A stretch of 64,000 nucleotides of DNA from Streptomyces cyaneogriseus subsp. noncyanogenus (lineage in GTDB: Bacteria > Actinomycetota > Actinomycetes > Streptomycetales > Streptomycetaceae). Shown one piece after another: positions 1-64,000 of this stretch (position 1 is the stretch's first letter; each line of letters starts with the position of its first letter). Below the pieces are notes generated by a model, which ran no database searches, was not told the DNA's origin, and was given only the letters and a program-made list of their open reading frames with translations. The DNA is taken from positions 3,906,001 to 3,970,000 of the forward strand of contig NZ_CP010849.1 in assembly GCF_000931445.1 (NCBI RefSeq), given 5' to 3'. The position numbers and the translations under genes were made by a program.

Positions 1-344
1 TCGTGGCGGTCGCCGACGGTGAGGGTGCCGGTGGGTTCGAAGAGGAGGATCTCGGTGGGGACGGGGGCGTACGGCTTGTGCTCCGTGCCGCGCGGCACCG
101 TGAAGACCGAGCCCTTCGGCAGGACGACCGTGCGTTCGCCGGCCGGCTCCCGCAGGCCGATGCGGAGTTCCCCGGACAGGACGAGGAAGAACTCGTCGGT
201 GTGGTCGTGGACGTGCCAGACGTGTTCGCCTTCCACCTTGGCGACGCGGACGTCGTAGTCGTTGACGGCGGTGACGATGCGGGGGCTCCACTGCTCGTCG
301 AAGGAGGTGAGGGCGGCGGCGAGAGAGATCGGTTCCTGGGTCAT
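1..344 (-). CDS. Cupin-domain protein (3' end off window)
   Basis: Reading from ATG at 342-344 on the minus strand gives 114 codons and then runs off the left edge, so the C-terminus is missing. The visible part is a small single-domain cupin: the metal-binding motif 1 is seen as HVHDHTDEFF followed by SGEL, and motif 2 as VPRGTEHKPYAP, with an acidic/hydrophobic strand between. Such proteins bind a divalent metal in a beta-barrel; the substrate cannot be told. An upstream ATG at 350-352 is followed by an in-frame stop, which fixes the start. It is divergent from the GlxA-type regulator 51 bp away, which may control it. Confidence 0.85.
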   Translation of the reverse strand, partial: MTQEPISLAAALTSFDEQWSPRIVTAVNDYDVRVAKVEGEHVWHVHDHTDEFFLVLSGELRIGLREPAGERTVVLPKGSVFTVPRGTEHKPYAPVPTEILLFEPTGTLTVGDRH

Positions 345-395
345 GCGGTCATCCTCGGGGTATCCCGCGCACCGCACGAGTGCTAGGAATCGCAC

Positions 396-1409
396 ATGCC
401 GCAAGGATTCTCTCAACCCGCCCGGGCCGTGCGTCCGCACCGCGTGGCCGTGATCGTCGATGAGGGCACCAACCCGTTCGAGGTGGGCGTCGCCACCGAG
501 CTGTTCGGGCTGCCGCGGCCCGAGCTGGGGGCCGACGGCCCGCTGTACGAGGTGACGCTGTGCACGCCGGATCCGCAGGTGCGGATGAACCACGGCTTCT
601 TCACGCTGACCGGCGTGCCGGGCCTGGAGGCGGCGGACGACGCCGACACCCTCGTCGTACCGGGCCGTCCGGACAACGTCGTCCCGCGTGGGGAGGCCGT
701 CCTGGACGCGATCCGCCGCACGCACGCGCGCGGGGCCCGCGTGGTGAGTTTCTGCACCGGCACCTTCGCGCTCGCCGAGGCCGGGCTGCTGGACGGGCGC
801 CGGGCGACGACCCACTGGATGTGGGCGGAGTCCTTCCGCGCGCTGCACCCGGGGGTCGTGCTGGAGCCGGACGTGCTCTTCGTCGACGAGGGCGACCTCC
901 TCACCGCCGCGGGCAGCGCCGCCGCGCTGGATCTGGGGCTGCACCTGTGGCGGCTCGACCACGGCGCGGAGGTCGCCAACGCCGTCTCCCGGCGGCTGGT
1001 GTTCGCCGCGCACCGCGACGGCGGGCAGCGGCAGTTCGTGGAGCGGCCGGTGCCCGCCGTGCCCGACGAGTCGCTGGCACCGCTGCTGGTCTGGGCGCAG
1101 GAGCGGCTGGACCAGCCGCTGACGGTGGCGGATCTGGCGGCCCGCGCGGCGGTCTCCCCGGCCACGCTGCACCGGCGGTTCCGGGCGCAGCTCGGGACGA
1201 CGCCGCTCGCCTGGCTGACGGCCGAGCGGGTCACGCTCGCGCGGCGGCTGATCGAGCGCGGGGAGGTACGGCTGGACGTGGTGGCCGCCCGGTGCGGCCT
1301 CGGCACCGCCGCGAACCTGCGGGCGCGGCTGCGGCGGGAGACCGGACTCAGCCCGTCGGCCTACCGGCGGCGTTTCGCACCGGCCGCCGGGGAACCGCTC
1401 CGTGCATGA
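396..1409 (+). CDS. GlxA-family transcriptional regulator (DJ-1/PfpI + AraC HTH)
   Basis: The 337-residue protein has an N-terminal DJ-1/PfpI-like domain (about residues 8-195, nucleophile-elbow region SFCTGTFALAEAG) and a C-terminal AraC-type double helix-turn-helix (about 225-325, with LAARAAVSPATLHRRFR and a second HTH ending in LSPSAYRRRF). This is the normal domain order and length for GlxA/FtrA regulators, which sense an unknown small ligand. The ATG has AGGA 8 bp upstream. It overlaps the next gene by 4 bp (ATGA), so the two are probably co-transcribed, and it is divergent from the cupin gene, a plausible target. Confidence 0.92.
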   Translation: MPQGFSQPARAVRPHRVAVIVDEGTNPFEVGVATELFGLPRPELGADGPLYEVTLCTPDPQVRMNHGFFTLTGVPGLEAADDADTLVVPGRPDNVVPRGEAVLDAIRRTHARGARVVSFCTGTFALAEAGLLDGRRATTHWMWAESFRALHPGVVLEPDVLFVDEGDLLTAAGSAAALDLGLHLWRLDHGAEVANAVSRRLVFAAHRDGGQRQFVERPVPAVPDESLAPLLVWAQERLDQPLTVADLAARAAVSPATLHRRFRAQLGTTPLAWLTAERVTLARRLIERGEVRLDVVAARCGLGTAANLRARLRRETGLSPSAYRRRFAPAAGEPLRA

Positions 1410-1900
1410 GATTCCTCGTGTACGACCGGCTCCTCGGCTTCGGCGACGACTACTGGATCGAGGACGACCGCGGCAACAGGGTCTTCCTCGTCGACGGCAA
1501 GGCGATGCGCCTGCGGGACAGGTGGGAGCTGAAGGACGCCCGGGGGCGGGTCCTGATCGACATCCGGCAGAAGATGCTCGCCCTGCGGGACACGATGGTG
1601 ATCGAGCGGGGCGGCGAGCCGCTGGCCCGGATCAAGCGCAAGCGGCTGTCGCTGCTGCGCAACCACTACCGGGTGGCGCTGGCCGACGGGAACGAGCTGG
1701 ACGTCAGCGGCCGGATCCTCGACCGGGAGTTCGCCATCGAGTACGACGGCGAACTGCTGGCCGTCGTCTCCCGGCGGCTGCTGACCGTGCGGGACACCTA
1801 CGGCGTGGACATCGTCCGCGAGGACGCCGATCCGGCGCTGCTCATCGCGGTGACGGTGTGCGTGATCCACCTGTCGGAGAAGGAGCGCGAGGAGGGCTGA
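1406..1900 (+). CDS. LURP-one-related (DUF567) family protein
   Basis: The 164-residue product consists of repeated short beta-strands of the LURP-one/Tubby-like fold: patterns such as WIEDDRGNRVFLVDGK, WELKDARGRVLIDIRQK and repeated L-x-x-D/R-D turns run through the whole length. The fold is shared with phospholipid scramblases; the bacterial function is unknown. Start is the ATG at 1406, overlapping the stop of the upstream regulator by 4 bp. The end of the protein is charged (SEKEREEG). Confidence 0.82.
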   Translation: MRFLVYDRLLGFGDDYWIEDDRGNRVFLVDGKAMRLRDRWELKDARGRVLIDIRQKMLALRDTMVIERGGEPLARIKRKRLSLLRNHYRVALADGNELDVSGRILDREFAIEYDGELLAVVSRRLLTVRDTYGVDIVREDADPALLIAVTVCVIHLSEKEREEG

Positions 1901-1927
1901 CGCCCCCGGTCCGGCGCGGTCACCGGC

Positions 1928-1959
1928 CCGGCGCGACTACCGGCGCGACTACCGGCGCG
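1928..1959. repeat. 12-bp tandem repeat across a stop codon
   Basis: The unit CCGGCGCGACTA occurs at 1928-1939 and 1940-1951, with a partial copy at 1952-1959. On the minus strand each full unit carries an in-frame TAG, so the carbon-nitrogen hydrolase gene has its stop at 1949-1951 and a second identical in-frame stop 12 bp later. Confidence 0.9.
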
Positions 1960-2767
1960 GCGGTGCGTCCAGTCCCAGGACGCGGTCCTTCAGGGCCGGG
2001 AAGCGCTCCCGGGTGGCCGCCACCGTCGCCGGGTCGAACTCCACGGTGAGGACCTGCTCGTCCGGGCCCGCCTCCGCGAGCACCTCGCCCCAGGGATCGA
2101 CCACGATCGAGTGGCCGGCCTGCGGAACTCCCGCGTGCGTACCGGCTGTTCCGCACGCGAGGACGAACGCCTGGTTCTCGACCGCCCGGGCCCGGGCCAG
2201 CAGCGTCCAGTGCGACCGGCGGCGCTCGGGCCAGCCCGCCGGGACGACGAGCGTCTCGGCACCGGCGGCGACCAGCCCGCGGAAGAGCTCGGGGAAACGC
2301 AGGTCGTAGCAGGTCGCCACGCCGAGGGTGGTGTGCGGCAGACGGGCCGTCACCAGCTCGCTGCCGGCGGCCATCAGCACCGCCTCGCCCTTGTCGAAGC
2401 CGAAGCGGTGGATCTTGCGGTACGCGGCGGCCAGGTCACCGGAGGGGGAGAAGAGGAGGGAGGTGTTGTAGAGGGGGCCGTCCCCCGCGGCCGGGTCACC
2501 GGCCGGGGCGCGCTCGGGGATCGAGCCCGCGTGCAGCCACACGCCCGCGTCGCTCGCCGCCTCGGCCATCGCCTCGTACGTGGGTCCCCGCAGCGGCTCG
2601 GCCCCGGCGCCGAAGTCCTCGAAGGCGAAGGCACCGGTGGTCCACAGCTCCGGGAGGACGACGAGGTCGGCGCCCGACTGTTCCCGTACCAGGCAGGCCA
2701 CGCGCCGACGGCGCGAGGCGACCGGTTCCGCCTCGTCCACGGCGATCTGGATCAGAGAAGCGCGCAC
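1949..2767 (-). CDS. Carbon-nitrogen hydrolase (nitrilase superfamily, omega-amidase-like)
   Basis: The 272-residue enzyme begins with GTG at 2765-2767 (VRASLIQIAVDEAEP), where similarity to the family starts; the longer upstream frame is not family-like. The Glu-Lys-Cys triad is visible: Glu in VVLPELW, Lys in YRKIHRFGFDKGE and Cys in VATCYDLRFPELFR. The CYDLRFPELFR signature and the length fit the YafV/Nit2 branch, which hydrolyses omega-amides such as 2-oxoglutaramate and clears deaminated glutathione or related by-products. The exact substrate is inferred. It stands alone on the minus strand and ends in a tandem repeat carrying two stops. Confidence 0.88.
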   Translation of the reverse strand: MRASLIQIAVDEAEPVASRRRRVACLVREQSGADLVVLPELWTTGAFAFEDFGAGAEPLRGPTYEAMAEAASDAGVWLHAGSIPERAPAGDPAAGDGPLYNTSLLFSPSGDLAAAYRKIHRFGFDKGEAVLMAAGSELVTARLPHTTLGVATCYDLRFPELFRGLVAAGAETLVVPAGWPERRRSHWTLLARARAVENQAFVLACGTAGTHAGVPQAGHSIVVDPWGEVLAEAGPDEQVLTVEFDPATVAATRERFPALKDRVLGLDAPPRR

Positions 2768-2865
2768 ACTACCACCGTCCTGGCCATCGAGCCGTCCACA
2801 CGGGCCCCCGCACGGCCTACGATCGTCACACGAAAGCACTGCCGGGGTGCCGCACAGCAGCGTAA

Positions 2866-2926
2866 CTTGGGGGTCCCCCCTGCTCGAAGCACGCGCGCAG
2901 CGGAGCGAGAGCTCGGGGGAGACCGA
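2866..2926. repeat. Dispersed inverted-repeat element upstream of a mycothiol enzyme gene
   Basis: The stretch contains GGGGGTCCCCCC, then GCTCGAAGC, GCGGAGCGAGAGCTCGGGGGA: short G/C arms that can fold into a long hairpin. A shorter relative (GGGGTCCCCCTGCTCC...GGAGCTCGGG) is at about 10767-10796. I know similar elements as frequent intergenic repeats in Streptomyces; no function is established. Confidence 0.6.
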
Positions 2927-3008
2927 AGACGCCCGCCGAGTGCAGCCACCTCCCACTGGCACCGCCGCCACAACTGCCCGTGTACCGACCGCCGAGGGGT
3001 CCCGTTCC

Positions 3009-3833
3009 GTGAGTCTGCATCCCACCCTCCAGCCCTACGCCGATGCCTGGACCCACTCCATCGAGGCGATATCCGAGCTGGTCCAGCCGCTCGTGGAGGG
3101 CGAATGGAACCGGCGGACACCGTGCCCGGGGTGGTCGGTCCGGGACGTGGTCTCCCATCTCATCGGGCTGGACTCGGAGATGCTCGGTGACCCGCGTCCC
3201 ATCCACACGCTGCCGCGCGACCTGTTCCACGTCGCCACCGACCACCAGCGGTACATGGAGTTGCAGGTCGACGTCCGCCGCCACCACACGGCGCCGGAGA
3301 TGACCTCCGAGCTGGAGTACATGATCATCCGCCGCAATCGCCAGCTCCGCAACGACAACCGCGACCCCGGCGCCAGGGTGCGCGGTCCGTTCGGCTCCGA
3401 CCTGACCCTGGAGGAGTCCATGCGGCGGCACGCCTTCGACGTGTGGGTGCACGAGCAGGACCTGCGCACCGCCCTCGGCCGCCCCGGCAACCTCGACTCC
3501 CCCGGCGCCCACGTCACCCGGGACGTGCTGCTCGACGAGCTGCCCCGGGTCGTCGCCGAGGACGCGCACGCGCCGCGCAGCTCGGCCGTGGTGGTGGACG
3601 TCCACGGCCCGGTGGAGTTCCTGCGCACGGTGCGGGTGGACATCCAAGGCCGCGGCACCCTGGAGACGGCCCCCGCGCTCGGGCCGGCCGCCTCGCTCTC
3701 CCTCGACTGGGAGACCTATGTGCGCCTGGCGTGCGGCCGGGTCACGCCCGAGGCGGTGGCGGACCGCGTGAAGACGGACGGCGACCAGGAGCTGGCGGCG
3801 GCCATCCTGCGCAACTTCACGGTCACCAAGTAG
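3009..3833 (+). CDS. Maleylpyruvate isomerase-family mycothiol-dependent enzyme
   Basis: The 274-residue protein has the DinB/MDMPI four-helix fold. The metal-binding histidines are seen in VVSHLIGLDSE and RRHAFDVWVHEQDLR, and the N-terminal CPGWSVRDVVSHL motif is typical of the mycothiol-dependent family. A C-terminal alpha/beta domain follows (about 185-274). These enzymes use mycothiol as thiol cofactor for isomerisation or S-transfer; the substrate is not predictable. The GTG start at 3009 follows GAGGGG; an upstream in-frame extension overlaps the divergent hydrolase gene and is rejected. Confidence 0.87.
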   Translation: MSLHPTLQPYADAWTHSIEAISELVQPLVEGEWNRRTPCPGWSVRDVVSHLIGLDSEMLGDPRPIHTLPRDLFHVATDHQRYMELQVDVRRHHTAPEMTSELEYMIIRRNRQLRNDNRDPGARVRGPFGSDLTLEESMRRHAFDVWVHEQDLRTALGRPGNLDSPGAHVTRDVLLDELPRVVAEDAHAPRSSAVVVDVHGPVEFLRTVRVDIQGRGTLETAPALGPAASLSLDWETYVRLACGRVTPEAVADRVKTDGDQELAAAILRNFTVTK

Positions 3834-3902
3834 GCCGCGCCCACCGGGCGGCCGGAGCACCGGGGGCGCCGCGCCCGCCGGGATCCCCGGCCCCGGCAGG
3901 CA

Positions 3903-5201
3903 TCAGGCGGGGACGTGCACGGTCTCCACCCGGCTCGCCACCAGCCGCTCCCGCTCCCGCCGGGCCGCGCGCCTGCGCAGCCGCAGGATCTGGACGACGC
4001 CGAGCGCCTGGAGGACGAACACGGAGGAGAAGGCGACGGTGTAGTCGTCCCCGGTGGCGTCCAGCAGCACGCCGATGGCGAAGAGCGTGGTCATCGAGGC
4101 GACGAAGCCGCCCATGTTCGTGATCCCGGACGCCGTGCCCTGCCGCTCCGGCGGGTTGGCCGGCCGCGCGAAGTCGAAGCCGATCATCGACGCCGGGCCG
4201 CACGCGCCCAGCACCACGCAGAGCGCGATCAGCAGCCCCATCGGCGCGTGCGCACCGGGCCAGGCCAGGGTCGCCGCCCACAGCAGGGCCGTCGCGCCCA
4301 CCGTGCCCAGCGCCAGCGGCAGCCGCGCCCCGTGGTGCCGGGCGACGACCTGGCCGTAGACCAGGCCGACCACCATGTTCGACAGCACGACCAGGGTGAG
4401 CAGTTCACCGGCGGTGGCCCGGGACAGGCCCTGCGCCTCGACCAGGAACGGCAGGCCCCACAGCAGCAGGAAGACCATCCCGGGGAACTGGGTGGTGAAG
4501 TGCACCCACAGTCCGAGCCGGGTCCCAGGCTCCCGCCACGACCGGACGATCTGCCGCCGTACGTAGGCGGCCCCCTGGTGGCCGGGCGGCTCCGGCTCGT
4601 ACCCCTCGGGGTGGTCCTTCAGGAACAGCAGCAGCAGGACGAAGACGGCGACGCCCGCCAGCGCGCTCCCGGCGAACGCGGCGGTCCAGCCGATGCCGTG
4701 CAGCAGCCGGGCCAGGACGAGGGTGGAGACGAGGTTGCCCGCCATGCCGGCGAGTCCCGCGAGCTGGCCGACCAGCGGCCCGCGGCGGGCGGGGAACCAG
4801 CGGGTGCCCAGCCGCAGCACGCTGATGAAGGTCATCGCGTCACCGCAGCCCAGCAGCGCCCGCGAGGCGAGCGCCGTGCCGTACGACGGGGAGAAGGCGA
4901 AGCCGAGTTGTCCCGCCGTGAACAGCACCACGCCGAGGCCCAGCACCTTCTTGGTGCCGAGCCGGTCGACGAGCAGGCCGACGGGTATCTGCATGCCCGC
5001 GTAGACCAGGAGCTGGAGGATGGAGAAGGTGGACAGGGCGGAGGCGCCCACGTGGAAGCGGTCGGCGGCGTCGAGGCCGGCCACCCCCAGCGAGGTGCGG
5101 AAGATGACGGCGACGAAGTAGACGGCGACGCCGACGCTCCACACGGCGATCGCGCGCCGGCCGCCCGGCGGATCGGCGGGCAGGGTGGTGGAGCCGCTCA
5201 T
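3903..5201 (-). CDS. MFS transporter
   Basis: The 432-residue integral membrane protein has the usual twelve hydrophobic segments in two halves, with the N-half loop LLVDRLGTKKVLGLG (MFS signature A type) after TM2. The central loop near DHPEGYEPEPPG is charged. It resembles the ACS-like major facilitator branch (nitrate/sialate/hexuronate/phthalate). Start ATG at 5199-5201 overlaps the stop of the GntR regulator by 4 bp, making a gntR-MFS operon in which the transported solute is probably the GntR effector or its precursor. Confidence 0.9.
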   Translation of the reverse strand: MSGSTTLPADPPGGRRAIAVWSVGVAVYFVAVIFRTSLGVAGLDAADRFHVGASALSTFSILQLLVYAGMQIPVGLLVDRLGTKKVLGLGVVLFTAGQLGFAFSPSYGTALASRALLGCGDAMTFISVLRLGTRWFPARRGPLVGQLAGLAGMAGNLVSTLVLARLLHGIGWTAAFAGSALAGVAVFVLLLLFLKDHPEGYEPEPPGHQGAAYVRRQIVRSWREPGTRLGLWVHFTTQFPGMVFLLLWGLPFLVEAQGLSRATAGELLTLVVLSNMVVGLVYGQVVARHHGARLPLALGTVGATALLWAATLAWPGAHAPMGLLIALCVVLGACGPASMIGFDFARPANPPERQGTASGITNMGGFVASMTTLFAIGVLLDATGDDYTVAFSSVFVLQALGVVQILRLRRRAARRERERLVASRVETVHVPA

Positions 5202-5848
5202 CGGACCTCCCCCCGGGCCAGGTGGGAGAACCAGCTCACATGGCGGTGGACGACGGCGACGGCCGCCTCCGCGTCCCCGGCGCGCAGCGCGTCGAGGATC
5301 TCCCCGTGCTCGGCGAGGGTCTTGGCGATCCGGTCGGGGTGGGAGTGCATGACCGCGACGCCCATCCGCAACTGCCGGTCGCGGAGCTGGTCGTAGAGCT
5401 TGGAGAGGATCTCGTTGCCACCGCTGCGGACGATCTCCGCGTGGAAGGAGCGGTCGGTGACGGCCGCGGCGGCCAGGTCGCCCGCGGCGGCCTGCTCCTT
5501 CTGCCGGGCCAGCAGGTGCTCCAGCCGTTCGATCAGCCCGGGCGGGGCGGGGACGGCCTTGCGCGCCGCGTGCTCCTCCACCAGCAGCCGGGTCTCCACG
5601 ACATCGGCGATCTCCTGCGCCGAGACGGGCAGGACCAGGGCGCCCTTCTTGGGGTAGAGCCGGAGCAGCCCCTCGACCTCCAGCCGCAGCAGCGCCTCCC
5701 GCACCGGGGTGCGGGAGACCCCCACCGCCTCGGCGAGCTCGCCCTCGGTGAGCAGGGTGCCGCCCTCGTAACGGCGTTCCAGGACGCCCTGCTTGACGTG
5801 TGTGTAGACGCGGTCGGCGGCGGGGGGTTGCTTCACGGCCATGGTCAT
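5198..5848 (-). CDS. GntR-family regulator (FCD/FadR subfamily)
   Basis: From the chosen ATG (5846-5848) the protein is 216 residues; ATGs at 5842 and 5881 are alternatives. It has an N-terminal winged HTH (residues about 10-75, TEGELAEAVGVSRTPVREALLRLEVEGLL) and an FCD ligand-binding domain with the metal/effector helices (FHAEIVRSGGNEIL, HSHPDRIAKTLAEHGEIL, HRHVSWF). FCD regulators usually bind carboxylates. It is the first gene of the operon with the MFS transporter. The AT-richer sequence just upstream (TGTTGTATCTATCC on the minus strand) may hold the promoter/operator. Confidence 0.9.
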   Translation of the reverse strand: MTMAVKQPPAADRVYTHVKQGVLERRYEGGTLLTEGELAEAVGVSRTPVREALLRLEVEGLLRLYPKKGALVLPVSAQEIADVVETRLLVEEHAARKAVPAPPGLIERLEHLLARQKEQAAAGDLAAAAVTDRSFHAEIVRSGGNEILSKLYDQLRDRQLRMGVAVMHSHPDRIAKTLAEHGEILDALRAGDAEAAVAVVHRHVSWFSHLARGEVR

Positions 5849-6056
5849 GCCCACAGGATAGATACAACAGGTACGCATCACGGCACCCGTCCATCATGCG
5901 GACACCGTCGGCCGTATCCGGGGTACCCGCAAATTTGTCCGCCCCACGGCACAACCATCCGCACCGGCCATACGTCAGACAGACGCGGCCCCGTGCTGCT
6001 CGCACCTCAACCCGGCCGCGCACCCAGGGGCATTCAACGTAATCGGGGTAACTCTC

Positions 6057-6956
6057 TTGAAGATCGGCATTCAGGGCATCCGCCTGCACAGAGCCGTCGG
6101 CGTGGCCGTGACCACCGGCGCCATGCTCGCGACCGGCGTCCTCTCCGCGGCGCCCGCGCAGGCCGCCACGGCGCCCACGATCGCCGCCAAGGGCGGCTTC
6201 GTGATGAACAACGCCACCGGCAAGTCGCTCTACACCAAGGCCGCGGACACCAAGCGCTCCACGGGCTCGACGACCAAGATCATGACCGCCAAGGTCGTCC
6301 TCTCCCAGCCGAACCTCAACCTGGACGCCAAGGTCACGATCCAGAAGGCGTACAGCGACTACATCGTCTCGAAGACCGCCTCCTCGGCCCGGCTGATCGT
6401 CGGCGACAAGGTCACGGTCCGTCAGTTGCTGTACGGGCTGATGCTGCCGTCCGGCTGCGACGCGGCCTACGCGCTGGCCGACAAGTTCGGCACCGGCTCG
6501 ACCCGGGCCGCGCGCGTGAAGTCGTTCATCGGCAAGATGAACACCACCGCCAAGAGCCTGGGCCTGAAGAACACCCACTTCGACTCGTTCGACGGCATCG
6601 GCAACGGCGCGAACTACTCCACGCCGCGCGACCTGACGAAGCTGGCGAGCAGTGCGATGAAGAGCTCCACCTTCCGCACGATCGTCAAGACCAAGAAGTA
6701 CACGGCCAAGACGGTCACCAAGACCGGCAGCACCCGCACCATGGCGCCGTGGGTCAACACCAACACGCTGCTGAACAACTACAGCGGCACCATCGGCGTG
6801 AAGACGGGCTCCGGCCCCGAGGCCAAGTACTGCCTGGTCTTCGCCGCCACGCGCAACGGCAAGACCGTCATCGGCACGGTGCTGGCCTCCACCTCGGCGA
6901 CCCAGCGCGAGACGGACGCCAAGAAGCTGCTCACCTACGGCTTCAGCCGGGCCTGA
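6057..6956 (+). CDS. D-alanyl-D-alanine carboxypeptidase (S11, secreted)
   Basis: The 299-residue precursor starts with TTG at 6057 and has a Sec signal peptide (about 1-37, ending in AAPAQAATA). The penicillin-binding motifs are STTK (71-74, nucleophile Ser), SGC (132-134) and KTG (249-251), in S11 order and spacing. It would trim the terminal D-Ala of peptidoglycan stem peptides outside the membrane. SGC in place of the usual SGN is notable but I recall it in other streptomycete S11 enzymes. No C-terminal membrane anchor is seen, so it is probably released or loosely bound. Confidence 0.9.
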   Translation: MKIGIQGIRLHRAVGVAVTTGAMLATGVLSAAPAQAATAPTIAAKGGFVMNNATGKSLYTKAADTKRSTGSTTKIMTAKVVLSQPNLNLDAKVTIQKAYSDYIVSKTASSARLIVGDKVTVRQLLYGLMLPSGCDAAYALADKFGTGSTRAARVKSFIGKMNTTAKSLGLKNTHFDSFDGIGNGANYSTPRDLTKLASSAMKSSTFRTIVKTKKYTAKTVTKTGSTRTMAPWVNTNTLLNNYSGTIGVKTGSGPEAKYCLVFAATRNGKTVIGTVLASTSATQRETDAKKLLTYGFSRA

Positions 6957-6965
6957 GACCCCCAA

Positions 6966-6990
6966 GGGCCCGGCGCCGGACGCCGGGCCC
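6966..6990 (+). terminator. Hairpin after the carboxypeptidase gene
   Basis: Perfect 10-bp stem GGGCCCGGCG/CGCCGGGCCC with a 5-nt loop, starting 10 bp after the stop codon. There is no T-run, as is usual in Streptomyces. Confidence 0.75.
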
Positions 6991-7014
6991 CGGGGTGACC
7001 GGTCCGAGAGCCGC

Positions 7015-7048
7015 GAGGGGCCCGCCGCGATCCAGCGGCGGGCCCCTC
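7015..7048. terminator. Bidirectional terminator between convergent genes
   Basis: Perfect 14-bp stem (GAGGGGCCCGCCGC pairing with its complement) and a 6-nt loop lie between the carboxypeptidase gene and the end of the first bkd operon, so it can serve both strands. Confidence 0.85.
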
Positions 7049-7065
7049 GTGCCGTCTCCGGGCGC

Positions 7066-8490
7066 CTACGCCCAGGTGATCAGCCGCTTGGGCTGCTCCA
7101 GGATGGCCGCCACATCGGCGAGGACCTTGGAGCCCAGTTCCCCGTCGACCAGGCGGTGGTCGAAGGAGAGCGCCAGGGTGGTGACCTGACGGGGCTTCAC
7201 CTTGCCCTTGTGGACCCAGGGCTGGGGCTTGATCGCGCCGACCGCCAGGATCGCGGACTCGCCCGGGTTGAGGATCGGCGTACCGGTGTCGACGCCGAAG
7301 ACGCCGACGTTGGTGATGGTCACCGTGCCGCCCTGCATGGCCGCCGGTGAGGTCTTGCCCTCCCGGGCCGTGGTCACCAACTCGCCGAGCGCCTGCGCCA
7401 GTTGCGGGAGGGTCTTGGCGTGGGCGTCCTTGATGTTCGGGACGATCAGACCCCGGGGGGTCGCGGCGGCGATGCCCAGGTTGACGTAGTGCTTGACCAC
7501 GATCTCCTGGGCCGCCTCGTCCCAGGACGCGTTGATGTCCGGGTGGCGCTTGACGGCGACCAGCAGGGCCTTGGCGATCAGCAGGAGCGGGTTCACCCGC
7601 AGCCCGGCGAACTCCTTGTCCTGCTTCAACTCCTCGACCAGCTTCATCGTGCGGGTCACGTCCACCGTCACGAACTCCGTGACGTGCGGAGCGGTGAACG
7701 CGGAGCCGACCATCGCCGCCGCCGTCGCCTTGCGGACGCCCTTGACCGGGATACGGGTCTCGCGCGCGGTGTCGTACGTCACCGGCGCGAGGGCCGCCGG
7801 AGCGGCCACCGGGGCCGGCGCGGCCGGCTCGACCGCCGCCACCTGCTGCGGGACCGCCTGCCCGGCCGCCTGCGGGGCCGCCGCCGCGTGGACGTCCTCG
7901 CGGGTGATGACGCCGTCCGGGCCGGTCGGGGTGACCGTCGCCAGGTCGACGCCGAGGTCCTTGGCGAGCTTGCGCACGGGGGGCTTGGCCAGCGGACGCC
8001 GCCGGTCCGCCGGGCCGTGGCCGTTCAGCTCGGCCTGGACGGCCGCCGCCGCGGCCGGGACCGCCTGGTCCGCCGGCGCCTCCTGGGCGGGGGCCCCCGC
8101 GGCCTTGCGGGGGCGGCGGCGGGTCGAGGAGGTGGCCACGCCGTAGCCGACCAGGACCGGCTGGCGGCCCTGCGGCGCGGGCTCCTCGCCCCCCTCCGGC
8201 GCGGCGGGCGCCGGCTCGGGCGCGGCGGGCCCGGCCGGGCCGCCGACGTCCACCGTGATGATCGCCGTGCCCACGTCGACCGTGGTGCCCTCGGGGAAGC
8301 GCAGCTCGCGGACCACGCCGTCGTACGGGATGGGGAGCTCGACGGCCGCCTTGGCGGTCTCGACCTCGCACACCACCTGGCCGTCGGTGACGGTGTCACC
8401 GGGCTGGACGTACCACTTCAGGATCTCGGCCTCGGTGAGTCCCTCGCCCACGTCGGGCATCTTGAACTCGCGCACGGAGCCTTCCGTCAT
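7066..8490 (-). CDS. bkdC: Branched-chain 2-oxoacid dehydrogenase E2 (dihydrolipoamide acyltransferase), copy 1
   Basis: The 474-residue protein has an N-terminal lipoyl domain with the lipoylated lysine in VETAKAAVE (K47), an Ala/Pro-rich linker, a peripheral subunit-binding domain (PPVRKLAKDLGVDL...) and a catalytic acyltransferase domain ending with the active-site motif FDHRLVDG. It transfers the branched acyl group from E1 to CoA. Start ATG at 8490 is chosen because the lipoyl domain follows at once; GTG codons a few residues upstream are possible. Third gene of the E1alpha-E1beta-E2 operon, 19 bp after E1beta. No E3 (lipoamide dehydrogenase) gene is in the window. Confidence 0.93.
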   Translation of the reverse strand: MTEGSVREFKMPDVGEGLTEAEILKWYVQPGDTVTDGQVVCEVETAKAAVELPIPYDGVVRELRFPEGTTVDVGTAIITVDVGGPAGPAAPEPAPAAPEGGEEPAPQGRQPVLVGYGVATSSTRRRPRKAAGAPAQEAPADQAVPAAAAAVQAELNGHGPADRRRPLAKPPVRKLAKDLGVDLATVTPTGPDGVITREDVHAAAAPQAAGQAVPQQVAAVEPAAPAPVAAPAALAPVTYDTARETRIPVKGVRKATAAAMVGSAFTAPHVTEFVTVDVTRTMKLVEELKQDKEFAGLRVNPLLLIAKALLVAVKRHPDINASWDEAAQEIVVKHYVNLGIAAATPRGLIVPNIKDAHAKTLPQLAQALGELVTTAREGKTSPAAMQGGTVTITNVGVFGVDTGTPILNPGESAILAVGAIKPQPWVHKGKVKPRQVTTLALSFDHRLVDGELGSKVLADVAAILEQPKRLITWA

Positions 8491-8509
8491 CGTCGTCACG
8501 ACCCTCTCC

Positions 8510-9490
<981 letters not shown>

Positions 9491-9492
9491 GA

Positions 9493-10716
9493 TCAGACCC
9501 CCTCTGCGTCGGCGAACGACGCCTGGTAGGCGGCGAACTGCGCCCGCTCCTCGTCGACGAGCGCGTGCCCGTCCGCGTACACGTTCTCGAAGATGGCGAA
9601 CCGGTCCGGGTCCCGCATGGCGCGGACCGCTTCACGCACCCGTTTGCCCAACGCCTCGCTCTCGGCTTCCAGTTCCGCGAAGAAGCTCTCGTCCGCGTGG
9701 TGGGCGGCTTCCAGGTGGCGGCGCAGGCGCAGGATCGGGTCCTTCGCCTCCCAGGCGGCCCGCTCGTCGTCGTGGCGGTAGCGGGTGGGGTCGTCGGAGG
9801 TGGTGTGGGCGCCCATGCGGTACGTCCACGCCTCGATCAGCGCCGGGCCCTCGCCGCGCCGGGCCCGCTCCAGCGCCCAGCGGGTGACGGCGAGCGTGGC
9901 CAGGACGTCGTTGCCGTCGACGCGGACGCCGGGGAAGCCGAAGCCCTGCGCGCGCTGGTAGAGCGGCACCCGGGTCTGCTTCTCGTTGGACTCCGAGATC
10001 GCCCACTGGTTGTTCTGGCAGAAGAAGACCACCGGGGCGTTGTAGACCGCGGCGAAGTTGAACGCCTCGCTCACGTCGCCCTGGCTGGAGGCGCCGTCGC
10101 CGAAGTAGGCGATCACGGCCGAGTCCGCGCCGTCCTTGGCGATGCCCATGGCGTAGCCGGTGGCGTGCAGCGCCTGCGAGCCGATGACGATCGTGTAGAG
10201 GTGGAAGTTGTTCCCGTTGGGGTCCCAGCCGCCGTTGTTCACGCCGCGGAACATGCCGAGCAGGTTGGTCGGGTCGACCCCGCGGCACCAGGCGACGCCG
10301 TGCTCGCGGTAGGTGGGGAAGACGTAGTCGTCCTCCCGGGTGGCGCGGCCGGAGCCGATCTGGGCGGCCTCCTGCCCCAGCAGGGAGGCCCACAGGCCGA
10401 GCTCGCCCTGGCGTTGCAGAGCGGTGGCCTCGGCGTCGAAGCGCCGGGTGAGCACCATGTCGCGGTACAGGCCGCGCAGCTCGTCGGGGGTGATGCCGGC
10501 GACGTACGCGTCGTACTCGGCGTTCTCGACGCGCTCGCCCTCGGGCGTCAGCAACTGGACGAGTTCGGGCTCGGTGCTCTTTGCGGCGGTTTTCTTGGCA
10601 GCGGTGCGGGTGGTGCGCTTGGTGCCGGTGGTGCCGGCCGCCTGCGTACCGGTCGTTCCGGCCTTGCTTCCGGCGCTGCGTCGCGGCTTGCGCGCGGCAG
10701 TGCTCTCCACGGTCAC
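9493..10716 (-). CDS. bkdA: Branched-chain 2-oxoacid dehydrogenase E1 alpha, copy 1, with basic N-terminal tail
   Basis: The 407-residue subunit carries the thiamine-diphosphate motif GDGASSQGDVSEAFNFAAVYNAPVVF in split form (GDG at its start, NN at the end) and the phosphorylation-loop-like region YRMGAHTTSDDPTRYR. The GTG start at 10716 is preceded by GGAGGAG 5 bp upstream. Residues 2-50 form an unusual Lys/Arg/Thr/Ala-rich tail (for example KRTTRTAAKKTAAKS) that is not part of the catalytic fold and is missing from the second E1alpha in this window. First gene of the bkd operon; the 335-bp upstream region holds its promoter. Confidence 0.93.
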   Translation of the reverse strand: MTVESTAARKPRRSAGSKAGTTGTQAAGTTGTKRTTRTAAKKTAAKSTEPELVQLLTPEGERVENAEYDAYVAGITPDELRGLYRDMVLTRRFDAEATALQRQGELGLWASLLGQEAAQIGSGRATREDDYVFPTYREHGVAWCRGVDPTNLLGMFRGVNNGGWDPNGNNFHLYTIVIGSQALHATGYAMGIAKDGADSAVIAYFGDGASSQGDVSEAFNFAAVYNAPVVFFCQNNQWAISESNEKQTRVPLYQRAQGFGFPGVRVDGNDVLATLAVTRWALERARRGEGPALIEAWTYRMGAHTTSDDPTRYRHDDERAAWEAKDPILRLRRHLEAAHHADESFFAELEAESEALGKRVREAVRAMRDPDRFAIFENVYADGHALVDEERAQFAAYQASFADAEGV

Positions 10717-11051
10717 GTGTGCTCCTCCGTCGGTCCGGCGCCCGGGTTCGCCGGGTGCCTGGGGTCCCCCTGCTCCGTTCCGGAGCTCGGGAGAGCGGCT
10801 CACCTGTCGGCCGAGAGGCACACGGGGTGGGTGCGCCCGGTCGGGAACAGGCGTGACAGGTGCCCCGGCGAGCGCCCTGCAAAAGGCACGTTACCCAGTG
10901 CTCCACATTTCTGTGAAACCTATCCTGACCTGCGATTTTGCTTGGATTTCCAAGTAAATGGCCAAAGTCGGGAACAGTTACTGGTCACAGCCTTGCAGGG
11001 GGCCGGAACAACGGCACGTTATCCCGGCCACCCCGGGCACGGGAAGAGTTC
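10717..11051. promoter_or_regulatory. Divergent promoter region, bkd operon 1 / response regulator
   Basis: No gene is seen in these 335 bp. Near 10767-10796 lies a copy of the dispersed G/C inverted repeat. The part 10905-10985 is much richer in A/T than its surroundings and holds a perfect palindrome CTTGGATTTCCAAG at 10941-10954 (6-bp arms, TT centre). It sits between the divergent starts and is the best operator candidate. GGAAG at 11042-11046 is the ribosome site of the response regulator. Confidence 0.55.
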
Positions 11052-11726
11052 GTGTGTGAGACTGACTCCGTGCGTGAAGAAGGACAAATCCGGGTATTTC
11101 TTCTCGATGACCACGAGGTCGTCCGCCGGGGCGTCCACGACCTGCTCGCGGGCGAGGACGACATCGAGGTGGTCGGCGAGGCCGGTACGGCGGCCGACGC
11201 GCTGGCCCGGATCCCGGCCACCCGCCCGGACGTGGCGGTGCTCGACGTCCGCCTCCCGGACGGCAGCGGCGTGGAGGTGTGCCGCGACGTCCGCTCCCTG
11301 GACGAGTCGATCCGGTGCCTGATGCTGACCTCCTTCTCCGACGACGAGGCGCTCTTCGACGCGATCATGGCGGGTGCGTCCGGTTATGTCCTGAAGGACA
11401 TCCGGGGCGGTGAGCTGCTGACCGCCGTGCGCGACGTCGCCGCGGGAAAGTCGCTGCTCGATCCGGTGGCCACCGCGCGCGTGCTGGAGCGGCTGCGCGA
11501 GGGCGGCCCCCGCACCGACGACCGGCTCGCGCACCTCACCGAGCAGGAGCGCCGCATCCTGGAGCTGATCGGGGAGGGCCTGACCAACCGCGCGATCGGC
11601 GAGCGGCTGCACCTGGCCGAGAAGACCATCAAGAATTACGTCTCCAGCCTGCTGTCCAAACTCGGAATGCAGCGGCGTTCCCAGGCGGCGGCCTACGTGG
11701 CGCGGATGCAGGCCGAGGAGCGCTGA
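11052..11726 (+). CDS. NarL/FixJ-type response regulator (orphan)
   Basis: The 224-residue protein has a receiver domain ([14 protein letters not shown]; phospho-acceptor Asp in [13 protein letters not shown]; conserved Thr/Lys in MLTSFSDDE and YVLKDIRG) and a C-terminal LuxR-type HTH ([25 protein letters not shown]...). It resembles the DevR/DosR branch. The GTG at 11052 is preceded by GGAAG at good spacing; GTG 11070 is an alternative. No histidine kinase is adjacent, so its partner is elsewhere. It is divergent from bkd operon 1 and could regulate it, but this is only positional. Confidence 0.92.
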
Positions 11727-11781
11727 GAAACGCCGGGGAACGGCCCGCCATTCCGGTCCGGGGGCCGGCGCCGCCCATTCC

Positions 11782-11820
11782 GGGACGCGGGTTCGGGGCG
11801 CGGGTTCGGGGCGCGGGTTC
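11782..11820. repeat. Three 13-bp tandem repeats
   Basis: GGGACGCGGGTTC followed by two copies of GGGGCGCGGGTTC, between the response regulator gene and the next start. No function is evident. Confidence 0.9.
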
Positions 11821-11892
11821 GGGACTTATGTCCCGGCCGCCCCGGGGCGGGCGCCTCTGGTGTCTCTTTCCCCGCTCGCGCACAGTGAGGGC

Positions 11893-12321
11893 ATGCCCTC
11901 CCCCTCCGACCCGCAGCTCGCGCTGGGCCTGCTGGCGCGCACCTGCCACGGACGGGCCGCCACGAGCATGCGCGCCCTTCCGTTCCTCGCCTTCGCGCGC
12001 CACATCGTGGTCGACGGCCGCGTCCTGCTGCGCATGCCCGGGAACTGCGGCTACCAGCAGGCGTGCGCCGGCAGTGTCGTCGCCTACGGCACCGACAACC
12101 TGAGCTCCGCCCGGCCGGGCGAGAGCGTGTGGACCGTGCAGGTCGTGGGCTGGTGCGAGGCGTACGAGCCGACCGCGGCCGAGCTGGAGCTGTTCGGGCC
12201 GGCCCCGGCCCGGGTGGACGGCGTGCCCTTCGCACCGGTCTACCTGAGCGTCGAGCCGCAGTTCGGGGTGGTGCACGGCGTGGACGACGGGCCGGGGCGT
12301 CGGGCGCGGGCCGCCGCGTGA
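11893..12321 (+). CDS. PPOX-fold (pyridoxamine 5'-phosphate oxidase-like) protein
   Basis: The 142-residue product resembles small flavin/F420-type split-barrel proteins of streptomycetes: GRAATSMRALPFLAFARHIVVDGRVLLRM in the first strands and then GSVVAYGTDNL, VWTVQVVGWCEAYEPTAAEL and YLSVEPQFGVVHGV. The cofactor and substrate are unknown. Start is the ATG after GTGAGGG; an ATG 33 bp upstream has no ribosome site. The stop codon lies in a duplicated 14-mer (see the 12308 repeat). Confidence 0.72.
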   Translation: MPSPSDPQLALGLLARTCHGRAATSMRALPFLAFARHIVVDGRVLLRMPGNCGYQQACAGSVVAYGTDNLSSARPGESVWTVQVVGWCEAYEPTAAELELFGPAPARVDGVPFAPVYLSVEPQFGVVHGVDDGPGRRARAAA

Positions 12322-12344
12322 GGACGGCGGGGGCCGCCGCGTGA
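12308..12344. repeat. Stop-codon-containing direct repeat
   Basis: GGGCCGCCGCGTGA occurs at 12308-12321 (holding the TGA of the PPOX-like gene) and again, exactly, at 12331-12344, 23 bp apart. Confidence 0.9.
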
Positions 12345-12414
12345 CGATCTCGCGGGCCCGTCCGCCCGCCGAGCGGCGCCCCGTCACCCGCGAACGTACC
12401 GGCCCCCTCACGCA

Positions 12415-12455
12415 CACGCGCGCGTGGCGCCCGAAGAGGGCTCCACGCGCGCGTG
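12415..12455. terminator. Bidirectional terminator
   Basis: Inverted repeat CACGCGCGCGTGG at 12415-12427 and its exact complement at 12443-12455, 15-nt loop, between two convergent genes. Confidence 0.75.
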
Positions 12456-12484
12456 AAGGGGACTGTGAAGGGGGCCGCCCCCGG

Positions 12485-14098
<1,614 letters not shown>

Positions 14099-14656
14099 CA
14101 GTCCTCGCCGTCGTTTCTGCCCGCGGTGCGCGCGGTGTTGTTACGGTCTCCGTCGGCCACGCTACAGCCTCCGCGCAAGCCTCCGGTCCGGGACGGGCGC
14201 CGGGACCGGCACGCGACGGACCGGTCATCAAACCCTGCCCCCGTGTCACCGTGCAAATTCTGTGCAGCGGCGGTACATCGCCTGTAACGCTTCCGCGACG
14301 CTTCTTTCGCGTACGGTCACGGAACGGGCACCTCGCTTGACGTGTCGGCGACCATCGGCAGACTTGGCCGGGAGCGGCCTCTGCGCGGCCTCGCGCAGCA
14401 CCGCCGCCGCAAGATCACGGCCGTGGCGAAGCTCACGCACCCCGCGCCACGCCCTGGTCCGGCACCCGGCGAGGGCGGTCCGGCACGCCCTCCCGCGGAC
14501 CGGGGACGGGCGGGCCCGGAACGGACGAAGGCCCGGCAGCCGATGCCGCCGGGCCCCTGCCGTGCCGCGGATGAAGCGGGTGGCGCGGTGTCCTTACAGG
14601 TACGGGGTCCTTACAGGAACAGGGTCTTTACAGGTACGGGGTCCTGTACGGGGTCC
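14099..14656. promoter_or_regulatory. Kinase promoter region and bpa 3' region
   Basis: These 558 bp hold no convincing gene. The right part carries the repeat array at 14590-14669 and a hairpin at 14530-14555, both downstream of bpa. The left part (14099-14340) is comparatively A/T-containing and must hold the promoter of the kinase gene. I could not identify a clear -35/-10 pair. Confidence 0.45.
14530..14555 (-). terminator. Probable terminator of bpa
   Basis: Stem GGCCCGGC/GCCGGGCC (8 bp) with a 10-nt loop, about 100 bp after the bpa stop codon on the minus strand. Confidence 0.55.
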
Positions 14657-14669
14657 TTACAGGTACGGG
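14590..14669. repeat. 17-bp tandem repeat array at the bpa 3' end
   Basis: Five units: GTCCTTACAGGTACGGG (14590-14606), variants at 14607-14623 and 14624-14640, a 12-bp deleted unit at 14641-14652 and a full unit at 14653-14669. On the minus strand each full unit reads CCGTACCTGTAA or close to it, i.e. the last three codons and stop of bpa, so the array is a series of copies of the gene's own 3' end. Confidence 0.93.
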
Positions 14670-15202
14670 CCGCCCGAGCGGCCGCCCGCGAGGCCCTCCT
14701 CGCCGCCGTCGTGACCGAGCCCCGCCGGCAGCGCGCGGCGCATCTGCTCGAGCTGCGCGCGGGCGGCCATCTGCTGGGCGAACAGCGTGGTCTGGATGCC
14801 GTGGAAGAGGCCCTCCAGCCACCCGACCAACTGCGCCTGGGCGATCCGCAGCTCCGCGTCGCTCGGGGTGCCCTCGTCCGTGAAGGGCAGGGAGAGCCGC
14901 TCCAGCTCCTCCACCAGCTCGGGGGCCAGGCCGTCCTCCAGCTCCTTCACCGAGCTGGCGTGGATCTCCTTGAGCCGGTTCCGGCTCGCCTCGTCCAGGG
15001 GAGCGGCGCGCACCTCCTCCAGGAGCTGCTTGATCATGCTGCCGATCCGCATGACCTTGGCAGGCTGCTCCACCTGCTCCGTCACCGGGGTCTCACGCGC
15101 GTCCTCGTCTCCGCCGCCACCACCGCTGAGGGCCATGCCGTCCTGGCCGACGACCAGGATCTGGGGGTTCTCCGGTGACCTGTCGTTCCTCGGCATCTCC
15201 AT
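14657..15202 (-). CDS. bpa: Bacterial proteasome activator (Bpa/PafE, DUF2587)
   Basis: The 181-residue protein matches the DUF2587 family: a disordered N-terminus (residues 1-48), a four-helix core (VMRIGSMIKQLLEEVRAAPLDEASRNRL..., LVGWLEGLFHGIQTTLFAQQMAARAQLEQMRR) and a flexible Gly-rich tail. The mycobacterial homologue forms a dodecameric ring and opens the 20S proteasome without ATP through its C-terminal GQYL motif; here the tail ends in GPYL, keeping Tyr-Leu at the last two places. The proteasome genes themselves are not in the window. The last codons lie in a tandem repeat. Confidence 0.9.
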   Translation of the reverse strand: MEMPRNDRSPENPQILVVGQDGMALSGGGGGDEDARETPVTEQVEQPAKVMRIGSMIKQLLEEVRAAPLDEASRNRLKEIHASSVKELEDGLAPELVEELERLSLPFTDEGTPSDAELRIAQAQLVGWLEGLFHGIQTTLFAQQMAARAQLEQMRRALPAGLGHDGGEEGLAGGRSGGPYL

Positions 15203-15366
15203 GCCGCCATTGTCTCGTACCCGCCCGCCTCTCCTCCGCCGCGGCCCCCGGAGAGGATCGATCGCCCGGTTCGAGTGGAGGAACCTGAAATGCCGAATTC
15301 GGTGATGGATGTGAGGCTTGTTCCGTCGATCTTGACGACTGGCTAGACCGGGAGGGGGTCACCGAC

Positions 15367-16317
15367 GTGACTCCATGGCTGCGGCTGCGGCTGCGGGTAG
15401 GGCACGGAGCAGGGCTCGTACTGGCTCTGGGAGCGGCGCTGGGGACGGGAGCGGGCCTCCACGGGGCCGGCCCGGCCTCCGCGGCTGCGCGACAGGGCGG
15501 CGTGACGGCGTACGGGCCTGTGACGGCGTACGGCCCTGCGGTGGCGCGTGGTTCCGTGGCGGCGCCCGGGTCCGTGGCGGCGCCCGGGCCGGTGGCCGAG
15601 ACGCCGGAGCCCGGTGCGGTGCGGCGCGCCGGGACCGCGCCCCCCGGCGGCACCGCGTCCGAGCCCGGGCGGGTGCCGGACCGGCGGCCGGGACCGGACC
15701 GCAGGCCGCGGCCCGACCGGCGGCCCGTGCCGGACCGGAAGCCGGGACCGGACCGGAAGCCGGTGCCCGACCGGCGGTCGGAAGTCCCTGCTCCGCCTTC
15801 GTCCGCGGCCGCCCCGGTCCCCGCCGCCCCGTCCGCCAGCGGCTCGGGGACGGGGACGGCCTCCCCGCCCGCCGCCGCCCGGGGGGACGGCAACGACTCC
15901 GGACCGGCGGGCGGCACCGCCCGGAAGCCCTCGCCCGCGCGGTCCGCTCCCGCCGCCGAGCCGTCCCGGGCGGGCAGCAGGCCCGGCCAGGGACGGGAGC
16001 GGCCGGGGCGGCGGGACGGGCCGGGCTGGGAGAAGGGCGCCGTCACGGACGCGGACCCGGCGTATCCGAACGGGCCGGCCGCGGACGGCGGGATCATGCC
16101 CGGCCGCCCCGACCTCTCCATCCCCGCCTGGGAGACGGGGCCGGGCCCCGCCGCGCCCCCGGTGCGGCAGCGGCAACCGGCCGTCGCTCACGCCGAGGGG
16201 CCGGCCTCGCGGCTGCTGCCCCTCGGCAGCGGACTGGTCCTGATCGGTCTGGGGCTGGGCCTGGCCCTGTTCGCCCTCCGGCTGCGCCGGAGCCAGCAGG
16301 CGCAGCAGGCCGGATGA
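15367..16317 (+). CDS. Secreted, membrane-anchored Pro/Arg repeat protein
   Basis: I do not recognise the family. The 316-residue product begins with GTG at 15367 after GGGAGGGGG and has a signal peptide (about 1-39, ending GPASAAA). A low-complexity Pro/Ala/Gly/Arg region follows, with short repeats (VTAYGP twice, VAAPGS/P twice) and six copies of a PDR(R/K)P(G/R/V) hexapeptide at residues about 104-137. The C-terminus has one transmembrane helix (about 286-306) followed by a basic tail, as in Gly/Leu-rich wall-anchored proteins, but no sortase LPXTG/LAXTG motif is seen. Role unknown; probably extends through the cell wall. Confidence 0.75.
   Translation: MTPWLRLRLRVGHGAGLVLALGAALGTGAGLHGAGPASAAARQGGVTAYGPVTAYGPAVARGSVAAPGSVAAPGPVAETPEPGAVRRAGTAPPGGTASEPGRVPDRRPGPDRRPRPDRRPVPDRKPGPDRKPVPDRRSEVPAPPSSAAAPVPAAPSASGSGTGTASPPAAARGDGNDSGPAGGTARKPSPARSAPAAEPSRAGSRPGQGRERPGRRDGPGWEKGAVTDADPAYPNGPAADGGIMPGRPDLSIPAWETGPGPAAPPVRQRQPAVAHAEGPASRLLPLGSGLVLIGLGLGLALFALRLRRSQQAQQAG
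15676..15777 (+). repeat. 18-bp coding repeat (PDRRPx hexapeptides)
   Basis: Five full units and one partial unit of an imperfect 18-bp repeat inside the gene at 15367, each encoding Pro-Asp-Arg-(Arg/Lys)-Pro-x. Confidence 0.9.
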
Positions 16318-16337
16318 GGGACGGCCGCCCGGGAAGG

Positions 16338-17318
16338 TCAGGGGGCGACGAGCAGCACCTTGCCGATGTGCCCGCTCTCCTCCACGACCCGGTGCGCGGC
16401 GGACGCCTCGCTCATCGGCACCTCGCGGTCCACGACCGGGCGGACGCGGCCGGCGGCGAACAGCGGCCACACGTGCTCGCGCACGGCGGCCACGATCGCC
16501 GTCTTCTCCTCCAGGGGGCGGGCCCGCAGCGAGGTCGCGCTGACGGCGGCGCGCTTGGCGAGCAGGGCACCGATGTTCAGCTCGCCCTTGGTGCCGCCTT
16601 GCAGGCCGATGATGGCCAGCCGGCCGTTGACGGCGAGCGCCTGGACGTTGCGGTCCAGGTACTTGGCGCCCATGTTGTCCAGGATGACGTCGGCGCCCGC
16701 GCCGTCCGTGGCCTGCTTGATCTCGGCGACGAAGTCCTGCTCGCGGTAGTTGATCAGGATGTCGGCGCCCAGTTCGGCGCAGCGCTCAAGCTTCTCCGCG
16801 GTGCCCGCGGTGACGGCGACCTTCGCGCCGACGGCCTTGGCGAGCTGGATCGCCATGGTGCCGATGCCGCTGGAGCCGCCGTGCACCAGCAGGGTCTCGC
16901 CGGGGCGGAGGTGGGCGACCATGAAGACGTTGGACCAGACCGTGCAGACCACCTCGGGCAGCGCCGCGGCCTCCTTCAGCCCGACGCCGTCGGGGACCGG
17001 CAGGAGCTGGCCGGCCGGGACGGCCACCTTCTGCGCGTATCCGCCGCCGCCCAGCAGCGCGCACACCTCGTCGCCGACCGACCAGCCGGTCACCCCCGGC
17101 CCCAGCGCGGCGATGCGTCCGGAGCACTCCAGGCCGGGGTGGCGCGGCGCACCGGGCGGCGGATCGTAGAAGCCCTGGCGCTGCATGATGTCGGCGCGGT
17201 TGACGGCACTGGCCACCACCTCGACCAGGACCTCGCCCTCGCCGGGCACCGGGTCGGGCACCTCGTCCCAGACCAGTGCCTCGGGGCCTCCGGGTTCGGG
17301 AATCGTGATCGCATGCAT
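16338..17318 (-). CDS. NAD(P)H:quinone oxidoreductase, zinc-less MDR family
   Basis: The 326-residue enzyme has the GroES-like N-terminal half (VNRADIMQRQGFYDPPPGAP, HPGLECSG) and a Rossmann NADPH-binding half with the motif LVHGGSSGIGTMAIQLAK. It lacks the zinc-ligand cysteines of alcohol dehydrogenases, as expected for the QOR/PIG3 subgroup, and ends in SEASAAHRVVEESGHIGKVLL. It probably reduces quinones or enones with NADPH; the natural substrate is unknown. Single gene, convergent with the membrane-anchored repeat protein. Confidence 0.9.
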   Translation of the reverse strand: MHAITIPEPGGPEALVWDEVPDPVPGEGEVLVEVVASAVNRADIMQRQGFYDPPPGAPRHPGLECSGRIAALGPGVTGWSVGDEVCALLGGGGYAQKVAVPAGQLLPVPDGVGLKEAAALPEVVCTVWSNVFMVAHLRPGETLLVHGGSSGIGTMAIQLAKAVGAKVAVTAGTAEKLERCAELGADILINYREQDFVAEIKQATDGAGADVILDNMGAKYLDRNVQALAVNGRLAIIGLQGGTKGELNIGALLAKRAAVSATSLRARPLEEKTAIVAAVREHVWPLFAAGRVRPVVDREVPMSEASAAHRVVEESGHIGKVLLVAP

Positions 17319-17488
17319 GAGGGGGACGCTACTCCTCGGTCCCGCGCCGGGCCCGCCGGCCCGTGGCCGCGGCCGTGTCCTCCCGCGCCGTGCGACCGGT
17401 CGAAGGGGCTCCGCCGTGCACCGGCGATGAGTTTGCGCGACCGTGAAAGTCCCCCCTGCGCGGCCCGAGCACGCGGAAGGACCCCAGC

Positions 17489-18514
17489 ATGAGCACGCAG
17501 ACGTCCGGCCCCGCGATCGAGACGGCGGGCCTGGTGAAGACGTTCGGCGTCACCCGGGCGCTGGACGGCGTGGACCTGGTGGTGCCGACCGGCACGGTCT
17601 ACGGCGTCCTCGGCCCGAACGGCGCCGGCAAGACCACCGCCGTGAGGATTCTGGCCACCCTTCTCCGGCCGGACGGCGGCGAGGCCCACGTCTTCGGTCA
17701 CGACGTCGTGCACGCGGCGGACGAGGTCCGCGGCCGGGTCAGCCTGACCGGGCAGTACGCCTCGGTGGACGAGGACCTCACCGGGACCGAGAACCTGATC
17801 CTGCTGGGCCGGCTCCTCGGGCACCGCAGGAAGGCGGCGCGGGACCGGGCGGCGCAGTTGCTGGACGCCTTCGGACTGACCGAGGCCGCCGGGAAGCAGG
17901 TCAAGCACTACTCGGGCGGCATGCGGCGCCGGATCGACATCGCCGCGTCCATCCTCAACACCCCCGACCTGCTCTTCCTCGACGAGCCGACGACCGGGCT
18001 CGATCCGCGCAGCCGCAATCAGGTCTGGGACATCGTGCGGGCCGTGGTGGCGCAGGGCACGACCGTGCTGCTGACCACGCAGTACCTGGACGAGGCCGAT
18101 CAGCTCGCGTCCCGGATCGCCGTCATCGACAAGGGCAAGGTGATCGCCGAGGGCACCAAGGGCGAGCTGAAGGCGTCCGTGGGCGCCGGCTCCGTCCATC
18201 TGCGGCTGCGGGACGCGCGGCAGCGGCCGGACGCCGAACGGGTGCTGCGGACCGCGCTCCTCGCCGAGGTGCAGCGGGAACCCGACCCGCTGGCCCTGAC
18301 CGCCCGCCTGGTCGCCGCGAGCGCCACCGCGGCCGACCAGGCCGCCCGGGCCCTCGGCGAACTGACCCGGGCGGGCATCACCGTCGACAACTTCTCGCTG
18401 GGGCAGCCCAGCCTGGACGAGGTGTTCCTGGCGCTGACCGGCCACGGCACCGGCCGGGCCCCGGGCAGCCCCGGCACCGGCCCCGACACGAAGGAAGGCG
18501 AGGTGCCGGCATGA
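17489..18514 (+). CDS. ABC transporter ATP-binding protein (DrrA-like)
   Basis: The 341-residue ATPase has Walker [13 protein letters not shown] signature [12 protein letters not shown], Walker [13 protein letters not shown] and the H-loop-like region TTQYLDEAD. The long C-terminal part with [17 protein letters not shown] and the [11 protein letters not shown] ending are typical of the daunorubicin-resistance DrrA family. It drives drug or lipid export with the permease encoded next, whose ATG overlaps its stop by 4 bp. The substrate is not predictable and no biosynthetic cluster is nearby. Confidence 0.93.
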
Positions 18515-19359
18515 GTACGACCGCGAGCACCGGGAGCAGGGAACTCACCCCGGTCAGCGCCGAGTCGCTGGCCGCCCTCCTGGTGGCCAGGAAACGGCCG
18601 CCGCGGCCCGGTTCCCTGTCGACCTCGCTGACCTTCGGCTGGCGCGCGGTGCTGAAGATCAAGCATGTGCCGGAGCAGCTCTTCGACGTCACCGCCTTCC
18701 CGATCATGAACCTGCTGATGTTCACGTACCTCTTCGGCGGTGCGCTGGCCGGGTCCCCGGGCGACTACATCCAGTTCGTGCTGCCGGGCATCCTCGTGAT
18801 GTCGGTCGTGATGATCACCATGTACACCGGTGTCTCGGTCAACACCGACATCGAGAAGGGCGTCTTCGACCGTTTCCGCTCGCTGCCCATCTGGCGGCCC
18901 TCGGCGATGGTCGGCTATCTGCTCGGCGACGCGCTGCGCTACACGATCGCGTCCGTCGTCATGCTCACCGTCGGGCTGGTCCTGGGCTACCGGCCCGGCG
19001 GCGGGGTGGGCGGCGTGGTCGCCGGTATCGCGCTGCTGCTGGTCTTCTCGTTCGCGTTCTCGTGGATCTGGACCATGTTCGGGCTCATGCTGCGCACCGA
19101 GAAGTCGGTGATGAGCACCAGCATGATGGTGATCTTCCCGCTCACGTTCCTGTCCAACGTCTTCGTCGACCCGAAGACCATGCCGGGCTGGCTCCAGGCG
19201 TTCGTCAACAACAACCCGATCACCCATCTGGCGTCCGCCGTGCGCGGGCTGATGGCGGGCGACTGGCCGGCCGGCGAGATCGCCTGGTCACTGGGGTGGA
19301 CGGCGTTCTTCGTCGCGGTCTTCGGACCGGTGACGATGCGGCTGTACAACCGCAAGTAA
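18511..19359 (+). CDS. ABC-2 type permease (DrrB-like)
   Basis: The 282-residue membrane protein has about six hydrophobic segments and the ABC-2 family pattern ([20 protein letters not shown], then [31 protein letters not shown], the last being the conserved DrrB region). An N-terminal cytoplasmic tail of about 45 residues comes first. It is the membrane partner of the ATPase upstream, with GGAAGGCGAGG as ribosome site. The gene is followed by strong hairpins. Confidence 0.92.
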
Positions 19360-19398
19360 CCCGTGGTGACCGCGGGTGGCCCGAGGTGGCGGTCCGGA

Positions 19399-19429
19399 CC
19401 GCCGCGGAGGGGCCGCGGCTCCGCGGCGG
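19399..19429. terminator. Bidirectional terminator
   Basis: Perfect 11-bp stem CCGCCGCGGAG/CTCCGCGGCGG with a 9-nt loop, preceded by a palindrome GGCGGTCCGGACCGCC at 19388-19403. It lies between the convergent ABC operon and the channel gene. Confidence 0.75.
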
Positions 19430-19469
19430 TGGCCGTCACGGAAGGGAAGCGGCTCCGCGGCGGTGGCCG
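19415..19469. repeat. 21-bp exact direct repeat
   Basis: The same 21-mer (beginning GCGGCTCCGCGGCGG) is at 19415-19435 and 19449-19469, 34 bp apart; the first copy forms part of the terminator stem. Confidence 0.9.
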
Positions 19470-19475
19470 CCCCCG

Positions 19476-20582
19476 TCAGTCGCGCGGCAGGGGGCGGGCG
19501 TCGGGCGCGACCTGCCGGCCCGGGGTCGCCCGTACGATCGTGATCAGCCGGTCCGTCAGCTCCAGCCGGGCCACGGCCGGGTCGTCGTAGCCGAGCACCC
19601 GGTGCCCCCGTACGACGCTCACCACCAGGCTGTCGACCTCGCGCGGGCTCTTGCCCACCTCCGCCTTTATGACCGGGCGCTCCACGATGTCCAGCCCGCT
19701 GCCCTGGTGGATCAGGTCCTCCATGACCATGCCCGCGGCGGGACTGAGGACGGACAGCCCGAGCAGCCGGCCCGCCGCGCTGGCGCTGGTGATGACGACA
19801 TCGGCGCCGGACTGCTTGAGCAGCGGGGCGTTCTCCTCCTCGCGCACCGCGGCCACGATCTTCGCCCCCCGGTTGAGCTGCCGCGCCGTCAGCGCCACCA
19901 GCACCGCGGTGTCGTCCCGCTGGGTCGCGATGATGATCTGCCGCGCCTTGTGCACCTCCGCCCGCTTCAGGACGTCACTGCGGGTGGCGTCGCCGACGAC
20001 TCCGACGAATCCGTCGGCGTTCGCCGCGTCGATCACCTTGCCGCTGGGGTCGACCACGACGACCTGTTCCTTCTTCAGGCCCGTGGCGCAGACGGTCTGG
20101 AGCGCCGACCGCCCCTTGGTGCCGAAGCCGATGACGACGGTGTGGTCGCGCAACGTGGACCTCCAGCGGTTGAGGCGCCACTCCTCCCGGGTGCGCTCGG
20201 TGAGCACTTCGAGTGTGGTACCGACGAGAATGATCAGGAACATCACGCGCAGTGGCGTGATGACGAAGATGTTGGTCAGCCGGGCACCGTCGCTGACGGG
20301 CGTGATGTCGCCGTACCCGGTGGTGGAGAGCGTGACGGTCGCGTAGTACCAGGCGTCGAGGAAGTCGACGGCGCCGTCGGAGTTGTCGTTGTAGCCGTCG
20401 TTGTCGGCGTAGACGAGCAGCGCGGTCAGCACGAGGACGAACAGGGCCATGGCCAGCCGTTTGGCGACCTGGCGGATGGGCCGCTCCACCACTCTTCTCG
20501 GCAGGCTCACCCGATGGGTCACGAGATGTTCGTCCGCCTGGCGGGCGATCGCATCCTGGCCCGGAAGTTTCACGTGAAACAC
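19476..20582 (-). CDS. Two-TM potassium channel with RCK/TrkA-N domain
   Basis: The 368-residue protein has TM1 (about 43-59), a pore loop with the selectivity filter TTGYGD (87-92), TM2 (about 103-127) and a cytoplasmic RCK domain with the Rossmann motif VVIGFGTKGRSALQ, followed by an RCK-C-like region. This is the architecture of MthK/KcsA-RCK channels. The acidic stretch ADNDGYNDNSDG before the pore is outside the cell. The first codons, MFHVK, are encoded by a parS site, and the gene start overlaps the end of moeA by 13 bp, so it is the last gene of the mobA-moeA operon. Confidence 0.92.
   Translation of the reverse strand: MFHVKLPGQDAIARQADEHLVTHRVSLPRRVVERPIRQVAKRLAMALFVLVLTALLVYADNDGYNDNSDGAVDFLDAWYYATVTLSTTGYGDITPVSDGARLTNIFVITPLRVMFLIILVGTTLEVLTERTREEWRLNRWRSTLRDHTVVIGFGTKGRSALQTVCATGLKKEQVVVVDPSGKVIDAANADGFVGVVGDATRSDVLKRAEVHKARQIIIATQRDDTAVLVALTARQLNRGAKIVAAVREEENAPLLKQSGADVVITSASAAGRLLGLSVLSPAAGMVMEDLIHQGSGLDIVERPVIKAEVGKSPREVDSLVVSVVRGHRVLGYDDPAVARLELTDRLITIVRATPGRQVAPDARPLPRD
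20566..20581. promoter_or_regulatory. parS: parS site (ParB binding)
   Basis: GTTTCACGTGAAAC at 20567-20580, a perfect 14-bp palindrome identical to the Streptomyces parS core, flanked by A on both sides. It lies over the moeA stop codon and the first codons of the channel gene. ParB spreads from such sites to segregate origin regions during sporulation. Confidence 0.9.
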
Positions 20583-22165
20583 ACTCCGATTCCGCCGGTG
20601 GTCCAGGGCAGGTCGAGCAGTTCGGTCTCCTCGCCCGGCCGGGCGCCGCCCGGGGGCACCACGGCGAGCGCGTCGGCCACCGCGATGCCGCGCAGCATGG
20701 CCGGGCCGTTGTAGTGCAGCGGCACCGCGCGGTCACCGCGCAGAACGACCGGCACCAGCCGGGTGTCGTACGGATGCCCCTGCACCGGTTCCTGAAGCGG
20801 CAGCCCGTACGGCTCCGGGGCCGGGCGGGCGGCGAGGGTCCGCAGCAGGGGCTCGGCGAGCGTGAGCAGGCCCGAGACTGCGGCGAGGGGGTTGCCGGGC
20901 AGACCGACGAGGTGCCGTCCCTCCCCGATGCGGGCCAGCAGCATGGGGTGGCCGGGCCGCACCCTGACGCCGTCCACGAGGAGTTCGGCGCCGATGCGGC
21001 GCAGGGTGGGGTGGAGGTGGTCGACGGGGCCCGCGGCGGTGCCGCCGGTGGTGACGACGACATCGGCGGCGGAGGTCGTGACGGCGGTGTGCAATGCCTC
21101 GGCGTCGTCACCGATCCGTCGCACGGAGGTGACGTCGGCACCCAGCGCCCGCAGCCACGGCGGAAGCATCGGGCCGAGCGCGTCCCGGATCAGCCCGTCG
21201 TGCGGCAGGCCCTCGGTGAGCAGCTCGTCGCCCAGGACCAGGACCTCGACGCGGGGACGCGGCACGGCCCTGAGGCGGTCGTATCCGGCCGCCGCGGCCA
21301 GACCGAGCACCGCCGGGGTCACCAGTGTCCCCGCGGGCAGCAGCCGGTCGCCGCTGCGGCACTCCTGGCCGCGCGGGCGGATGTCCTGGCCCGGCACGAT
21401 CGCGCGGTCGCGTGGCGCGGCGTGCAGGCGGCCCTTGCCGTCGATACGGCCGTGCTCGGTGCGGAGCACCGCGGTGGTGTCCGCGGGGATGCGGGCACCG
21501 GTCGCGATACGGACGGCCTCCCCGTCGCCGAGCGGCCGGTGCCCGGCGTGCCCGGCGAGGACGCCGTCCTCGCGTACGTCCCAGGGCCCGGGGCCGGCCA
21601 CCGCCCAGCCGTCCATCGCCGAGGTGTCGAAGGAGGGCAGGTCGGTCAGGGCGGTGAGGGGCTCGGCGAGGGTGAGGCCGAGCGCGGCGTCCAGGGGCAC
21701 GGACACCGGAGGAGGAGGGCTGCTGCGGACGGCGGCACGGGCGGCGCGGGCCGCGATCTCCCGAGCGCCGGGCCAGGGGATGGCCCCGTGGGCCCGGGGG
21801 CCCTTGCGGCCACGGTGAGCGCCGTGCGGGTCCTGGGCGTGGTGGGCGTCCTGAGCGTGGTGGGCGTCGTGGCTCTCGTGGCCGCCGGGGGACTCGTGGC
21901 CGTCACGGCCGCCGGGGGACTCGTGGCTGTCGTGCGTCCGGTGACCGCCGTGATCACCGCCGGTCTCCTGGTCGCCCCGCGGCGCGTGCCCCCGGCCGAC
22001 CGGGTCCGCCCCGGCGGCCGGTGCGGCTGCCGGTACGGCGGGCCCGGGCAGACGGTCCGCCGGGCGGGGTCCCCGGTCGTCGTTCACGAGGGCGAGCACC
22101 TCCTCGACGTCGAGGCCCTCGGCGTCCTCGGCGTCCCTCCCGGTGCTGGTGCCGTGCGCGGTCAT
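20570..22165 (-). CDS. moeA: Molybdopterin molybdotransferase MoeA with His-rich N-terminal extension
   Basis: The 531-residue protein has the MoeA core from about residue 130: PLDAALGLTLAEPL, SFDTSAMDGWAV, a domain-3 MPT-binding fold (LVLGDELLTEG, VTTGGTAAGPVDHL) and the C-terminal beta-barrel. It inserts molybdenum into adenylated molybdopterin. The usual GGVSxGxxD stretch is changed to GGTAAGPVD, keeping the Gly pair and Asp. The N-terminal 130 residues are extra; residues 60-126 hold 15 histidines among Asp, Gly and Ala repeats (HESPGG, DAHHAQ), a likely metal-binding or storage tail. It overlaps mobA by 4 bp. Confidence 0.92.
   Translation of the reverse strand: MTAHGTSTGRDAEDAEGLDVEEVLALVNDDRGPRPADRLPGPAVPAAAPAAGADPVGRGHAPRGDQETGGDHGGHRTHDSHESPGGRDGHESPGGHESHDAHHAQDAHHAQDPHGAHRGRKGPRAHGAIPWPGAREIAARAARAAVRSSPPPPVSVPLDAALGLTLAEPLTALTDLPSFDTSAMDGWAVAGPGPWDVREDGVLAGHAGHRPLGDGEAVRIATGARIPADTTAVLRTEHGRIDGKGRLHAAPRDRAIVPGQDIRPRGQECRSGDRLLPAGTLVTPAVLGLAAAAGYDRLRAVPRPRVEVLVLGDELLTEGLPHDGLIRDALGPMLPPWLRALGADVTSVRRIGDDAEALHTAVTTSAADVVVTTGGTAAGPVDHLHPTLRRIGAELLVDGVRVRPGHPMLLARIGEGRHLVGLPGNPLAAVSGLLTLAEPLLRTLAARPAPEPYGLPLQEPVQGHPYDTRLVPVVLRGDRAVPLHYNGPAMLRGIAVADALAVVPPGGARPGEETELLDLPWTTGGIGVCFT
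21788..21988 (-). repeat. His/Asp-rich coding repeats in moeA
   Basis: Codons 60-126 of moeA are built from short imperfect repeats encoding HESPGG and HDAHHAQD units; the segment differs clearly in composition from the rest of the gene. Confidence 0.8.
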
Positions 22166-23148
22166 CCGGCGTCCGGGCGGGTGCCGGGAGCCGCGTCGGG
22201 GGCGGCATCGGGCGCGGTCGCGCCGGGGGCGGCCCCGTCCGTTCCGGTGGCGCCGGAGGGCGCGTCAGCCGTACCCGCCGTACCGGCCGTACCCGCGGTC
22301 TCCTCTGCTTCCTCCGCCCAGCGCAGGGCGAGGGCCGTCGCCTTGCGGGCGGCCTCGGCGACGGCCTGGGGATCGCCCCCGGCCCGCCCGGCCGCGTACC
22401 CGACGAGGAACGTGGTCAACGGCGCCGCAGGCCGGGCCACCCCATGGGCGGCGTCCCGGGCCAGGTCGAGCAGCGCGCCGGTGTCGACATCGAGGTCGAT
22501 GCCGAGTTCGTCCTTGACAGCGGAGATCCATTCATCCAACACGTGCCCATGCTCCCTGATGCGTGCCCTTGCGGTGGCGATGTCGTCCCAGGTGTCGCAG
22601 TCGAAAGAGGCGACGGGGTCGGCGATGCGCGCGAGACGGAGCCCGGCGGTCAGCCGGCGCAGGGGCAGCCCGGTGAGGCCGCCGGGCCCGGCGGCGAGCA
22701 CGGCCAGCCCGCGGCGCAGCGCGCGGACACGGTAGGCGGCCACCAGCGGCTGGTCGCGGCCGTCGGCGTCGGTGAACAGGACGCCGTCGGCGTCACTGCC
22801 CGGGAGCGCGGCCAGCAGCCCGCGGACCGCCGTCCCGGCGAGGAACGGCAGGTCGGCCGAGAGGACCACGACATGCTCGGCCGTGGTGTGCCGCAGCCCG
22901 GCGTCGAGGGCGGCGAGCGGTCCGCCGCCCGGCGGGTCCTCGCGCGCCCAGGTCACGGCCCGGGGGACGGGCCGGGGATCGGCCACGACCACGGTGGTGC
23001 GCGCCCCGGCGCAGGCGGCGAGCACCCGGTCGAGCAGCGGCCGGCCGCCGATCCGGACGCCGGGCTTGTCGGCGCCCCCGAGCCGCCGGGCGGACCCGCC
23101 CGCGAGCACGACGGCGTCGTACACGGCGGGCGGCTGATACGCGGTCAC
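22162..23148 (-). CDS. mobA: MobA-like NTP transferase with C-terminal DUF6457-type domain
   Basis: The 328-residue protein starts with a nucleotidyltransferase domain: LAGGSARRLGGADKP is the MobA signature (LAGGxSxRxGxxK), and VVLSADLPFL holds the catalytic Asp. It would attach GMP (or CMP) to the molybdenum cofactor. From about residue 195 there is a separate helical domain (WISAVKDELGIDLDVDTGALLDLARDAAHGVARPAAPL...), known in actinobacteria as DUF6457 and often fused to or beside MobA. The last 45 residues are Ala/Gly/Thr/Asp repeats. It overlaps moeA by 4 bp and lies 54 bp after bkd operon 2. Confidence 0.88.
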   Translation of the reverse strand: MTAYQPPAVYDAVVLAGGSARRLGGADKPGVRIGGRPLLDRVLAACAGARTTVVVADPRPVPRAVTWAREDPPGGGPLAALDAGLRHTTAEHVVVLSADLPFLAGTAVRGLLAALPGSDADGVLFTDADGRDQPLVAAYRVRALRRGLAVLAAGPGGLTGLPLRRLTAGLRLARIADPVASFDCDTWDDIATARARIREHGHVLDEWISAVKDELGIDLDVDTGALLDLARDAAHGVARPAAPLTTFLVGYAAGRAGGDPQAVAEAARKATALALRWAEEAEETAGTAGTAGTADAPSGATGTDGAAPGATAPDAAPDAAPGTRPDAG

Positions 23149-23202
23149 CCCCCGAGTATGCGCGTCCGGGCGATCACGGGGAACGCGGGGGAACCCCTCC
23201 CC

Positions 23203-24702
23203 TCACAGGGTGCGCAGCAGCACCGCCGGCTGTTCCACGCAGTCCGCCACGTACCGCAGGAAACCGCCCGCCGTGCCGCCGTCGCACACCCGGTGGTCGA
23301 AGGTGAGCGACAACTGGACCACCTGCCGCACGGCCAGCTCGCCTTCGTGGACCCAGGGCTTGGGCGTGATGCGGCCGACGCCGAGCATGGCGGCCTCGGG
23401 GTGGTTGAGGATCGGCGTGGAGCCGTCCACGCCGAACACCCCGTAGTTGTTCAGGGTGAAGGTGCCGCCGGTGAGCTCGGCGGGCGTCAGCGCCCCGGTG
23501 CGGGCCGCCTCCGTCAGCCGCGCGAACTCGGCGGTGAGCGACTCGGCGTTCCGGGCGTGCGCGTCCCGCACGACGGGGACGACCAGGCCCCGCTCGGTCT
23601 GGGCGGCGAAGCCCAGGTGCACCCGATCGAAGCGGACGATCTCCCTCGCCTCGGTGTCGACGGTGGCGTTCAGCTCGGGGAAGCGGGCCAGCGCGGCGGT
23701 GCAGATCCGGGCCAGCAGGGCGATCAGGGAGACCTTCGGCGCACCGGCCGCGTTCAGCGCCGTCGACGCGCCGGACGCGTTCATCGCCGCGCGCGCCCGC
23801 ATCAGCTCGGTGGCGTCCGCGTCCACCCAGCAGGTGGCGTCCGGAATCTCGCGCCGGCTGCGGGAGAGCTTGTCGGCCACGGCACCGCGGACGCCCTTGA
23901 GGGGCGTGCGGACGCCGTCCGCGCCGGGGGCGGCGGTCAGGGGTGCGGCGCCGGGCGCGGCGGTTCCGGCCTGCGGTGCCGGTGCCGCGCCCGCCGCCTC
24001 CCGGGCCGGTTCCACGCCCGGGCGGGGCCCGGCCGGTGCCGTGGCCGTACGGCCCTGCGCCGCGGCGGCCCGCAGCGCGTACTCCACGTCCGCCCGCAGG
24101 ATCAGCCCGTCGGGCCCGGAGCCGGTCAGCTCCCGGAGGTCCAGGCCGTTCTGCCGGGCCAGCCTGCGCACCAGCGGGGAGATGACGGGGACGGGCCCGT
24201 CCACCGGGTCGGCGGCACGCGCGCGGCCGTTCGCCCCGGCCGGCGGGCCCGGCCGCACCCTGCGCCGCCGCGCGGGCGCCCGGGAGGTGCCGTACCCGAC
24301 GAGGACGTTGCCGGAGCCCTCGCCGCCCGCGTCCTCGGCACCCGTGGCCGGGCCCGCCCCGCCGGACGCCGCGGACCCGGCCTCGGTGCTCGCGGCGCCC
24401 GCGGGCGGGGCCCGGTGCCCGTCGGCCCCGGGCGCGGCGGGGCGGTCCGGTTCGGGCTCCCCGACGGCCACCGTCAGCAGAGGCGCCCCGACGGGCAGCT
24501 CGGTGCCCGCCTCACCGAAGCGGGCCGTGACCACGCCGCCGTAGGGGCACGGCACCTCCACCATCGCCTTCGCCGTCTCGACCTCGACGACGGGCTGGTC
24601 GACGGTGACGACATCGCCGACCTCGACCAGCCAGCGCACGATCTCCGCCTCGGTGAGTCCTTCACCGAGGTCGGGGAGCTTGAACTCCAGCACCTGTGCC
24701 AT
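23203..24702 (-). CDS. bkdC: Branched-chain 2-oxoacid dehydrogenase E2, copy 2
   Basis: The 499-residue protein has a lipoyl domain with the modified lysine in VETAKAMVE (K45), a long Ala/Gly/Pro linker, a peripheral subunit-binding domain (SPLVRRLARQNGLDLRELTGSGPDG) and a catalytic domain with the active-site motif FDHRVCDGG. The linker is longer than in copy 1 and the catalytic motif differs (RVCDGG against RLVDGE). Start ATG shares one base with the E1beta stop (TGATG). Third gene of the second bkd operon. Confidence 0.93.
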   Translation of the reverse strand: MAQVLEFKLPDLGEGLTEAEIVRWLVEVGDVVTVDQPVVEVETAKAMVEVPCPYGGVVTARFGEAGTELPVGAPLLTVAVGEPEPDRPAAPGADGHRAPPAGAASTEAGSAASGGAGPATGAEDAGGEGSGNVLVGYGTSRAPARRRRVRPGPPAGANGRARAADPVDGPVPVISPLVRRLARQNGLDLRELTGSGPDGLILRADVEYALRAAAAQGRTATAPAGPRPGVEPAREAAGAAPAPQAGTAAPGAAPLTAAPGADGVRTPLKGVRGAVADKLSRSRREIPDATCWVDADATELMRARAAMNASGASTALNAAGAPKVSLIALLARICTAALARFPELNATVDTEAREIVRFDRVHLGFAAQTERGLVVPVVRDAHARNAESLTAEFARLTEAARTGALTPAELTGGTFTLNNYGVFGVDGSTPILNHPEAAMLGVGRITPKPWVHEGELAVRQVVQLSLTFDHRVCDGGTAGGFLRYVADCVEQPAVLLRTL

Positions 24703-25706
24703 CAGCTCTCGGCCTCCCACTGCAAACGCCCCACGGCGTCCAGGATCCGGTCCACACCGGGCAGGTGGTGGCGCTCCAGCATCGGCGGCGGATACGGCAC
24801 GTCGAACCCGGCCACCCGCAGCACCGGCGCCTCCAGGTGGTGGAAACAGCGCTCCGTGACCCGGGCCGCGATCTCCCCGCCCGGGCCCCCGAAGGAGCCC
24901 GACTCGTGGACCACGACCGCGCGTCCCGTCCGCCGCACCGAGGCGCACACCGTCTCGTCGTCGAACGGCACCAGGGAGCGCAGATCGACGACTTCGAGGT
25001 CCCAGCCCTCGGCCCGGGCCGCCTCGGCCGCCTCCATGCAGACGGCCACCGACGGCCCGTACGTGATGAGCGTGGCGCTCCTCCCTGAGCGCCGCACCAC
25101 CGCGCGGCCTATCGGCTCAACGGGCGCCGGGTCCTCCGGGTTCCAGGAGTCCTTCGACCAGTACAGGCGCTTGGGCTCCAGGAAGACCACCGGGTCGTCG
25201 GAGGCGATGGCGGCGCGCAGCAGCCCATAGGCGTCCGCGACGGTGGCGGGCGTGACGACATGGAGCCCCGGAGTCGCCATGTAGTACGCCTCGGAGGAGT
25301 CGCTGTGGTGCTCCACGCCGCCGATGCCGCCGCCGTAGGGGACGCGGACGGTCAGCGGCAGGGGCATCGCCCCGCGCGTGCGGTTGCGCATCCGGGAGAC
25401 ATGGCTGACGAGCTGCTCGAACGCCGGATAGGCGAAGGCGTCGAACTGCATCTCGACCACCGGCCGCAACCCGTACATCGCCATGCCGACGGCCGTGCCG
25501 AGGATGCCTGCCTCCGCCAGCGGGGTGTCGGTGCAGCGGTCCTCGCCGAACTCCTCGGCGAGCCCGTCGGTGACCCGGAAGACACCGCCGAGCGCGCCGA
25601 CGTCCTCGCCGAGGACGTGGACGCTGTCGTCGGCGGCCATGGCGTCGCGCAGCGCGCGGGTGAGGGCCTGTGCCATGGTGGCCGGCCGGACGGCGACGGT
25701 GCTCAT
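24702..25706 (-). CDS. bkdB: Branched-chain 2-oxoacid dehydrogenase E1 beta, copy 2
   Basis: The 334-residue subunit is closely similar to copy 1 (GEDVGALGGVFRVTDGL, DTPLAEAGILGTAVGMA, RVPYGGGIGGVEHHSDSSEAYY, VVHESGSFGGPGGEIAARV). It pairs with the E1alpha encoded just upstream. Start ATG at 25706 overlaps the E1alpha stop by 4 bp, and its stop overlaps the E2 start by 1 bp, so all three proteins are translationally coupled, tighter than in operon 1. Confidence 0.94.
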   Translation of the reverse strand: MSTVAVRPATMAQALTRALRDAMAADDSVHVLGEDVGALGGVFRVTDGLAEEFGEDRCTDTPLAEAGILGTAVGMAMYGLRPVVEMQFDAFAYPAFEQLVSHVSRMRNRTRGAMPLPLTVRVPYGGGIGGVEHHSDSSEAYYMATPGLHVVTPATVADAYGLLRAAIASDDPVVFLEPKRLYWSKDSWNPEDPAPVEPIGRAVVRRSGRSATLITYGPSVAVCMEAAEAARAEGWDLEVVDLRSLVPFDDETVCASVRRTGRAVVVHESGSFGGPGGEIAARVTERCFHHLEAPVLRVAGFDVPYPPPMLERHHLPGVDRILDAVGRLQWEAES

Positions 25707-26863
25707 CGCAGCGCTCCTTCCGGGCGCGGCGCCGGCCCGGCCTCCGCCTCGGCCTCCAGCTCGGCGCGGAGCTGCGCGCGCTCCTCCCTGAGCTGCGGGG
25801 TGGGCTCGGCGTACACGTGGTCGAACAGGTCCATGGGGTCGAGCACCGGGTCCTGGTGCATCCGCGCGCGCAGATCGGCGGCCATGGCCTCGGCGTCCTC
25901 CCGGGCCGCGCGCATCCCGTCCTCGTCGATCAGGCCCCGCGCGGTCAGCTCCCGTTCCAGCAGCAGGATCGGGTCGTGCTCCCGCCAGGTCTCCACCTCG
26001 GCGTTCTCCCGGTAGCGGGTGGCGTCGTCGGCGTTGGTGTGGGCGTCGACCCGGTAGGTGATCGCCTCCACGAGTGTCGGGCCGCCTCCCGCGCGCGCGT
26101 GCCGTACGGCCTCGGTGAGGACCTCGTGCACGGCCGCGGCGTCGTTGCCGTCCACCAGGCGGCCGGGCATGCCGTAGCCGACGGCCTTGTGGGCCAGCGA
26201 CGGGGCCGCGGTCTGCTTGGCGAGCGGGACGGAGATGGCGAAGCCGTTGTTCTGCACCAGGAAGACGACCGGGGCCTGCCAGACGGCGGCGAAGTTCAGC
26301 GCCTCGTGGAAGTCGCCCTCGCTGGTGCCGCCGTCGCCGACCATGGCCAACGCCACCACGTCGTCGCCCTTGAGGCGGGCGGCGTGCGCCAGCCCGACCG
26401 CGTGCGGAAGCTGGGTGGCGAGCGGCGTGCACAGGGGGGCGACGCGGTGCTCGCGCGGGTCGTAGCCGGTGTGCCAGTCGCCGCGCAGCAGGGTGAGGGC
26501 CTGGACCGGGTCGACGCCGCGGGCGACGACGGCGAGCGTGTCGCGATAGCTCGGGAAGAGCCAGTCCTGCTCCTTCAGCGCCAGCGCGGCGGCGACCTCG
26601 CAGGCTTCCTGGCCGGTGCTGGAGGGATAGACGGCGAGGCGGCCCTGCTTGGTGAGAGCGGTGGCCTGCGTGTTGTAGCGGCGGCCGCGGACCAGATGGG
26701 CGTAGAGCGTCCGCAGCAGCTCCGGGTCGGCCTGGCCGGCCGCCTCGGTGCCCAGGACGCGGTACGGCTCCGGGTCGGGCAGCAGCGGCGCGGGGTCGGT
26801 TCGGGGCTGCCAGGCGGGCGGCGGTGATGGCCGGTACGCGCCCCGCTGGTCCATGACCGTCAT
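25703..26863 (-). CDS. bkdA: Branched-chain 2-oxoacid dehydrogenase E1 alpha, copy 2
   Basis: The 386-residue subunit carries the thiamine-diphosphate motif (GDGGTSEGDFHEALNFAAV ... NN) and the loop YRVDAHTNADDATRYR. It has no basic N-terminal tail, unlike copy 1. The ATG at 26863 follows AGGAGGT with 6-bp spacing. It is the first gene of the operon and is divergent from an Lrp-type gene; the 177 bp between them hold a PaaR-like palindrome and one perfect DnaA box. Confidence 0.94.
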   Translation of the reverse strand: MTVMDQRGAYRPSPPPAWQPRTDPAPLLPDPEPYRVLGTEAAGQADPELLRTLYAHLVRGRRYNTQATALTKQGRLAVYPSSTGQEACEVAAALALKEQDWLFPSYRDTLAVVARGVDPVQALTLLRGDWHTGYDPREHRVAPLCTPLATQLPHAVGLAHAARLKGDDVVALAMVGDGGTSEGDFHEALNFAAVWQAPVVFLVQNNGFAISVPLAKQTAAPSLAHKAVGYGMPGRLVDGNDAAAVHEVLTEAVRHARAGGGPTLVEAITYRVDAHTNADDATRYRENAEVETWREHDPILLLERELTARGLIDEDGMRAAREDAEAMAADLRARMHQDPVLDPMDLFDHVYAEPTPQLREERAQLRAELEAEAEAGPAPRPEGALR

Positions 26864-26925
26864 GACGGCACCTCCTCGTGGGAGCGGCTTCGCGGTGCGT
26901 CACGGATGTGTGACGCGCCTCACCT

Positions 26926-26939
26926 ACCGATTGTTCGGT
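26926..26939. promoter_or_regulatory. Candidate PaaR operator 1 (bkd operon 2 / lrp)
   Basis: ACCGATTGTTCGGT. It differs at one position from the palindrome at 29917 and fits the core ACCGNNCGNNCGGT except for one central base. Located 63 bp upstream of the E1alpha start. Confidence 0.6.
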
Positions 26940-26973
26940 CGTCGGCACATTTTGGCTACAGGCACCCTCAGGC

Positions 26974-26982
26974 TGTGGACAA
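26974..26982 (-). promoter_or_regulatory. Single DnaA box
   Basis: TGTGGACAA, the complement of the Streptomyces consensus TTGTCCACA, in the bkd2/lrp intergenic region. Significance as an isolated box is uncertain. Confidence 0.5.
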
Positions 26983-27040
26983 ACGGTTCTCCACACCCTG
27001 AGATGAACGCAGTACGTCCATGGCAGGAAGGCGGGAGGAC

Positions 27041-27652
27041 ATGACATCTGAACGAATGGCCGAGCCCGCCGAACGTCATGGGGAGACCGCCGAGCGCCCC
27101 GCGGCCGCCAGCGAGCGCCAGGAGGACGCGACCGGGCGCCACGAGGACGCGATCGGGCGCCATGACGACGCGGCCGGGCGCCACGACACCGCCGTCCTGC
27201 CGCCGCCGCGCCCGCTGGACGCCGTCGACCAGGGCATCCTGCGCATGCTCCAGGCGGACGGCCGCGCCTCGGTGCGGTCGGTCGCCGAGCGGGTCCACGT
27301 CTCGCGCGCCAACGCCTACGCCCGCATCAACCGGCTGGTCGAGGACGGGGTCATCCGCGGCTTCGGCGCCCGGGTCGACCACGAGCGCGCGGGGCAGGGC
27401 ACCTCCGCGTACATCACCCTGAAGATCGTCCAGAACTCCTGGCGCACGGTGCGCGAGCAGCTCCGGCGGCTCCCCGGCGCCTCCCACATCGCCCTGGTGG
27501 GCGGGGACTTCGATGTCCTGCTGCTGGTGCACACCCCCGACAACCGGTCCCTGCGCGAGCTGGTCCTCACCCGGCTCCAGGCCATCCCCGAGGTGCTCAG
27601 CACCCGTACGCTGCTGGTCTTCGAGGAGGAGGACCTGGAGCCGCAGAGCTGA
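27041..27652 (+). CDS. Lrp/AsnC-family regulator (BkdR-like) with repeat tail
   Basis: The 203-residue protein has an N-terminal tail, then an AsnC-type HTH (LDAVDQGILRMLQADGRASVRSVAERVHVSRANAYARINRL) and a RAM/ACT-like ligand domain (ITLKIVQNSWRTVREQLRRLPGASHIALVGGDFDVLLLVHTPD...). Being divergent from bkd operon 2, it is probably the local regulator responding to a branched-chain amino or oxo acid. ATG 27041 is chosen (AGGAAGG and GGGAGG upstream); ATG 27020 is an alternative. Residues 26-51 are a heptapeptide repeat RHxDAxG, absent from ordinary Lrp proteins. Confidence 0.9.
   Translation: MTSERMAEPAERHGETAERPAAASERQEDATGRHEDAIGRHDDAAGRHDTAVLPPPRPLDAVDQGILRMLQADGRASVRSVAERVHVSRANAYARINRLVEDGVIRGFGARVDHERAGQGTSAYITLKIVQNSWRTVREQLRRLPGASHIALVGGDFDVLLLVHTPDNRSLRELVLTRLQAIPEVLSTRTLLVFEEEDLEPQS
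27116..27193 (+). repeat. 21-bp coding repeat in the lrp-type gene
   Basis: About 3.7 copies of a 21-bp unit encoding RQEDATG, RHEDAIG, RHDDAAG and RHDTAV. Confidence 0.88.
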
Positions 27653-27672
27653 CCGGAGCCGCAGAGCGGACC
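27637..27672. repeat. 18-bp duplication across the lrp stop codon
   Basis: GGAGCCGCAGAGCTGACC at 27637-27654 includes the TGA stop (27650-27652) and is repeated at 27655-27672 with a single change that turns the second TGA into GGA. Confidence 0.92.
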
Positions 27673-27689
27673 GGACCGGCGACCCGCCC

Positions 27690-27742
27690 GGCCGTCGATC
27701 CCGCCCCGGCCGTCGATCCCGCCCCGGCCGCCGGTCCCGCCC
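27690..27742. repeat. 18-bp tandem repeat in convergent intergenic region
   Basis: Two identical copies of GGCCGTCGATCCCGCCCC and a third degenerate copy, between the convergent lrp and paaR-like genes. No typical terminator hairpin is evident here. Confidence 0.88.
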
Positions 27743-27758
27743 GGGCGTCAGGCCCTGC

Positions 27759-28346
27759 TCAGGCCCGGGTCAGCCCGGAGAAGACCAGTCGCGCCACCGC
27801 GTCGGCCACGTCCCGCTCGCCCATGCCGCGCCCGTCGGGCCGGTACCACTCCACGATCGAGTTGATCATGCCGAAGACCAGCCGGGTCGCCAGCCGCACC
27901 TCGACGTCGCCGCGCACGTCCCCCTCGGCGGCAGCCGCCGACAGCAGCTCGGCCACCCGGTGGTCGAACTCGCGCCGACGCTCCAGCGCCCACCGCTCGG
28001 TCCCGGTGTTGCCGCGCACCCGCAGCAGCAGGGTCACGTACGGCAGCTCGGCTATGAGCACCCCGACCATGCGCCGCACCACGTACTCCAGCCGCTCGAC
28101 GGCGCGCCCCGCGCGCGCGGGCTCCTCGTCGAGGATGCCGAAGAGCTCGTCCAGGGCCCGGCACACGGCCCGGCGCAGCAGCTCCTCCTTGCCCGTGACG
28201 TGGTGGTAGATCGACGACTTGGAGATCCCGGCGGCCTTGGACAGGTGCTCCATGGAGGTGCCGTCGTATCCGCGCTCGTTGAAGACGCGCACGGCGACGC
28301 TCAGCAGCGTCTCCGGGGTGTAGGTGTCGCGCCTGGCGGCGGTCAT
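27759..28346 (-). CDS. paaR: TetR-family regulator, probable PaaR
   Basis: The 195-residue protein has a TetR HTH (TPETLLSVAVRVFNERGYDGTSMEHLSKAAGISKSSIYHHVTGKEELL) and a helical ligand-binding domain of the PaaR/KstR2 type (TRLVFGMINSIVEWYRPDGRGMGERDVADAVARLVFSGLTRA). It is coupled to paaH by a 4-bp overlap and close to the other paa genes, so I infer it is the phenylacetyl-CoA-responsive repressor. Its likely operators are the three palindromes in this window. The C-terminal codons lie in a short duplicated GGGCCTGA sequence. Confidence 0.85.
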   Translation of the reverse strand: MTAARRDTYTPETLLSVAVRVFNERGYDGTSMEHLSKAAGISKSSIYHHVTGKEELLRRAVCRALDELFGILDEEPARAGRAVERLEYVVRRMVGVLIAELPYVTLLLRVRGNTGTERWALERRREFDHRVAELLSAAAAEGDVRGDVEVRLATRLVFGMINSIVEWYRPDGRGMGERDVADAVARLVFSGLTRA

Positions 28347-29860
28347 GAGCTGCTGCCCTCCCGCTTGTCGGAGGCGTACGAGTGGCGGTACAGCGCGAGG
28401 GACGGCGCGTAGCGGCCACAGGGGTCGCACGCGTGGATCTCGTCGAGCAGCTCGTACGCCCAGGTGCGGCCCAGCCGGCGGCTCCACTCGAGAGGTCCCA
28501 GCGGGTAGTTGACACCCAGCCGCATGGCGGTGTCGATGTCCTCCTCGGTGGCCACGCCCTTGGCCACCGCGTCGTGCGCCAGGTCGACGATCCGCGCGAC
28601 CGTGCGGGCGACGATCATGCCGGGCACGTCGCCGATGACGCTGACCTTCTTGCCGAGCGCCTGGAACAGGCCGGTGGCCTGCGCGAGCGCCGCCGGGGAG
28701 GTGTCCTGGGAGGCGGCCAGCGCGATACGGCCGGCCGTGCGGTAGTCGAGCGCGAGGTCGAAGTAGACCATGTCCCGGAACTCCACGGAGGTCCGGCCGT
28801 CGGCGAGCGCCAGATGGCCGCCGCCGGGCAGGACCAGCCGGGTGCCGTTGTCCTCGGGCTCCTCGCGGACCTCGATGCCCGCCTCGCGGATCAGCGCGAG
28901 CAGCTCGCGGGCCGGGCCCAGGCCGCCCTCGGCGACGACGTACGCGGGCGGCTCGGCCGGCTCGGCGGTGTGCGGCTCGGGGCGTTCGGCGCCGTCCCGG
29001 TAGTCGTACCAGCCCCGCCCGCTCTTGCGGCCGAGCCGGCCCGACTCGACCAGCCGGCGCTGGGCGAGCGACGGCGTGAAGCGCGCGTCCTGGAAGAAGG
29101 ACTGCCACACGGAGTGGGTGACGGACTCGTTGACGTCCTGCCCGATGAGGTCGGTGAGCTCGAAGGCGCCCATCCTGAAGCCGCCCGACTCGCGCAGCAC
29201 CGCGTCGATGGTGGCCGGGTCGGCGGCCTGCGCCTCGTAGACCGCGAACGCCTCGGCGTAGAAGGGCCGCGCGATGCGGTTGACGATGAAGCCGGGGGTG
29301 TCGGCGCAGGCGACCGGGGTCTTGCCCCAGGCCCGGGCGGTCTCGTACGCGCGCGTGGCCGACGCGACGTCGGTGGCGAACCCGGAGACCACCTCCACCA
29401 GCGGCATCAGCGGCGCCGGGTTGAAGAAGTGCAGGCCGACGAGGCGGCCGGGCGCGCGCAGGCCACCGGCGACGGCCGTCACGGACAGGGAGGAGGTGTT
29501 GGTGGCGAGCAGGCAGTCGGCGCCGACCACGTCCTCCAGCTTACGGAACAACTCCTGCTTGACGTCGAGCCGTTCGGCCACCGCCTCGACGACCAGGGCG
29601 CTGCCGGCGAGTTCGGCGAGGCTCTCGGCGGGCCGCAGCCGGGCGCGCGCGGCGTCCCGGTCGGCGGCGGTGAGGCGCTCCTTCTCGACGAGCCGGTCGA
29701 GACGGGCGCCGATCGCGTCGGCCGCCTCGCGGGCGCGGCCGGGGACGGCGTCGTACAGCCGCACGGGATGGCCCGCGACCAGCGCGACCTGGGCGATGCC
29801 CTGGCCCATGGTGCCGGTGCCGACGACTGCCACGGGGCTGCTGAGGTCGAGTGCTGTCAT
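28343..29860 (-). CDS. paaH: 3-hydroxyacyl-CoA dehydrogenase PaaH
   Basis: The 505-residue enzyme has an N-terminal NAD-binding domain (VAVVGTGTMGQGIAQVALVAG), the 3HCDH signature region (HFFNPAPLMPLVEVVSG, TPGFIVNRIARPFYAEAFAV) and two tandem C-terminal 3HCDH domains; the second ends in GVNYPLGPLEWSRRLG. The double C-terminal domain and length match PaaH/PaaC-type enzymes, which oxidise 3-hydroxyadipyl-CoA to 3-oxoadipyl-CoA in the phenylacetate pathway. It is the first gene of paaH-paaR and is divergent from paaN; the operator at 29917 lies between. Confidence 0.92.
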   Translation of the reverse strand: MTALDLSSPVAVVGTGTMGQGIAQVALVAGHPVRLYDAVPGRAREAADAIGARLDRLVEKERLTAADRDAARARLRPAESLAELAGSALVVEAVAERLDVKQELFRKLEDVVGADCLLATNTSSLSVTAVAGGLRAPGRLVGLHFFNPAPLMPLVEVVSGFATDVASATRAYETARAWGKTPVACADTPGFIVNRIARPFYAEAFAVYEAQAADPATIDAVLRESGGFRMGAFELTDLIGQDVNESVTHSVWQSFFQDARFTPSLAQRRLVESGRLGRKSGRGWYDYRDGAERPEPHTAEPAEPPAYVVAEGGLGPARELLALIREAGIEVREEPEDNGTRLVLPGGGHLALADGRTSVEFRDMVYFDLALDYRTAGRIALAASQDTSPAALAQATGLFQALGKKVSVIGDVPGMIVARTVARIVDLAHDAVAKGVATEEDIDTAMRLGVNYPLGPLEWSRRLGRTWAYELLDEIHACDPCGRYAPSLALYRHSYASDKREGSSS

Positions 29861-29916
29861 GTGCGCGATCCTCCCGCACGGGGTTTTCCACAGATGCGGC
29901 GGTCCCCCTTGTCCCG

Positions 29917-29930
29917 ACCGATCGTTCGGT
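29917..29930. promoter_or_regulatory. Candidate PaaR operator 2 (paaH-paaR / paaN)
   Basis: ACCGATCGTTCGGT, an imperfect palindrome in the middle of the 160-bp divergent region; it is followed by TACTCT, a possible -10 for paaN. The site is the exact reverse complement of the paaA-upstream site. Confidence 0.75.
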
Positions 29931-30020
29931 TACTCTAACCCTGTCCGGCTGTTCCCGCCCAGGTTTCCGCCCAGGTCATGAACTCGACGAAGAGTTCGCG
30001 AGACGAGGAGTTGGTCCCCC

Positions 30021-31718
30021 ATGGCCGCCGAACTCACCGCGCACACCCTGATCGCCCGGCACCGGCCCACCCTCGACCGGGCACTGGAGACGATCCGCAC
30101 GCGCGCGTACTGGTCCCCGCACCCGGAGCACCCCAAGGCGTACGGGGCGGACGGCAGCCTGGACGCGGCGGCGGGCAAGGCCGCCTTCGACGCCCTGCTC
30201 GGCACCCGCCTCGACCTCGGCCAGCCCGGCACGGACGACTGGGTGGGCGGCGAGGTCTCCCCGTACGGCATCGAGCTCGGCGTCACCTACCCGCACGCGG
30301 ACATCGACGTGCTGCTGCCCGCCATGAAGGCCGGGCAGCGGGCGTGGCGGGACGCCGGGCCGGAGCTGCGCGCGGCGGTCTGCCTGGAGATCCTCAAGCG
30401 GATCAGCGACCGGACGCACGAGTTCGCCCACGCGGTCATGCACACCTCCGGCCAGGCGTTCATGATGGCGTTCCAGGCGGGCGGCCCGCACGCCCAGGAC
30501 CGCGGCCTGGAGGCGGTGGCGTACGCGTACGCGGAGCAGGTCCGCACCCCGGAGTCGGCCGAGTGGACCAAGCCGCAGGGCAAGCGCGACCCGCTGGCGC
30601 TGACCAAGCACTTCACGCCGGTCCCGCGCGGCATCGGCCTGGTGATCGGCTGCAACACCTTCCCCACGTGGAACGGCTATCCCGGTCTGTTCGCCTCCCT
30701 GGCCACCGGCAACGCGGTCCTGGTCAAGCCCCACCCGCGCGCGGTGCTGCCGCTCGCGCTCACCGTGCGGATCGCCCGCGAAGTGCTCGCCGAGGCGGGC
30801 TTCGACGCGAACCTGGCCGCCCTGGCCGCCGAGCGCCCCGGCGAGGGCATCGCCAAGACCCTCGCCACCCGCCCCGAGATCCGGATCGTCGACTACACCG
30901 GCTCCACGGCCTTCGGCGACTGGCTGGAGGCCAACGCCCGCCAGGCACAGGTCTACACGGAGAAGGCCGGCGTCAACACGGTGATCGTGGAGTCGACCGG
31001 CGACTACCAGGGGATGCTGGCCAACCTGGCCTTCTCGCTGTCGCTGTACAGCGGCCAGATGTGCACCACCCCGCAGAACCTGCTGATCCCCCGCGACGGC
31101 ATCCGCACCGAGCAGGGCCCGAAGACCTTCGACGAGGTGACCGCCGACCTGGCGCAGGCCGTCGGCACGCTCCTCGGCGACGACGCGCGCGCGGCGGCGC
31201 TGCTCGGCGCCATCGTCAACCCGGACGTCAAGGCCCGCCTGGAGGCCGCGGCCGGGCTCGGCGAGCTCGCCCTGGCCTCCCGCGAGGTGACCCACCCGGA
31301 CTTCCCCGGCGCCGTCGTGCGCACCCCGGTGATCGTGAAGCTGGACGGCGCCAAGCCCGACGACGAGGCCGCCTGGATGAGCGAGTGCTTCGGGCCGGTC
31401 TCCTTCGCCGTGGCCGTCGACTCCGCCGCCCACGCGGTGGAGCTGCTGCGCCGCAGCGTGCGCGAGAAGGGCGCGATGACGGTCGGCGCCTACACCACCG
31501 ACGAGGAGGTCGAACAAGCCGTGCGGGAGGTCTGCCTGGAGGAGGCGGCCCAGCTCTCGCTCAACCTCACCGGCGGGGTGTACGTCAACCAGACGGCCGC
31601 CTTCTCCGACTTCCACGGCTCGGGCGGCAACCCGGCGGCCAACGCGGCCCTGTGCGACGCGGCGTTCGTGGCCAACCGCTTCCGGGTGGTGGAGGTCCGC
31701 CGGGAGGCCGCGGTCTAG
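30021..31718 (+). CDS. paaN: Phenylacetic acid degradation protein PaaN (aldehyde dehydrogenase type)
   Basis: The 565-residue protein is an aldehyde-dehydrogenase-fold enzyme of the PaaN family: the NAD-binding part is seen in GLVIGCNTFPTWNGYPGLFASLATGNAVLVKPHP, the catalytic Cys348 in SGQMCTTPQN and a family-specific N-terminus AHTLIARHRPTLDRALETI. It lacks the MaoC-type hydratase domain of E. coli PaaZ, so it would oxidise the ring-opened semialdehyde, with oxepin hydrolysis done by another protein. It is divergent from paaH-paaR. Its TAG stop shares a CTAG palindrome with the stop of the convergent methyltransferase gene. Confidence 0.92.
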   Translation: MAAELTAHTLIARHRPTLDRALETIRTRAYWSPHPEHPKAYGADGSLDAAAGKAAFDALLGTRLDLGQPGTDDWVGGEVSPYGIELGVTYPHADIDVLLPAMKAGQRAWRDAGPELRAAVCLEILKRISDRTHEFAHAVMHTSGQAFMMAFQAGGPHAQDRGLEAVAYAYAEQVRTPESAEWTKPQGKRDPLALTKHFTPVPRGIGLVIGCNTFPTWNGYPGLFASLATGNAVLVKPHPRAVLPLALTVRIAREVLAEAGFDANLAALAAERPGEGIAKTLATRPEIRIVDYTGSTAFGDWLEANARQAQVYTEKAGVNTVIVESTGDYQGMLANLAFSLSLYSGQMCTTPQNLLIPRDGIRTEQGPKTFDEVTADLAQAVGTLLGDDARAAALLGAIVNPDVKARLEAAAGLGELALASREVTHPDFPGAVVRTPVIVKLDGAKPDDEAAWMSECFGPVSFAVAVDSAAHAVELLRRSVREKGAMTVGAYTTDEEVEQAVREVCLEEAAQLSLNLTGGVYVNQTAAFSDFHGSGGNPAANAALCDAAFVANRFRVVEVRREAAV

Positions 31719-32491
31719 GAGGAGTGCGGCCCGCCCCCGGTGGCGCTCCAGTGGTACAGCGTCATGGCCACGCTGGTGGCCAGGTTGTAGCTGGAGACCT
31801 GGGGGCGCATCGGCAGGGACAGCAGATGGTCGGCACGCGCGCGCACGGCGGCGGACAGCCCGCTGCGTTCCGACCCGAAGGCGAGGACGGCGTCGTCCGG
31901 CAGCTTCACCCCCCGCAGGTCCTCGCCCTCCGGGTCCAGCGCGAACACCGGCCCCGGCGGCAGCTCGCCGGCGTCCAGCCGCTCCACGGCGGTGGCGAAG
32001 TGCAGCCCCGCCCCGCCGCGCACCACGGTGGGGTGCCACGGGTCGAGCGTGCCGGTGGTGACGACGCCGGTGGCGCCGAAACCGGCGGCCAGGCGGATGA
32101 CGGCCCCCGCGTTGCCCAGGTTGCGCGGCTGGTCGAGGACGACGACCGGCGCGGTGCGGGGCGTGCGGGACAGCGCCCGCAGATTGGCCGCGCGCGAGGG
32201 CCGTACGGCCAGGGCGGCCACGGCGGTGGGGTGCGGGCGCGGCACGAGCGAGGCGTACGTGGCGTGCGGCACCTCCGTCAGCAGGGCCGCCAGCCGCTCC
32301 CGCACGTCCGGCGCCAGCTCGTCGGCGAGGGCCAGGGCCGCCGCGCGGTCGCCGGTGACGGCCACCGGGACCTCGGCACCGAAGCGCAGGGCGTGCTTGA
32401 GGGCGTGGAAGCCGTCGAGCAGCACCGCGGAGGCGGGGGCGGAGGCGAGTCGGCGCCAGGCGGTGAGGGCGTCCGGGACGGCGTCGGTCAT
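31715..32491 (-). CDS. TrmH/SpoU-family RNA 2'-O-methyltransferase
   Basis: The 258-residue protein has an N-terminal substrate-binding region and a SPOUT catalytic domain with the three knot motifs: VVLDQPRNLGNAGAVIRLA (motif 1), VLAFGSERSGLS (motif 2) and LSLPMRPQVSSYNLATSVAMTLY (motif 3). It methylates ribose 2'-OH of tRNA or rRNA using SAM; the exact position is unknown. ATG at 32491 overlaps the stop of the HTTM gene by 4 bp. The end of the gene overlaps paaN tail-to-tail by 4 bp. Confidence 0.92.
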   Translation of the reverse strand: MTDAVPDALTAWRRLASAPASAVLLDGFHALKHALRFGAEVPVAVTGDRAAALALADELAPDVRERLAALLTEVPHATYASLVPRPHPTAVAALAVRPSRAANLRALSRTPRTAPVVVLDQPRNLGNAGAVIRLAAGFGATGVVTTGTLDPWHPTVVRGGAGLHFATAVERLDAGELPPGPVFALDPEGEDLRGVKLPDDAVLAFGSERSGLSAAVRARADHLLSLPMRPQVSSYNLATSVAMTLYHWSATGGGPHSS

Positions 32492-33702
32492 GCCCTGAAG
32501 CCTACGTGCGGGCGCCGCTCGTCCTCCCGCCCGCGCTGTCCCGGCACCGGCGCCCGGCCGCCCGCGCCGCGCCCGAGCCGTCCCCGCGCGCGTGCCGCCC
32601 AGCCGCCCAGGCGGCGCAGGAAGGGGGTGGGCAGGAAGACCGCGTCCGCCGTGATCATCGCCAGGGAGAAGAACGGCAGCCCGAGGACGACCGCGATCGC
32701 GGCGTGCTCGGCGACCAACGCGGCCAGCAGGACGTTCTTCACCCGCCGGTTGAACAGCGTGAACGGGAAGGCGACCTGGGCGATCACGGTGCCGTAGGTG
32801 AGGAGCATGACCAGCGTGCCGCTGGCGGACAGCAGCCCGGCGAGACCGGGCCACGGCGAGAAGTGGTCCAGGTGCAGCGGGTAGTAGACCGCGGTGCCGT
32901 CCTGCCAGCGCGCCCCCTGCACCTTGTACCAGCCCGCGGTCGCGTAGATCAGGCACGCCTCGGCCATGATCACGAGCAGGGCGCCGTTGTGGGCGATGTT
33001 GGCGACGACGTCGAGGAGGGTCCGCGTCTCGCCGCCGCGCGCGCGGCGCCCGGCCAGCCACCACAGCGCCTGGGCGAGCCATACGCCGGTCAGCAGGGCC
33101 GGCACGAACCGGTCGCCGTCGAGCCGCCCCGTGACCGCCGCCGCGATCAGGGCGAGGCCGAGCACGCCCCACAGGGCGGGTCCGGCCCGGTCCCGGACGC
33201 GTCCGCCCCCCGCGCGGACCGCCCGCGCGCGCCGCGCGCGCCGCGCGTCCAGCGACCAGACCTGGCCGCAGCGGGTGAAGACGAGGTAGACGCTCATCAG
33301 GTGCAGGACGTTGTCGCCGCCGTCCCCGACGAAGACGCTGCGGTTCTGCAGCGACAGCACGCCCACCATGAACAGCACCGAGGCCGTGCGGGTGCGCCAG
33401 CCCAGCACCAGCAGCGCGGCGGACAGCACCGCCACCGCGTAGACGGTCTCGAACCAGGCCCGCCCGTCCAGCCACAGCAGCGCGGTGAAGGAGCCGTTGT
33501 CCGCGACGAGCTGCTCGGCGAGCTGCCGGCTCCAGGGGCCGTCGGGACCGTACAGCTCGTGGCGGTGGGGAAACTCCCGCAGCAGGAAGAGCAGCCAGGT
33601 CGCGCCGAGCCCGATGCGGACCACGGCGGTCTGGTACGGGCCGAGGGCGGAGCCGGTGACGTGGGCGATGCCGCGCGCGAGCGAGGAGACCGGACGGTTC
33701 AC
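32488..33702 (-). CDS. HTTM-domain membrane protein (gamma-carboxylase-like)
   Basis: The 404-residue protein has about eight to nine hydrophobic segments and the HTTM pattern shared with vitamin K-dependent gamma-carboxylase and SdpB-like proteins (RIGLGATWLLFLLREFPHRHELYG, NRSVFVGDGGDNVLHLMSVYLVFTRCG, YKVQGARWQDGTAVYYPLHLDHFSPW). The start GTG at 33702 has GGAGG upstream and overlaps the stop of the DUF5819 gene by 4 bp. Reaction unknown; I infer it works with DUF5819, with which HTTM genes are often paired in streptomycetes. Confidence 0.87.
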   Translation of the reverse strand: MNRPVSSLARGIAHVTGSALGPYQTAVVRIGLGATWLLFLLREFPHRHELYGPDGPWSRQLAEQLVADNGSFTALLWLDGRAWFETVYAVAVLSAALLVLGWRTRTASVLFMVGVLSLQNRSVFVGDGGDNVLHLMSVYLVFTRCGQVWSLDARRARRARAVRAGGGRVRDRAGPALWGVLGLALIAAAVTGRLDGDRFVPALLTGVWLAQALWWLAGRRARGGETRTLLDVVANIAHNGALLVIMAEACLIYATAGWYKVQGARWQDGTAVYYPLHLDHFSPWPGLAGLLSASGTLVMLLTYGTVIAQVAFPFTLFNRRVKNVLLAALVAEHAAIAVVLGLPFFSLAMITADAVFLPTPFLRRLGGWAARARGRLGRGAGGRAPVPGQRGREDERRPHVGFRA

Positions 33703-34718
33703 TCCGCCTCCCCTTCCGCCTCGCGGCCCTCGCCGGCTTCTTCCGCGGGCACTCCCCACCAGGGCAGCACCCGGTGGACCGGCCGGGCGGGGACCTTCTC
33801 ACGGCTCCAGGCGGGGGGCGGCACGCTGGTGGTCCGGGACCGGAACTGCACCCGCTCGACGACGCCGCCCGGCCCGGCCGCGCCGTTCCGCTCCAGCCGG
33901 AGCACGGCGATGCGGCGCAGGTAGGTCTCGGCCAGCGCTCCGCGCAGACCCACCGGGCGGTCGCGGGAGTCGTGGGTGGCGACGTAGAAGTCCCAGGCCC
34001 GGCGGAGCTGGTTCTGCCGGGTGTGGCTCGGCAGCGGATCGCCGTCGATGGCCCGGCCGTCCTCGGCGGACAGGTCGTACCAGCCGGTGGTGCGGACCCC
34101 GCCGTCCGCCGTGCCCACTTCCGCGCGGACCTGCACGGCGATGTTCTGCTGCAACGGATCGGGCGCGAACAGCTTCCAGTTCTGCTCGAACTCGGGGTAG
34201 ATCCACTCGTCGACCGCGTCACCGTGCCGCTCGGTGAGCGTGTTCGGCGGTGCGACGTGCAGGAACAGCATCCCCAGGTGGACGCAGACGACCACCGCGG
34301 CGAGCGCGAGGGCGCACGCGGCCACGATCTGGTACCGGGCGGAGAGCGCGGCGACACCGGCAGGGGGCCCTGCGGTCCCGGCCGGTCCGGCGTCCATCGC
34401 CGCGGGGGGTGCGCAGGGCGCCCCGGCCGCGGCCGGGTCCGTCCCGAGGGCCCCGGGCGGCTGTCCGGCTCCGGCCGGCTCCCCGACCGGGCCGACGGCC
34501 TCCGCTCCCGGGCCGACGGCCTCGCCGCCCGCGCGGCCGACGGACGGCTCCGCGCCCGGCGATCCGGACGGCGCCTCCGCCCCCGGCGGCCCGGACGGCG
34601 CCTCCGCCCCGGTCGCCGCCGTACCGGCCCCGACGGGCGCCCCGGCATCGGCGGAGTGCCGCCGACCCGGCCCGTCCGGCCCCTGCCGGCTGCCCGAGCC
34701 CGTGCCGTACGCGTCCAT
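33699..34718 (-). CDS. DUF5819-family membrane protein
   Basis: From ATG 34718 (GAGGTGGG before it) the protein is 339 residues. The first 120 residues are a disordered Gly/Ala/Pro region with repeats ([15 protein letters not shown]). One transmembrane helix (about 128-150, [23 protein letters not shown]) follows, then the conserved domain [35 protein letters not shown] with WKLFAPDP as its hallmark. Function unknown; the domain probably faces outward. First gene of a DUF5819-HTTM-TrmH operon. Confidence 0.85.
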
Positions 34719-35088
34719 CCCACCTCGTCCCCATCGATCCCGCGCCGATCCCGCGCCGACCCCGCGCCGACCCCGCGTCGCCCCCGGCCGTTTCTCCCGC
34801 CGCGGTGCTCCGTGGGAGCGCGCCACCCGCCGCCCCCGGCCGCCGTGCACCGTGCCGCACGCTCTCGCGCCCCCGTCCACGCCCCTTCGGCGGCACCCGC
34901 ACCGGAACGGTACTCAGCACCGCCCCGCCGCACCCGCCCCTCGGCCGGCCCGCCACCGTTCGTCCACAGGCCGCCCCGGCGAGTCGTCCACAGCGGTTGA
35001 CACCTTACGGCGCCCGTCTCACCATGGAAGCGCACGAACCGAACGATCGGTCGGGAGCAGGTTCCGGGCAGAGGTCGAGGGGGACCCC
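34719..35088. promoter_or_regulatory. Divergent promoter region, DUF5819 operon / paaABCDE
   Basis: No gene. 34735-34785 is a degenerate repeat of CGATCCCGCGC. Two DnaA-box-like TCGTCCACA sequences (one mismatch) lie at 34960-34968 and 34984-34992. A perfect -35 hexamer TTGACA is at 34997-35002; the -10 would be near 35020-35026 but is weak. The operator at 35038-35051 lies just downstream, well placed to block transcription of paaA. Confidence 0.6.
35038..35051. promoter_or_regulatory. Candidate PaaR operator 3 (paaA)
   Basis: ACCGAACGATCGGT, reverse complement of the site at 29917, 38 bp before the paaA start. Confidence 0.75.
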
Positions 35089-36078
35089 ATGGCGACAGCA
35101 GCAGCCGCGCAGGACGCGGCCCGTGACACGGACCGCGACACCACCGCCCGCCAGGGCGCCTTCGACGCGGCCGTCGCCGCCGACGAGCGCATCGAGCCGC
35201 GCGACTGGATGCCCGACGCCTACCGCGCGACCCTCGTCCGGCAGATCGCCCAGCACGCCCACTCCGAGATCATCGGCATGCAGCCGGAGGCCAACTGGAT
35301 CTCGCGCGCGCCCTCCCTGCGCCGCAAGGCCATCCTGATGGCCAAGGTCCAGGACGAGGCCGGCCACGGCCTGTACCTGTACAGCGCCGCCGAGACCCTC
35401 GGCGTGAGCCGCGACGAGCTGCTGGACAAGCTCCACTCCGGCCGCCAGAAGTACTCGTCGATCTTCAACTACCCGACCCTCACCTGGGCGGACGTCGGCG
35501 CGATCGGCTGGCTGGTGGACGGCGCGGCGATCACCAACCAGGTGCCCCTGTGCCGCTGCTCCTACGGCCCGTACGCGCGCGCGATGGTCCGCATCTGCAA
35601 GGAGGAGTCCTTCCACCAGCGCCAGGGCTACGAACTGCTGCTCGCCCTCAGCCGGGGCACGCCGGAGCAGCACGCGATGGCCCAGGACGCGGTCGACCGC
35701 TGGTGGTGGCCCTCGCTGATGATGTTCGGGCCGCCCGACGACGCCTCCCAGCACTCGGCGCAGTCGATGGCCTGGAAGATCAAGCGGCACTCCAACGACG
35801 AGCTGCGCCAGCGCTTCGTCGACATCTGCGTCCCCCAGGCCGAGTCCCTCGGCCTGACCCTGCCCGACCCGGACCTGAAGTGGAACGAGGAGCGGGGGCA
35901 CTACGACTTCGGCCCGATCGACTGGACGGAGTTCTGGGAGGTCCTCAAGGGCAACGGGCCGTGCAACGAGCAGCGGCTGGACCGGCGCCGGCGCGCCCAC
36001 GACGAGGGCGCCTGGGTCCGGGAGGCCGCCGCGGCCTACGCCGCCAAGCACAGCGAGACGGGAGCCGCGCGCGCATGA
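35089..36078 (+). CDS. paaA: Phenylacetyl-CoA 1,2-epoxidase subunit PaaA
   Basis: The 329-residue catalytic subunit has the di-iron ligands of the ferritin-like fold: [24 protein letters not shown] (ExxH) and [13 protein letters not shown] (ExxH). The C-terminus [31 protein letters not shown] is family-typical. PaaABCE converts phenylacetyl-CoA to the 1,2-epoxide with O2 and NADPH. Start ATG at 35089 follows GAGGGGG. It is the first gene of paaABCDE, overlapping paaB by 4 bp; every junction in this operon overlaps. Confidence 0.96.
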
Positions 36079-36362
36079 CGACCACCGACTGGCCGCTGTG
36101 GGAGGTCTTCGTCCGCTCCCGGCGCGGCCTCTCCCACACCCACGCCGGCAGCCTGCACGCGCCGGACGCGGAGCTGGCCCTGCGCAACGCCCGCGACCTG
36201 TACACCCGGCGCGGCGAGGGCGTCTCCATCTGGGTGGTGCCCTCCTCGGCGATCACCGCGTCCTCCCCCGACGAGAAGGACCCGTTCTTCGAACCGGCCG
36301 CCGACAAGCCGTACCGGCACCCGACGTTCTACGAGATCCCGGAGGGGGTGAAGCACCTGTGA
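36075..36362 (+). CDS. paaB: Phenylacetyl-CoA epoxidase subunit PaaB
   Basis: The 95-residue protein shows the PaaB pattern [44 protein letters not shown] in pieces ([28 protein letters not shown]) and the end [19 protein letters not shown]. In the complex it has no cofactor and bridges PaaA-PaaC units. Overlaps paaA and paaC by 4 bp each. Confidence 0.95.
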
Positions 36363-37078
36363 CGGCCACCGTGCCCGCCACCGCCGCCCTCGCGCTCGGC
36401 GACGACGCCCTGGTGCTCTCCCACCGGCTCGGCCAATGGGCCGGTCACGCCCCTGTCCTGGAGGAAGAGGTCGCCCTCGCCAACATCGCCCTGGACCTGC
36501 TCGGCCAGGCCCGGGTGCTGCTGTCGATCGCCGGCGACGAGGACGAACTGGCGTATCTGCGCGAGGAACGCGCCTTCCGCAACGTGCAGTTGGTGGAGCA
36601 GCCCAACGGCGACTTCGCCCACACCATCGCCCGCCAGCTCTACTTCTCCGTCTACCAGCACCTGCTCTACGACCGGCTGGCCGAGGGGGGCGGCCCGTTC
36701 GCCCCGCTCGCCGCGAAGGCCGTCAAGGAGGTCGCCTACCACCGCGACCACGCCGAGCAGTGGACCCTGCGGCTCGGCGACGGCACGGACGTCAGCCACG
36801 AACGCATGCAGCGGGCCTGCACCGCGCTGTGGCGGTACACCGGCGAGATGTTCCAGCCGGTGCCGGGCCTGGACGCCGACTGGGCCGCGCTGGAGACGGC
36901 CTGGCTGGAGCGGGTGGGGGACGTGCTGCGCCGGGCCACCCTCACGGTCCCCGAAGGGCCGAGGTCGGGCGCCTGGACGGCCGGAGCGGGCCGCCAGGGC
37001 CTGCACACCGAGCCGTTCGGCCGGATGCTCGCCGAGATGCAGCACCTGCACCGCAGCCACCCGGGGGCGTCATGGTGA
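36359..37078 (+). CDS. paaC: Phenylacetyl-CoA epoxidase subunit PaaC
   Basis: The 239-residue structural subunit has the ferritin-like fold with DLLGQARVLLSIAGDEDELAYLREE, VEQPNGDFAHTIARQLYFSVYQ and VKEVAYHRDHAEQW; the last retains an ExxxH-like arrangement but PaaC does not carry the active di-iron site. It stabilises PaaA. It starts with GTG at 36359, overlapping paaB by 4 bp, and overlaps paaD by 7 bp. Confidence 0.94.
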   Translation: MTATVPATAALALGDDALVLSHRLGQWAGHAPVLEEEVALANIALDLLGQARVLLSIAGDEDELAYLREERAFRNVQLVEQPNGDFAHTIARQLYFSVYQHLLYDRLAEGGGPFAPLAAKAVKEVAYHRDHAEQWTLRLGDGTDVSHERMQRACTALWRYTGEMFQPVPGLDADWAALETAWLERVGDVLRRATLTVPEGPRSGAWTAGAGRQGLHTEPFGRMLAEMQHLHRSHPGASW

Positions 37079-37611
37079 CGGTCACCCCGCTGGAGGCGGA
37101 ACTGCTTCGGATCGCCGGCGCGGTCCCCGACCCCGAGCTGCCCGTTCTCACCCTGCGCGAACTGGGCGTGGTCCGGGCGGTGCACGTCCGCGGCGCCGAC
37201 GCGGTCGAGGTCGAGCTGACCCCGACCTACACCGGCTGCCCGGCCGTCGAGGCGATGTCCCTGGACATAGAGCGGGCGCTGCGCGCCCGGGGCATGCGCG
37301 AGGTCACCGTCCGCACGGTGCTCAGCCCCGCCTGGTCGACGGACGACATCACCGACGAAGGCCGCCGCAAACTACGGGAGTTCGGCATCGCCCCGCCCCG
37401 TGTCCGGCGGGACGTCCAGCGGGACGGCGGACCGGTGCCGCTGGAGCTGGGACCCACCCGCACCCGCGCGGCCGCCGCCGACCCCGTCCGCTGTCCGCGC
37501 TGCGGCTGCGCCGACACCGAACTGCTCAGCCGCTTCTCCTCCACCGCGTGCAAGGCACTGCGCCGCTGCCTCGCCTGCCGTGAACCGTTCGACCACTTCA
37601 AGGAGTTGTGA
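37072..37611 (+). CDS. paaD: PaaD, Fe-S/maturation protein of the epoxidase (MIP18 + zinc ribbon)
   Basis: The 179-residue protein has an N-terminal MIP18/DUF59 domain (VPDPELPVLTLRELGVVRAV, TPTYTGCPAVEAM) and a C-terminal four-cysteine ribbon (CPRCGC near residue 143 and CLAC near 172). PaaD is thought to help assemble metal or Fe-S centres of the epoxidase. Start ATG at 37072, 7 bp inside paaC; the stop shares one base with the paaE ATG. Confidence 0.93.
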   Translation: MVTVTPLEAELLRIAGAVPDPELPVLTLRELGVVRAVHVRGADAVEVELTPTYTGCPAVEAMSLDIERALRARGMREVTVRTVLSPAWSTDDITDEGRRKLREFGIAPPRVRRDVQRDGGPVPLELGPTRTRAAAADPVRCPRCGCADTELLSRFSSTACKALRRCLACREPFDHFKEL

Positions 37612-38675
37612 TGGCCCGCTTCCACACGCTCCGGGTGGCCGAGGTCGACCGGCTCACCGACGACTCCGTCGCCCTCACCCTCGACGTCCCTCCTCGGCTG
37701 CGCCGGGAGTACCGGCACGCCGCCGGTCAGCACCTCACCCTGCGCCGCACGGCGGACGGCACCGAGATCCGGCGCACCTACTCGATCTGCTCCCCGGCCC
37801 CCGGCCCAGGCGACGACGGGCCGCGCACCCTGCGGATCGGGGTGCGGCTGGTCGAGGGCGGCGCGTTCTCGACGTACGCGCTGAAGGAGATCGGCGTCGG
37901 TGACGAGCTGGAGGTCATGACCCCGGCGGGCCGCTTCACCCTCGACCCCGCGCCCGGCCTGTACGCGGCGGTCGTCGGCGGCAGCGGCATCACCCCGGTG
38001 CTGTCGATCGTCTCCACGCTGCTGGCGCGCGAGCCCGCGGCCCGGTTCTGCCTGCTCCGCAGCGACCGGACGGCGGCCTCGACGATGTTCCTGGAGGAGG
38101 TCGCCGACCTGAAGGACCGCTACCCGCGGCGGCTTCAGCTCGTCACGGTCCTCTCCCGGGAGGAGCAGCAGGCGGGCCTGCCGTCCGGGCGGCTCGACGA
38201 GGAGCGGCTGGCCGGACTGCTGCCGGCGCTGCTGCCGGTGGCGCGGGTGGCGGGATGGTTCCTGTGCGGGCCGTTCGGCCTGGTGCGCGGGGCGGATCGG
38301 GCCCTGCGCGGGCTCGGTGTGGAGCGGACGCGGATCCACCAGGAGATCTTCCATGTGGACGGGAGCGCGGCGGCGGCCCCGGCCTCCCCGTCCCCCGCGC
38401 GCAGCACGGTGACCGCCCGGCTCGACGGCCGCGGCGGGACCTGGCCGGTCCGGGAGGGCGAATCCCTGCTGGAGACGGTGCTGCGCAACCGGCCCGACGC
38501 GCCCTACGCCTGCAAGGGCGGAGTGTGCGGGACCTGCCGGGCCTTCCTGGTCGAGGGCGAGGTGCGGATGGACCGCAACTTCGCGCTGGAGCCGGAGGAG
38601 ACGGAGGCCGGATACGTCCTGGCGTGCCAGTCGCACCCGGCGACGGAGCGGGTGGAGCTGGACTTCGACCGCTGA
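37611..38675 (+). CDS. paaE: Phenylacetyl-CoA epoxidase reductase PaaE
   Basis: The 354-residue reductase has an FAD-binding beta-barrel (RRTYSICSPAP), an NADPH-binding domain (VVGGSGITPVLSIVSTLL) and a C-terminal plant-type 2Fe-2S ferredoxin domain with cysteines C301, C306, C309 and C339. It passes electrons from NADPH to the PaaA di-iron centre. ATG 37611 is preferred (GGAG upstream, TGATG overlap); GTG 37608 is possible. Last gene of the operon. Confidence 0.95.
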   Translation: MARFHTLRVAEVDRLTDDSVALTLDVPPRLRREYRHAAGQHLTLRRTADGTEIRRTYSICSPAPGPGDDGPRTLRIGVRLVEGGAFSTYALKEIGVGDELEVMTPAGRFTLDPAPGLYAAVVGGSGITPVLSIVSTLLAREPAARFCLLRSDRTAASTMFLEEVADLKDRYPRRLQLVTVLSREEQQAGLPSGRLDEERLAGLLPALLPVARVAGWFLCGPFGLVRGADRALRGLGVERTRIHQEIFHVDGSAAAAPASPSPARSTVTARLDGRGGTWPVREGESLLETVLRNRPDAPYACKGGVCGTCRAFLVEGEVRMDRNFALEPEETEAGYVLACQSHPATERVELDFDR

Positions 38676-38697
38676 CGGACCCGGCTCGCGCGCCCGC

Positions 38698-39045
38698 CTA
38701 CAGCACGAAGCCGTCCCCGCCCTTGTCGTCGACGACGGGCCGCCCCGCGGCGGCCCACTCCTGCATGCCGCCGTCGACGTTCACCGCGTCGATGCCCTGC
38801 TGGACCAGGTACATGGTGACCTGGGCCGAGCGCCCGCCGGAGCGGCAGATCACATGGACGCGCCCGTCCTGCGGCGCGGCCTCGGTCAGCTCGCCGTACC
38901 GCGCCACGAACTCGCTGAGGGGAATGTGCAGCGCCCCCGCGGCGTGACCCGCCCGCCACTCGTCGTCCTCACGGACGTCCAGCAGGAAGTCGCCGTCCTT
39001 GAGGTCCGCGACCTCGACCGTGGGCACACCAGCTCCGAAACTCAT
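38698..39045 (-). CDS. Single-domain rhodanese-like protein
   Basis: The 115-residue protein has a rhodanese fold: VEVADLKDGDFLLDVREDDEWRAGHAAGALHIPL, then the active-site loop ICRSGGRSAQ with the persulfide-forming cysteine, and a final hydrophobic HVDGG-like MQEW helix. The loop CRSGGRS is of the type often found in sulfur carrier or thiosulfate sulfurtransferase proteins. Start ATG at 39045. The gene stands alone and is convergent with paaE. Confidence 0.92.
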   Translation of the reverse strand: MSFGAGVPTVEVADLKDGDFLLDVREDDEWRAGHAAGALHIPLSEFVARYGELTEAAPQDGRVHVICRSGGRSAQVTMYLVQQGIDAVNVDGGMQEWAAAGRPVVDDKGGDGFVL

Positions 39046-39165
39046 GCCCCCGACGCTACCGGAACCGCCACCGTCACGGCGCCGCCCCGCCACCGCCCGG
39101 CGCCCGCGCGCGGCCCTCCGGAACGGAAGCACCCGGCACCCCTGATCAGTAGCGCCCGGCCCCCT

Positions 39166-39218
39166 TGGTCAGGAGCCCTAGGTCAGGAGCCTGGTCAGGA
39201 ATCCTGGTCAGGAGTCCT
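39166..39218. repeat. Four ~13-bp tandem repeats at a gene 3' end
   Basis: GGTCAGGA cores at 39167, 39181, 39193 and 39206 (periods 14, 12, 13). The last contains the stop codon (39208-39210) of the J-domain-like gene; the other three are downstream copies. Confidence 0.92.
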
Positions 39219-40011
39219 GCCCCAGCAGCGCGGCCAGCTCCGCCTCCCGCTCGGCCACCTGGCCCCGCAGTTGCCCGGCGATCTCCTCGAGCAGCCCGTC
39301 GGGGTCGTCCGGAGCCAGCCGGAGCATCGCGCCGATGGCGCTGTCCTCCAGCTCCTTGGCCAGCAGCGTCAGCAGCTCCTTGCGCTGGGAGAGCCACTCG
39401 AGGCGGGCGTACAGCTCCTCGCCGCGGCCGGGGCGCGCCGCCAGCTCCGGCCCGGCGGCCCACTCGTCCGCCAGTTCCCGCAGCTCCGCCGCGTCGCCGC
39501 GGGCGTAGGCCGCGTTGACCCGGGTGAGGAAGTCCTCACGCCGCTTGCGCTCGGCGTCCTCCTGCGCCAGGTCCGGGTGGGCCTTGCGGACCAGTTCGCG
39601 GTAGAGCTTGCGGGCCTCCTCGCTGGGCCGCACCCGCTGCGGAGGCCGCACCGGCCGCTCCGTGAGCATCGCCGCGGCCTCCGGGAAGAGGCCGTCCCCG
39701 TCCATCCAGCCGTGCAGCAGCTCCTCGACCCCCGGGATCGGCGCCAGCCGGGCCCGCGCCTCGTCCGCCCGGCGCCGGTCCTCCGGGTCGCCGCTGCGGT
39801 CGGCACGGGCCTGGAGGATCCGGGCTTCCAGCTCCTCCAGACGGGCGTACATCGGGCCGAGTCTCTGCTCGTGCAGCCGGGAGAAGTTCTCGACCTCCAC
39901 GCGGAAGGTCTCCACGGCGATCTCGTACTCGATCAGCGCCTGCTCGGCGGCCCGCACGGCGCGCTCCAGCCGCTCCTCCGGGCGGGACTGCTCAGCTTCC
40001 GGGGTCGTCAC
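39208..40011 (-). CDS. J-domain-like coiled-coil protein
   Basis: The 267-residue protein is almost wholly helical and charged. The first 90 residues form a coiled coil (LERAVRAAEQALIEYEIAVETF..., RLEELEARILQARADR). A degenerate J-domain lies near 134-178: EEARKLYRELVRKAHPDLAQEDAERKRREDFLTRVNAAYARGD, with the intact HPD motif. A second coiled coil ends the protein. J-domains stimulate Hsp70 ATPase, but no DnaK or client gene is adjacent; I infer a DnaK partner role with low certainty. No signal peptide. Confidence 0.78.
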   Translation of the reverse strand: MTTPEAEQSRPEERLERAVRAAEQALIEYEIAVETFRVEVENFSRLHEQRLGPMYARLEELEARILQARADRSGDPEDRRRADEARARLAPIPGVEELLHGWMDGDGLFPEAAAMLTERPVRPPQRVRPSEEARKLYRELVRKAHPDLAQEDAERKRREDFLTRVNAAYARGDAAELRELADEWAAGPELAARPGRGEELYARLEWLSQRKELLTLLAKELEDSAIGAMLRLAPDDPDGLLEEIAGQLRGQVAEREAELAALLGQDS

Positions 40012-40069
40012 CCGACCAGCCTAGGCCACGGCCCGTGCCCCGCTCCCGCGGTCCGCCCCCGGCCCGGGG

Positions 40070-41515
40070 TCACACCCCCGGCTCGGCGGCGATCCGCCCC
40101 GCCCGTACGGCCGCCACCAGCTCCGCGTGGTCCGCCTCGGTCCGGTCGGCGTAGGCGACGGCGAACGCGGCCACCGCCTCGTCCAGTTCGCCGCTCTTGC
40201 CGCAGTACCCGGCGATCAGCCGGGGATCGGCGGTGTGGGAGTGGGCGCGGGCCAGCAGGGCGCCGGTCATCCGGGCGTAGTCGTCGATCCGGTCGGCGGC
40301 CAGGGCGGCCGGGTCGACGCTGCCCTTGCGGTTGCGGAACTGCCGTACCTGGAAGGGCCGCCCGTCGACGGTCGTCCAGCCCAGCAGGGTGTCGCTGACG
40401 ACCTGCATCCGCTGCTGCCCGCGCACCACCCGGCGCCCCTCGTGGCCCGCCTCCGGCACCTCGAAGCCGGCGCCGGCCAGATGCGGCACCAGCGCCGAGG
40501 CCCGCGCCTCCTTGACCTGGAGCACCAGCGGCTCCCCGCGGTGGTCCAGCAGCAGCACGACGTAGGAGCGCGTGCCGACGCTGCCGGTGCCCACGATCCG
40601 GAAGGCCACGTCCTGCACGGCGTACCGGGCCAGCAACGGCAGCCGGTGCTCGGGCAGCGTCGCCAGATACCCCGCCAGCGACGACACCACCCGCGCCGCC
40701 TCCGCGTCCGCCACGCGCCGCAGCACCGGCGGGGCGTCGACGAAGCGGCGCCCGCCGTCCTCGGTGGGCTCGGTGGACCTGGCCGCGAACCGGCCGCTGG
40801 TGTTGGCCCGCGCCTTCTCCGCGACCCGCTCCAGGGTGCCGGCCAGGTCGTGGGCGTCGGCGTGCGAGACGAGTTCCTCGTCGGTGATCGCGTGCCACGC
40901 CTCCAGCACCGGCAGCCCGGCCAGCAGCCGCATGGTGCGCCGGTAGGACCCGGCCGCGTCGTACGCCGCCTCCCGGCAGGTGTCCTCGTCCGCGCCGGCC
41001 TCCCGCCCCGCGACCACCAGCGAGGCGGCGAGCCGCTTCAAATCCCACTCCCAGGGGCCCGGCACCGTCTCGTCGAAGTCGTTCAGGTCGATGACGAGGC
41101 CGCCCCGCGCGTCACCGTAGAGGCCGAAGTTCGCCGCGTGCGCGTCGCCGCATATCTGGGCGCGTATCCCCGTCACCGGGGTACCGGCCAGGTCGTACGC
41201 CATGAGGCCCGCGGCGCCCCGCAGGAACGCCAGCGGGGTCGCCGCCATCCGCCCCACCCGGATCGGCGTCAGCTCGGGGATACGGCCGCGGTTGGACTCC
41301 TCGACCGCGGCCAGGGCGCCCGGACGCCCGGCCCGCCGGCCCGGCTCCGCGTGCGCCGACCGCGGCACCCGCCCGCGCAGCGCCTTGCCCTCCGCCTTCG
41401 GCGACCCGGCGGCGGGCCACCGAGCGAACCCGGGCACCTCGGGCACCCGCGCCCCCGTCCCGGCCGCAGTCGCCGCCCCGGCCGTCTCCGCCCCGCCCGT
41501 CTCCGCCTCCGTCAT
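40070..41515 (-). CDS. DUF2252-family protein
   Basis: The 481-residue protein matches DUF2252: RIPELTPIRVGRMAATPLAFLRGAAGLMAYDL, ICGDAHAANFGLYG, VIDLNDFDETVPGPWEWDLKRLAASL and KDxRN-like FRNRKGS. The GDAHxxN...DxDD order recalls aminoglycoside phosphotransferase/kinase folds, so an ATP-dependent phosphotransfer is possible; no function is established. The N-terminal 35 residues are Ala/Gly/Thr-rich. Start ATG 41515 has GGAGG upstream. Divergent from the dioxygenase gene. Confidence 0.9.
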   Translation of the reverse strand: MTEAETGGAETAGAATAAGTGARVPEVPGFARWPAAGSPKAEGKALRGRVPRSAHAEPGRRAGRPGALAAVEESNRGRIPELTPIRVGRMAATPLAFLRGAAGLMAYDLAGTPVTGIRAQICGDAHAANFGLYGDARGGLVIDLNDFDETVPGPWEWDLKRLAASLVVAGREAGADEDTCREAAYDAAGSYRRTMRLLAGLPVLEAWHAITDEELVSHADAHDLAGTLERVAEKARANTSGRFAARSTEPTEDGGRRFVDAPPVLRRVADAEAARVVSSLAGYLATLPEHRLPLLARYAVQDVAFRIVGTGSVGTRSYVVLLLDHRGEPLVLQVKEARASALVPHLAGAGFEVPEAGHEGRRVVRGQQRMQVVSDTLLGWTTVDGRPFQVRQFRNRKGSVDPAALAADRIDDYARMTGALLARAHSHTADPRLIAGYCGKSGELDEAVAAFAVAYADRTEADHAELVAAVRAGRIAAEPGV

Positions 41516-41850
41516 CCCGGCCTCCCCGCTCCCGCCCCGCCCGTCCACCGCCGCCCGTCCACCGCGGCCCGGACGCTTCCCGCCGTCCGGCGGGACAACC
41601 GGACGCGGACGCCGGGACCGCCCCGGCACCGACGCGCCAAGACCGTACCGCCCGCCCGGCCGGAAAGATCCCCGCCCACCGGCCGGAACCGCTCCCCCCG
41701 CCCCCCATAACGCCGCGCAGAGGGCGGAACGAGAGCTGCCCCGCCGGCACCGGCGCGGACTACGGTGACCGCCACCGCACCTCCCCGGCACACCGGCCCC
41801 GCGTGCCACCTCCTCCCCCTTCCCCCGTCCCAGGAGACCGAGGAACCGCC
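41516..41850. promoter_or_regulatory. Divergent region, DUF2252 gene / intradiol dioxygenase gene
   Basis: These 335 bp show no gene. There is a hairpin-forming inverted repeat TCCCGCCG-TC-CGGCGGGA at 41578-41595 and a direct repeat CGCCCGTCCACCG near 41538-41563. GGAGACCGAGGAAC before 41851 is the dioxygenase ribosome site. No clear promoter hexamers. Confidence 0.45.
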
Positions 41851-42696
41851 ATGACACCACCCGCACCGGACCCCTCCGGCGCCGACGCCGACCGCCGGAT
41901 CAGCCGCAAGACCCTGCTGCGGGCGGCCCTCGCCGCAGGCGCCGCCGCCCCGCTGCTCACCACCGGCACGGTGGCCCTGGCCCGGGACTCCCGCTCGGCG
42001 GGCGCCTCCCTGACGCCGACGCCCCTGTGCGACGACGGCGACGGCCCCACCCACGAGCAGATGGAGGGCCCCTACTTCAAGCCCAACTCCCCGCTGCGCA
42101 CCGACCTGGTGACCCCGGGCTCGCCCGGCACCCCGCTGACCGTCAGCGGATACGTCTTCGGCCGCAACTGCGTCCCGCTCTCCGCCGTGCTGCTCGACTT
42201 CTGGCAGGCGGACGCCTCCGGCGCCTACGACATGGCCGGATACGCCTTCCGCGGCCACCAGTTCACCGACGCGACCGGCGCGTTCGTCCTGCGCACCGTC
42301 GTGCCCGGCCTCTACCCGGGCCGCACCCGGCACATCCACGTCAAGGTCCAGGCGCCCGGCCGGCCGGTGCTGACCACGCAGCTCTACTTCCCGGGCGAAC
42401 CGCGCAACGGCACCGACGCGCTCTTCGACCCGGCGCTGCTGATGAACGTCCGCGACGCGGGCGGGCGCAGGCAGGGCGCCTTCGACTTCGTCCTCGACGT
42501 GGCGGGCGTACCGGGCCCGGGCGAGCCCACCGACCCGCCGACCCAGCCGCCGGGCGGCACCTGGGCGCCGGGCCGGGCGTACGCGGCGGGCGACAGGGTG
42601 ACGTACGACGGCACCGCCTACCGCTGCCTTCAAGCCCACACGTCCATGTCCGGCTGGGAGCCGCCCCGCGTCCCGGCCCTGTGGGGCCGCGCGTGA
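41851..42696 (+). CDS. Secreted intradiol ring-cleavage dioxygenase with C-terminal CBM5/12-like module
   Basis: The 281-residue precursor has a Tat-type signal (RRISRKTLLRAALAAGAAAPLL, residues 15-36 in part; R15-R16). The catalytic intradiol domain (about 60-215) shows the likely Fe(III) ligands Y126 (GAYD), Y155, H161 and H163 (YPGRTRHIH). A Pro/Thr-rich linker (about 221-236) leads to a 45-residue aromatic module (237-281: W-PG-AYAAGDRV-Y-G-YRCLQAH...W) of the CBM5/12 type. It would open catechol-type rings outside the cell while bound to polymer. I recall a Streptomyces SirexAA-E enzyme of this design that binds lignin. Confidence 0.92.
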   Translation: MTPPAPDPSGADADRRISRKTLLRAALAAGAAAPLLTTGTVALARDSRSAGASLTPTPLCDDGDGPTHEQMEGPYFKPNSPLRTDLVTPGSPGTPLTVSGYVFGRNCVPLSAVLLDFWQADASGAYDMAGYAFRGHQFTDATGAFVLRTVVPGLYPGRTRHIHVKVQAPGRPVLTTQLYFPGEPRNGTDALFDPALLMNVRDAGGRRQGAFDFVLDVAGVPGPGEPTDPPTQPPGGTWAPGRAYAAGDRVTYDGTAYRCLQAHTSMSGWEPPRVPALWGRA

Positions 42697-42735
42697 GCCC
42701 CCGCCGCTGAACCCCCGCCCGGCCAAGGAACGCAC

Positions 42736-42774
42736 CAGGCCCCGACCGTGAGATAGCTCACGCCTCGGGGCCTG
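42736..42774 (+). terminator. Terminator of the dioxygenase gene
   Basis: Long hairpin with outer stem CAGGCCCCG/CGGGGCCTG and inner stem CGTGAG/CTCACG, loop ATAG, 40 bp after the stop codon. Confidence 0.85.
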
Positions 42775-42822
42775 CTCCATGCCGACGGGAGCACCCGTCA
42801 CCACACCCGGACCGACAACGAA

Positions 42823-42867
42823 GAACGGGCCCCCGCGGTGACTTTCGTCACCGGCGGAGACCCGTTC
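42823..42867 (-). terminator. Terminator of tRNA-Leu
   Basis: On the minus strand the tRNA is followed by a hairpin with outer stem GAACGGG/CCCGTTC, inner stem GGTGAC/GTCACC and a GAAA tetraloop. Confidence 0.8.
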
Positions 42868-42881
42868 GACGGTTCTCTCTG

Positions 42882-42965
42882 TGCGCGAGGGGGGAGTTGA
42901 ACCCCCACGCCCTTGCGGGCACTGGAACCTGAATCCAGCGCGTCTGCCTATTCCGCCACCCGCGC
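42882..42965 (-). tRNA. tRNA-Leu (anticodon CAG)
   Basis: 84-nt class II tRNA. Acceptor GCGCGGG pairs with CTCGCGC (one G-U), the anticodon stem CTGGA/TCCAG encloses TTCAGGT (anticodon CAG), a long variable arm GCCCGCAAGGGCG follows and the T-arm is GGGGG-TTCAACT-CCCCC. Discriminator A; CCA is not encoded. It lies upstream of fhaA in opposite orientation, a place also occupied by a leucine tRNA in mycobacteria. Confidence 0.97.
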
Positions 42966-43478
42966 ATTGGGTGCGTCTTCCGGCTCCGTTCCTTTCGGCC
43001 CGGCGCCTTCCGACACCCAGAACATTAGCACGCCCGTGGGGGTGGATTCACATCCCTGTCCCCGGGCGCCCCTGGTCACCCCGGGGACGCGCCCCGCGGG
43101 CCGCGCCTCCGTCTCGACGGAGGTCCGTTCACGTATCAACCTCGTACCGGTCCCTTCCGTCTCCCCAGGAGCCGGGCGGGGTCCACAGCCGGGTGCGGGA
43201 CACTGGTCTGCGACCGCCTCTACGATCCTGGGCAGAAGTACGGACAGCACACTTCTCCACGCGTTCGAAGAGGAGCGCCGCAGGGAACGTCGTCTGGCGA
43301 CGGCAGGCATCGGCGGGAGCCGGTGGGCGTCGACACCGGTCGACCGGGCCGACAGGGGGAACCAGCCGATCGACCGGCGCGTGGATACGATCAGTAAGCA
43401 GTACCAAGTAGGCAGTACGCAGGTAAGCAGTACGCGGACAGGCAGAGCACAGGGCGGCAGCGGCGGAGGAGGTGCCCC
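42966..43478. promoter_or_regulatory. Upstream region of fhaA and tRNA-Leu
   Basis: 513 bp without a convincing gene. It must hold the tRNA-Leu promoter (minus) and the promoter of the fhaA-pbpA operon. At 43391-43432 there are three imperfect direct repeats of GTAAGCAGTACGCAG-type sequence close before fhaA. GGAGGAGG at 43467-43474 is the fhaA ribosome site. Confidence 0.5.
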
Positions 43479-44348
43479 ATGGGAGTCCTGAAGAAGTTCG
43501 AGCAGCGTCTCGAAGGTCTGGTCAACGGCACCTTCGCCAAGGTGTTCAAGTCCGAGGTGCAGCCCGTGGAGATCGCGGGAGCGCTCCAGCGGGAGTGCGA
43601 CAACAACGCGACCATCTGGAACCGGGACCGCACGGTCGTCCCCAACGACTTCATCGTGGAGCTGAGCACGCCGGACTTCGAGCGGCTCAGCCCCTACTCG
43701 GGTCAGCTCGGCGACGAGCTGGCCGGCATGGTGCGCGACTACGCCAAGCAGCAGCGCTACACCTTCATGGGCCCCATCAAGGTCCACCTGGAGAAGGCCG
43801 ACGACCTCGACACCGGCCTGTACCGCGTGCGCAGCCGTACGCTCGCCTCCTCCAGCAGCCAGCAGGACCCCGGAGCGCCCGCGGCCCCTCCGGCCGGGCG
43901 CCCCGGTGGCTACGGCTACCCGCCCGCCGCCGCGCCCGCGCCGCCCGCCGGCGCCCCGCCCATGCCGTCCGCGCCGCCGCCCGGCGCCCCGGCGGGGCGG
44001 CCCGGCGGATACGGCTACCCGCCGCCCGCGAGCGCCCCGCGGCCGCCGGCCGCCGCGGCCGGCGGGCGCACCCGCCACTGGATCGAGATCAACGGCACCC
44101 GCCATCAGATCTCCCGCCCGACGATGGTGCTGGGCCGCAGCACCGACGCCGACGTGCGGATCGACGACCCCGGCGTGAGCCGCCGGCACTGCGAGATCCG
44201 GACCGGAACGCCCTCGACGATCCAGGATCTCGGATCCACCAACGGCATCGTGGTGGACGGGCAGCACACCACCCGCGCTACGCTCCGCGACGGCTCGCGG
44301 ATCGTCGTGGGCAGCACCACCGTTATCTATAGGCAAGCCGAAGGGTGA
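43479..44348 (+). CDS. fhaA: FhaA: DUF3662 + FHA-domain protein
   Basis: The 289-residue protein has an N-terminal DUF3662 domain (residues 1-120, VLKKFEQRLEGLVNGTFAKVFKSEVQPVEIAGALQRE), a flexible Gly/Tyr/Pro linker with two AGRPGGYGYPP repeats and a C-terminal FHA domain (about 198-285, VLGRSTDADVRIDDPGVSRRHCEI, GSTNGIVVDG) that binds phosphothreonine. The mycobacterial homologue is phosphorylated by PknB, binds MviN/MurJ and restrains peptidoglycan synthesis. First gene of the fhaA-fhaB-pstP-rodA-pbpA run. Confidence 0.95.
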   Translation: MGVLKKFEQRLEGLVNGTFAKVFKSEVQPVEIAGALQRECDNNATIWNRDRTVVPNDFIVELSTPDFERLSPYSGQLGDELAGMVRDYAKQQRYTFMGPIKVHLEKADDLDTGLYRVRSRTLASSSSQQDPGAPAAPPAGRPGGYGYPPAAAPAPPAGAPPMPSAPPPGAPAGRPGGYGYPPPASAPRPPAAAAGGRTRHWIEINGTRHQISRPTMVLGRSTDADVRIDDPGVSRRHCEIRTGTPSTIQDLGSTNGIVVDGQHTTRATLRDGSRIVVGSTTVIYRQAEG

Positions 44349-44358
44349 TCCGGGGGCA

Positions 44359-44868
44359 ATGTCAGAGCTGACCCTCACGGTCATGCGGCTGGGTTTTCTG
44401 GCCGTACTGTGGCTGTTCGTGATCGTGGCCGTGCAGGTCATCCGCAGCGATCTGTTCGGTACGCGCGTCACCCAGCGCGGGTCTCGACGGGACGCGGGCC
44501 GCGCGCAGCAGGCCGCGCGCCAGGCGCCGCCCCCGCAGCGCCAGCAGGCGAGCGGAGGCCGGGCGCGGCGCAACGCTCCCACCAAGCTGGTGGTGACCGA
44601 AGGCACACTCACGGGTACGACCGTCGCCCTTCAGGGCCAGACCATCACCCTGGGCCGGGCCCACGACTCGACGATCGTGCTGGACGACGACTACGCCTCC
44701 AGCCGCCATGCCAGGATCTACCCGGACCGCGACGGCCAGTGGATCGTCGAGGACCTGGGCTCCACCAACGGCACCTATCTGGACCGGACCCGGCTGACGA
44801 CCCCCACGCCGATTCCGCTGGGCGCGCCGATCCGCATCGGCAAGACCGTCATCGAGCTGCGGAAGTAG
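44359..44868 (+). CDS. fhaB: FhaB: membrane-anchored FHA-domain protein
   Basis: The 169-residue protein has one N-terminal transmembrane helix (about 8-28), a basic Gln/Arg-rich linker (39-72) and an FHA domain (TLGRAHDSTIVLDDDYASSRHARI, LGSTNGTYLD). Its mycobacterial counterpart FipA/FhaB links PknB-type phosphorylation to FtsZ and the divisome. It starts 10 bp after fhaA. Confidence 0.94.
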   Translation: MSELTLTVMRLGFLAVLWLFVIVAVQVIRSDLFGTRVTQRGSRRDAGRAQQAARQAPPPQRQQASGGRARRNAPTKLVVTEGTLTGTTVALQGQTITLGRAHDSTIVLDDDYASSRHARIYPDRDGQWIVEDLGSTNGTYLDRTRLTTPTPIPLGAPIRIGKTVIELRK

Positions 44869-44960
44869 TGCTACGTCATGAATGAGCGCGAGCGGAGCGA
44901 GCACGCAGCGGCGGTCCCCCGCGAGGATCCCGGCGCGCTCCCGACCGGAGGGTGGGCAGT

Positions 44961-46577
44961 GTGGCTCGACACGACCGGCTGCATGCGGAGCCGACGGGCG
45001 AGGTGCGCATGAGTCTGTCACTGCGCTTCGCCGCCGGATCCCACAGAGGCATGATCCGGGAGGGCAACGAGGACTCCGGGTACGCCGGTCCGCGCCTGCT
45101 CGCCATCGCCGACGGCATGGGCGGCCAGGCGGCCGGCGAGGTCGCCTCCTCCGAGGTGATCTCCACCATCGTCCCCCTCGACGACGATGTGCCCGGTTCC
45201 GACATCCTCACCTCCCTCGGCACGGCCGTCCAGCGGGCCAACGACCAGTTGCGGCAGATGGTGGAGGACGACCCCAGCCTGGAGGGCATGGGGACCACCC
45301 TGACCGCGCTGCTGTGGACCGGGCAGCGGCTCGGGCTCGTCCACGTCGGCGACTCGCGCGCGTACCTGCTGCGGGACGGCGTCCTGACGCAGATCACGCA
45401 GGACCACACCTGGGTGCAGCGCCTGGTCGACGAGGGGCGCATCACCGAGGAGGAGGCGAACACCCATCCGCAGCGGTCGCTGCTGATGCGGGCGCTGGGC
45501 AGCGGCGACCACGTCGAGCCCGACCTGTCGATCCGCGAGGTGCGCGCCGGCGACCGGTACCTGATCTGCTCCGACGGGCTGTCCGGTGTCGTCTCCCACC
45601 AGACGCTGGAGGACACCCTCGCCAGCTACCAGGGCCCCCAGGAGACCGTGCAGGAGCTGATCCAGCTCGCGCTGCGCGGCGGCGGGCCCGACAACATCAC
45701 CGTCATCGTCGCCGACGTCCTGGACCTGGACACCGGTGACACCCTCACCGGGCAGCTCTCCGACGCGCCGGTCGTGGTCGGTGCCGTGGCCGAGAACCAG
45801 CACCAGATCGGCGACAACGGCATCATGCAGACCCCGGCGGGCCGCGCCGCCGGCCTCGGCCGCCACGCGCGCGGCAAGGGCGGCGGGGGCGGCGAGTTCG
45901 GGCCGCCCGGCAGCGGCGACACGACGGGCTACATCCCGGCCGAAGACTTCGGCGACCCCGGCGACGGCGACTTCACCAAGCCGCACAAGAACCGCAGGTG
46001 GCTCAAGAGCTCCTTCTACACCGTGCTGGCCCTCGCCGTGATCGGCGGCGGGCTGTACGGCGGCTGGCGCTGGACGCAGACCCAGTACTACGTCGGCGCC
46101 AAGGAAGGGCATGTCGCGCTGTACCGGGGGATCAGCCAGGACCTGGCCTGGGTGTCGCTGTCGAAGGTCGAGAAGGACCACCCCGAGATCGAACTCAAGT
46201 ACCTGCCGCCCTACCAGCAGAAGCGGGTCAAGGCGACCATCGCCGAGGGCGGTCTGAAGAACGCCCAGGCCAAGATCGAAGAGCTGTCGGTACAGGCCTC
46301 CGCCTGCCGGAAGCAGGCCGAGCGGCGTGCCGCAGAGAGCGCGAGCAACGCGAAGACGGGCGAGGGCCGGGCCGGGGGCGCCACGGGGGCCTCCCCCATC
46401 TCCTTCACCTCCAAGGCCACGCCGGCCCCGGACCCGACGGGCTCCCCGTCGGGTGCCGCGTCCGCCCCGTCGACGTCGTCGTCCCCGTCTCCGTCCACGA
46501 CCGCACCCACTCTCAGCCCCGGCCCCAGCCTCTCGGAGGAAGAGCAGAAGGTCGTCTCGCTGTGCGGTAAGCAGTAG
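44961..46577 (+). CDS. pstP: PP2C-type Ser/Thr phosphatase PstP
   Basis: The protein (538 residues from GTG 44961; 522 from ATG 45009) has an N-terminal PPM phosphatase domain with metal-site motifs REGNEDSGY, LLAIADGMGGQAAGE, HVGDSRAYLLR and GGPDNITVIVAD, then a transmembrane helix (about 354-374) and an extracellular Ser/Thr/Pro-rich C-terminal part. It removes phosphate from PknB, FhaA and other substrates. GTG 44961 is preferred because of the strong site GGAGGGTGGG. Located between fhaB and rodA. Confidence 0.94.
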   Translation: MARHDRLHAEPTGEVRMSLSLRFAAGSHRGMIREGNEDSGYAGPRLLAIADGMGGQAAGEVASSEVISTIVPLDDDVPGSDILTSLGTAVQRANDQLRQMVEDDPSLEGMGTTLTALLWTGQRLGLVHVGDSRAYLLRDGVLTQITQDHTWVQRLVDEGRITEEEANTHPQRSLLMRALGSGDHVEPDLSIREVRAGDRYLICSDGLSGVVSHQTLEDTLASYQGPQETVQELIQLALRGGGPDNITVIVADVLDLDTGDTLTGQLSDAPVVVGAVAENQHQIGDNGIMQTPAGRAAGLGRHARGKGGGGGEFGPPGSGDTTGYIPAEDFGDPGDGDFTKPHKNRRWLKSSFYTVLALAVIGGGLYGGWRWTQTQYYVGAKEGHVALYRGISQDLAWVSLSKVEKDHPEIELKYLPPYQQKRVKATIAEGGLKNAQAKIEELSVQASACRKQAERRAAESASNAKTGEGRAGGATGASPISFTSKATPAPDPTGSPSGAASAPSTSSSPSPSTTAPTLSPGPSLSEEEQKVVSLCGKQ

Positions 46578-46604
46578 GCAAGCCGTGAGAGGCCCTGTTA
46601 CACG

Positions 46605-48050
46605 ATGAGCAGTACGAACACGCCGCACTCGCCGGCGCACCACACGTCCACGATCGGCGCGATCGGCGCACCCAGCCGCCGCAACACCGAGCTCGCGCTG
46701 CTGGTGTTCGCCGTCGTCATCCCGGTCTTCGCCTACGCCAACGTGGGCCTGGCCATCAACGACGAGGTGCCCGCGGGGCTGCTGAGCTACGGGCTCGGCC
46801 TCGGCCTGCTGGCCGGCGTCGGCCATCTGGTCGTACGGAAGTTCGCCCCGTACGCGGACCCGCTGCTGCTGCCGCTGGCGACGCTGCTGAACGGGCTCGG
46901 GCTGGTCGCCATCTGGCGGCTGGACCAGTCCGAACTGCTGCAGTCGATCAAGCAGGCGGGAACCGCGGCACCCCGGCAGCTGCTGTACACGGCGATGGGC
47001 ATCGCGCTGTTCATCGCGGTGGTGATCTTCCTCAAGGACCACCGCGTCCTACAGCGCTACACCTACATCTCCATGGTCGGCGCGCTCTTCCTGCTGCTGC
47101 TGCCGCTGGTCCCGGGCCTCGGCCAGAACATCTACGGCGCCAAGATCTGGATCTCGGTCGCGGGCTTCTCCATCCAGCCCGGTGAGTTCGCCAAGATCGT
47201 GCTGGCGGTGTTCTTCGCGGGCTATCTGATGGTCAAGCGGGACGCGCTGGCGCTGGCCAGCCGCCGCTTCATGGGGCTGTACCTGCCGCGCGGGCGCGAC
47301 CTCGGCCCGATCCTCGTGGTCTGGGCGATCTCGATCCTGATCCTGGTCTTCGAGACCGACCTCGGCACCTCGCTGCTCTTCTTCGGCATGTTCGTGATCA
47401 TGCTGTACGTCGCCACCGAGCGGACCAGCTGGATCGTCTTCGGTCTGCTGATGTCCGCGGCCGGCGCCGTCGGCGTGGCCAGCTTCGAGCCGCACATCCA
47501 GCAGCGGGTGGACGCCTGGCTCGACCCGATGCGCGAGTACACGCTCTCCCGCGCCGGGCAGGCCGGCCACTCCGAGCAGGCCATGCAGGCGCTGTGGGCG
47601 TTCGGCTCCGGCGGCACCCTCGGCACCGGCTGGGGCCAGGGCCACTCCGATCTGATCCGGTTCGCCGCCAACTCCGACTTCATCCTCGCCACCTTCGGCG
47701 AGGAGCTGGGCCTGGCCGGCGTCATGGCGCTGCTGCTGCTGTACGCGCTGATCGCGGAGCGCGGCGTGCGCACCGCCCTCGCCGCCCGCGACCCGTTCGG
47801 CAAGCTGCTCGCCATCGGTCTGTCCGGCGCCTTCGCCCTCCAGGTCTTCGTCGTCGCCGGCGGTGTGATGGGCCTCATCCCGCTGACCGGTATGACGATG
47901 CCGTTCCTGGCGTACGGCGGTTCCTCCGTCATCGCCAACTGGGCCCTGATCGGCATCCTGCTGCGCATCAGCGACACCGCCCGCCGTCCGGCGCCCGCTC
48001 CCGCCGCCAACCCCGACGCCGAGATGACCCAGGTGGTCCGCCCGTCATGA
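46605..48050 (+). CDS. rodA: SEDS peptidoglycan polymerase, FtsW/RodA/SpoVE family
   Basis: The 481-residue protein has about ten to twelve transmembrane segments and SEDS signatures (KIWISVAGFSIQPGEFAKIVLAVFFAGYL, ILVFETDLGTSLLFFGMF, PLTGMTMPFLAYGGSSVIANW). SEDS proteins polymerise lipid II glycan chains with a class B PBP partner, here encoded by the overlapping pbpA. The cytoplasmic N-terminus has about 30 residues. In Streptomyces this copy may serve sporulation or tip growth rather than a rod-shape system. Confidence 0.95.
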   Translation: MSSTNTPHSPAHHTSTIGAIGAPSRRNTELALLVFAVVIPVFAYANVGLAINDEVPAGLLSYGLGLGLLAGVGHLVVRKFAPYADPLLLPLATLLNGLGLVAIWRLDQSELLQSIKQAGTAAPRQLLYTAMGIALFIAVVIFLKDHRVLQRYTYISMVGALFLLLLPLVPGLGQNIYGAKIWISVAGFSIQPGEFAKIVLAVFFAGYLMVKRDALALASRRFMGLYLPRGRDLGPILVVWAISILILVFETDLGTSLLFFGMFVIMLYVATERTSWIVFGLLMSAAGAVGVASFEPHIQQRVDAWLDPMREYTLSRAGQAGHSEQAMQALWAFGSGGTLGTGWGQGHSDLIRFAANSDFILATFGEELGLAGVMALLLLYALIAERGVRTALAARDPFGKLLAIGLSGAFALQVFVVAGGVMGLIPLTGMTMPFLAYGGSSVIANWALIGILLRISDTARRPAPAPAANPDAEMTQVVRPS

Positions 48051-49519
48051 ACAAGCCCCTGCGCCGGATCGCGATCTTCTGCGGCCTGCTCGTCCTCACG
48101 CTGCTCATCCGGGACAACTGGCTCCAGTACGTCAAGGCCGACGACCTGAAGAACGACGAGCACAACCGCCGCGTCGCCATCGCCCGGTACGCCAGCCCGC
48201 GCGGCGACATCATCGTCGACGGCAAGGCCATCACGGGGCACGCGACGACCGACGGCGACTTCAAGTACAAGCGCACCTACAAGGACGGCGCGATGTGGGC
48301 GCCGGTGACCGGGTACGTCTCGCAGGTCTACGGCGCCACCCAGCTCGAGGCCATCGACGACGGCATCCTCACCGGCAACGACGACCGGCTCTTCTTCCGC
48401 AACACCCTCGACATGATCACGGGCAAGCAGAAGGAGGGCGGCAACGTCGTCACCACCCTCAACGCCGCCGCGCAGAAGGCCGCGTACAACGGCCTGAAGA
48501 CGCAGGGCGGCAAGGGCGCCGTGGTCGCCCTGGAGCCGTCCACCGGCAAGATCCTGGCGCTGGCCTCCTTCCCGTCGTACGACCCGTCGACGATCGCGGG
48601 CGACGGCGCCTCGGACGGCAAGGCGTGGCAGAAGCTCCAGAAGAAGAACAACCCGGCCGACCCGATGCTGAACCGGGCGCTGCGCGAGGTCTACCCGCCC
48701 GGCTCCACCTTCAAGGTGGTCACCGCCGCGGCGGCCCTGGAGCACGGCAAGTACACGGACGCGGACGCCAAGACCGAGACCCCGCTGCCGTGGATCATGC
48801 CGGGCACGACGACCCCGCTGAAGAACGAGGGCAACATCCCCTGTGAGGACGCCACCTTGCGGGTCGCCCTCCAGTACTCCTGCAACACCGTCTTCGGCAA
48901 GATCGGCGCCGACCTCGGCAACGAGAAGATGCTGGAGACGGCCAAGAAGTTCGGCTTCACGGAGGAGCAGTTCACGCCGGTGCGCTCCAGCGCCTCGGTC
49001 TTCTCCGACGACATGAACGACTCGCAGACCGCGCTGTCCTCGATCGGCCAGTTCAACACGGCGGCCACCCCGTTGCAGATGGCCATGGTCGCCTCGGCCG
49101 TCGCCAACAACGGCACGCTGATGAAGCCGTACATGGTCGACGAGCTCCAGGCCCCGAACCTCGACACCATCGAGAAGACGGACCCCGAGGAGTACAGCAA
49201 GCCGCTGTCCGCGGAGAACGCGCAGATCCTCCAGTCGATGATGGAGACCGTCGTCAAGGACGGCACCGGCAAGAACGCGCAGATCCCCGGCGTCACCGTC
49301 GGCGGCAAGACCGGTACCGCCCAGCACGGTGTGGAGAACAGCGAGAACCCCTACGCCTGGTTCATCTCCTACGCCAAGCTGAGCGACAACAGCTCCCCGG
49401 TCGCCGTGGCCGTGGTCGTCGAGGACGAGAACGCCAACCGTGACGACATCTCCGGCGGCGGCCTGGCGGCGCCGATCGCGAAGAGCGTGATGGAGGCCGT
49501 CATCAAGAGCAAGAAGTGA
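48047..49519 (+). CDS. pbpA: Class B penicillin-binding protein PbpA
   Basis: The 490-residue protein has one N-terminal transmembrane helix (about 8-22), a dimerisation-type N-domain and a transpeptidase domain with STFK (220-223), SCN (278-280) and KTG (421-423). It crosslinks peptidoglycan as partner of the SEDS protein encoded upstream, whose stop it overlaps by 4 bp. The short size agrees with the mycobacterial PbpA group (no PASTA domains). Confidence 0.96.
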   Translation: MNKPLRRIAIFCGLLVLTLLIRDNWLQYVKADDLKNDEHNRRVAIARYASPRGDIIVDGKAITGHATTDGDFKYKRTYKDGAMWAPVTGYVSQVYGATQLEAIDDGILTGNDDRLFFRNTLDMITGKQKEGGNVVTTLNAAAQKAAYNGLKTQGGKGAVVALEPSTGKILALASFPSYDPSTIAGDGASDGKAWQKLQKKNNPADPMLNRALREVYPPGSTFKVVTAAAALEHGKYTDADAKTETPLPWIMPGTTTPLKNEGNIPCEDATLRVALQYSCNTVFGKIGADLGNEKMLETAKKFGFTEEQFTPVRSSASVFSDDMNDSQTALSSIGQFNTAATPLQMAMVASAVANNGTLMKPYMVDELQAPNLDTIEKTDPEEYSKPLSAENAQILQSMMETVVKDGTGKNAQIPGVTVGGKTGTAQHGVENSENPYAWFISYAKLSDNSSPVAVAVVVEDENANRDDISGGGLAAPIAKSVMEAVIKSKK

Positions 49520-49546
49520 GGCCGCGGCAGCGGCCGGAGCACGGCG

Positions 49547-49609
49547 CGTGAGCGGAACACCCCGTACGTCCGGGCGGCGAGCGTCCGGACGTACGTGACT
49601 CCGCTCACG
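49547..49609. terminator. Large two-part stem-loop between pbpA and pknB
   Basis: Outer arms CGTGAGCGG/CCGCTCACG (49547-49555, 49601-49609) and inner arms CGTACGTCCGG/CCGGACGTACG (49563-49573, 49585-49595), all perfect, with an 11-nt apical loop. It likely ends the fhaA-pbpA transcript and separates pknB; a protein-binding palindrome is also possible. Confidence 0.7.
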
Positions 49610-49768
49610 TCCGTGTCACATCGGTGCACGTTGCGATACCGGTCCTGTATCGGCTGACCGGCTTTGGCCAGGTCACACAAAGCGAGCCGGGTACGGTAGG
49701 CCCGGACGGCAGTCTGCGGCCGCACACGCGTGCCGGTCGGGACCGACGGAGAGGGCTGGTAGGTAACC

Positions 49769-51787
49769 ATGGAAGAGCCGCGTCGCCTCGGCGGCCGGTA
49801 CGAGCTGGGCCAAGTGCTCGGCCGTGGTGGCATGGCGGAGGTCTACCTCGGACATGACACCCGCCTCGGCCGCACCGTGGCGGTGAAGACGCTGCGCGCG
49901 GATCTCGCGCGCGACCCCACCTTCCAGGCCCGGTTCCGCCGGGAGGCCCAGTCGGCCGCCTCGCTCAACCACCCCGCGATCGTGGCGGTCTACGACACGG
50001 GCGAGGACTACATCGACGGGGTCTCCATCCCCTACATCGTCATGGAGTACGTCGACGGCTCCACCCTGCGCGAACTGCTGCACAGCGGCCGCAAGCTGCT
50101 GCCGGAGCGCGCCATGGAGATGACCATCGGCATCCTCCAGGGCCTGGAGTACGCCCACCGCAACGGCATCGTCCACCGTGACATCAAGCCGGCCAACGTC
50201 ATGCTGACGCGGGGCGGCCAGGTCAAGGTGATGGACTTCGGCATCGCCCGCGCCATGGGCGACGCCGGCATGACGATGACGCAGACGGCGGCGGTCATCG
50301 GCACCGCCCAGTACCTCTCGCCGGAGCAGGCCAAGGGCGAGCAGGTCGACGCCCGCTCCGACCTGTACTCCACCGGCTGCCTGCTGTACGAGCTGCTGAC
50401 GGTCCGTCCGCCCTTCGTCGGCGACTCCCCGGTCGCGGTGGCCTACCAGCACGTCCGGGAGGAACCGCAGGCGCCGAGCGTCTTCGACCACGAGATCACG
50501 CCCGAGATGGACGCGATCGTGCTGAAGGCGCTGGTCAAGGAGCCGGACTACCGCTATCAGTCGGCCGACGAGATGCGCGCCGACATCGAGGCGTGCCTCG
50601 ACGGGCAGCCGGTCGCCGCCACCGCGGCGATGGGTGCGGCGGGCTACGGCGGCTACCCCGACGACCAGCAGACGACGGCCCTGCGCGCCGACGCCGGCGG
50701 GCACGGGGGCGCCACGACGGTGCTGCCGCCGATGAACCCGGACGACGGCGGCTACGGCTACGACGACCGCCCCGGCCGGCGCCGGCAGAAGAAGTCGTCC
50801 ACCTCCACCGTCCTGCTGGTCCTGGCGGGCATCCTCGTCCTGGTCGGCGCCATCCTGATCGGCAAGTACGCGGTCGGCAACGGCGGGGCCGGCGACGACC
50901 CGGTCGCCGTGCCCAACCTCGTCGGCCAGACGCAGGAGGCGGCCGGGGACCTGCTGGCCAACGTCGACCTGAAGGTGGGGACGGTCACGCGGGAGCCCTG
51001 CGAGGAGCAGCCCAAGGGCAAGGTCTGCGAGCAGGACCCGGCCCAGGGCCGCGAGGTCGACAAGCAGACCGCGGTCAACCTGGTGGTGTCCACGGGCGCC
51101 CCGAAGGTGACGGTGCCGAGCGTGATCGGCCTGAGCCTGGAGGAGGCCCGGTCGAAGCTGGAGGGCGACGACTACCAGTTCAAGGTCAAGACGGAGGAGC
51201 GCGAGACCTCCGACACCCCGGGCACCGTCCTGGACCAGGACCCGGTCAAGGGCAACGAGGTGGAGAAGGGCTCGACGATCACCCTCGTCGTCGCCAAGGC
51301 CGTGGAGCGGTCCACGGTGCCGGACGTCATCGGCCGGGACTGCGACTCCGCCAAGGCCCAGATGACGGCGAGCAACCTGGTCGGCAACTGCTCCGAGCAG
51401 GAGACCGACGACCCGAACCAGGTCGGCAAGGTCATCTCCACCACGCCGCAGGCGGGCCAGCAGGTCGACAAGGGATCGCCGGTGCAGATCATCGTCGGCA
51501 AGGCCAAGGCGGCCGAGCAGGTGCAGGTGCCGGGCAACCTGGTGGGCATGGCTCTCAAGGACGCCCGCAAGACGCTCCAGGACACCGGTCTCCAGGTCGG
51601 CAACGTCAGCGGGTCGCAGGACGACAACGCCCTGGTGCTCACGTCGGATCCGGCCCCGGGCACGACGGTCGACAAGGGCTCCGCGGTCAACCTGGTCACC
51701 GTGGGCGGCGCCGGCCGGGGCGACGGGAACGGCAACGGCGACAACAACAGCGGCTTCATCGGCGGCCTCCGCAACGAGGACGACTGA
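49769..51787 (+). CDS. pknB: PASTA-domain Ser/Thr protein kinase PknB
   Basis: The 672-residue kinase has the catalytic domain (11-275: LGRGGMAEVY, K40, HRD 136-138, DFG 156-158, activation-loop threonines T169, T171 and T173), a juxtamembrane linker, one transmembrane helix (about 347-369) and four extracellular PASTA domains (starting near 380, 448, 517 and 587). PASTA domains bind muropeptides or lipid II, and PknB phosphorylates FhaA, CwlM-type and division proteins. A Gly/Asn/Asp tail ends the protein. It is separate from pbpA (249-bp gap with stem-loop). Confidence 0.96.
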   Translation: MEEPRRLGGRYELGQVLGRGGMAEVYLGHDTRLGRTVAVKTLRADLARDPTFQARFRREAQSAASLNHPAIVAVYDTGEDYIDGVSIPYIVMEYVDGSTLRELLHSGRKLLPERAMEMTIGILQGLEYAHRNGIVHRDIKPANVMLTRGGQVKVMDFGIARAMGDAGMTMTQTAAVIGTAQYLSPEQAKGEQVDARSDLYSTGCLLYELLTVRPPFVGDSPVAVAYQHVREEPQAPSVFDHEITPEMDAIVLKALVKEPDYRYQSADEMRADIEACLDGQPVAATAAMGAAGYGGYPDDQQTTALRADAGGHGGATTVLPPMNPDDGGYGYDDRPGRRRQKKSSTSTVLLVLAGILVLVGAILIGKYAVGNGGAGDDPVAVPNLVGQTQEAAGDLLANVDLKVGTVTREPCEEQPKGKVCEQDPAQGREVDKQTAVNLVVSTGAPKVTVPSVIGLSLEEARSKLEGDDYQFKVKTEERETSDTPGTVLDQDPVKGNEVEKGSTITLVVAKAVERSTVPDVIGRDCDSAKAQMTASNLVGNCSEQETDDPNQVGKVISTTPQAGQQVDKGSPVQIIVGKAKAAEQVQVPGNLVGMALKDARKTLQDTGLQVGNVSGSQDDNALVLTSDPAPGTTVDKGSAVNLVTVGGAGRGDGNGNGDNNSGFIGGLRNEDD

Positions 51788-51808
51788 CCCGCACGCGTCA
51801 CCGGGACG

Positions 51809-51856
51809 CGAAGGAGCCCGGGCCCCCCTGCCGGCAGGGGGGCCCGGGCTCCTTCG
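51809..51856. terminator. 48-bp perfect palindrome, bidirectional terminator
   Basis: Two 24-bp arms, 51809-51832 (begins CGAAGGAGCCCGGG) and 51833-51856, are exact reverse complements without spacer. It lies between convergent pknB and srtE2. Confidence 0.9.
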
Positions 51857-51889
51857 CATGGGGGTCAACCAGGGATCGTCCCGGCGGGA

Positions 51890-51935
51890 CAGCGCAGTGC
51901 CTGCGGCGGGGTCAGCGCAGTTCCTCGGGCGGGGT
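51890..51935. repeat. 23-bp duplication across the srtE2 stop codon
   Basis: Copy 51913-51935 (srtE2 last codons; its TGA stop is 51912-51914) and downstream copy 51890-51912 match at 20 of 23 positions; in the downstream copy the base after CTGCGCTG is changed so TGA is lost. Confidence 0.85.
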
Positions 51936-52670
51936 GCGCTCGGCGTCCACCTTCTCCACCCGGTCCAGCTCGCCCCAGACGATGTACCGGTAGCGGCTGG
52001 TGTAGACCGGCGTGCAGGTCGTCAGCGTGATGTAGTGGCCGGCCTTCTTCCGGCCGGACTCCTCGGGCACGGCGTCGAGGACGTCGATGTTGTACTTCGA
52101 GGTCTCGGGCAGGATGCCGTAGACCTTGTAGACGTACCACTTGTCCCTGGTCTCGAAGACGATCGGGTCGCCCTTCTCGATCTTGTCGATGCCGTGGAAC
52201 TTGGCCCCGTGGCCGTCGCGGTGGGCGGCCAGGGAGAAGTTGCCCTTCTTGCCCGACATCGGCAGCGTCGCCTTCACGGGGTCGGTGTAGTAGCCGGCGA
52301 CACCGTCGTTGAGGATCTTCATCGAGGTGCCCTTCTCGACGAGGATCTCGTCCTTCGACATCGAGGGGACGTGCAGGAAGCCGATGCCGGCCTTGGTGTC
52401 GAGGACGCCGGGGCCGGTGTCCTCGTGGTTCCAGGTGTCGCGGACCTTGTCGGCCTGCTGGTCGGCGGCGCGGTCCGCGATCACGTTCGTCCACCACAGC
52501 GAGTAGACGACGAACAGGCCCAGGACCAGGCCCGCGGTGATGAGGAGTTCGCCGAGGAGGCCGACCGCCACGGCGATGGGCCCCCGACGGCGGCGGGCCG
52601 CGGGAGGCGCGGCGCCGGACCCGTCGGTGTGCTCGTGCTCTTCGTGGTCCGTTTCGGTGGTCGCTGCCAC
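51912..52670 (-). CDS. srtE2: Class E sortase SrtE2-like
   Basis: The 252-residue protein has a cytoplasmic N-terminus, a transmembrane helix (about 31-57) and an extracellular sortase domain with H150 (LAAHRDGHG), the nucleophile C219 (LTLTTCTPVYTSRYR, given in part) and R228. Class E sortases recognise LAXTG and attach surface proteins, in Streptomyces including long chaplins needed for aerial hyphae. It lies 13 bp after srtE1 and ends in a duplicated 3' sequence. Confidence 0.93.
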   Translation of the reverse strand: MAATTETDHEEHEHTDGSGAAPPAARRRRGPIAVAVGLLGELLITAGLVLGLFVVYSLWWTNVIADRAADQQADKVRDTWNHEDTGPGVLDTKAGIGFLHVPSMSKDEILVEKGTSMKILNDGVAGYYTDPVKATLPMSGKKGNFSLAAHRDGHGAKFHGIDKIEKGDPIVFETRDKWYVYKVYGILPETSKYNIDVLDAVPEESGRKKAGHYITLTTCTPVYTSRYRYIVWGELDRVEKVDAERTPPEELR

Positions 52671-52683
52671 TGGTCATCTGCCC

Positions 52684-53916
52684 TTAATTGACGAGCGCAT
52701 CCGGCTTGCCCTTGCTGCGCGGCCGTTCCTCGACCATCTTGCCCCAGACGATCAGCCGGTACTTGCTGGTGAACTCCGGCGTGCAGGTGGTCAGCGTGAT
52801 GTAGCGGCCGGGCCCGGTGAACCCCGATCCCCTGGGGACGGGATCGAGCACGCTGATGTTGCTCGGCGAGGTCACCGGCAGCATGGACGCCATCTTGTAG
52901 ACGAAGTACGTGTCCTGGGTCTCGACGACGATCGCGTCGCCGGGCGACAGGCGGTTGATGTAGCGGAACGGCTCGCCGTGCGTGTTGCGGTGGCCCGCGA
53001 GCCCGAAGTTGCCGGTCTTGTCCTCGGGCATGGCGGTCTTCAGCGGCTCCGAGCCGTAGTGGCCGACCATGCCCCGGTCCAGCACGCCCTTGCTGCTGAT
53101 GCCCTCGGCGATGGGCACCACCACGTCCAGCTTGGGGAGGTGCAGGAGGGCGAAGCCCTGCCCCGGTTCGAAGGTGCCCGGGTTGCGCTTTCCGTTGGCC
53201 CAGTCGTCCTGGAGGCTGCTGGCCGCCTGGTCGGCCTGCGCGTGCGCGCGGACGTTCGTCCACCAGAGCTGGTAGGTGACGAACAGCAGCATCAGCACGC
53301 CGGTCGTGATGAACAGCTCGCCGATGACCCGGCTGGCGATCACCCCCGCGCTCGGCTTGCGCGCCCGGGCCCGGCGGCGGGCCTCGACGCGCGACAGGGG
53401 CCGGGACTCCTCGCTCCCGCGCGCGTCGCCCGGCCCCGGGGCCGCGGGGCGGGCCGTGCCGCCGTGGCGCCCGTGGCGGCCTCTGGCGGCCTTCCTGCGG
53501 GCCGCGCGGCCGGGCGGGGCGGGGGCAGCGCGGTCGGGGGACGCGGAGGCACCGGAGGCCGGACGGGAGCCGCCGGGGGGACCGGCCATCCGCAGGGCGA
53601 CCGTCTCGTCGTCCGCGGGGGGCTCGTACCGCGCCTGCGCGGACCGCTCGGGAGCGGTTGCGTACGGCGGCACCGGGTAAGGGGCCTCCGTGCCCGGGTA
53701 GGGCTCCCCGGCGGCGGCGTACGGCTCCCCGGCCGCCTGGTACGCCGCGGGCTCGTGGTACGCCTCCCCGGCCGGGGGGTACGCGTCCGCGCCCGGCCGG
53801 CCCTCCCCGAACGCGCCCGGAGCCTCGTACGGCCGCCGCGCGTACGGGGTGCCCTGCTCGCCGGCGCCGCCGTAGGGGTCCGCGCCGGACTCGCGCTCGG
53901 GGCGCAGCGCGGTCAC
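52684..53916 (-). CDS. srtE1: Class E sortase SrtE1-like with long Tyr/Pro-rich cytoplasmic tail
   Basis: The 410-residue protein has an unusually long N-terminal cytoplasmic part (about 1-190): Tyr/Pro/Gly/Glu repeats (GEPYAAAGEPYPG, APYPVPPY) and a very basic segment before the transmembrane helix (about 195-218). The sortase domain holds the catalytic His in LAGHRNTHGEPF, C378 in LTTCTPEFTSKYR and R387. It is the first of two tandem sortases, starting with GTG that overlaps the pabA stop by 4 bp. Confidence 0.93.
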   Translation of the reverse strand: MTALRPERESGADPYGGAGEQGTPYARRPYEAPGAFGEGRPGADAYPPAGEAYHEPAAYQAAGEPYAAAGEPYPGTEAPYPVPPYATAPERSAQARYEPPADDETVALRMAGPPGGSRPASGASASPDRAAPAPPGRAARRKAARGRHGRHGGTARPAAPGPGDARGSEESRPLSRVEARRRARARKPSAGVIASRVIGELFITTGVLMLLFVTYQLWWTNVRAHAQADQAASSLQDDWANGKRNPGTFEPGQGFALLHLPKLDVVVPIAEGISSKGVLDRGMVGHYGSEPLKTAMPEDKTGNFGLAGHRNTHGEPFRYINRLSPGDAIVVETQDTYFVYKMASMLPVTSPSNISVLDPVPRGSGFTGPGRYITLTTCTPEFTSKYRLIVWGKMVEERPRSKGKPDALVN

Positions 53917-54551
53917 GCCGTGGCCCTGCCCACCACCGGGGCGAGCCCCGCCGACCTCGCCACCGCGCCCTCGTCACCGCACTCCGCCAGCCAGTTGGCC
54001 AGCATCCGGTGTCCGTGCTCGGTCAGTACCGACTCCGGGTGGAACTGCACGCCCTCGACGGGCAGTTCACGGTGGCGCAGGCCCATGATGATGCCGTCCC
54101 GCGTACGGGCCGTGACCTCCAGCTCGGCCGGCACGGTCGCGGGCTCGGCGGCCAGCGAGTGGTAGCGCGTCGCGGTGAAGGGCGAGGGCAGCCCGGCGAA
54201 GACGCCCTTGCCCTCGTGCTCCACCGGCGAGGTCTTGCCGTGCAGGAGCTGCGGCGCCCGGTCCACCACACCGCCGTACGCGACCTGCATCGACTGCATG
54301 CCGAGGCAGACGCCGAAGACGGGCACCCCGGTCGCGGCGCAGTGCCGCACCATGTCCACGCACACGCCGGCCTGCTCCGGCGCGCCGGGGCCGGGCGACA
54401 GCAGCACGCCGTCGAAGCCGTCCTGGGCGTGCGCGGTCGACACCTCGTCGTTGCGCAGCACCTCGCACTCGGCGCCCAGCTGATACAGGTACTGCACCAG
54501 GTTGAAGACGAAGCTGTCGTAGTTGTCGACGACGAGAATCCGTGCACTCAC
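53913..54551 (-). CDS. pabA: Aminodeoxychorismate/anthranilate synthase component II
   Basis: The 212-residue class I glutamine amidotransferase has the nucleophile C82 in GVCLGMQ and the His-Glu pair in QFHPES (H171, E173), with LSPGPGAPEQAG for chorismate-synthase partner contacts. It supplies ammonia to the PabB/TrpE subunit, encoded elsewhere. Its position next to division genes is conserved in actinobacteria (trpG/pabA near pknB in mycobacteria). The GTG start overlaps the upstream small gene by 4 bp. Confidence 0.95.
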   Translation of the reverse strand: MSARILVVDNYDSFVFNLVQYLYQLGAECEVLRNDEVSTAHAQDGFDGVLLSPGPGAPEQAGVCVDMVRHCAATGVPVFGVCLGMQSMQVAYGGVVDRAPQLLHGKTSPVEHEGKGVFAGLPSPFTATRYHSLAAEPATVPAELEVTARTRDGIIMGLRHRELPVEGVQFHPESVLTEHGHRMLANWLAECGDEGAVARSAGLAPVVGRATA

Positions 54552-54709
54552 TGGTTGTCCACCGTCACATCGTTGAAGGGCAGCAGCGGTTCGGCCCATG
54601 GGAAGACGTACTGGAACAGCACGTAGACCACGGCCAGCACCAGCACGATCGAGAGCAGCGCCTTCACCCACGCGTTCCCCGGCAGATGCCGCCAGATCCA
54701 GCCGTACAT
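54548..54709 (-). CDS. Small single-pass membrane protein
   Basis: The 53-residue protein starts at ATG 54709 after GAAGGGAC. It has one hydrophobic helix (about 16-36, ALLSIVLVLAVVYVLFQYVF) and a short end PWAEPLLPFNDVTVDNQ that faces outward. I do not know its function. It overlaps pabA by 4 bp. Its place between DUF881 and pabA in the crgA region suggests a division- or wall-related role. Confidence 0.8.
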   Translation of the reverse strand: MYGWIWRHLPGNAWVKALLSIVLVLAVVYVLFQYVFPWAEPLLPFNDVTVDNQ

Positions 54710-54824
54710 GCCGTCCCTTCCGTCGCACCACGGCACCAGACTCACGCCGTACGGGACCAGACTAACGGCGCCGGGCCTTCGATTCCTCGGCCTCCGCGGG
54801 CTGGACGGGATCCGTGCGCCGGGG

Positions 54825-55604
54825 TCACGTCACGGGCTGGGCGTAGTGCAGGTCGACCGCGCCGGAGTATCCCGGCAGCGTCACCTTCCCGTCCTCCCGG
54901 ACGTTCCATCCCAGGCCGTAGACGTTGACGTAGACCATGTAGTTCTGGATCGCCGGGGAGGCGGCGAGCGCCCGCTTCAGCTTCTCGGGGTCGCCGACCG
55001 CCGTGATCTTGTACGGCGGCGAGTAGACGCGGCCCTGGAGGATGAGGGTGTTGCCGACGCAGCGCACGGCGCTGGTCGAGATCAGCCTCTGGTCCATGAC
55101 CTTGATGCCCTGGGCGCCGCCCTGCCACAGGGCGTTCACCACGGCCTGGAGGTCCTGCTGGTGGATGACGAGGTAGTCGGGCTGCGGCTCGGGATAGCCG
55201 GGCAGCTTGGCGGTGGCGTTCGGCGGGGCGTCGTCGAGCGTGACGGTGATCGCCTCGCCCGTCAGCTTCTGGGTGCCGGCCTTCTCCTCCAGGTCCGCGA
55301 GCTTGTCGTCCTCGGCCTTCGTACTGCCGTCGTCGCGCTCGGCGAGGGATTCGATCTCGTGGCGCAGAGCCGCGTTGGACTCGTCGAGCCGGCCGTTGGC
55401 GCGGCTGCGCTCCTGGATGAGATCGGACAGCTTCAGCAAGGAGGTGTCCGTGCGGATATTGGTGCCTTTGGCAGTGTTGAAACTGGTGAAGAAAATGAGC
55501 CCCGCGAGAGCGAAGACGCCCACCGTGAGCACCCGCACGGGCCGGATTCGGCGCCTGCGGGCAGGGCTGGATCCCGCTGCGGGGAAGTCGGCAGAATTGC
55601 TCAA
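54825..55604 (-). CDS. DUF881-family membrane protein
   Basis: The 259-residue protein starts with TTG at 55604 (AGGAGATAAGGG upstream). It has a basic N-terminus, one transmembrane helix (about 24-44), a coiled coil (LLKLSDLIQERSRANGRLDESNAALRHEIESL) and a globular extracellular domain with VIHQQDLQAVVNALWQGGAQGIKVMDQRLISTSAVRCVGN in parts, the DUF881 hallmark. Function is unknown; its fixed position beside crgA and FtsL/DivIC-like topology suggest a divisome link (inference). Confidence 0.9.
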   Translation of the reverse strand: MSNSADFPAAGSSPARRRRIRPVRVLTVGVFALAGLIFFTSFNTAKGTNIRTDTSLLKLSDLIQERSRANGRLDESNAALRHEIESLAERDDGSTKAEDDKLADLEEKAGTQKLTGEAITVTLDDAPPNATAKLPGYPEPQPDYLVIHQQDLQAVVNALWQGGAQGIKVMDQRLISTSAVRCVGNTLILQGRVYSPPYKITAVGDPEKLKRALAASPAIQNYMVYVNVYGLGWNVREDGKVTLPGYSGAVDLHYAQPVT

Positions 55605-55745
55605 CGTACCCTTATCTCCTTCGGCGCCACGGAAGCACTACGCTAACGGACGCCCGGGGAGCGCCTTTCCGTCCCCTTGTACGTCGCCCCGAGCCCGACC
55701 CAGTTCCCTGCGCGGCCACGCAGCGCATCGACAGGAGAGACCCTC

Positions 55746-56000
55746 GTGCCGAAGTCACGTATCCGCAAGAAGGCCGACTACACGCCGCCGCCGGCGAAGC
55801 AGGCGACCGCCATCAAGATGAACAGCCGCGCCTGGGTCGCGCCGGTGATGCTGGCCATGTTCGTCATCGGGCTGGCCTGGATCGTCGTCTTCTACGTCAC
55901 CGACGGCTCGCTGCCCCTCGACAAGCTGGACAACTGGAACATCGTGGTCGGCTTCGGCTTCATCGCCGCCGGATTCGGTGTCTCCACGCAGTGGAAGTAG
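55746..56000 (+). CDS. crgA: Cell division/sporulation protein CrgA
   Basis: The 84-residue protein begins with GTG at 55746 after GGAGAGA. It has a basic N-terminus ([15 protein letters not shown]) and two transmembrane helices (about 32-51 and 63-80), the classical CrgA topology. CrgA coordinates FtsZ-ring assembly and septation in aerial hyphae and recruits FtsI-type PBPs in mycobacteria. It is divergent from DUF881 and followed by a region rich in DnaA boxes. Confidence 0.96.
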
Positions 56001-56035
56001 CGGCCGCTTCTTCGTGAACACAGCTCTGCCCACGG

Positions 56036-56249
56036 CTATCCACTGAGTTATCCACAGCCGTTGTCCACAGTGGGGAAAAAGAACGACGATCTGTGGATAA
56101 CTCATCGGGGATTGACGCCGGTGTGACGGAACGACTGGTAACCGAAAACATGTTCGCCCCCTGCCTGACCTGCGGAAACGCTGGCCAGTGACAGGGGGCA
56201 CACCTGTTCCCGCACCGTGTGCACAAGAATCGCCACACGCTGTGGACAA
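56036..56249. promoter_or_regulatory. Cluster of DnaA boxes
   Basis: Perfect boxes TTATCCACA (56048-56056), TTGTCCACA (56061-56069), TGTGGATAA (56092-56100) and TGTGGACAA (56241-56249), with a weaker CTATCCACT at 56036-56044. The outer two of the first group lie in a perfect 13-bp inverted repeat GAGTTATCCACAG (56045-56057) and CTGTGGATAACTC (56091-56103). The region between crgA and the rhomboid gene has no coding potential and is less GC-rich than its surroundings. Confidence 0.8.
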
Positions 56250-56257
56250 CGCGCCGC

Positions 56258-57172
56258 TCAGGTGAGCTGGCTCGTCCTCAACAGGGCCAGCACGATGATC
56301 GCGGCGAGGACCAGCGCACAGGTGCCGTACTGGACCAGCGTCCGCCGCTCACGCGGGGCGTGCACCATGGCGTACCCGATCACCACACCGGCGACCAGGC
56401 CGCCGATATGGGCCTGCCAGGCGATGTTGAACCCGGGGCTGAAGGTGAAGACCAGGTTGATCGCCAGCAGGACGACCACCGGGCGCATGTCCTGGTTGAG
56501 GCGCCGCATGAGGACGGCGGTCGCGCCGAACAGGCCGAAGATCGCGCCGGAGGCGCCGAGCGAGGGCTGGTTCGGGGCGGCGATCAGATACGACAGCGCG
56601 CTTCCGGCCAGCCCGGAGAGGAAGTAGAGCGCGAGGTAGCGGGCACGGCCGAGGGCCGCCTCGAGCGGGCCGCCGATCCACCACAGGCTGAGCATGTTGA
56701 ACAGCACGTGCAGGGTGCTGCCGTGCAGGAACATCGAGGTCAGCAGCCGGTACCACTGCCCCTCGGCCACGCCTTCGACGGAGCCCAGCAGGGGGACGTA
56801 CGCCTGCCCGAGGAGGGTGAAGCGGTCGGTGAAGCGGTCGCCTACGGCTTGCTGCGCCAGGAACAGGGCGAGGTTGACGCCGATCAGCGCCTTGCTGACC
56901 AGGCGCGGGTCGGCCGTGAGGGTGCCGCCGGCCAGCGTGCGGGGCCGCGACGCGTCCGGCGCGTGCCCCGTGCCCGAGCCGCTGCGGACGCAGTCGGGGC
57001 ACTGGAAGCCCACGGAGGCGTCGACCATGCACTCGGGGCATATCGGCCGCTCACAGCGGGTGCAGCGGACGCCGGTCTCGCGGTCCGGGTGGCGATAGCA
57101 GGTGGGCAGGGACCGGGCGTCCTTCGGACCGGTGTCCTCCGGGCCCCGCGGGCTGCCTGGCGCCTGATCCAT
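56258..57172 (-). CDS. Rhomboid family intramembrane serine protease with N-terminal zinc-binding domain
   Basis: The 304-residue protein has an N-terminal cysteine-rich domain (C25, C37, C40, C45, C48, C58, C61, B-box/ribbon-like) and a six-TM rhomboid core with catalytic S208 (GASGAIFG) and H255 (AWQAHIGG), plus HGSTLHVLFNM. It cleaves membrane helices of unknown proteins. Start ATG 57172 is chosen over an ATG 27 bp upstream because of GAGGGGAT before it. The order crgA-rhomboid-cyclophilin is conserved in actinobacteria. Confidence 0.93.
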   Translation of the reverse strand: MDQAPGSPRGPEDTGPKDARSLPTCYRHPDRETGVRCTRCERPICPECMVDASVGFQCPDCVRSGSGTGHAPDASRPRTLAGGTLTADPRLVSKALIGVNLALFLAQQAVGDRFTDRFTLLGQAYVPLLGSVEGVAEGQWYRLLTSMFLHGSTLHVLFNMLSLWWIGGPLEAALGRARYLALYFLSGLAGSALSYLIAAPNQPSLGASGAIFGLFGATAVLMRRLNQDMRPVVVLLAINLVFTFSPGFNIAWQAHIGGLVAGVVIGYAMVHAPRERRTLVQYGTCALVLAAIIVLALLRTSQLT

Positions 57173-57262
57173 GAGATCCCCTCGGTCGTCTGCGGGCAAT
57201 GCGCCGCCCCGCTCATCCTTACGGACGAGCGGGGCGTTTGGTTCCCCCTGGGGGACTGGGAC

Positions 57263-57796
57263 TCAGCCCTCGCGCGTCTGGACGACGACCGACTCGATGA
57301 CGACGTCCTTGAGCGGACGGTCGGTGCGCGGGTTGGTCTGCGTGGTGGCGATGGCGTCCACGACCTTCTGGCTCTCGGCGTCGACGACCTCGCCGAAGAT
57401 CGTGTGCTTGCGGTTCAGCCACGTCGTCGGGGCGACGGTGATGAAGAACTGCGAGCCGTTGGTGCCCGGACCCGCGTTGGCCATCGCCAGCAGGTAGGGC
57501 TTGTCGAAGGACAGGTCCGGGTGGAACTCGTCCTCGAACTTGTACCCGGGACCGCCGGTGCCGTTGCCCAGCGGGTCGCCGCCCTGGATCATGAACCCGC
57601 TGATCACCCGGTGGAAGACCGTGCCGTCGTAGAGCCTGTCCGTGGACTTCTGGCCGGTGGCGGGGTGGGTCCACTCCCGCTCGCCCTGGGCGAGCTCGAC
57701 GAAGTTCTTGACCGTCTTGGGGGCGTGGTTCGGCAGGAGCCGGACGTCGATGTCGCCGTGGTTGGTCTTCAGGGTGGCGTAAAGCTGCTCAGCCAC
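57263..57796 (-). CDS. Cyclophilin-type peptidyl-prolyl isomerase
   Basis: The 177-residue cytoplasmic enzyme has the cyclophilin core (FHRVISGFMIQGGDPLGNGTGGPGYKFEDEF in pieces, ANAGPGTNGSQFFI, LNRKHTIFGEV) with the catalytic Arg in FHRV and the Gln in QFFI. There is no signal peptide. It accelerates proline isomerisation in folding. It starts with GTG at 57796. Corresponds in position to ppiA of mycobacteria. Confidence 0.95.
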   Translation of the reverse strand: MAEQLYATLKTNHGDIDVRLLPNHAPKTVKNFVELAQGEREWTHPATGQKSTDRLYDGTVFHRVISGFMIQGGDPLGNGTGGPGYKFEDEFHPDLSFDKPYLLAMANAGPGTNGSQFFITVAPTTWLNRKHTIFGEVVDAESQKVVDAIATTQTNPRTDRPLKDVVIESVVVQTREG

Positions 57797-58275
57797 GATC
57801 TGCCTTCCGTTGTCTTCCTGTGACTCCCTGATCCTCGCACGCCCCGCGCCGCTCGTCGTCCGGCAGGCGCTTCCGGCCCGCCGCCCACTCGTGTCACCGC
57901 GTGGTCACGGCACGGATCACGACGTGGATCACGGGATGGATCACGGTACGGGTGACGGAGTGGGCACGGCGGAATTCCTGACCGGAAAGAGCGGGTCGGG
58001 CGCGCGGCGGGACGATCCGTGGCATTGTCGACGACAAGCTCCCGTTGCTCCTTGTTCATCCGCCCTTGCGGCTGATCCGCTCTCCGCACCGTTTCGTCGC
58101 GGATCGGCCGGGATGACGCGGTTGACCCGAGTGATCGGGGACGGCCAGTGATGAAGCGGAGCCGGGGCTGGTGACCCGGATGCCCGTCCACGCATGCCTG
58201 GCGCTGCGACGGCAGGCATGATCCGTAAAAGGGTGGAAAGTCGAATTACCGTACGCCACCGAGGAGGAGGAACCC
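57797..58275. other. Intergenic region with GATCACG repeats
   Basis: No convincing gene in 479 bp. At 57911-57958 there are three to four imperfect copies of a ~12-bp unit around GGATCACG, followed by a related GGGTGACGG. The right part must hold the promoter of the DUF5324 gene; GGAGGAGGAAC before 58276 is its ribosome site. Confidence 0.5.
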
Positions 58276-58992
58276 GTGACCCGCATCGACAGCGTGCGCG
58301 CCGCGACCGGTTCGGCGAAGGACAGCGTGCTGCACGCCGCGGACGTGGTGGCGCCCTACGCCGACACGGCCAAGGAGAGGGCCGCCCACTACGCACACGA
58401 GGCACGCGTACGGCTGGCGCCCAAGGTGTCGCAGGCCACCGGACAGGCCCGACTCCAGTACGGCGCGTATGTCGCGCCGCGTCTGGAGATGGCCCGTGCC
58501 CAGGCCCTCGCCCATGTGCCGCCCAAGGTCGACCTGGCCGCCCATGAGGCCGCCATCCGTACCCGCAAGGCCGCCCGGCAGGCGGCCGACTACTCCCGGC
58601 CGGTGATCGAGCAGGCGGTGGCCGCGGCCGGACCCGTCCGGGACGAGGCCGCAGCGCGTGGTGTCGCCGCGCTGGCCGCCCTGCGCGGCCAGGTCTCGGC
58701 CAAGGACATCCAGAAGCTCGTCCGCAAGCAGGAGCGGCGGGCGAAGACCGGCCGGGTCGTCAAGGTCCTGGCGATCGTCGGCGTCGTCGCCGGGGGCGCC
58801 TTCGCCGCCTGGAAGTGGTGGGACAAGCAGGCCAACCCGGACTGGCTGGTGGAGCCGCCGGCGGCCACGGAGGTCCCCGAGACCGGCGGCGGCCTGACCT
58901 CGGTGGACGGCACCGGTCAGCCCGTGCTGGACCCTGAGGTCCAGGCCAAGCAGGCCGAGGAGGAGTCCTCCGACCGCGACGAGCAGCGCTGA
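58276..58992 (+). CDS. DUF5324-family membrane protein
   Basis: The 238-residue protein is Ala-rich and largely helical: an amphipathic N-half with regularly spaced Tyr and Lys (DSVLHAADVVAPYADTAKERAAHYAHEARVRLAP) that looks like an apolipoprotein-type surface helix, a single transmembrane helix (about 161-178) and an acidic C-terminal tail (EEESSDRDEQR). Streptomycete-specific family of unknown function. It starts with GTG and is monocistronic. Confidence 0.85.
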   Translation: MTRIDSVRAATGSAKDSVLHAADVVAPYADTAKERAAHYAHEARVRLAPKVSQATGQARLQYGAYVAPRLEMARAQALAHVPPKVDLAAHEAAIRTRKAARQAADYSRPVIEQAVAAAGPVRDEAAARGVAALAALRGQVSAKDIQKLVRKQERRAKTGRVVKVLAIVGVVAGGAFAAWKWWDKQANPDWLVEPPAATEVPETGGGLTSVDGTGQPVLDPEVQAKQAEEESSDRDEQR

Positions 58993-59088
58993 GACCGACC
59001 GCCGTTCCGAGACCGGCTTCACCCGGGGGCGTCCCTGATGCACAGGGGCGCCCCGTTTCGCGGGCCCGCCCGGCCGCGGGCCGGGGGC

Positions 59089-59102
59089 GTTTCACGTGAA
59101 AC
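59089..59102. promoter_or_regulatory. parS: parS site (ParB binding)
   Basis: GTTTCACGTGAAAC, a perfect 14-bp palindrome identical to the site at 20567, in the intergenic region between the DUF5324 gene and tRNA-Ala. Confidence 0.92.
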
Positions 59103-59176
59103 CCGATGCCCGTCGCCGGGATACCGGGCCTCTCTCCTCCTGCCTCTCCCCGTCCTCCCCCTTCACAGAACAAAGC

Positions 59177-59213
59177 GACCCCCTTGACCGCGTTTGCGCT
59201 GGTCAAGGGGGTC
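59177..59213 (-). terminator. Terminator of tRNA-Ala
   Basis: Perfect 13-bp stem GACCCCCTTGACC/GGTCAAGGGGGTC with an 11-nt loop, 9 bp beyond the tRNA end. Confidence 0.88.
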
Positions 59214-59221
59214 TTTCGAGG

Positions 59222-59294
59222 TGGAGCCTAGGGGAGTCGAACCCCTGACATCTGCCATGCAAAGACAGCGCTCTACCAACTGAGCTAAGGCCCC
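59222..59294 (-). tRNA. tRNA-Ala (anticodon TGC)
   Basis: 73-nt cloverleaf: acceptor GGGGCCT/AGGCTCC with the alanine identity pair G3-U70, D-arm GCTC-AGTTGGTA-GAGC, anticodon loop TTTGCAT (anticodon TGC) and T-arm AGGGG-TTCGACT-CCCCT. CCA is not encoded. Confidence 0.97.
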
Positions 59295-59475
59295 GAAAGG
59301 GAGCGACCGACCGGAAGAACCACGCAGCCGACGGGCGCCGCAGAACAGAGTACCGGGTCTCCCCCCGTATCTCGCAAAAGGATTGGGGGTCCCGATGAAC
59401 GACCACGCTCCGTAAGATGCTCCGCGTGGTTCGCTGGAGCGAACCACCGTTTTGGGGAAGCGATGGGGAGACGCA

Positions 59476-60024
59476 ATGGACGCCGCACAGCAGGAAGCCA
59501 CCGCAAGAGCGCGGGAACTGCAGCGGAGCTGGTACGGGGAGCCGTTGGGGGCGCTCTTCCGTAGGCTGATCGACGACCTGGGGCTCAACCAGGCCCGGCT
59601 GGCGGGGGTACTGGGGCTGTCGGCACCGATGCTCTCGCAGCTCATGAGCGGGCAGCGGGCGAAGATCGGCAACCCCGCGGTGGTCCAGCGGGTGCAGTTG
59701 CTGCAGGACCTGGCGGGCCAGGTGGCGGACGGCAGCGTCAGCGCGGCCGAGGCGACCGAGCGCATGGAGGAGATCAAGAAGTCCCAGGGGGGCTCGGTCC
59801 TCAGCAACACCACGCAGAGCACGAACAGTTCGGGAGCGCCGACGGTCAAGCGGGTGGTCCGTGAGATCCAGTCGCTGCTGCGTTCCGTGGCCGCCGCCGG
59901 AGACATCATCGAGGCGGCGGACTCCCTTGCCCCGACCCACCCGGAGCTTGCCGAGTTCCTCCGGGTGTACGGCGCCGGCCGCACCTCCGATGCGGTCGCG
60001 CACTACCAGTCCCACCAGAGCTGA
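59476..60024 (+). CDS. Helix-turn-helix DNA-binding protein
   Basis: The 182-residue protein has an XRE-like HTH near residues 28-80 (LFRRLIDDLGLNQARLAGVLGLSAPMLSQLMSGQRAKIGNPAVVQRVQLLQDL), a Ser/Thr/Asn-rich linker (VLSNTTQSTNSSG) that could be phosphorylated, and a C-terminal helical part ending in a small dimerisation-like domain. Start ATG 59476 follows GGGGAGA; an ATG 24 bp upstream is less likely. The next gene is a Ser/Thr kinase in the same direction, 120 bp away, and may act on it (inference). Confidence 0.88.
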   Translation: MDAAQQEATARARELQRSWYGEPLGALFRRLIDDLGLNQARLAGVLGLSAPMLSQLMSGQRAKIGNPAVVQRVQLLQDLAGQVADGSVSAAEATERMEEIKKSQGGSVLSNTTQSTNSSGAPTVKRVVREIQSLLRSVAAAGDIIEAADSLAPTHPELAEFLRVYGAGRTSDAVAHYQSHQS

Positions 60025-60144
60025 TCCACGGACCCGGCCGCTGGGGGGCGCCGGGAACCGTGCGAGGGGGAGTCGTATCGCTCATCGCGGGGGAGGCAAC
60101 GGGGAGGACCGCGGGGTGCCGAGGGGGAGGAGCGACGCACAGCC

Positions 60145-61719
60145 ATGGGTGAGGTCTTCGCCGGCCGGTACGAACTGGTCGATCCGATCGGACGGGGTGC
60201 GTCCGGTGCCGTCTGGCGCGCCTGGGACCACCGGCGCCGGCGCTATGTGGCCGCCAAGGTGCTCCAGCAGAGCGACGCTCACGCGCTGCTGCGGTTCGTC
60301 CGCGAACAGGCGCTGCGCATCGACCACCCCCATGTGCTCGCTCCCGCCAGTTGGGCCGCCGACGACGACAAGGTCCTGTTCACCATGGATCTGGTCGCCG
60401 GCGGTTCCGTGGCCCACCTGGTGGGGGACTACGGCCCCTTGCCGCCCGCCTTCGCCTGCGTCCTGCTCGACCAGCTCCTCTCCGGGCTGGCCGCGGTGCA
60501 CGGGGAGGGTGTCGTGCACCGCGACATCAAGCCCGCCAACCTGCTGCTGGAAGCCACCGGCACGGGGCGTCCGCGGCTGCGCCTGTCCGACTTCGGCATC
60601 GCGATGCGGCTGGGCGAGCCGCGGCTGACCGAGGCCGACCTCGTGGTGGGGACACCCGGCTATCTCGCACCCGAGCAGATGAGGGGAGCGGAACCCGATT
60701 TCCCCGCCGATCTGTTCGCCGTCGGCCTGGTGGCCCTGCATCTGCTGGAAGGCGCCAGACCGGACACCAAGGCGCTCGTGCGGTACTTCACCGACCACGG
60801 GACGCCGGGAGCGCCCAAGGGCGTTCCCGAACCGCTGTGGCAGGTCGTCGCCACGCTTCTGCAACCGGATCCGCAGGCGAGGTTCCGCACGGCGACCGGT
60901 GCCCGCAAGGCGCTGGCCGCCGCCGCGGAACTCCTGCCGGAGCCCGGACCCGACGACGAGATCATCGAGATCTTCGACCAAGTCGGCCCGCTGCCACCGG
61001 GGTTCGGCCCGCACGGCCCCTTCGTGACCGCCCCGGGCGTGACCGTGACGGCGGGAGCCTCCGGGCCGGGGAGCAGGGGAGTGCCGTCCCCCGCGCCGGA
61101 ACGGGGAGCGCCGGGTTTCGGCGGGCCGAGCGGCGAGGGCGCCCCCGCGGCCGGCGCCGGGGACCGCGCGGCGGGCGGCGCTGGGTCGGGTGGCGTTGGG
61201 TCGGGCAGCGCTGGGTCGGGTGGCGCTGGGGCGGCCCCGCCCCTCCCGGTCGGTGACGGCCGCGCCCGACCGGACGGAGGGCCGGACCCACGGCCCGGGC
61301 CCTCCGTGACCTCACCCGTATGGGGTACCGCCCGGCCGGACACCGGCGCCCACCGCCTGCCGCCCCCTCCCGGCCCCGTCGTGGAGAACACGCCGGCACC
61401 CCCGCTCCCGTACCCCCGCCAAGAAACCGCCGGTGCCTCGCCCCAAGCCCCTGGGTATCCGGCCTTCCGCCCGCCGCAGGCACCCTCCCGCCCCGCTCCC
61501 GCCGCCCCCGTGCCACCGGAGGCCCACCCCCGGGCCGACGCCCCTACCGCTCCGTACACCGTGCAGCCCTACCGTGTCTCCCCCGCCGCCCCGGCGCTGC
61601 CGCGGCACCGCGCGGCCCGGCGCCGACGCACCGTCCCCCCGGCCGGCGTGACCGTCCCGGTGCTGCTCCTCGCCCTGGTCTGCTACGCGGTGGGCTTCTG
61701 GGCGCTGAGCCGCCTCTGA
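60145..61719 (+). CDS. Ser/Thr protein kinase with C-terminal membrane anchor
   Basis: The 524-residue protein has a kinase domain (8-270: IGRGASGAVW, K38, HRD 125-127, DFG 149-151, GTPGYLAPEQ). About 230 residues of Gly/Pro/Ala-rich linker follow, including a GSGG-type repeat, and the protein ends with a single transmembrane helix (about 502-521) and only three residues beyond, i.e. a tail-anchored kinase with no outside sensor domain. The signal must come from the cytoplasm or membrane. ATG 60145 has GGGGGAGGAG upstream. Confidence 0.92.
   Translation: MGEVFAGRYELVDPIGRGASGAVWRAWDHRRRRYVAAKVLQQSDAHALLRFVREQALRIDHPHVLAPASWAADDDKVLFTMDLVAGGSVAHLVGDYGPLPPAFACVLLDQLLSGLAAVHGEGVVHRDIKPANLLLEATGTGRPRLRLSDFGIAMRLGEPRLTEADLVVGTPGYLAPEQMRGAEPDFPADLFAVGLVALHLLEGARPDTKALVRYFTDHGTPGAPKGVPEPLWQVVATLLQPDPQARFRTATGARKALAAAAELLPEPGPDDEIIEIFDQVGPLPPGFGPHGPFVTAPGVTVTAGASGPGSRGVPSPAPERGAPGFGGPSGEGAPAAGAGDRAAGGAGSGGVGSGSAGSGGAGAAPPLPVGDGRARPDGGPDPRPGPSVTSPVWGTARPDTGAHRLPPPPGPVVENTPAPPLPYPRQETAGASPQAPGYPAFRPPQAPSRPAPAAPVPPEAHPRADAPTAPYTVQPYRVSPAAPALPRHRAARRRRTVPPAGVTVPVLLLALVCYAVGFWALSRL
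61177..61236 (+). repeat. 15-bp coding repeat (Gly/Ser)
   Basis: Four imperfect copies of GGCGCTGGGTCGGGT in the kinase linker, encoding (G/S)(A/V)GSG-type pentapeptides. Confidence 0.9.
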
Positions 61720-61798
61720 TCGCGCGCCCGCCCGGCAGCGGGCCCGGAAACGCCCGGCACCGGGGCCCAAGACGCCCGCGCCGCTCCTGGGACCGCTC

Positions 61799-63130
61799 CT
61801 AGAGAGCCCCGGACCTGCGCCGCGCCCTGAGCGTCCACACCCCGAGCCCGGCCAGCAGCAGGCTCCCGGTGCCGATCCCGCCGACGGCGACCGCCCTCAT
61901 CACGGGGTCGTCCTTCTCCCCTCCGGCCCCCGTCCCGGCCACCCGCTGCCCCTCCGGCACCTCGAAGACCCCCAGCGGCGCCGACTCCCCCGCGTAGACG
62001 GGCCCGGACTCCGCCGCGCCGTCGACTCCGACGCGGAGCGTGAGCCCGAAGGGACCCTCGCCGAAGTCGTCGGCCACCCGTGCCGCCAGATGCACCACCA
62101 CGTAGTACGCGCCGGCGAACCGCATCCCGCTCACCTTGTCGGCGACGGCGTGGCGGTTGGCGTACGCGACCGGGGGAACGGGCGGGAGGGCGGCGGTCGC
62201 CGGGTCGCCGTCGTAGGCGGTCCCGGTGTCCGCGACCGGCCCGCGCGCCGGGTTGTGGAGGGCCAGACGCAGCGCGCCGGGCACGTATCCCCGGCCGCCG
62301 GAACCGTCCAGCTCCGCGGTGGCGTACACCCGCTGCCCCCAGTCGGCCGGGACCGCGTAGAAGAGGGTCTGTCCCGGGCGGATGCCGTCGCGCCAGGCTC
62401 CCGGCCCGAGGAGAGTCGCGCCGGCGAAGCCCGCGCCTCCCCGGCGGCGCCGGGGTTCGCCCTCGGGCGGTGCGGGCGACGAGGAGTCCCAGACCTCCGG
62501 TGCGCGCGTGGCGCCGGCCCGCTTCGGGGCCGGTTCCGTGAAGGCGGCGATTTCCAGGTCCCAGGCGCCCGGTGCGGCGCTCTGCCCGCCGGTCCGCTCC
62601 ACGGCGACGTCATAGGTCCCGGCCTCGCGGCACCGGGTCTTCGTGGGGAAGACCTCCCGGCGGCCCCAGGCGGTGACGGGACGCGGGCTGCGCGCGGCGC
62701 CGATGGAGGCGCTGTCGAAGGAGCACGAGCCGCCTTCGCCGTCCCGCAGGGACACCCGGATGCCGTCGGAGGCGGCGACCGTGCCGCCGGGTGCGGGGAC
62801 CGCGGTGACGGCGACGTACACGTTCGACGCGCCGTCGAGGCGGAGGCGATAGTGGACCGCGCCGCGCGCCGGCAGGCTGCTGCGGTACGTCGCACCGGGC
62901 TCCAGGCGTTCGGCGTCCGCGGGGCCGGCCGCCCCCTCGATCGGCCGGGCGTCCCCGGCGAAGGCGTAACCCCCCGGCGTTCCGGCGGCCGGGACCGCCC
63001 GGGCCGGCACGACGGCCGTGGTGCACAGCGCCACGAGCGCCATGGCCATCAGCACGGGCGCCGCCGCCCGGCGCCCGGTCACCGCCCTCCACCGTCCCGG
63101 CACCCGGCCGCTCGCGCCACGCCGCCCCAT
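61799..63130 (-). CDS. Secreted protein with C-terminal membrane anchor, unknown function
   Basis: From ATG 63130 the protein has 443 residues (ATG 63178 is an alternative). It has a long signal peptide (basic start, hydrophobic core AAPVLMAMALVALCTTAVV, cleavage near ARAVPA), an extracellular part with two beta-rich domains (LEPGATYRSSLPARGAVHYRLRLDGASNVYVAVTAVP resembles bacterial pre-peptidase C-like beta-sandwiches; FYAVPADWGQRVYATAEL is a second copy-like region), and a C-terminal transmembrane helix followed by RARRRSGAL. Cysteines in GGSCSF and TRCREAG may form a disulfide. No enzyme motif recognised. Confidence 0.82.
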   Translation of the reverse strand: MGRRGASGRVPGRWRAVTGRRAAAPVLMAMALVALCTTAVVPARAVPAAGTPGGYAFAGDARPIEGAAGPADAERLEPGATYRSSLPARGAVHYRLRLDGASNVYVAVTAVPAPGGTVAASDGIRVSLRDGEGGSCSFDSASIGAARSPRPVTAWGRREVFPTKTRCREAGTYDVAVERTGGQSAAPGAWDLEIAAFTEPAPKRAGATRAPEVWDSSSPAPPEGEPRRRRGGAGFAGATLLGPGAWRDGIRPGQTLFYAVPADWGQRVYATAELDGSGGRGYVPGALRLALHNPARGPVADTGTAYDGDPATAALPPVPPVAYANRHAVADKVSGMRFAGAYYVVVHLAARVADDFGEGPFGLTLRVGVDGAAESGPVYAGESAPLGVFEVPEGQRVAGTGAGGEKDDPVMRAVAVGGIGTGSLLLAGLGVWTLRARRRSGAL

Positions 63131-63284
63131 CACCCGCCACCCCTCGTCGTCAGCCGCCGGACCGGGACCGTGGCCCATCCTGCCCCGCCGGCCGGCGCGT
63201 CATCCGCCCGTTGCGCACGACCGTCCGAAACGTCCGGCTGCTTCCGGCACCCTCCCCGCGGGCACCCCGGCGGACAACACAAAA

Positions 63285-63308
63285 CCCCGACCGCGATGAC
63301 GGCCGGGG
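63285..63308 (-). terminator. Terminator downstream of the DLW-39 gene
   Basis: Stem CCCCGACCG/CGGCCGGGG (one mismatch), 6-nt loop, followed on the minus strand by TTTTGTGTTG. A second hairpin CCGAGTCC-GCC-GGACTCGG lies at 63325-63343, nearer the stop codon. Confidence 0.75.
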
Positions 63309-63363
63309 TGATGCTCGGTTGTCGCCGAGTCCGCCGGACTCGGTTACCGGATGTCGGTGGGAC

Positions 63364-63492
63364 TCACGAACCCGTGGGCACGGAGTCAGTCGCCTCCGTC
63401 CACAGGTCCTGCTCGGCGCGATCCGCCTGGATCTGGCGGTACACGAGGAGACCGCCGATGGCGGCCAGTGCGACCAGGAGCAGCTTCTTCAC
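63364..63492 (-). CDS. DLW-39 family small membrane protein
   Basis: The 42-residue protein starts with GTG at 63492 (GAGG upstream). It has one N-terminal transmembrane helix (KKLLLVALAAIGGLLVYRQ) and a hydrophilic end with the Asp-Leu-Trp signature in RAEQDLWTEATDSVPTGS. The DLW-39 family is actinobacterial, of unknown function, and usually lies near gyrA and the Ile/Ala tRNAs, consistent with an origin-proximal location. Confidence 0.88.
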   Translation of the reverse strand: MKKLLLVALAAIGGLLVYRQIQADRAEQDLWTEATDSVPTGS

Positions 63493-63830
63493 CGCGCGAC
63501 CTCGTCTTTCCTTGACGTAGGGGACCTCTGGCGCCCGACTATACACACCGGCCGATATCGATCGGTGACCTGCGTCGGCCGTCAACTCGCCGCCGCGACG
63601 CCGCAGTAGGAGCAGGACCGGCCGGTGCGATCGGAGGGTGATCACACCTCCACGCGCGGTCACTTTTGACCGACCTTGGCCCGTCTCTTCTCTTTTTCAG
63701 CCCTCTTGCGTCCATCCGGGTGGTGTTCATCTGAACATCGACGCGCCATGGGCGTCGGTCCACCACTTCGCGCCGCTCATACACATCATGAGGAAAGTAC
63801 GCAAATCGCCCAACCCGAAAGTGAGGGGCC
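63493..63830. promoter_or_regulatory. Divergent intergenic region
   Basis: No gene in 338 bp. Less GC-rich than average. It contains the palindromic CCGATATCGATCGG at 63553-63566, a pyrimidine-rich run (63683-63712) and an inverted repeat GTTCATCTGAAC at 63725-63736. Promoters of both flanking genes should lie here; GTGAGGGG before 63831 is a ribosome site. Confidence 0.5.
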
Positions 63831-64000
63831 ATGGCCCGGAACAAGGTCATGACGCTGTGGACCGCCATCGTCACCGCCTTCCTCGCGCTGTGCACGGCGC
63901 TCGGACTCATCACCACGACCGCCGCCGCCGCGGTATCGCACACCGAGACGGAACGCAACAGCAACAGCGACGAGACCACCGGCACCACCGAGCACACGAC
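63831..64000 (+). CDS. Secreted small protein (partial, runs off right edge)
   Basis: ATG 63831 follows GTGAGGGG. 56 codons are visible: a signal peptide with the hydrophobic core LWTAIVTAFLALCTALGLI and probable cleavage after TTTAAAA, then a hydrophilic Thr/Ser/Asn/Glu-rich segment. The C-terminus is outside the window. It resembles small streptomycete secreted proteins near the DLW-39 gene (I think DUF6344), but this is a weak recall. Confidence 0.75.
   Translation, partial: MARNKVMTLWTAIVTAFLALCTALGLITTTAAAAVSHTETERNSNSDETTGTTEHT

What the first reader, a model, noticed from the sequence alone, without database searches (positions are those of the whole stretch)
56036..56249. DnaA-box cluster outside oriC, between crgA and the rhomboid gene
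Four perfect 9-mer boxes in about 200 bp, two of them arranged as a perfect 13-bp inverted repeat, in non-coding DNA. I recall that a DnaA-box cluster near oriC that titrates DnaA (called D78) was described in S. coelicolor; this may be its counterpart. Position next to crgA also suggests coupling of replication to septation control.
Basis: partly seen in the sequence, partly recalled or inferred. Interest (0 to 1): 0.6.

Follow-up and report, generated by a model that had tools for sequence, protein, structure and literature searches.

The report
Ancient DnaA-binding site beside crgA
A tight cluster of binding sites for the replication-starter protein DnaA lies just behind the cell-division gene crgA near the replication origin, and a similar arrangement is found behind crgA in most sampled families of Actinobacteria, including the place where DnaA was found bound in mycobacteria, which points to an old control site for chromosome copying.

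Summary
Four perfect TTRTCCACA boxes lie in 202 bp (56048-56249), the densest such cluster in this 7.76 Mb genome, between the converging ends of crgA and a rhomboid gene, 20.5 kb from oriC. The chance is about 1e-8.

It is probably not the D78 counterpart. By gene context the D78-like cluster is at serS/pheA, about 101 kb away, and a third lies upstream of dnaB. The crgA cluster fits "H69" of the same 2006 study; that match is recalled and the paper is not held.

The site is far older than Streptomyces. In crgA loci from 46 other actinomycete families, the 250 bp behind crgA hold 45 perfect boxes (69 loci) against 0.28 expected; 40 of 46 families have a box. Outside the class, 26 of 40 crgA loci have one. 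Spacing is fixed: 12-13 bp head-to-tail, 10 bp convergent. The orthologous mycobacterial gap, Rv0010c-Rv0011c, binds DnaA in vitro and in vivo (PMC7738170).

Best reading: an ancient origin-near DnaA sink or regulator. The mechanism is inferred.

The parts
55746..56000 (+). crgA, cell division protein CrgA; its 3' end borders the site
   Evidence: PF06781, E 3.5e-30
56036..56044 (+). weak box CTATCCACT, two mismatches, 12 bp before box A
   Evidence: sequence; repeat family D1
56048..56056 (+). box A, TTATCCACA
   Evidence: a perfect TTATCCACA (+) kept in 80 of 80 Streptomyces loci
56061..56069 (+). box B, TTGTCCACA, 13 bp after A
   Evidence: often one mismatch in other Streptomyces, a 12/13-bp direct pair in 37 of 40 family loci
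56071..56079 (-). box C', TTTTCCCCA, one mismatch, convergent with B at 10 bp; completes the class-wide A-13-B-10-C' triad
   Evidence: class geometry
56092..56100 (-). box C, TTATCCACA, 21 bp beyond C'; with A forms a 14-nt perfect inverted repeat
   Evidence: a perfect TTATCCACA (-) kept in 80 of 80 Streptomyces loci
56147..56208 (.). conserved hairpin between C and D, probably a terminator for the converging genes
   Evidence: arms; RNA fold of 56140-56215: -44.6 kcal/mol on -, z -6.7, and -34.7 on +, z -4.3; near-invariant arms; terminator role inferred
56218..56226 (-). weak box TTGTGCACA, one mismatch
56241..56249 (-). box D, TTGTCCACA, distal box 149 bp from C
   Evidence: perfect TTGTCCACA kept in 76 of 80 Streptomyces loci, C-D spacing 147-150 (66) or 159-161 (10)
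56258..57199 (-). rhomboid family gene, converging with crgA
   Evidence: PF01694, E 1.2e-41

Best explanation
The site is a high-affinity DnaA platform close to oriC. Perfect 9-mers in a fixed geometry (head-to-tail at 12-13 bp, convergent at 10 bp; in this family a further convergent box and a distal box) hold DnaA outside the origin, whose own boxes are all imperfect here. Because the platform lies about 20 kb from oriC it is copied soon after each initiation; this doubles the strong sites, lowers free DnaA and delays a second start. Shown here: the boxes, their geometry, position and conservation. Shown by others for the mycobacterial ortholog: DnaA binding in vitro and in vivo. Inferred: DnaA binding at this very site, the sink action and its timing.
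For: Four perfect boxes here, none in oriC, which has 12 one-mismatch boxes; TTGTCCACA is listed as the high-affinity box of S. coelicolor (PMC4285127, passage). Conservation behind crgA: 80 of 80 Streptomyces loci, 40 of 46 other families of the class, 26 of 40 loci outside the class. Genes converge, so no promoter. Loci that keep boxes tend to lie nearer dnaA: 15 genomes with boxes against 6 without, one-sided p 0.0017 (distances; test). The ortholog binds DnaA in M. tuberculosis IDAP-seq and M. smegmatis ChIP-seq (PMC7738170). A review states that S. coelicolor DnaA-box clusters repress untimely initiation (PMC5742627, passage).
Against: Pure titration does not need fixed spacing, yet the spacing is fixed. 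Six of 46 class families and 14 of 40 outside loci have no box in the first 250 bp. The distance test is small, not corrected for kinship, and has exceptions: boxes are kept at 84 and 93 kb (G531, G550) and missing at about 40 kb (G361, G507); G542 lacks boxes while another genome of its genus, G373, has them. The deletion phenotype that I recall from Streptomyces is of D78, not of this cluster. No binding data for this organism.
Confidence: 0.5

Rival explanations
1. A nucleotide-state switch: the fixed complex changes DnaA-ATP/ADP, like E. coli DARS (ADP release) or datA (ATP hydrolysis), perhaps through a head-to-head DnaA pair on the 10-bp palindrome.
For: Fixed triad geometry in 30 of 70 class loci of 21 families, none in the other 175,288 bp of these loci. 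DARS1 and DARS2 cores share the topology, one box opposed to two direct boxes 12 bp apart. A head-to-head DnaA domain I dimer is reported across Actinomycetes (PMC13270200, passages). Hicks et al. name titration and nucleotide exchange as options.
Against: The convergent spacing is 10-12 bp, never the 14 bp of DARS. No enzymatic data. IHF or Fis dependence not testable here.
Confidence: 0.25
2. DnaA at the site controls transcription or termination of crgA (or rhomboid) and so couples replication to septation.
For: The boxes stay behind crgA over the phylum; in f39 (L253) a box is still there although DUF881, not rhomboid, follows crgA. Mycobacterial site mutants have longer cells (PMC7738170).
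Against: The next recognised gene is a converging rhomboid in 45 of 76 loci (none recognised in 22), so there is no promoter to act on in these. [quoted passage not shown] In G214 (L175) the cluster lies 668-890 bp behind crgA, nearer rhomboid, and in G607 (L159) it lies behind rhomboid.
Confidence: 0.1
3. The conserved object is an RNA or terminator hairpin, or a small gene, and the boxes are incidental.
For: The block 56040-56250 is conserved at 0.85 in 78 Streptomyces relatives and holds a very stable hairpin.
Against: No Rfam match (up to E 1 for 55990-56290). Beyond the nearer Streptomyces most BLAST matches cover only the A-B-C part, and across families boxes remain at the same place. 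C-D spacing changes by single bases, unlike coding DNA. The mycobacterial ortholog binds DnaA.
Confidence: 0.05

Closest known systems
S. coelicolor DnaA-box cluster H69 (Smulczyk-Krawczyszyn et al. 2006, PMC1595370; abstract recalled, paper not held)
   Same: Origin-near DnaA-box cluster; by recalled cosmid content it lies at crgA.
   Different: Exact position and boxes could not be compared. The conservation beyond Streptomyces reported here was not seen in print in my searches (listed in the full report).
S. coelicolor D78
   Same: Strong boxes near oriC, outside it; the recalled deletion phenotype fits a DnaA sink.
   Different: Counterpart lies between serS and pheA with another box order (+13+, 25, -, then about 240 bp to two - boxes 30 bp apart).
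M. tuberculosis / M. smegmatis DnaA site Rv0010c-Rv0011c (PMC7738170, passages)
   Same: Gap directly behind crgA; palindrome of two DnaA-box-like sequences; origin-near. In the mycobacterium-like genome G511 the gap holds boxes and has the order ppiA, PH-domain gene, crgA, DUF881.
   Different: A co-directional PH-domain gene follows crgA there; fewer perfect boxes; no distal box D seen in the f4 loci read.
E. coli DARS1 and DARS2
   Same: Non-coding; one box opposed to two direct boxes that are 12 bp apart.
   Different: Convergent spacing 14 bp against 10 bp here; DARS lie far from oriC (17.5 and 64 min).
E. coli datA
   Same: Non-coding cluster with strong boxes outside oriC that lowers initiation.
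   Different: Box order differs (+67+162+12-); needs IHF, not testable here.
High-density DnaA-box region near the E. coli origin (PMC12371093, passages)
   Same: Conserved excess of boxes near the origin, read as titration.
   Different: A regional density, not one small site of fixed geometry.

Membership tests
Counterpart of S. coelicolor D78 | Gene context of cosmid D78 (serS/pheA; recalled) | tested here: not met
   This cluster is at crgA/rhomboid; serS/pheA carries another cluster in this genome and in 20 of 22 family genomes examined
Counterpart of S. coelicolor D78 | Highest DnaA affinity; deletion raises initiation (recalled) | not testable with these tools
   needs experiments
Counterpart of S. 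coelicolor H69 | Origin-near cluster at crgA (cosmid content recalled) | tested here: inconclusive
   Position at crgA, 20.5 kb from oriC; paper not held
Ortholog of the mycobacterial Rv0010c-Rv0011c DnaA site | DnaA boxes in the gap directly behind crgA | tested here: met
   the M. tuberculosis sequence itself was not fetched, G511 stands in for it
Ortholog of the mycobacterial Rv0010c-Rv0011c DnaA site | Palindrome of two box-like sequences | tested here: met
   B and C' converge at 10 bp; the same in class loci; palindrome stated in PMC7738170
Ortholog of the mycobacterial Rv0010c-Rv0011c DnaA site | DnaA binds in vivo | not testable with these tools
   shown for M. smegmatis, not for this organism
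DARS | One box opposed to two direct boxes | tested here: met
   A, B against C'; DARS cores
DARS | Core spacing 12 and 14 bp | tested here: not met
   0 of 70 class loci have 12 plus 14; convergent distance is 10 (24 loci), 11 (6), 12 (4); here 13 and 10
DARS | Stimulates ADP release from DnaA | not testable with these tools
   biochemistry needed
datA | IHF-dependent ATP hydrolysis by DnaA | not testable with these tools
   biochemistry needed; box order differs
oriC | Between dnaA and dnaN | tested here: not met
   oriC is 20.5 kb away beside dnaA

The most novel reading that the evidence does not exclude
A phylum-wide DnaA-regulating element of Actinobacteria, a third type beside datA and DARS: a head-to-head DnaA pair on the 10-bp palindrome, extended by a head-to-tail neighbour, sets the amount or the nucleotide state of DnaA, and it has stayed tied to the division gene crgA since before the classes of the phylum split. 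The Streptomyces cluster and the mycobacterial Rv0010c-Rv0011c site would be one element.
Probability: 0.35. Interest if true: 0.85.

Novelty: new variant of a known kind. Interest (0 to 1): 0.62.

Why it matters
How Actinobacteria hold replication to one start per cycle is poorly known. A site of fixed geometry kept behind crgA over a phylum is a candidate for a general control. It joins two observations that I did not see joined in print: a Streptomyces cluster from 2006 (recalled) and a mycobacterial DnaA site under selection in clinical strains (PMC7738170). It lets the function of that site be studied in harmless Streptomyces.

Tried and rejected
D78 identity: rejected on gene context, with recalled cosmid content. 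Promoter role: rejected as main function, the genes converge and a sigma-70 scan found no site. Small protein: the frames in the gap are unlikely, C-D spacing changes by single bases. RNA family: no Rfam match in the gap. DARS membership: spacing not met. A search for three perfect boxes in 394 class genomes gave only 14 genomes in three genera: 5 Streptomyces, 8 of genus g50 and G607; of the g50 hits I read two, L165 and L171, which lie beside dnaA by eye. It was too strict, since one box is often degenerate. A helical-phasing law for convergent distances was considered and dropped: the family values 30-33, 42-45 and 54-55 fit 12-bp repeat units as well. In one search a rough finder missed or misplaced crgA in three loci (L196, L214, L221); one search repeated them with coordinates.

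Weak points. The 80 Streptomyces loci are the best 80 of 565 by crgA similarity, hence close relatives. Block conservation is not special at this locus: the gap between DUF881 and crgA is more conserved (0.95) than this block (0.85), and the short rhomboid-ppiA gap has 0.80. The 40 family loci L119-L158 were picked from DNA matches of the element, so they are biased. As a check I read 11 of the 29 family genomes without a DNA match; all 11 have at least two perfect boxes on the 3' side of crgA. Three Streptomyces genomes without a crgA match (G102, G168, G180) could not be examined. The 70 class loci were picked for family spread from crgA matches: 66 from the 217 non-Streptomyces genomes with crgA and 4 from the sample; several share a genus. 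The 40 outside loci are 40 of 100 outside-class genomes with a CrgA match; 170 of the 296 genomes of that sample had none. Nearness of crgA to dnaA outside the class was not checked. No shuffle control was made for the dnaB and pheA clusters.

Full report
What is there. The window is G000:C1:3906001-3970000 of a single-contig genome of 7.76 Mb; the named relatives found by its crgA are Streptomyces. Between crgA (+, PF06781) and a rhomboid gene (-, PF01694), which converge, lie four perfect TTRTCCACA boxes at 56048+ (A), 56061+ (B), 56092- (C) and 56241- (D). A and C sit in a 14-nt perfect inverted repeat. Weaker boxes lie at 56036+, 56071- (C') and 56218-. The genome has 43 perfect boxes against 16 for the reversed control, and no other 300 bp holds more than two. 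Four in 202 bp has a chance of about 1e-8.

Which known cluster. oriC is at G000 3982717-3983226, with 12 one-mismatch boxes and no perfect one, beside dnaA. Two more clusters lie on its other side: 4019946-4020208 between a MATE gene and dnaB, and 4063631-4063942 between serS and pheA. From memory, the 2006 study of S. coelicolor named three clusters near oriC, H69, H24 and D78, of which D78 bound DnaA best and was deleted; and cosmid H69 carries crgA, H24 the dnaB side, D78 pheA. On that basis the finding is H69, not D78. The paper is not held, and no held paper has DnaA box, D78 and Streptomyces together. A review says that S. [quoted passage not shown]

Conservation within the family. Of 80 Streptomyces loci, 80 keep A and C and 76 keep D. 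C-D spacing is 147-150 bp in 66 and 159-161 in 10. No perfect box occurs in 936 other 420-bp stretches of these loci. The block 56040-56250 is conserved at 0.85 in 78 relatives, third codon positions of crgA at 0.88 and of rhomboid at 0.74; but the gap on the other side of crgA has 0.95, so conservation of the block alone proves little. A DNA search found the element in 121 of 150 family genomes, 13 of 17 genera. In 40 loci picked from these matches, 40 have a convergent perfect pair at 30-33, 42-45 or 54-55 bp and 37 a 12/13-bp direct pair. Of the 29 genomes without a DNA match I read 11, including the four genera without any match; all 11 have at least two perfect boxes on the 3' side of crgA.

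Conservation beyond the family. I read 70 crgA loci from 46 other families of the class, picked for family spread from crgA matches. In the 250 bp behind crgA (69 loci long enough) there are 45 perfect boxes and 140 with at most one mismatch; shuffles give 0.28 and 4.5. Every other 250-bp bin holds 0 or 1 perfect box. 37 of the 69 loci have a perfect box. 40 of 46 families have at least one box with at most one mismatch, 34 at least two. The families without are f3, f43, f37, f25, f44 and f26; another f3 genome (G607) has a triad behind rhomboid. In 40 loci from other classes of the phylum, 26 have a box in 0-250 bp, with 17 perfect boxes against none in the upstream bins; 14 have none.

Geometry. 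In the class loci direct pairs are 12 (13 cases) or 13 bp (19) apart, convergent pairs mostly 10 (17) or 23 bp (12). A triad of these spacings, with at most three mismatches in all, occurs in 30 of 70 loci of 21 families (19 in the order A-B-C, 11 mirrored) and nowhere in the other 175,288 bp of the loci; with the third box at 12/13 bp the convergent distance is 10 in 24 loci, 11 in 6, 12 in 4 and never 14. In the window the same triad is A-13-B-10-C'. E. coli DARS1 and DARS2 both read +, 14, -, 12, -. The topology is shared, the spacing is not.

Gene context. The first recognised gene behind crgA is a converging rhomboid in 45 of 76 loci, a PH-domain gene in the crgA direction in 8, DUF881 in 1, and none was recognised in 22. 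In f4, which I take for the mycobacterial family because G511 has the order ppiA, PH-domain gene, crgA, DUF881 and a CrgA close to 2mmu (E 2.3e-41; that 2mmu is the M. tuberculosis protein is recalled), the PH-domain gene follows crgA.

Link to mycobacteria. Hicks et al. 2020 (PMC7738170; passages seen) found five DnaA regions in M. tuberculosis DNA in vitro and homologs of the same five in M. [quoted passage not shown] Rv0011c is crgA (recalled). [quoted passage not shown] they name titration and nucleotide exchange as options. The word crgA has 0 hits in the main text, Streptomyces 0 in the listing. So two of the three clusters here, crgA and dnaB, match two of their sites. Upstream of dnaB, 29 of 30 genomes looked at have a box and 24 a perfect one, with no perfect box elsewhere in these loci.

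Mechanism. The best-supported reading is a strong DnaA platform close to an origin of weak boxes. It fits the tendency to lose boxes where crgA lies further from dnaA (15 genomes with boxes, 6 without, one-sided p 0.0017), though the set is small, related, and has exceptions in both directions. The fixed spacing suggests a defined DnaA complex, and a head-to-head DnaA domain I dimer reported across Actinomycetes (PMC13270200, passages) could occupy the palindrome; that is inference. Whether the complex only holds DnaA or also changes its nucleotide state cannot be told from sequence.

Judgement. The local cluster is ordinary for Streptomyces and probably described in 2006. What appears new is its age, its geometry and its match with the mycobacterial site.

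Noticed in passing
L035:13631-13942 (G000:C1:4063631-4063942): Cluster between serS and pheA, likely D78 counterpart, with fixed box order; boxes present in 20 of 22 family genomes, absent at this place in the g2 and g5 genomes read.
   Followed up: partly
L033:9946-10208 (G000:C1:4019946-4020208): Cluster upstream of dnaB, likely H24 counterpart; boxes upstream of dnaB in 29 of 30 genomes, matching a mycobacterial DnaA site.
   Followed up: partly
window 56140-56215: Very stable hairpin between boxes C and D, stronger on the - strand (z -6.7), near-invariant in Streptomyces; probably a terminator for the converging genes.
   Followed up: partly
genome G498 (f19), eight places, for example C1:865040-865077: Eight or more pairs of TTGTCCACA exactly 29 bp apart on one strand, spread over the genome; a dispersed repeat that carries DnaA-box-like words.
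   Followed up: no
L178, L185, L187 (genome G290): Three crgA copies with the same score within about 20 kb; triplication or assembly artefact.
   Followed up: no
L159:1501-1629 (genome G607, family f3): Box triad behind rhomboid where crgA is not the neighbour.
   Followed up: no
window 26974-26995: A perfect TTGTCCACA (-) and TTCTCCACA (+) 13 bp apart, a small second box pair in the window.
   Followed up: no
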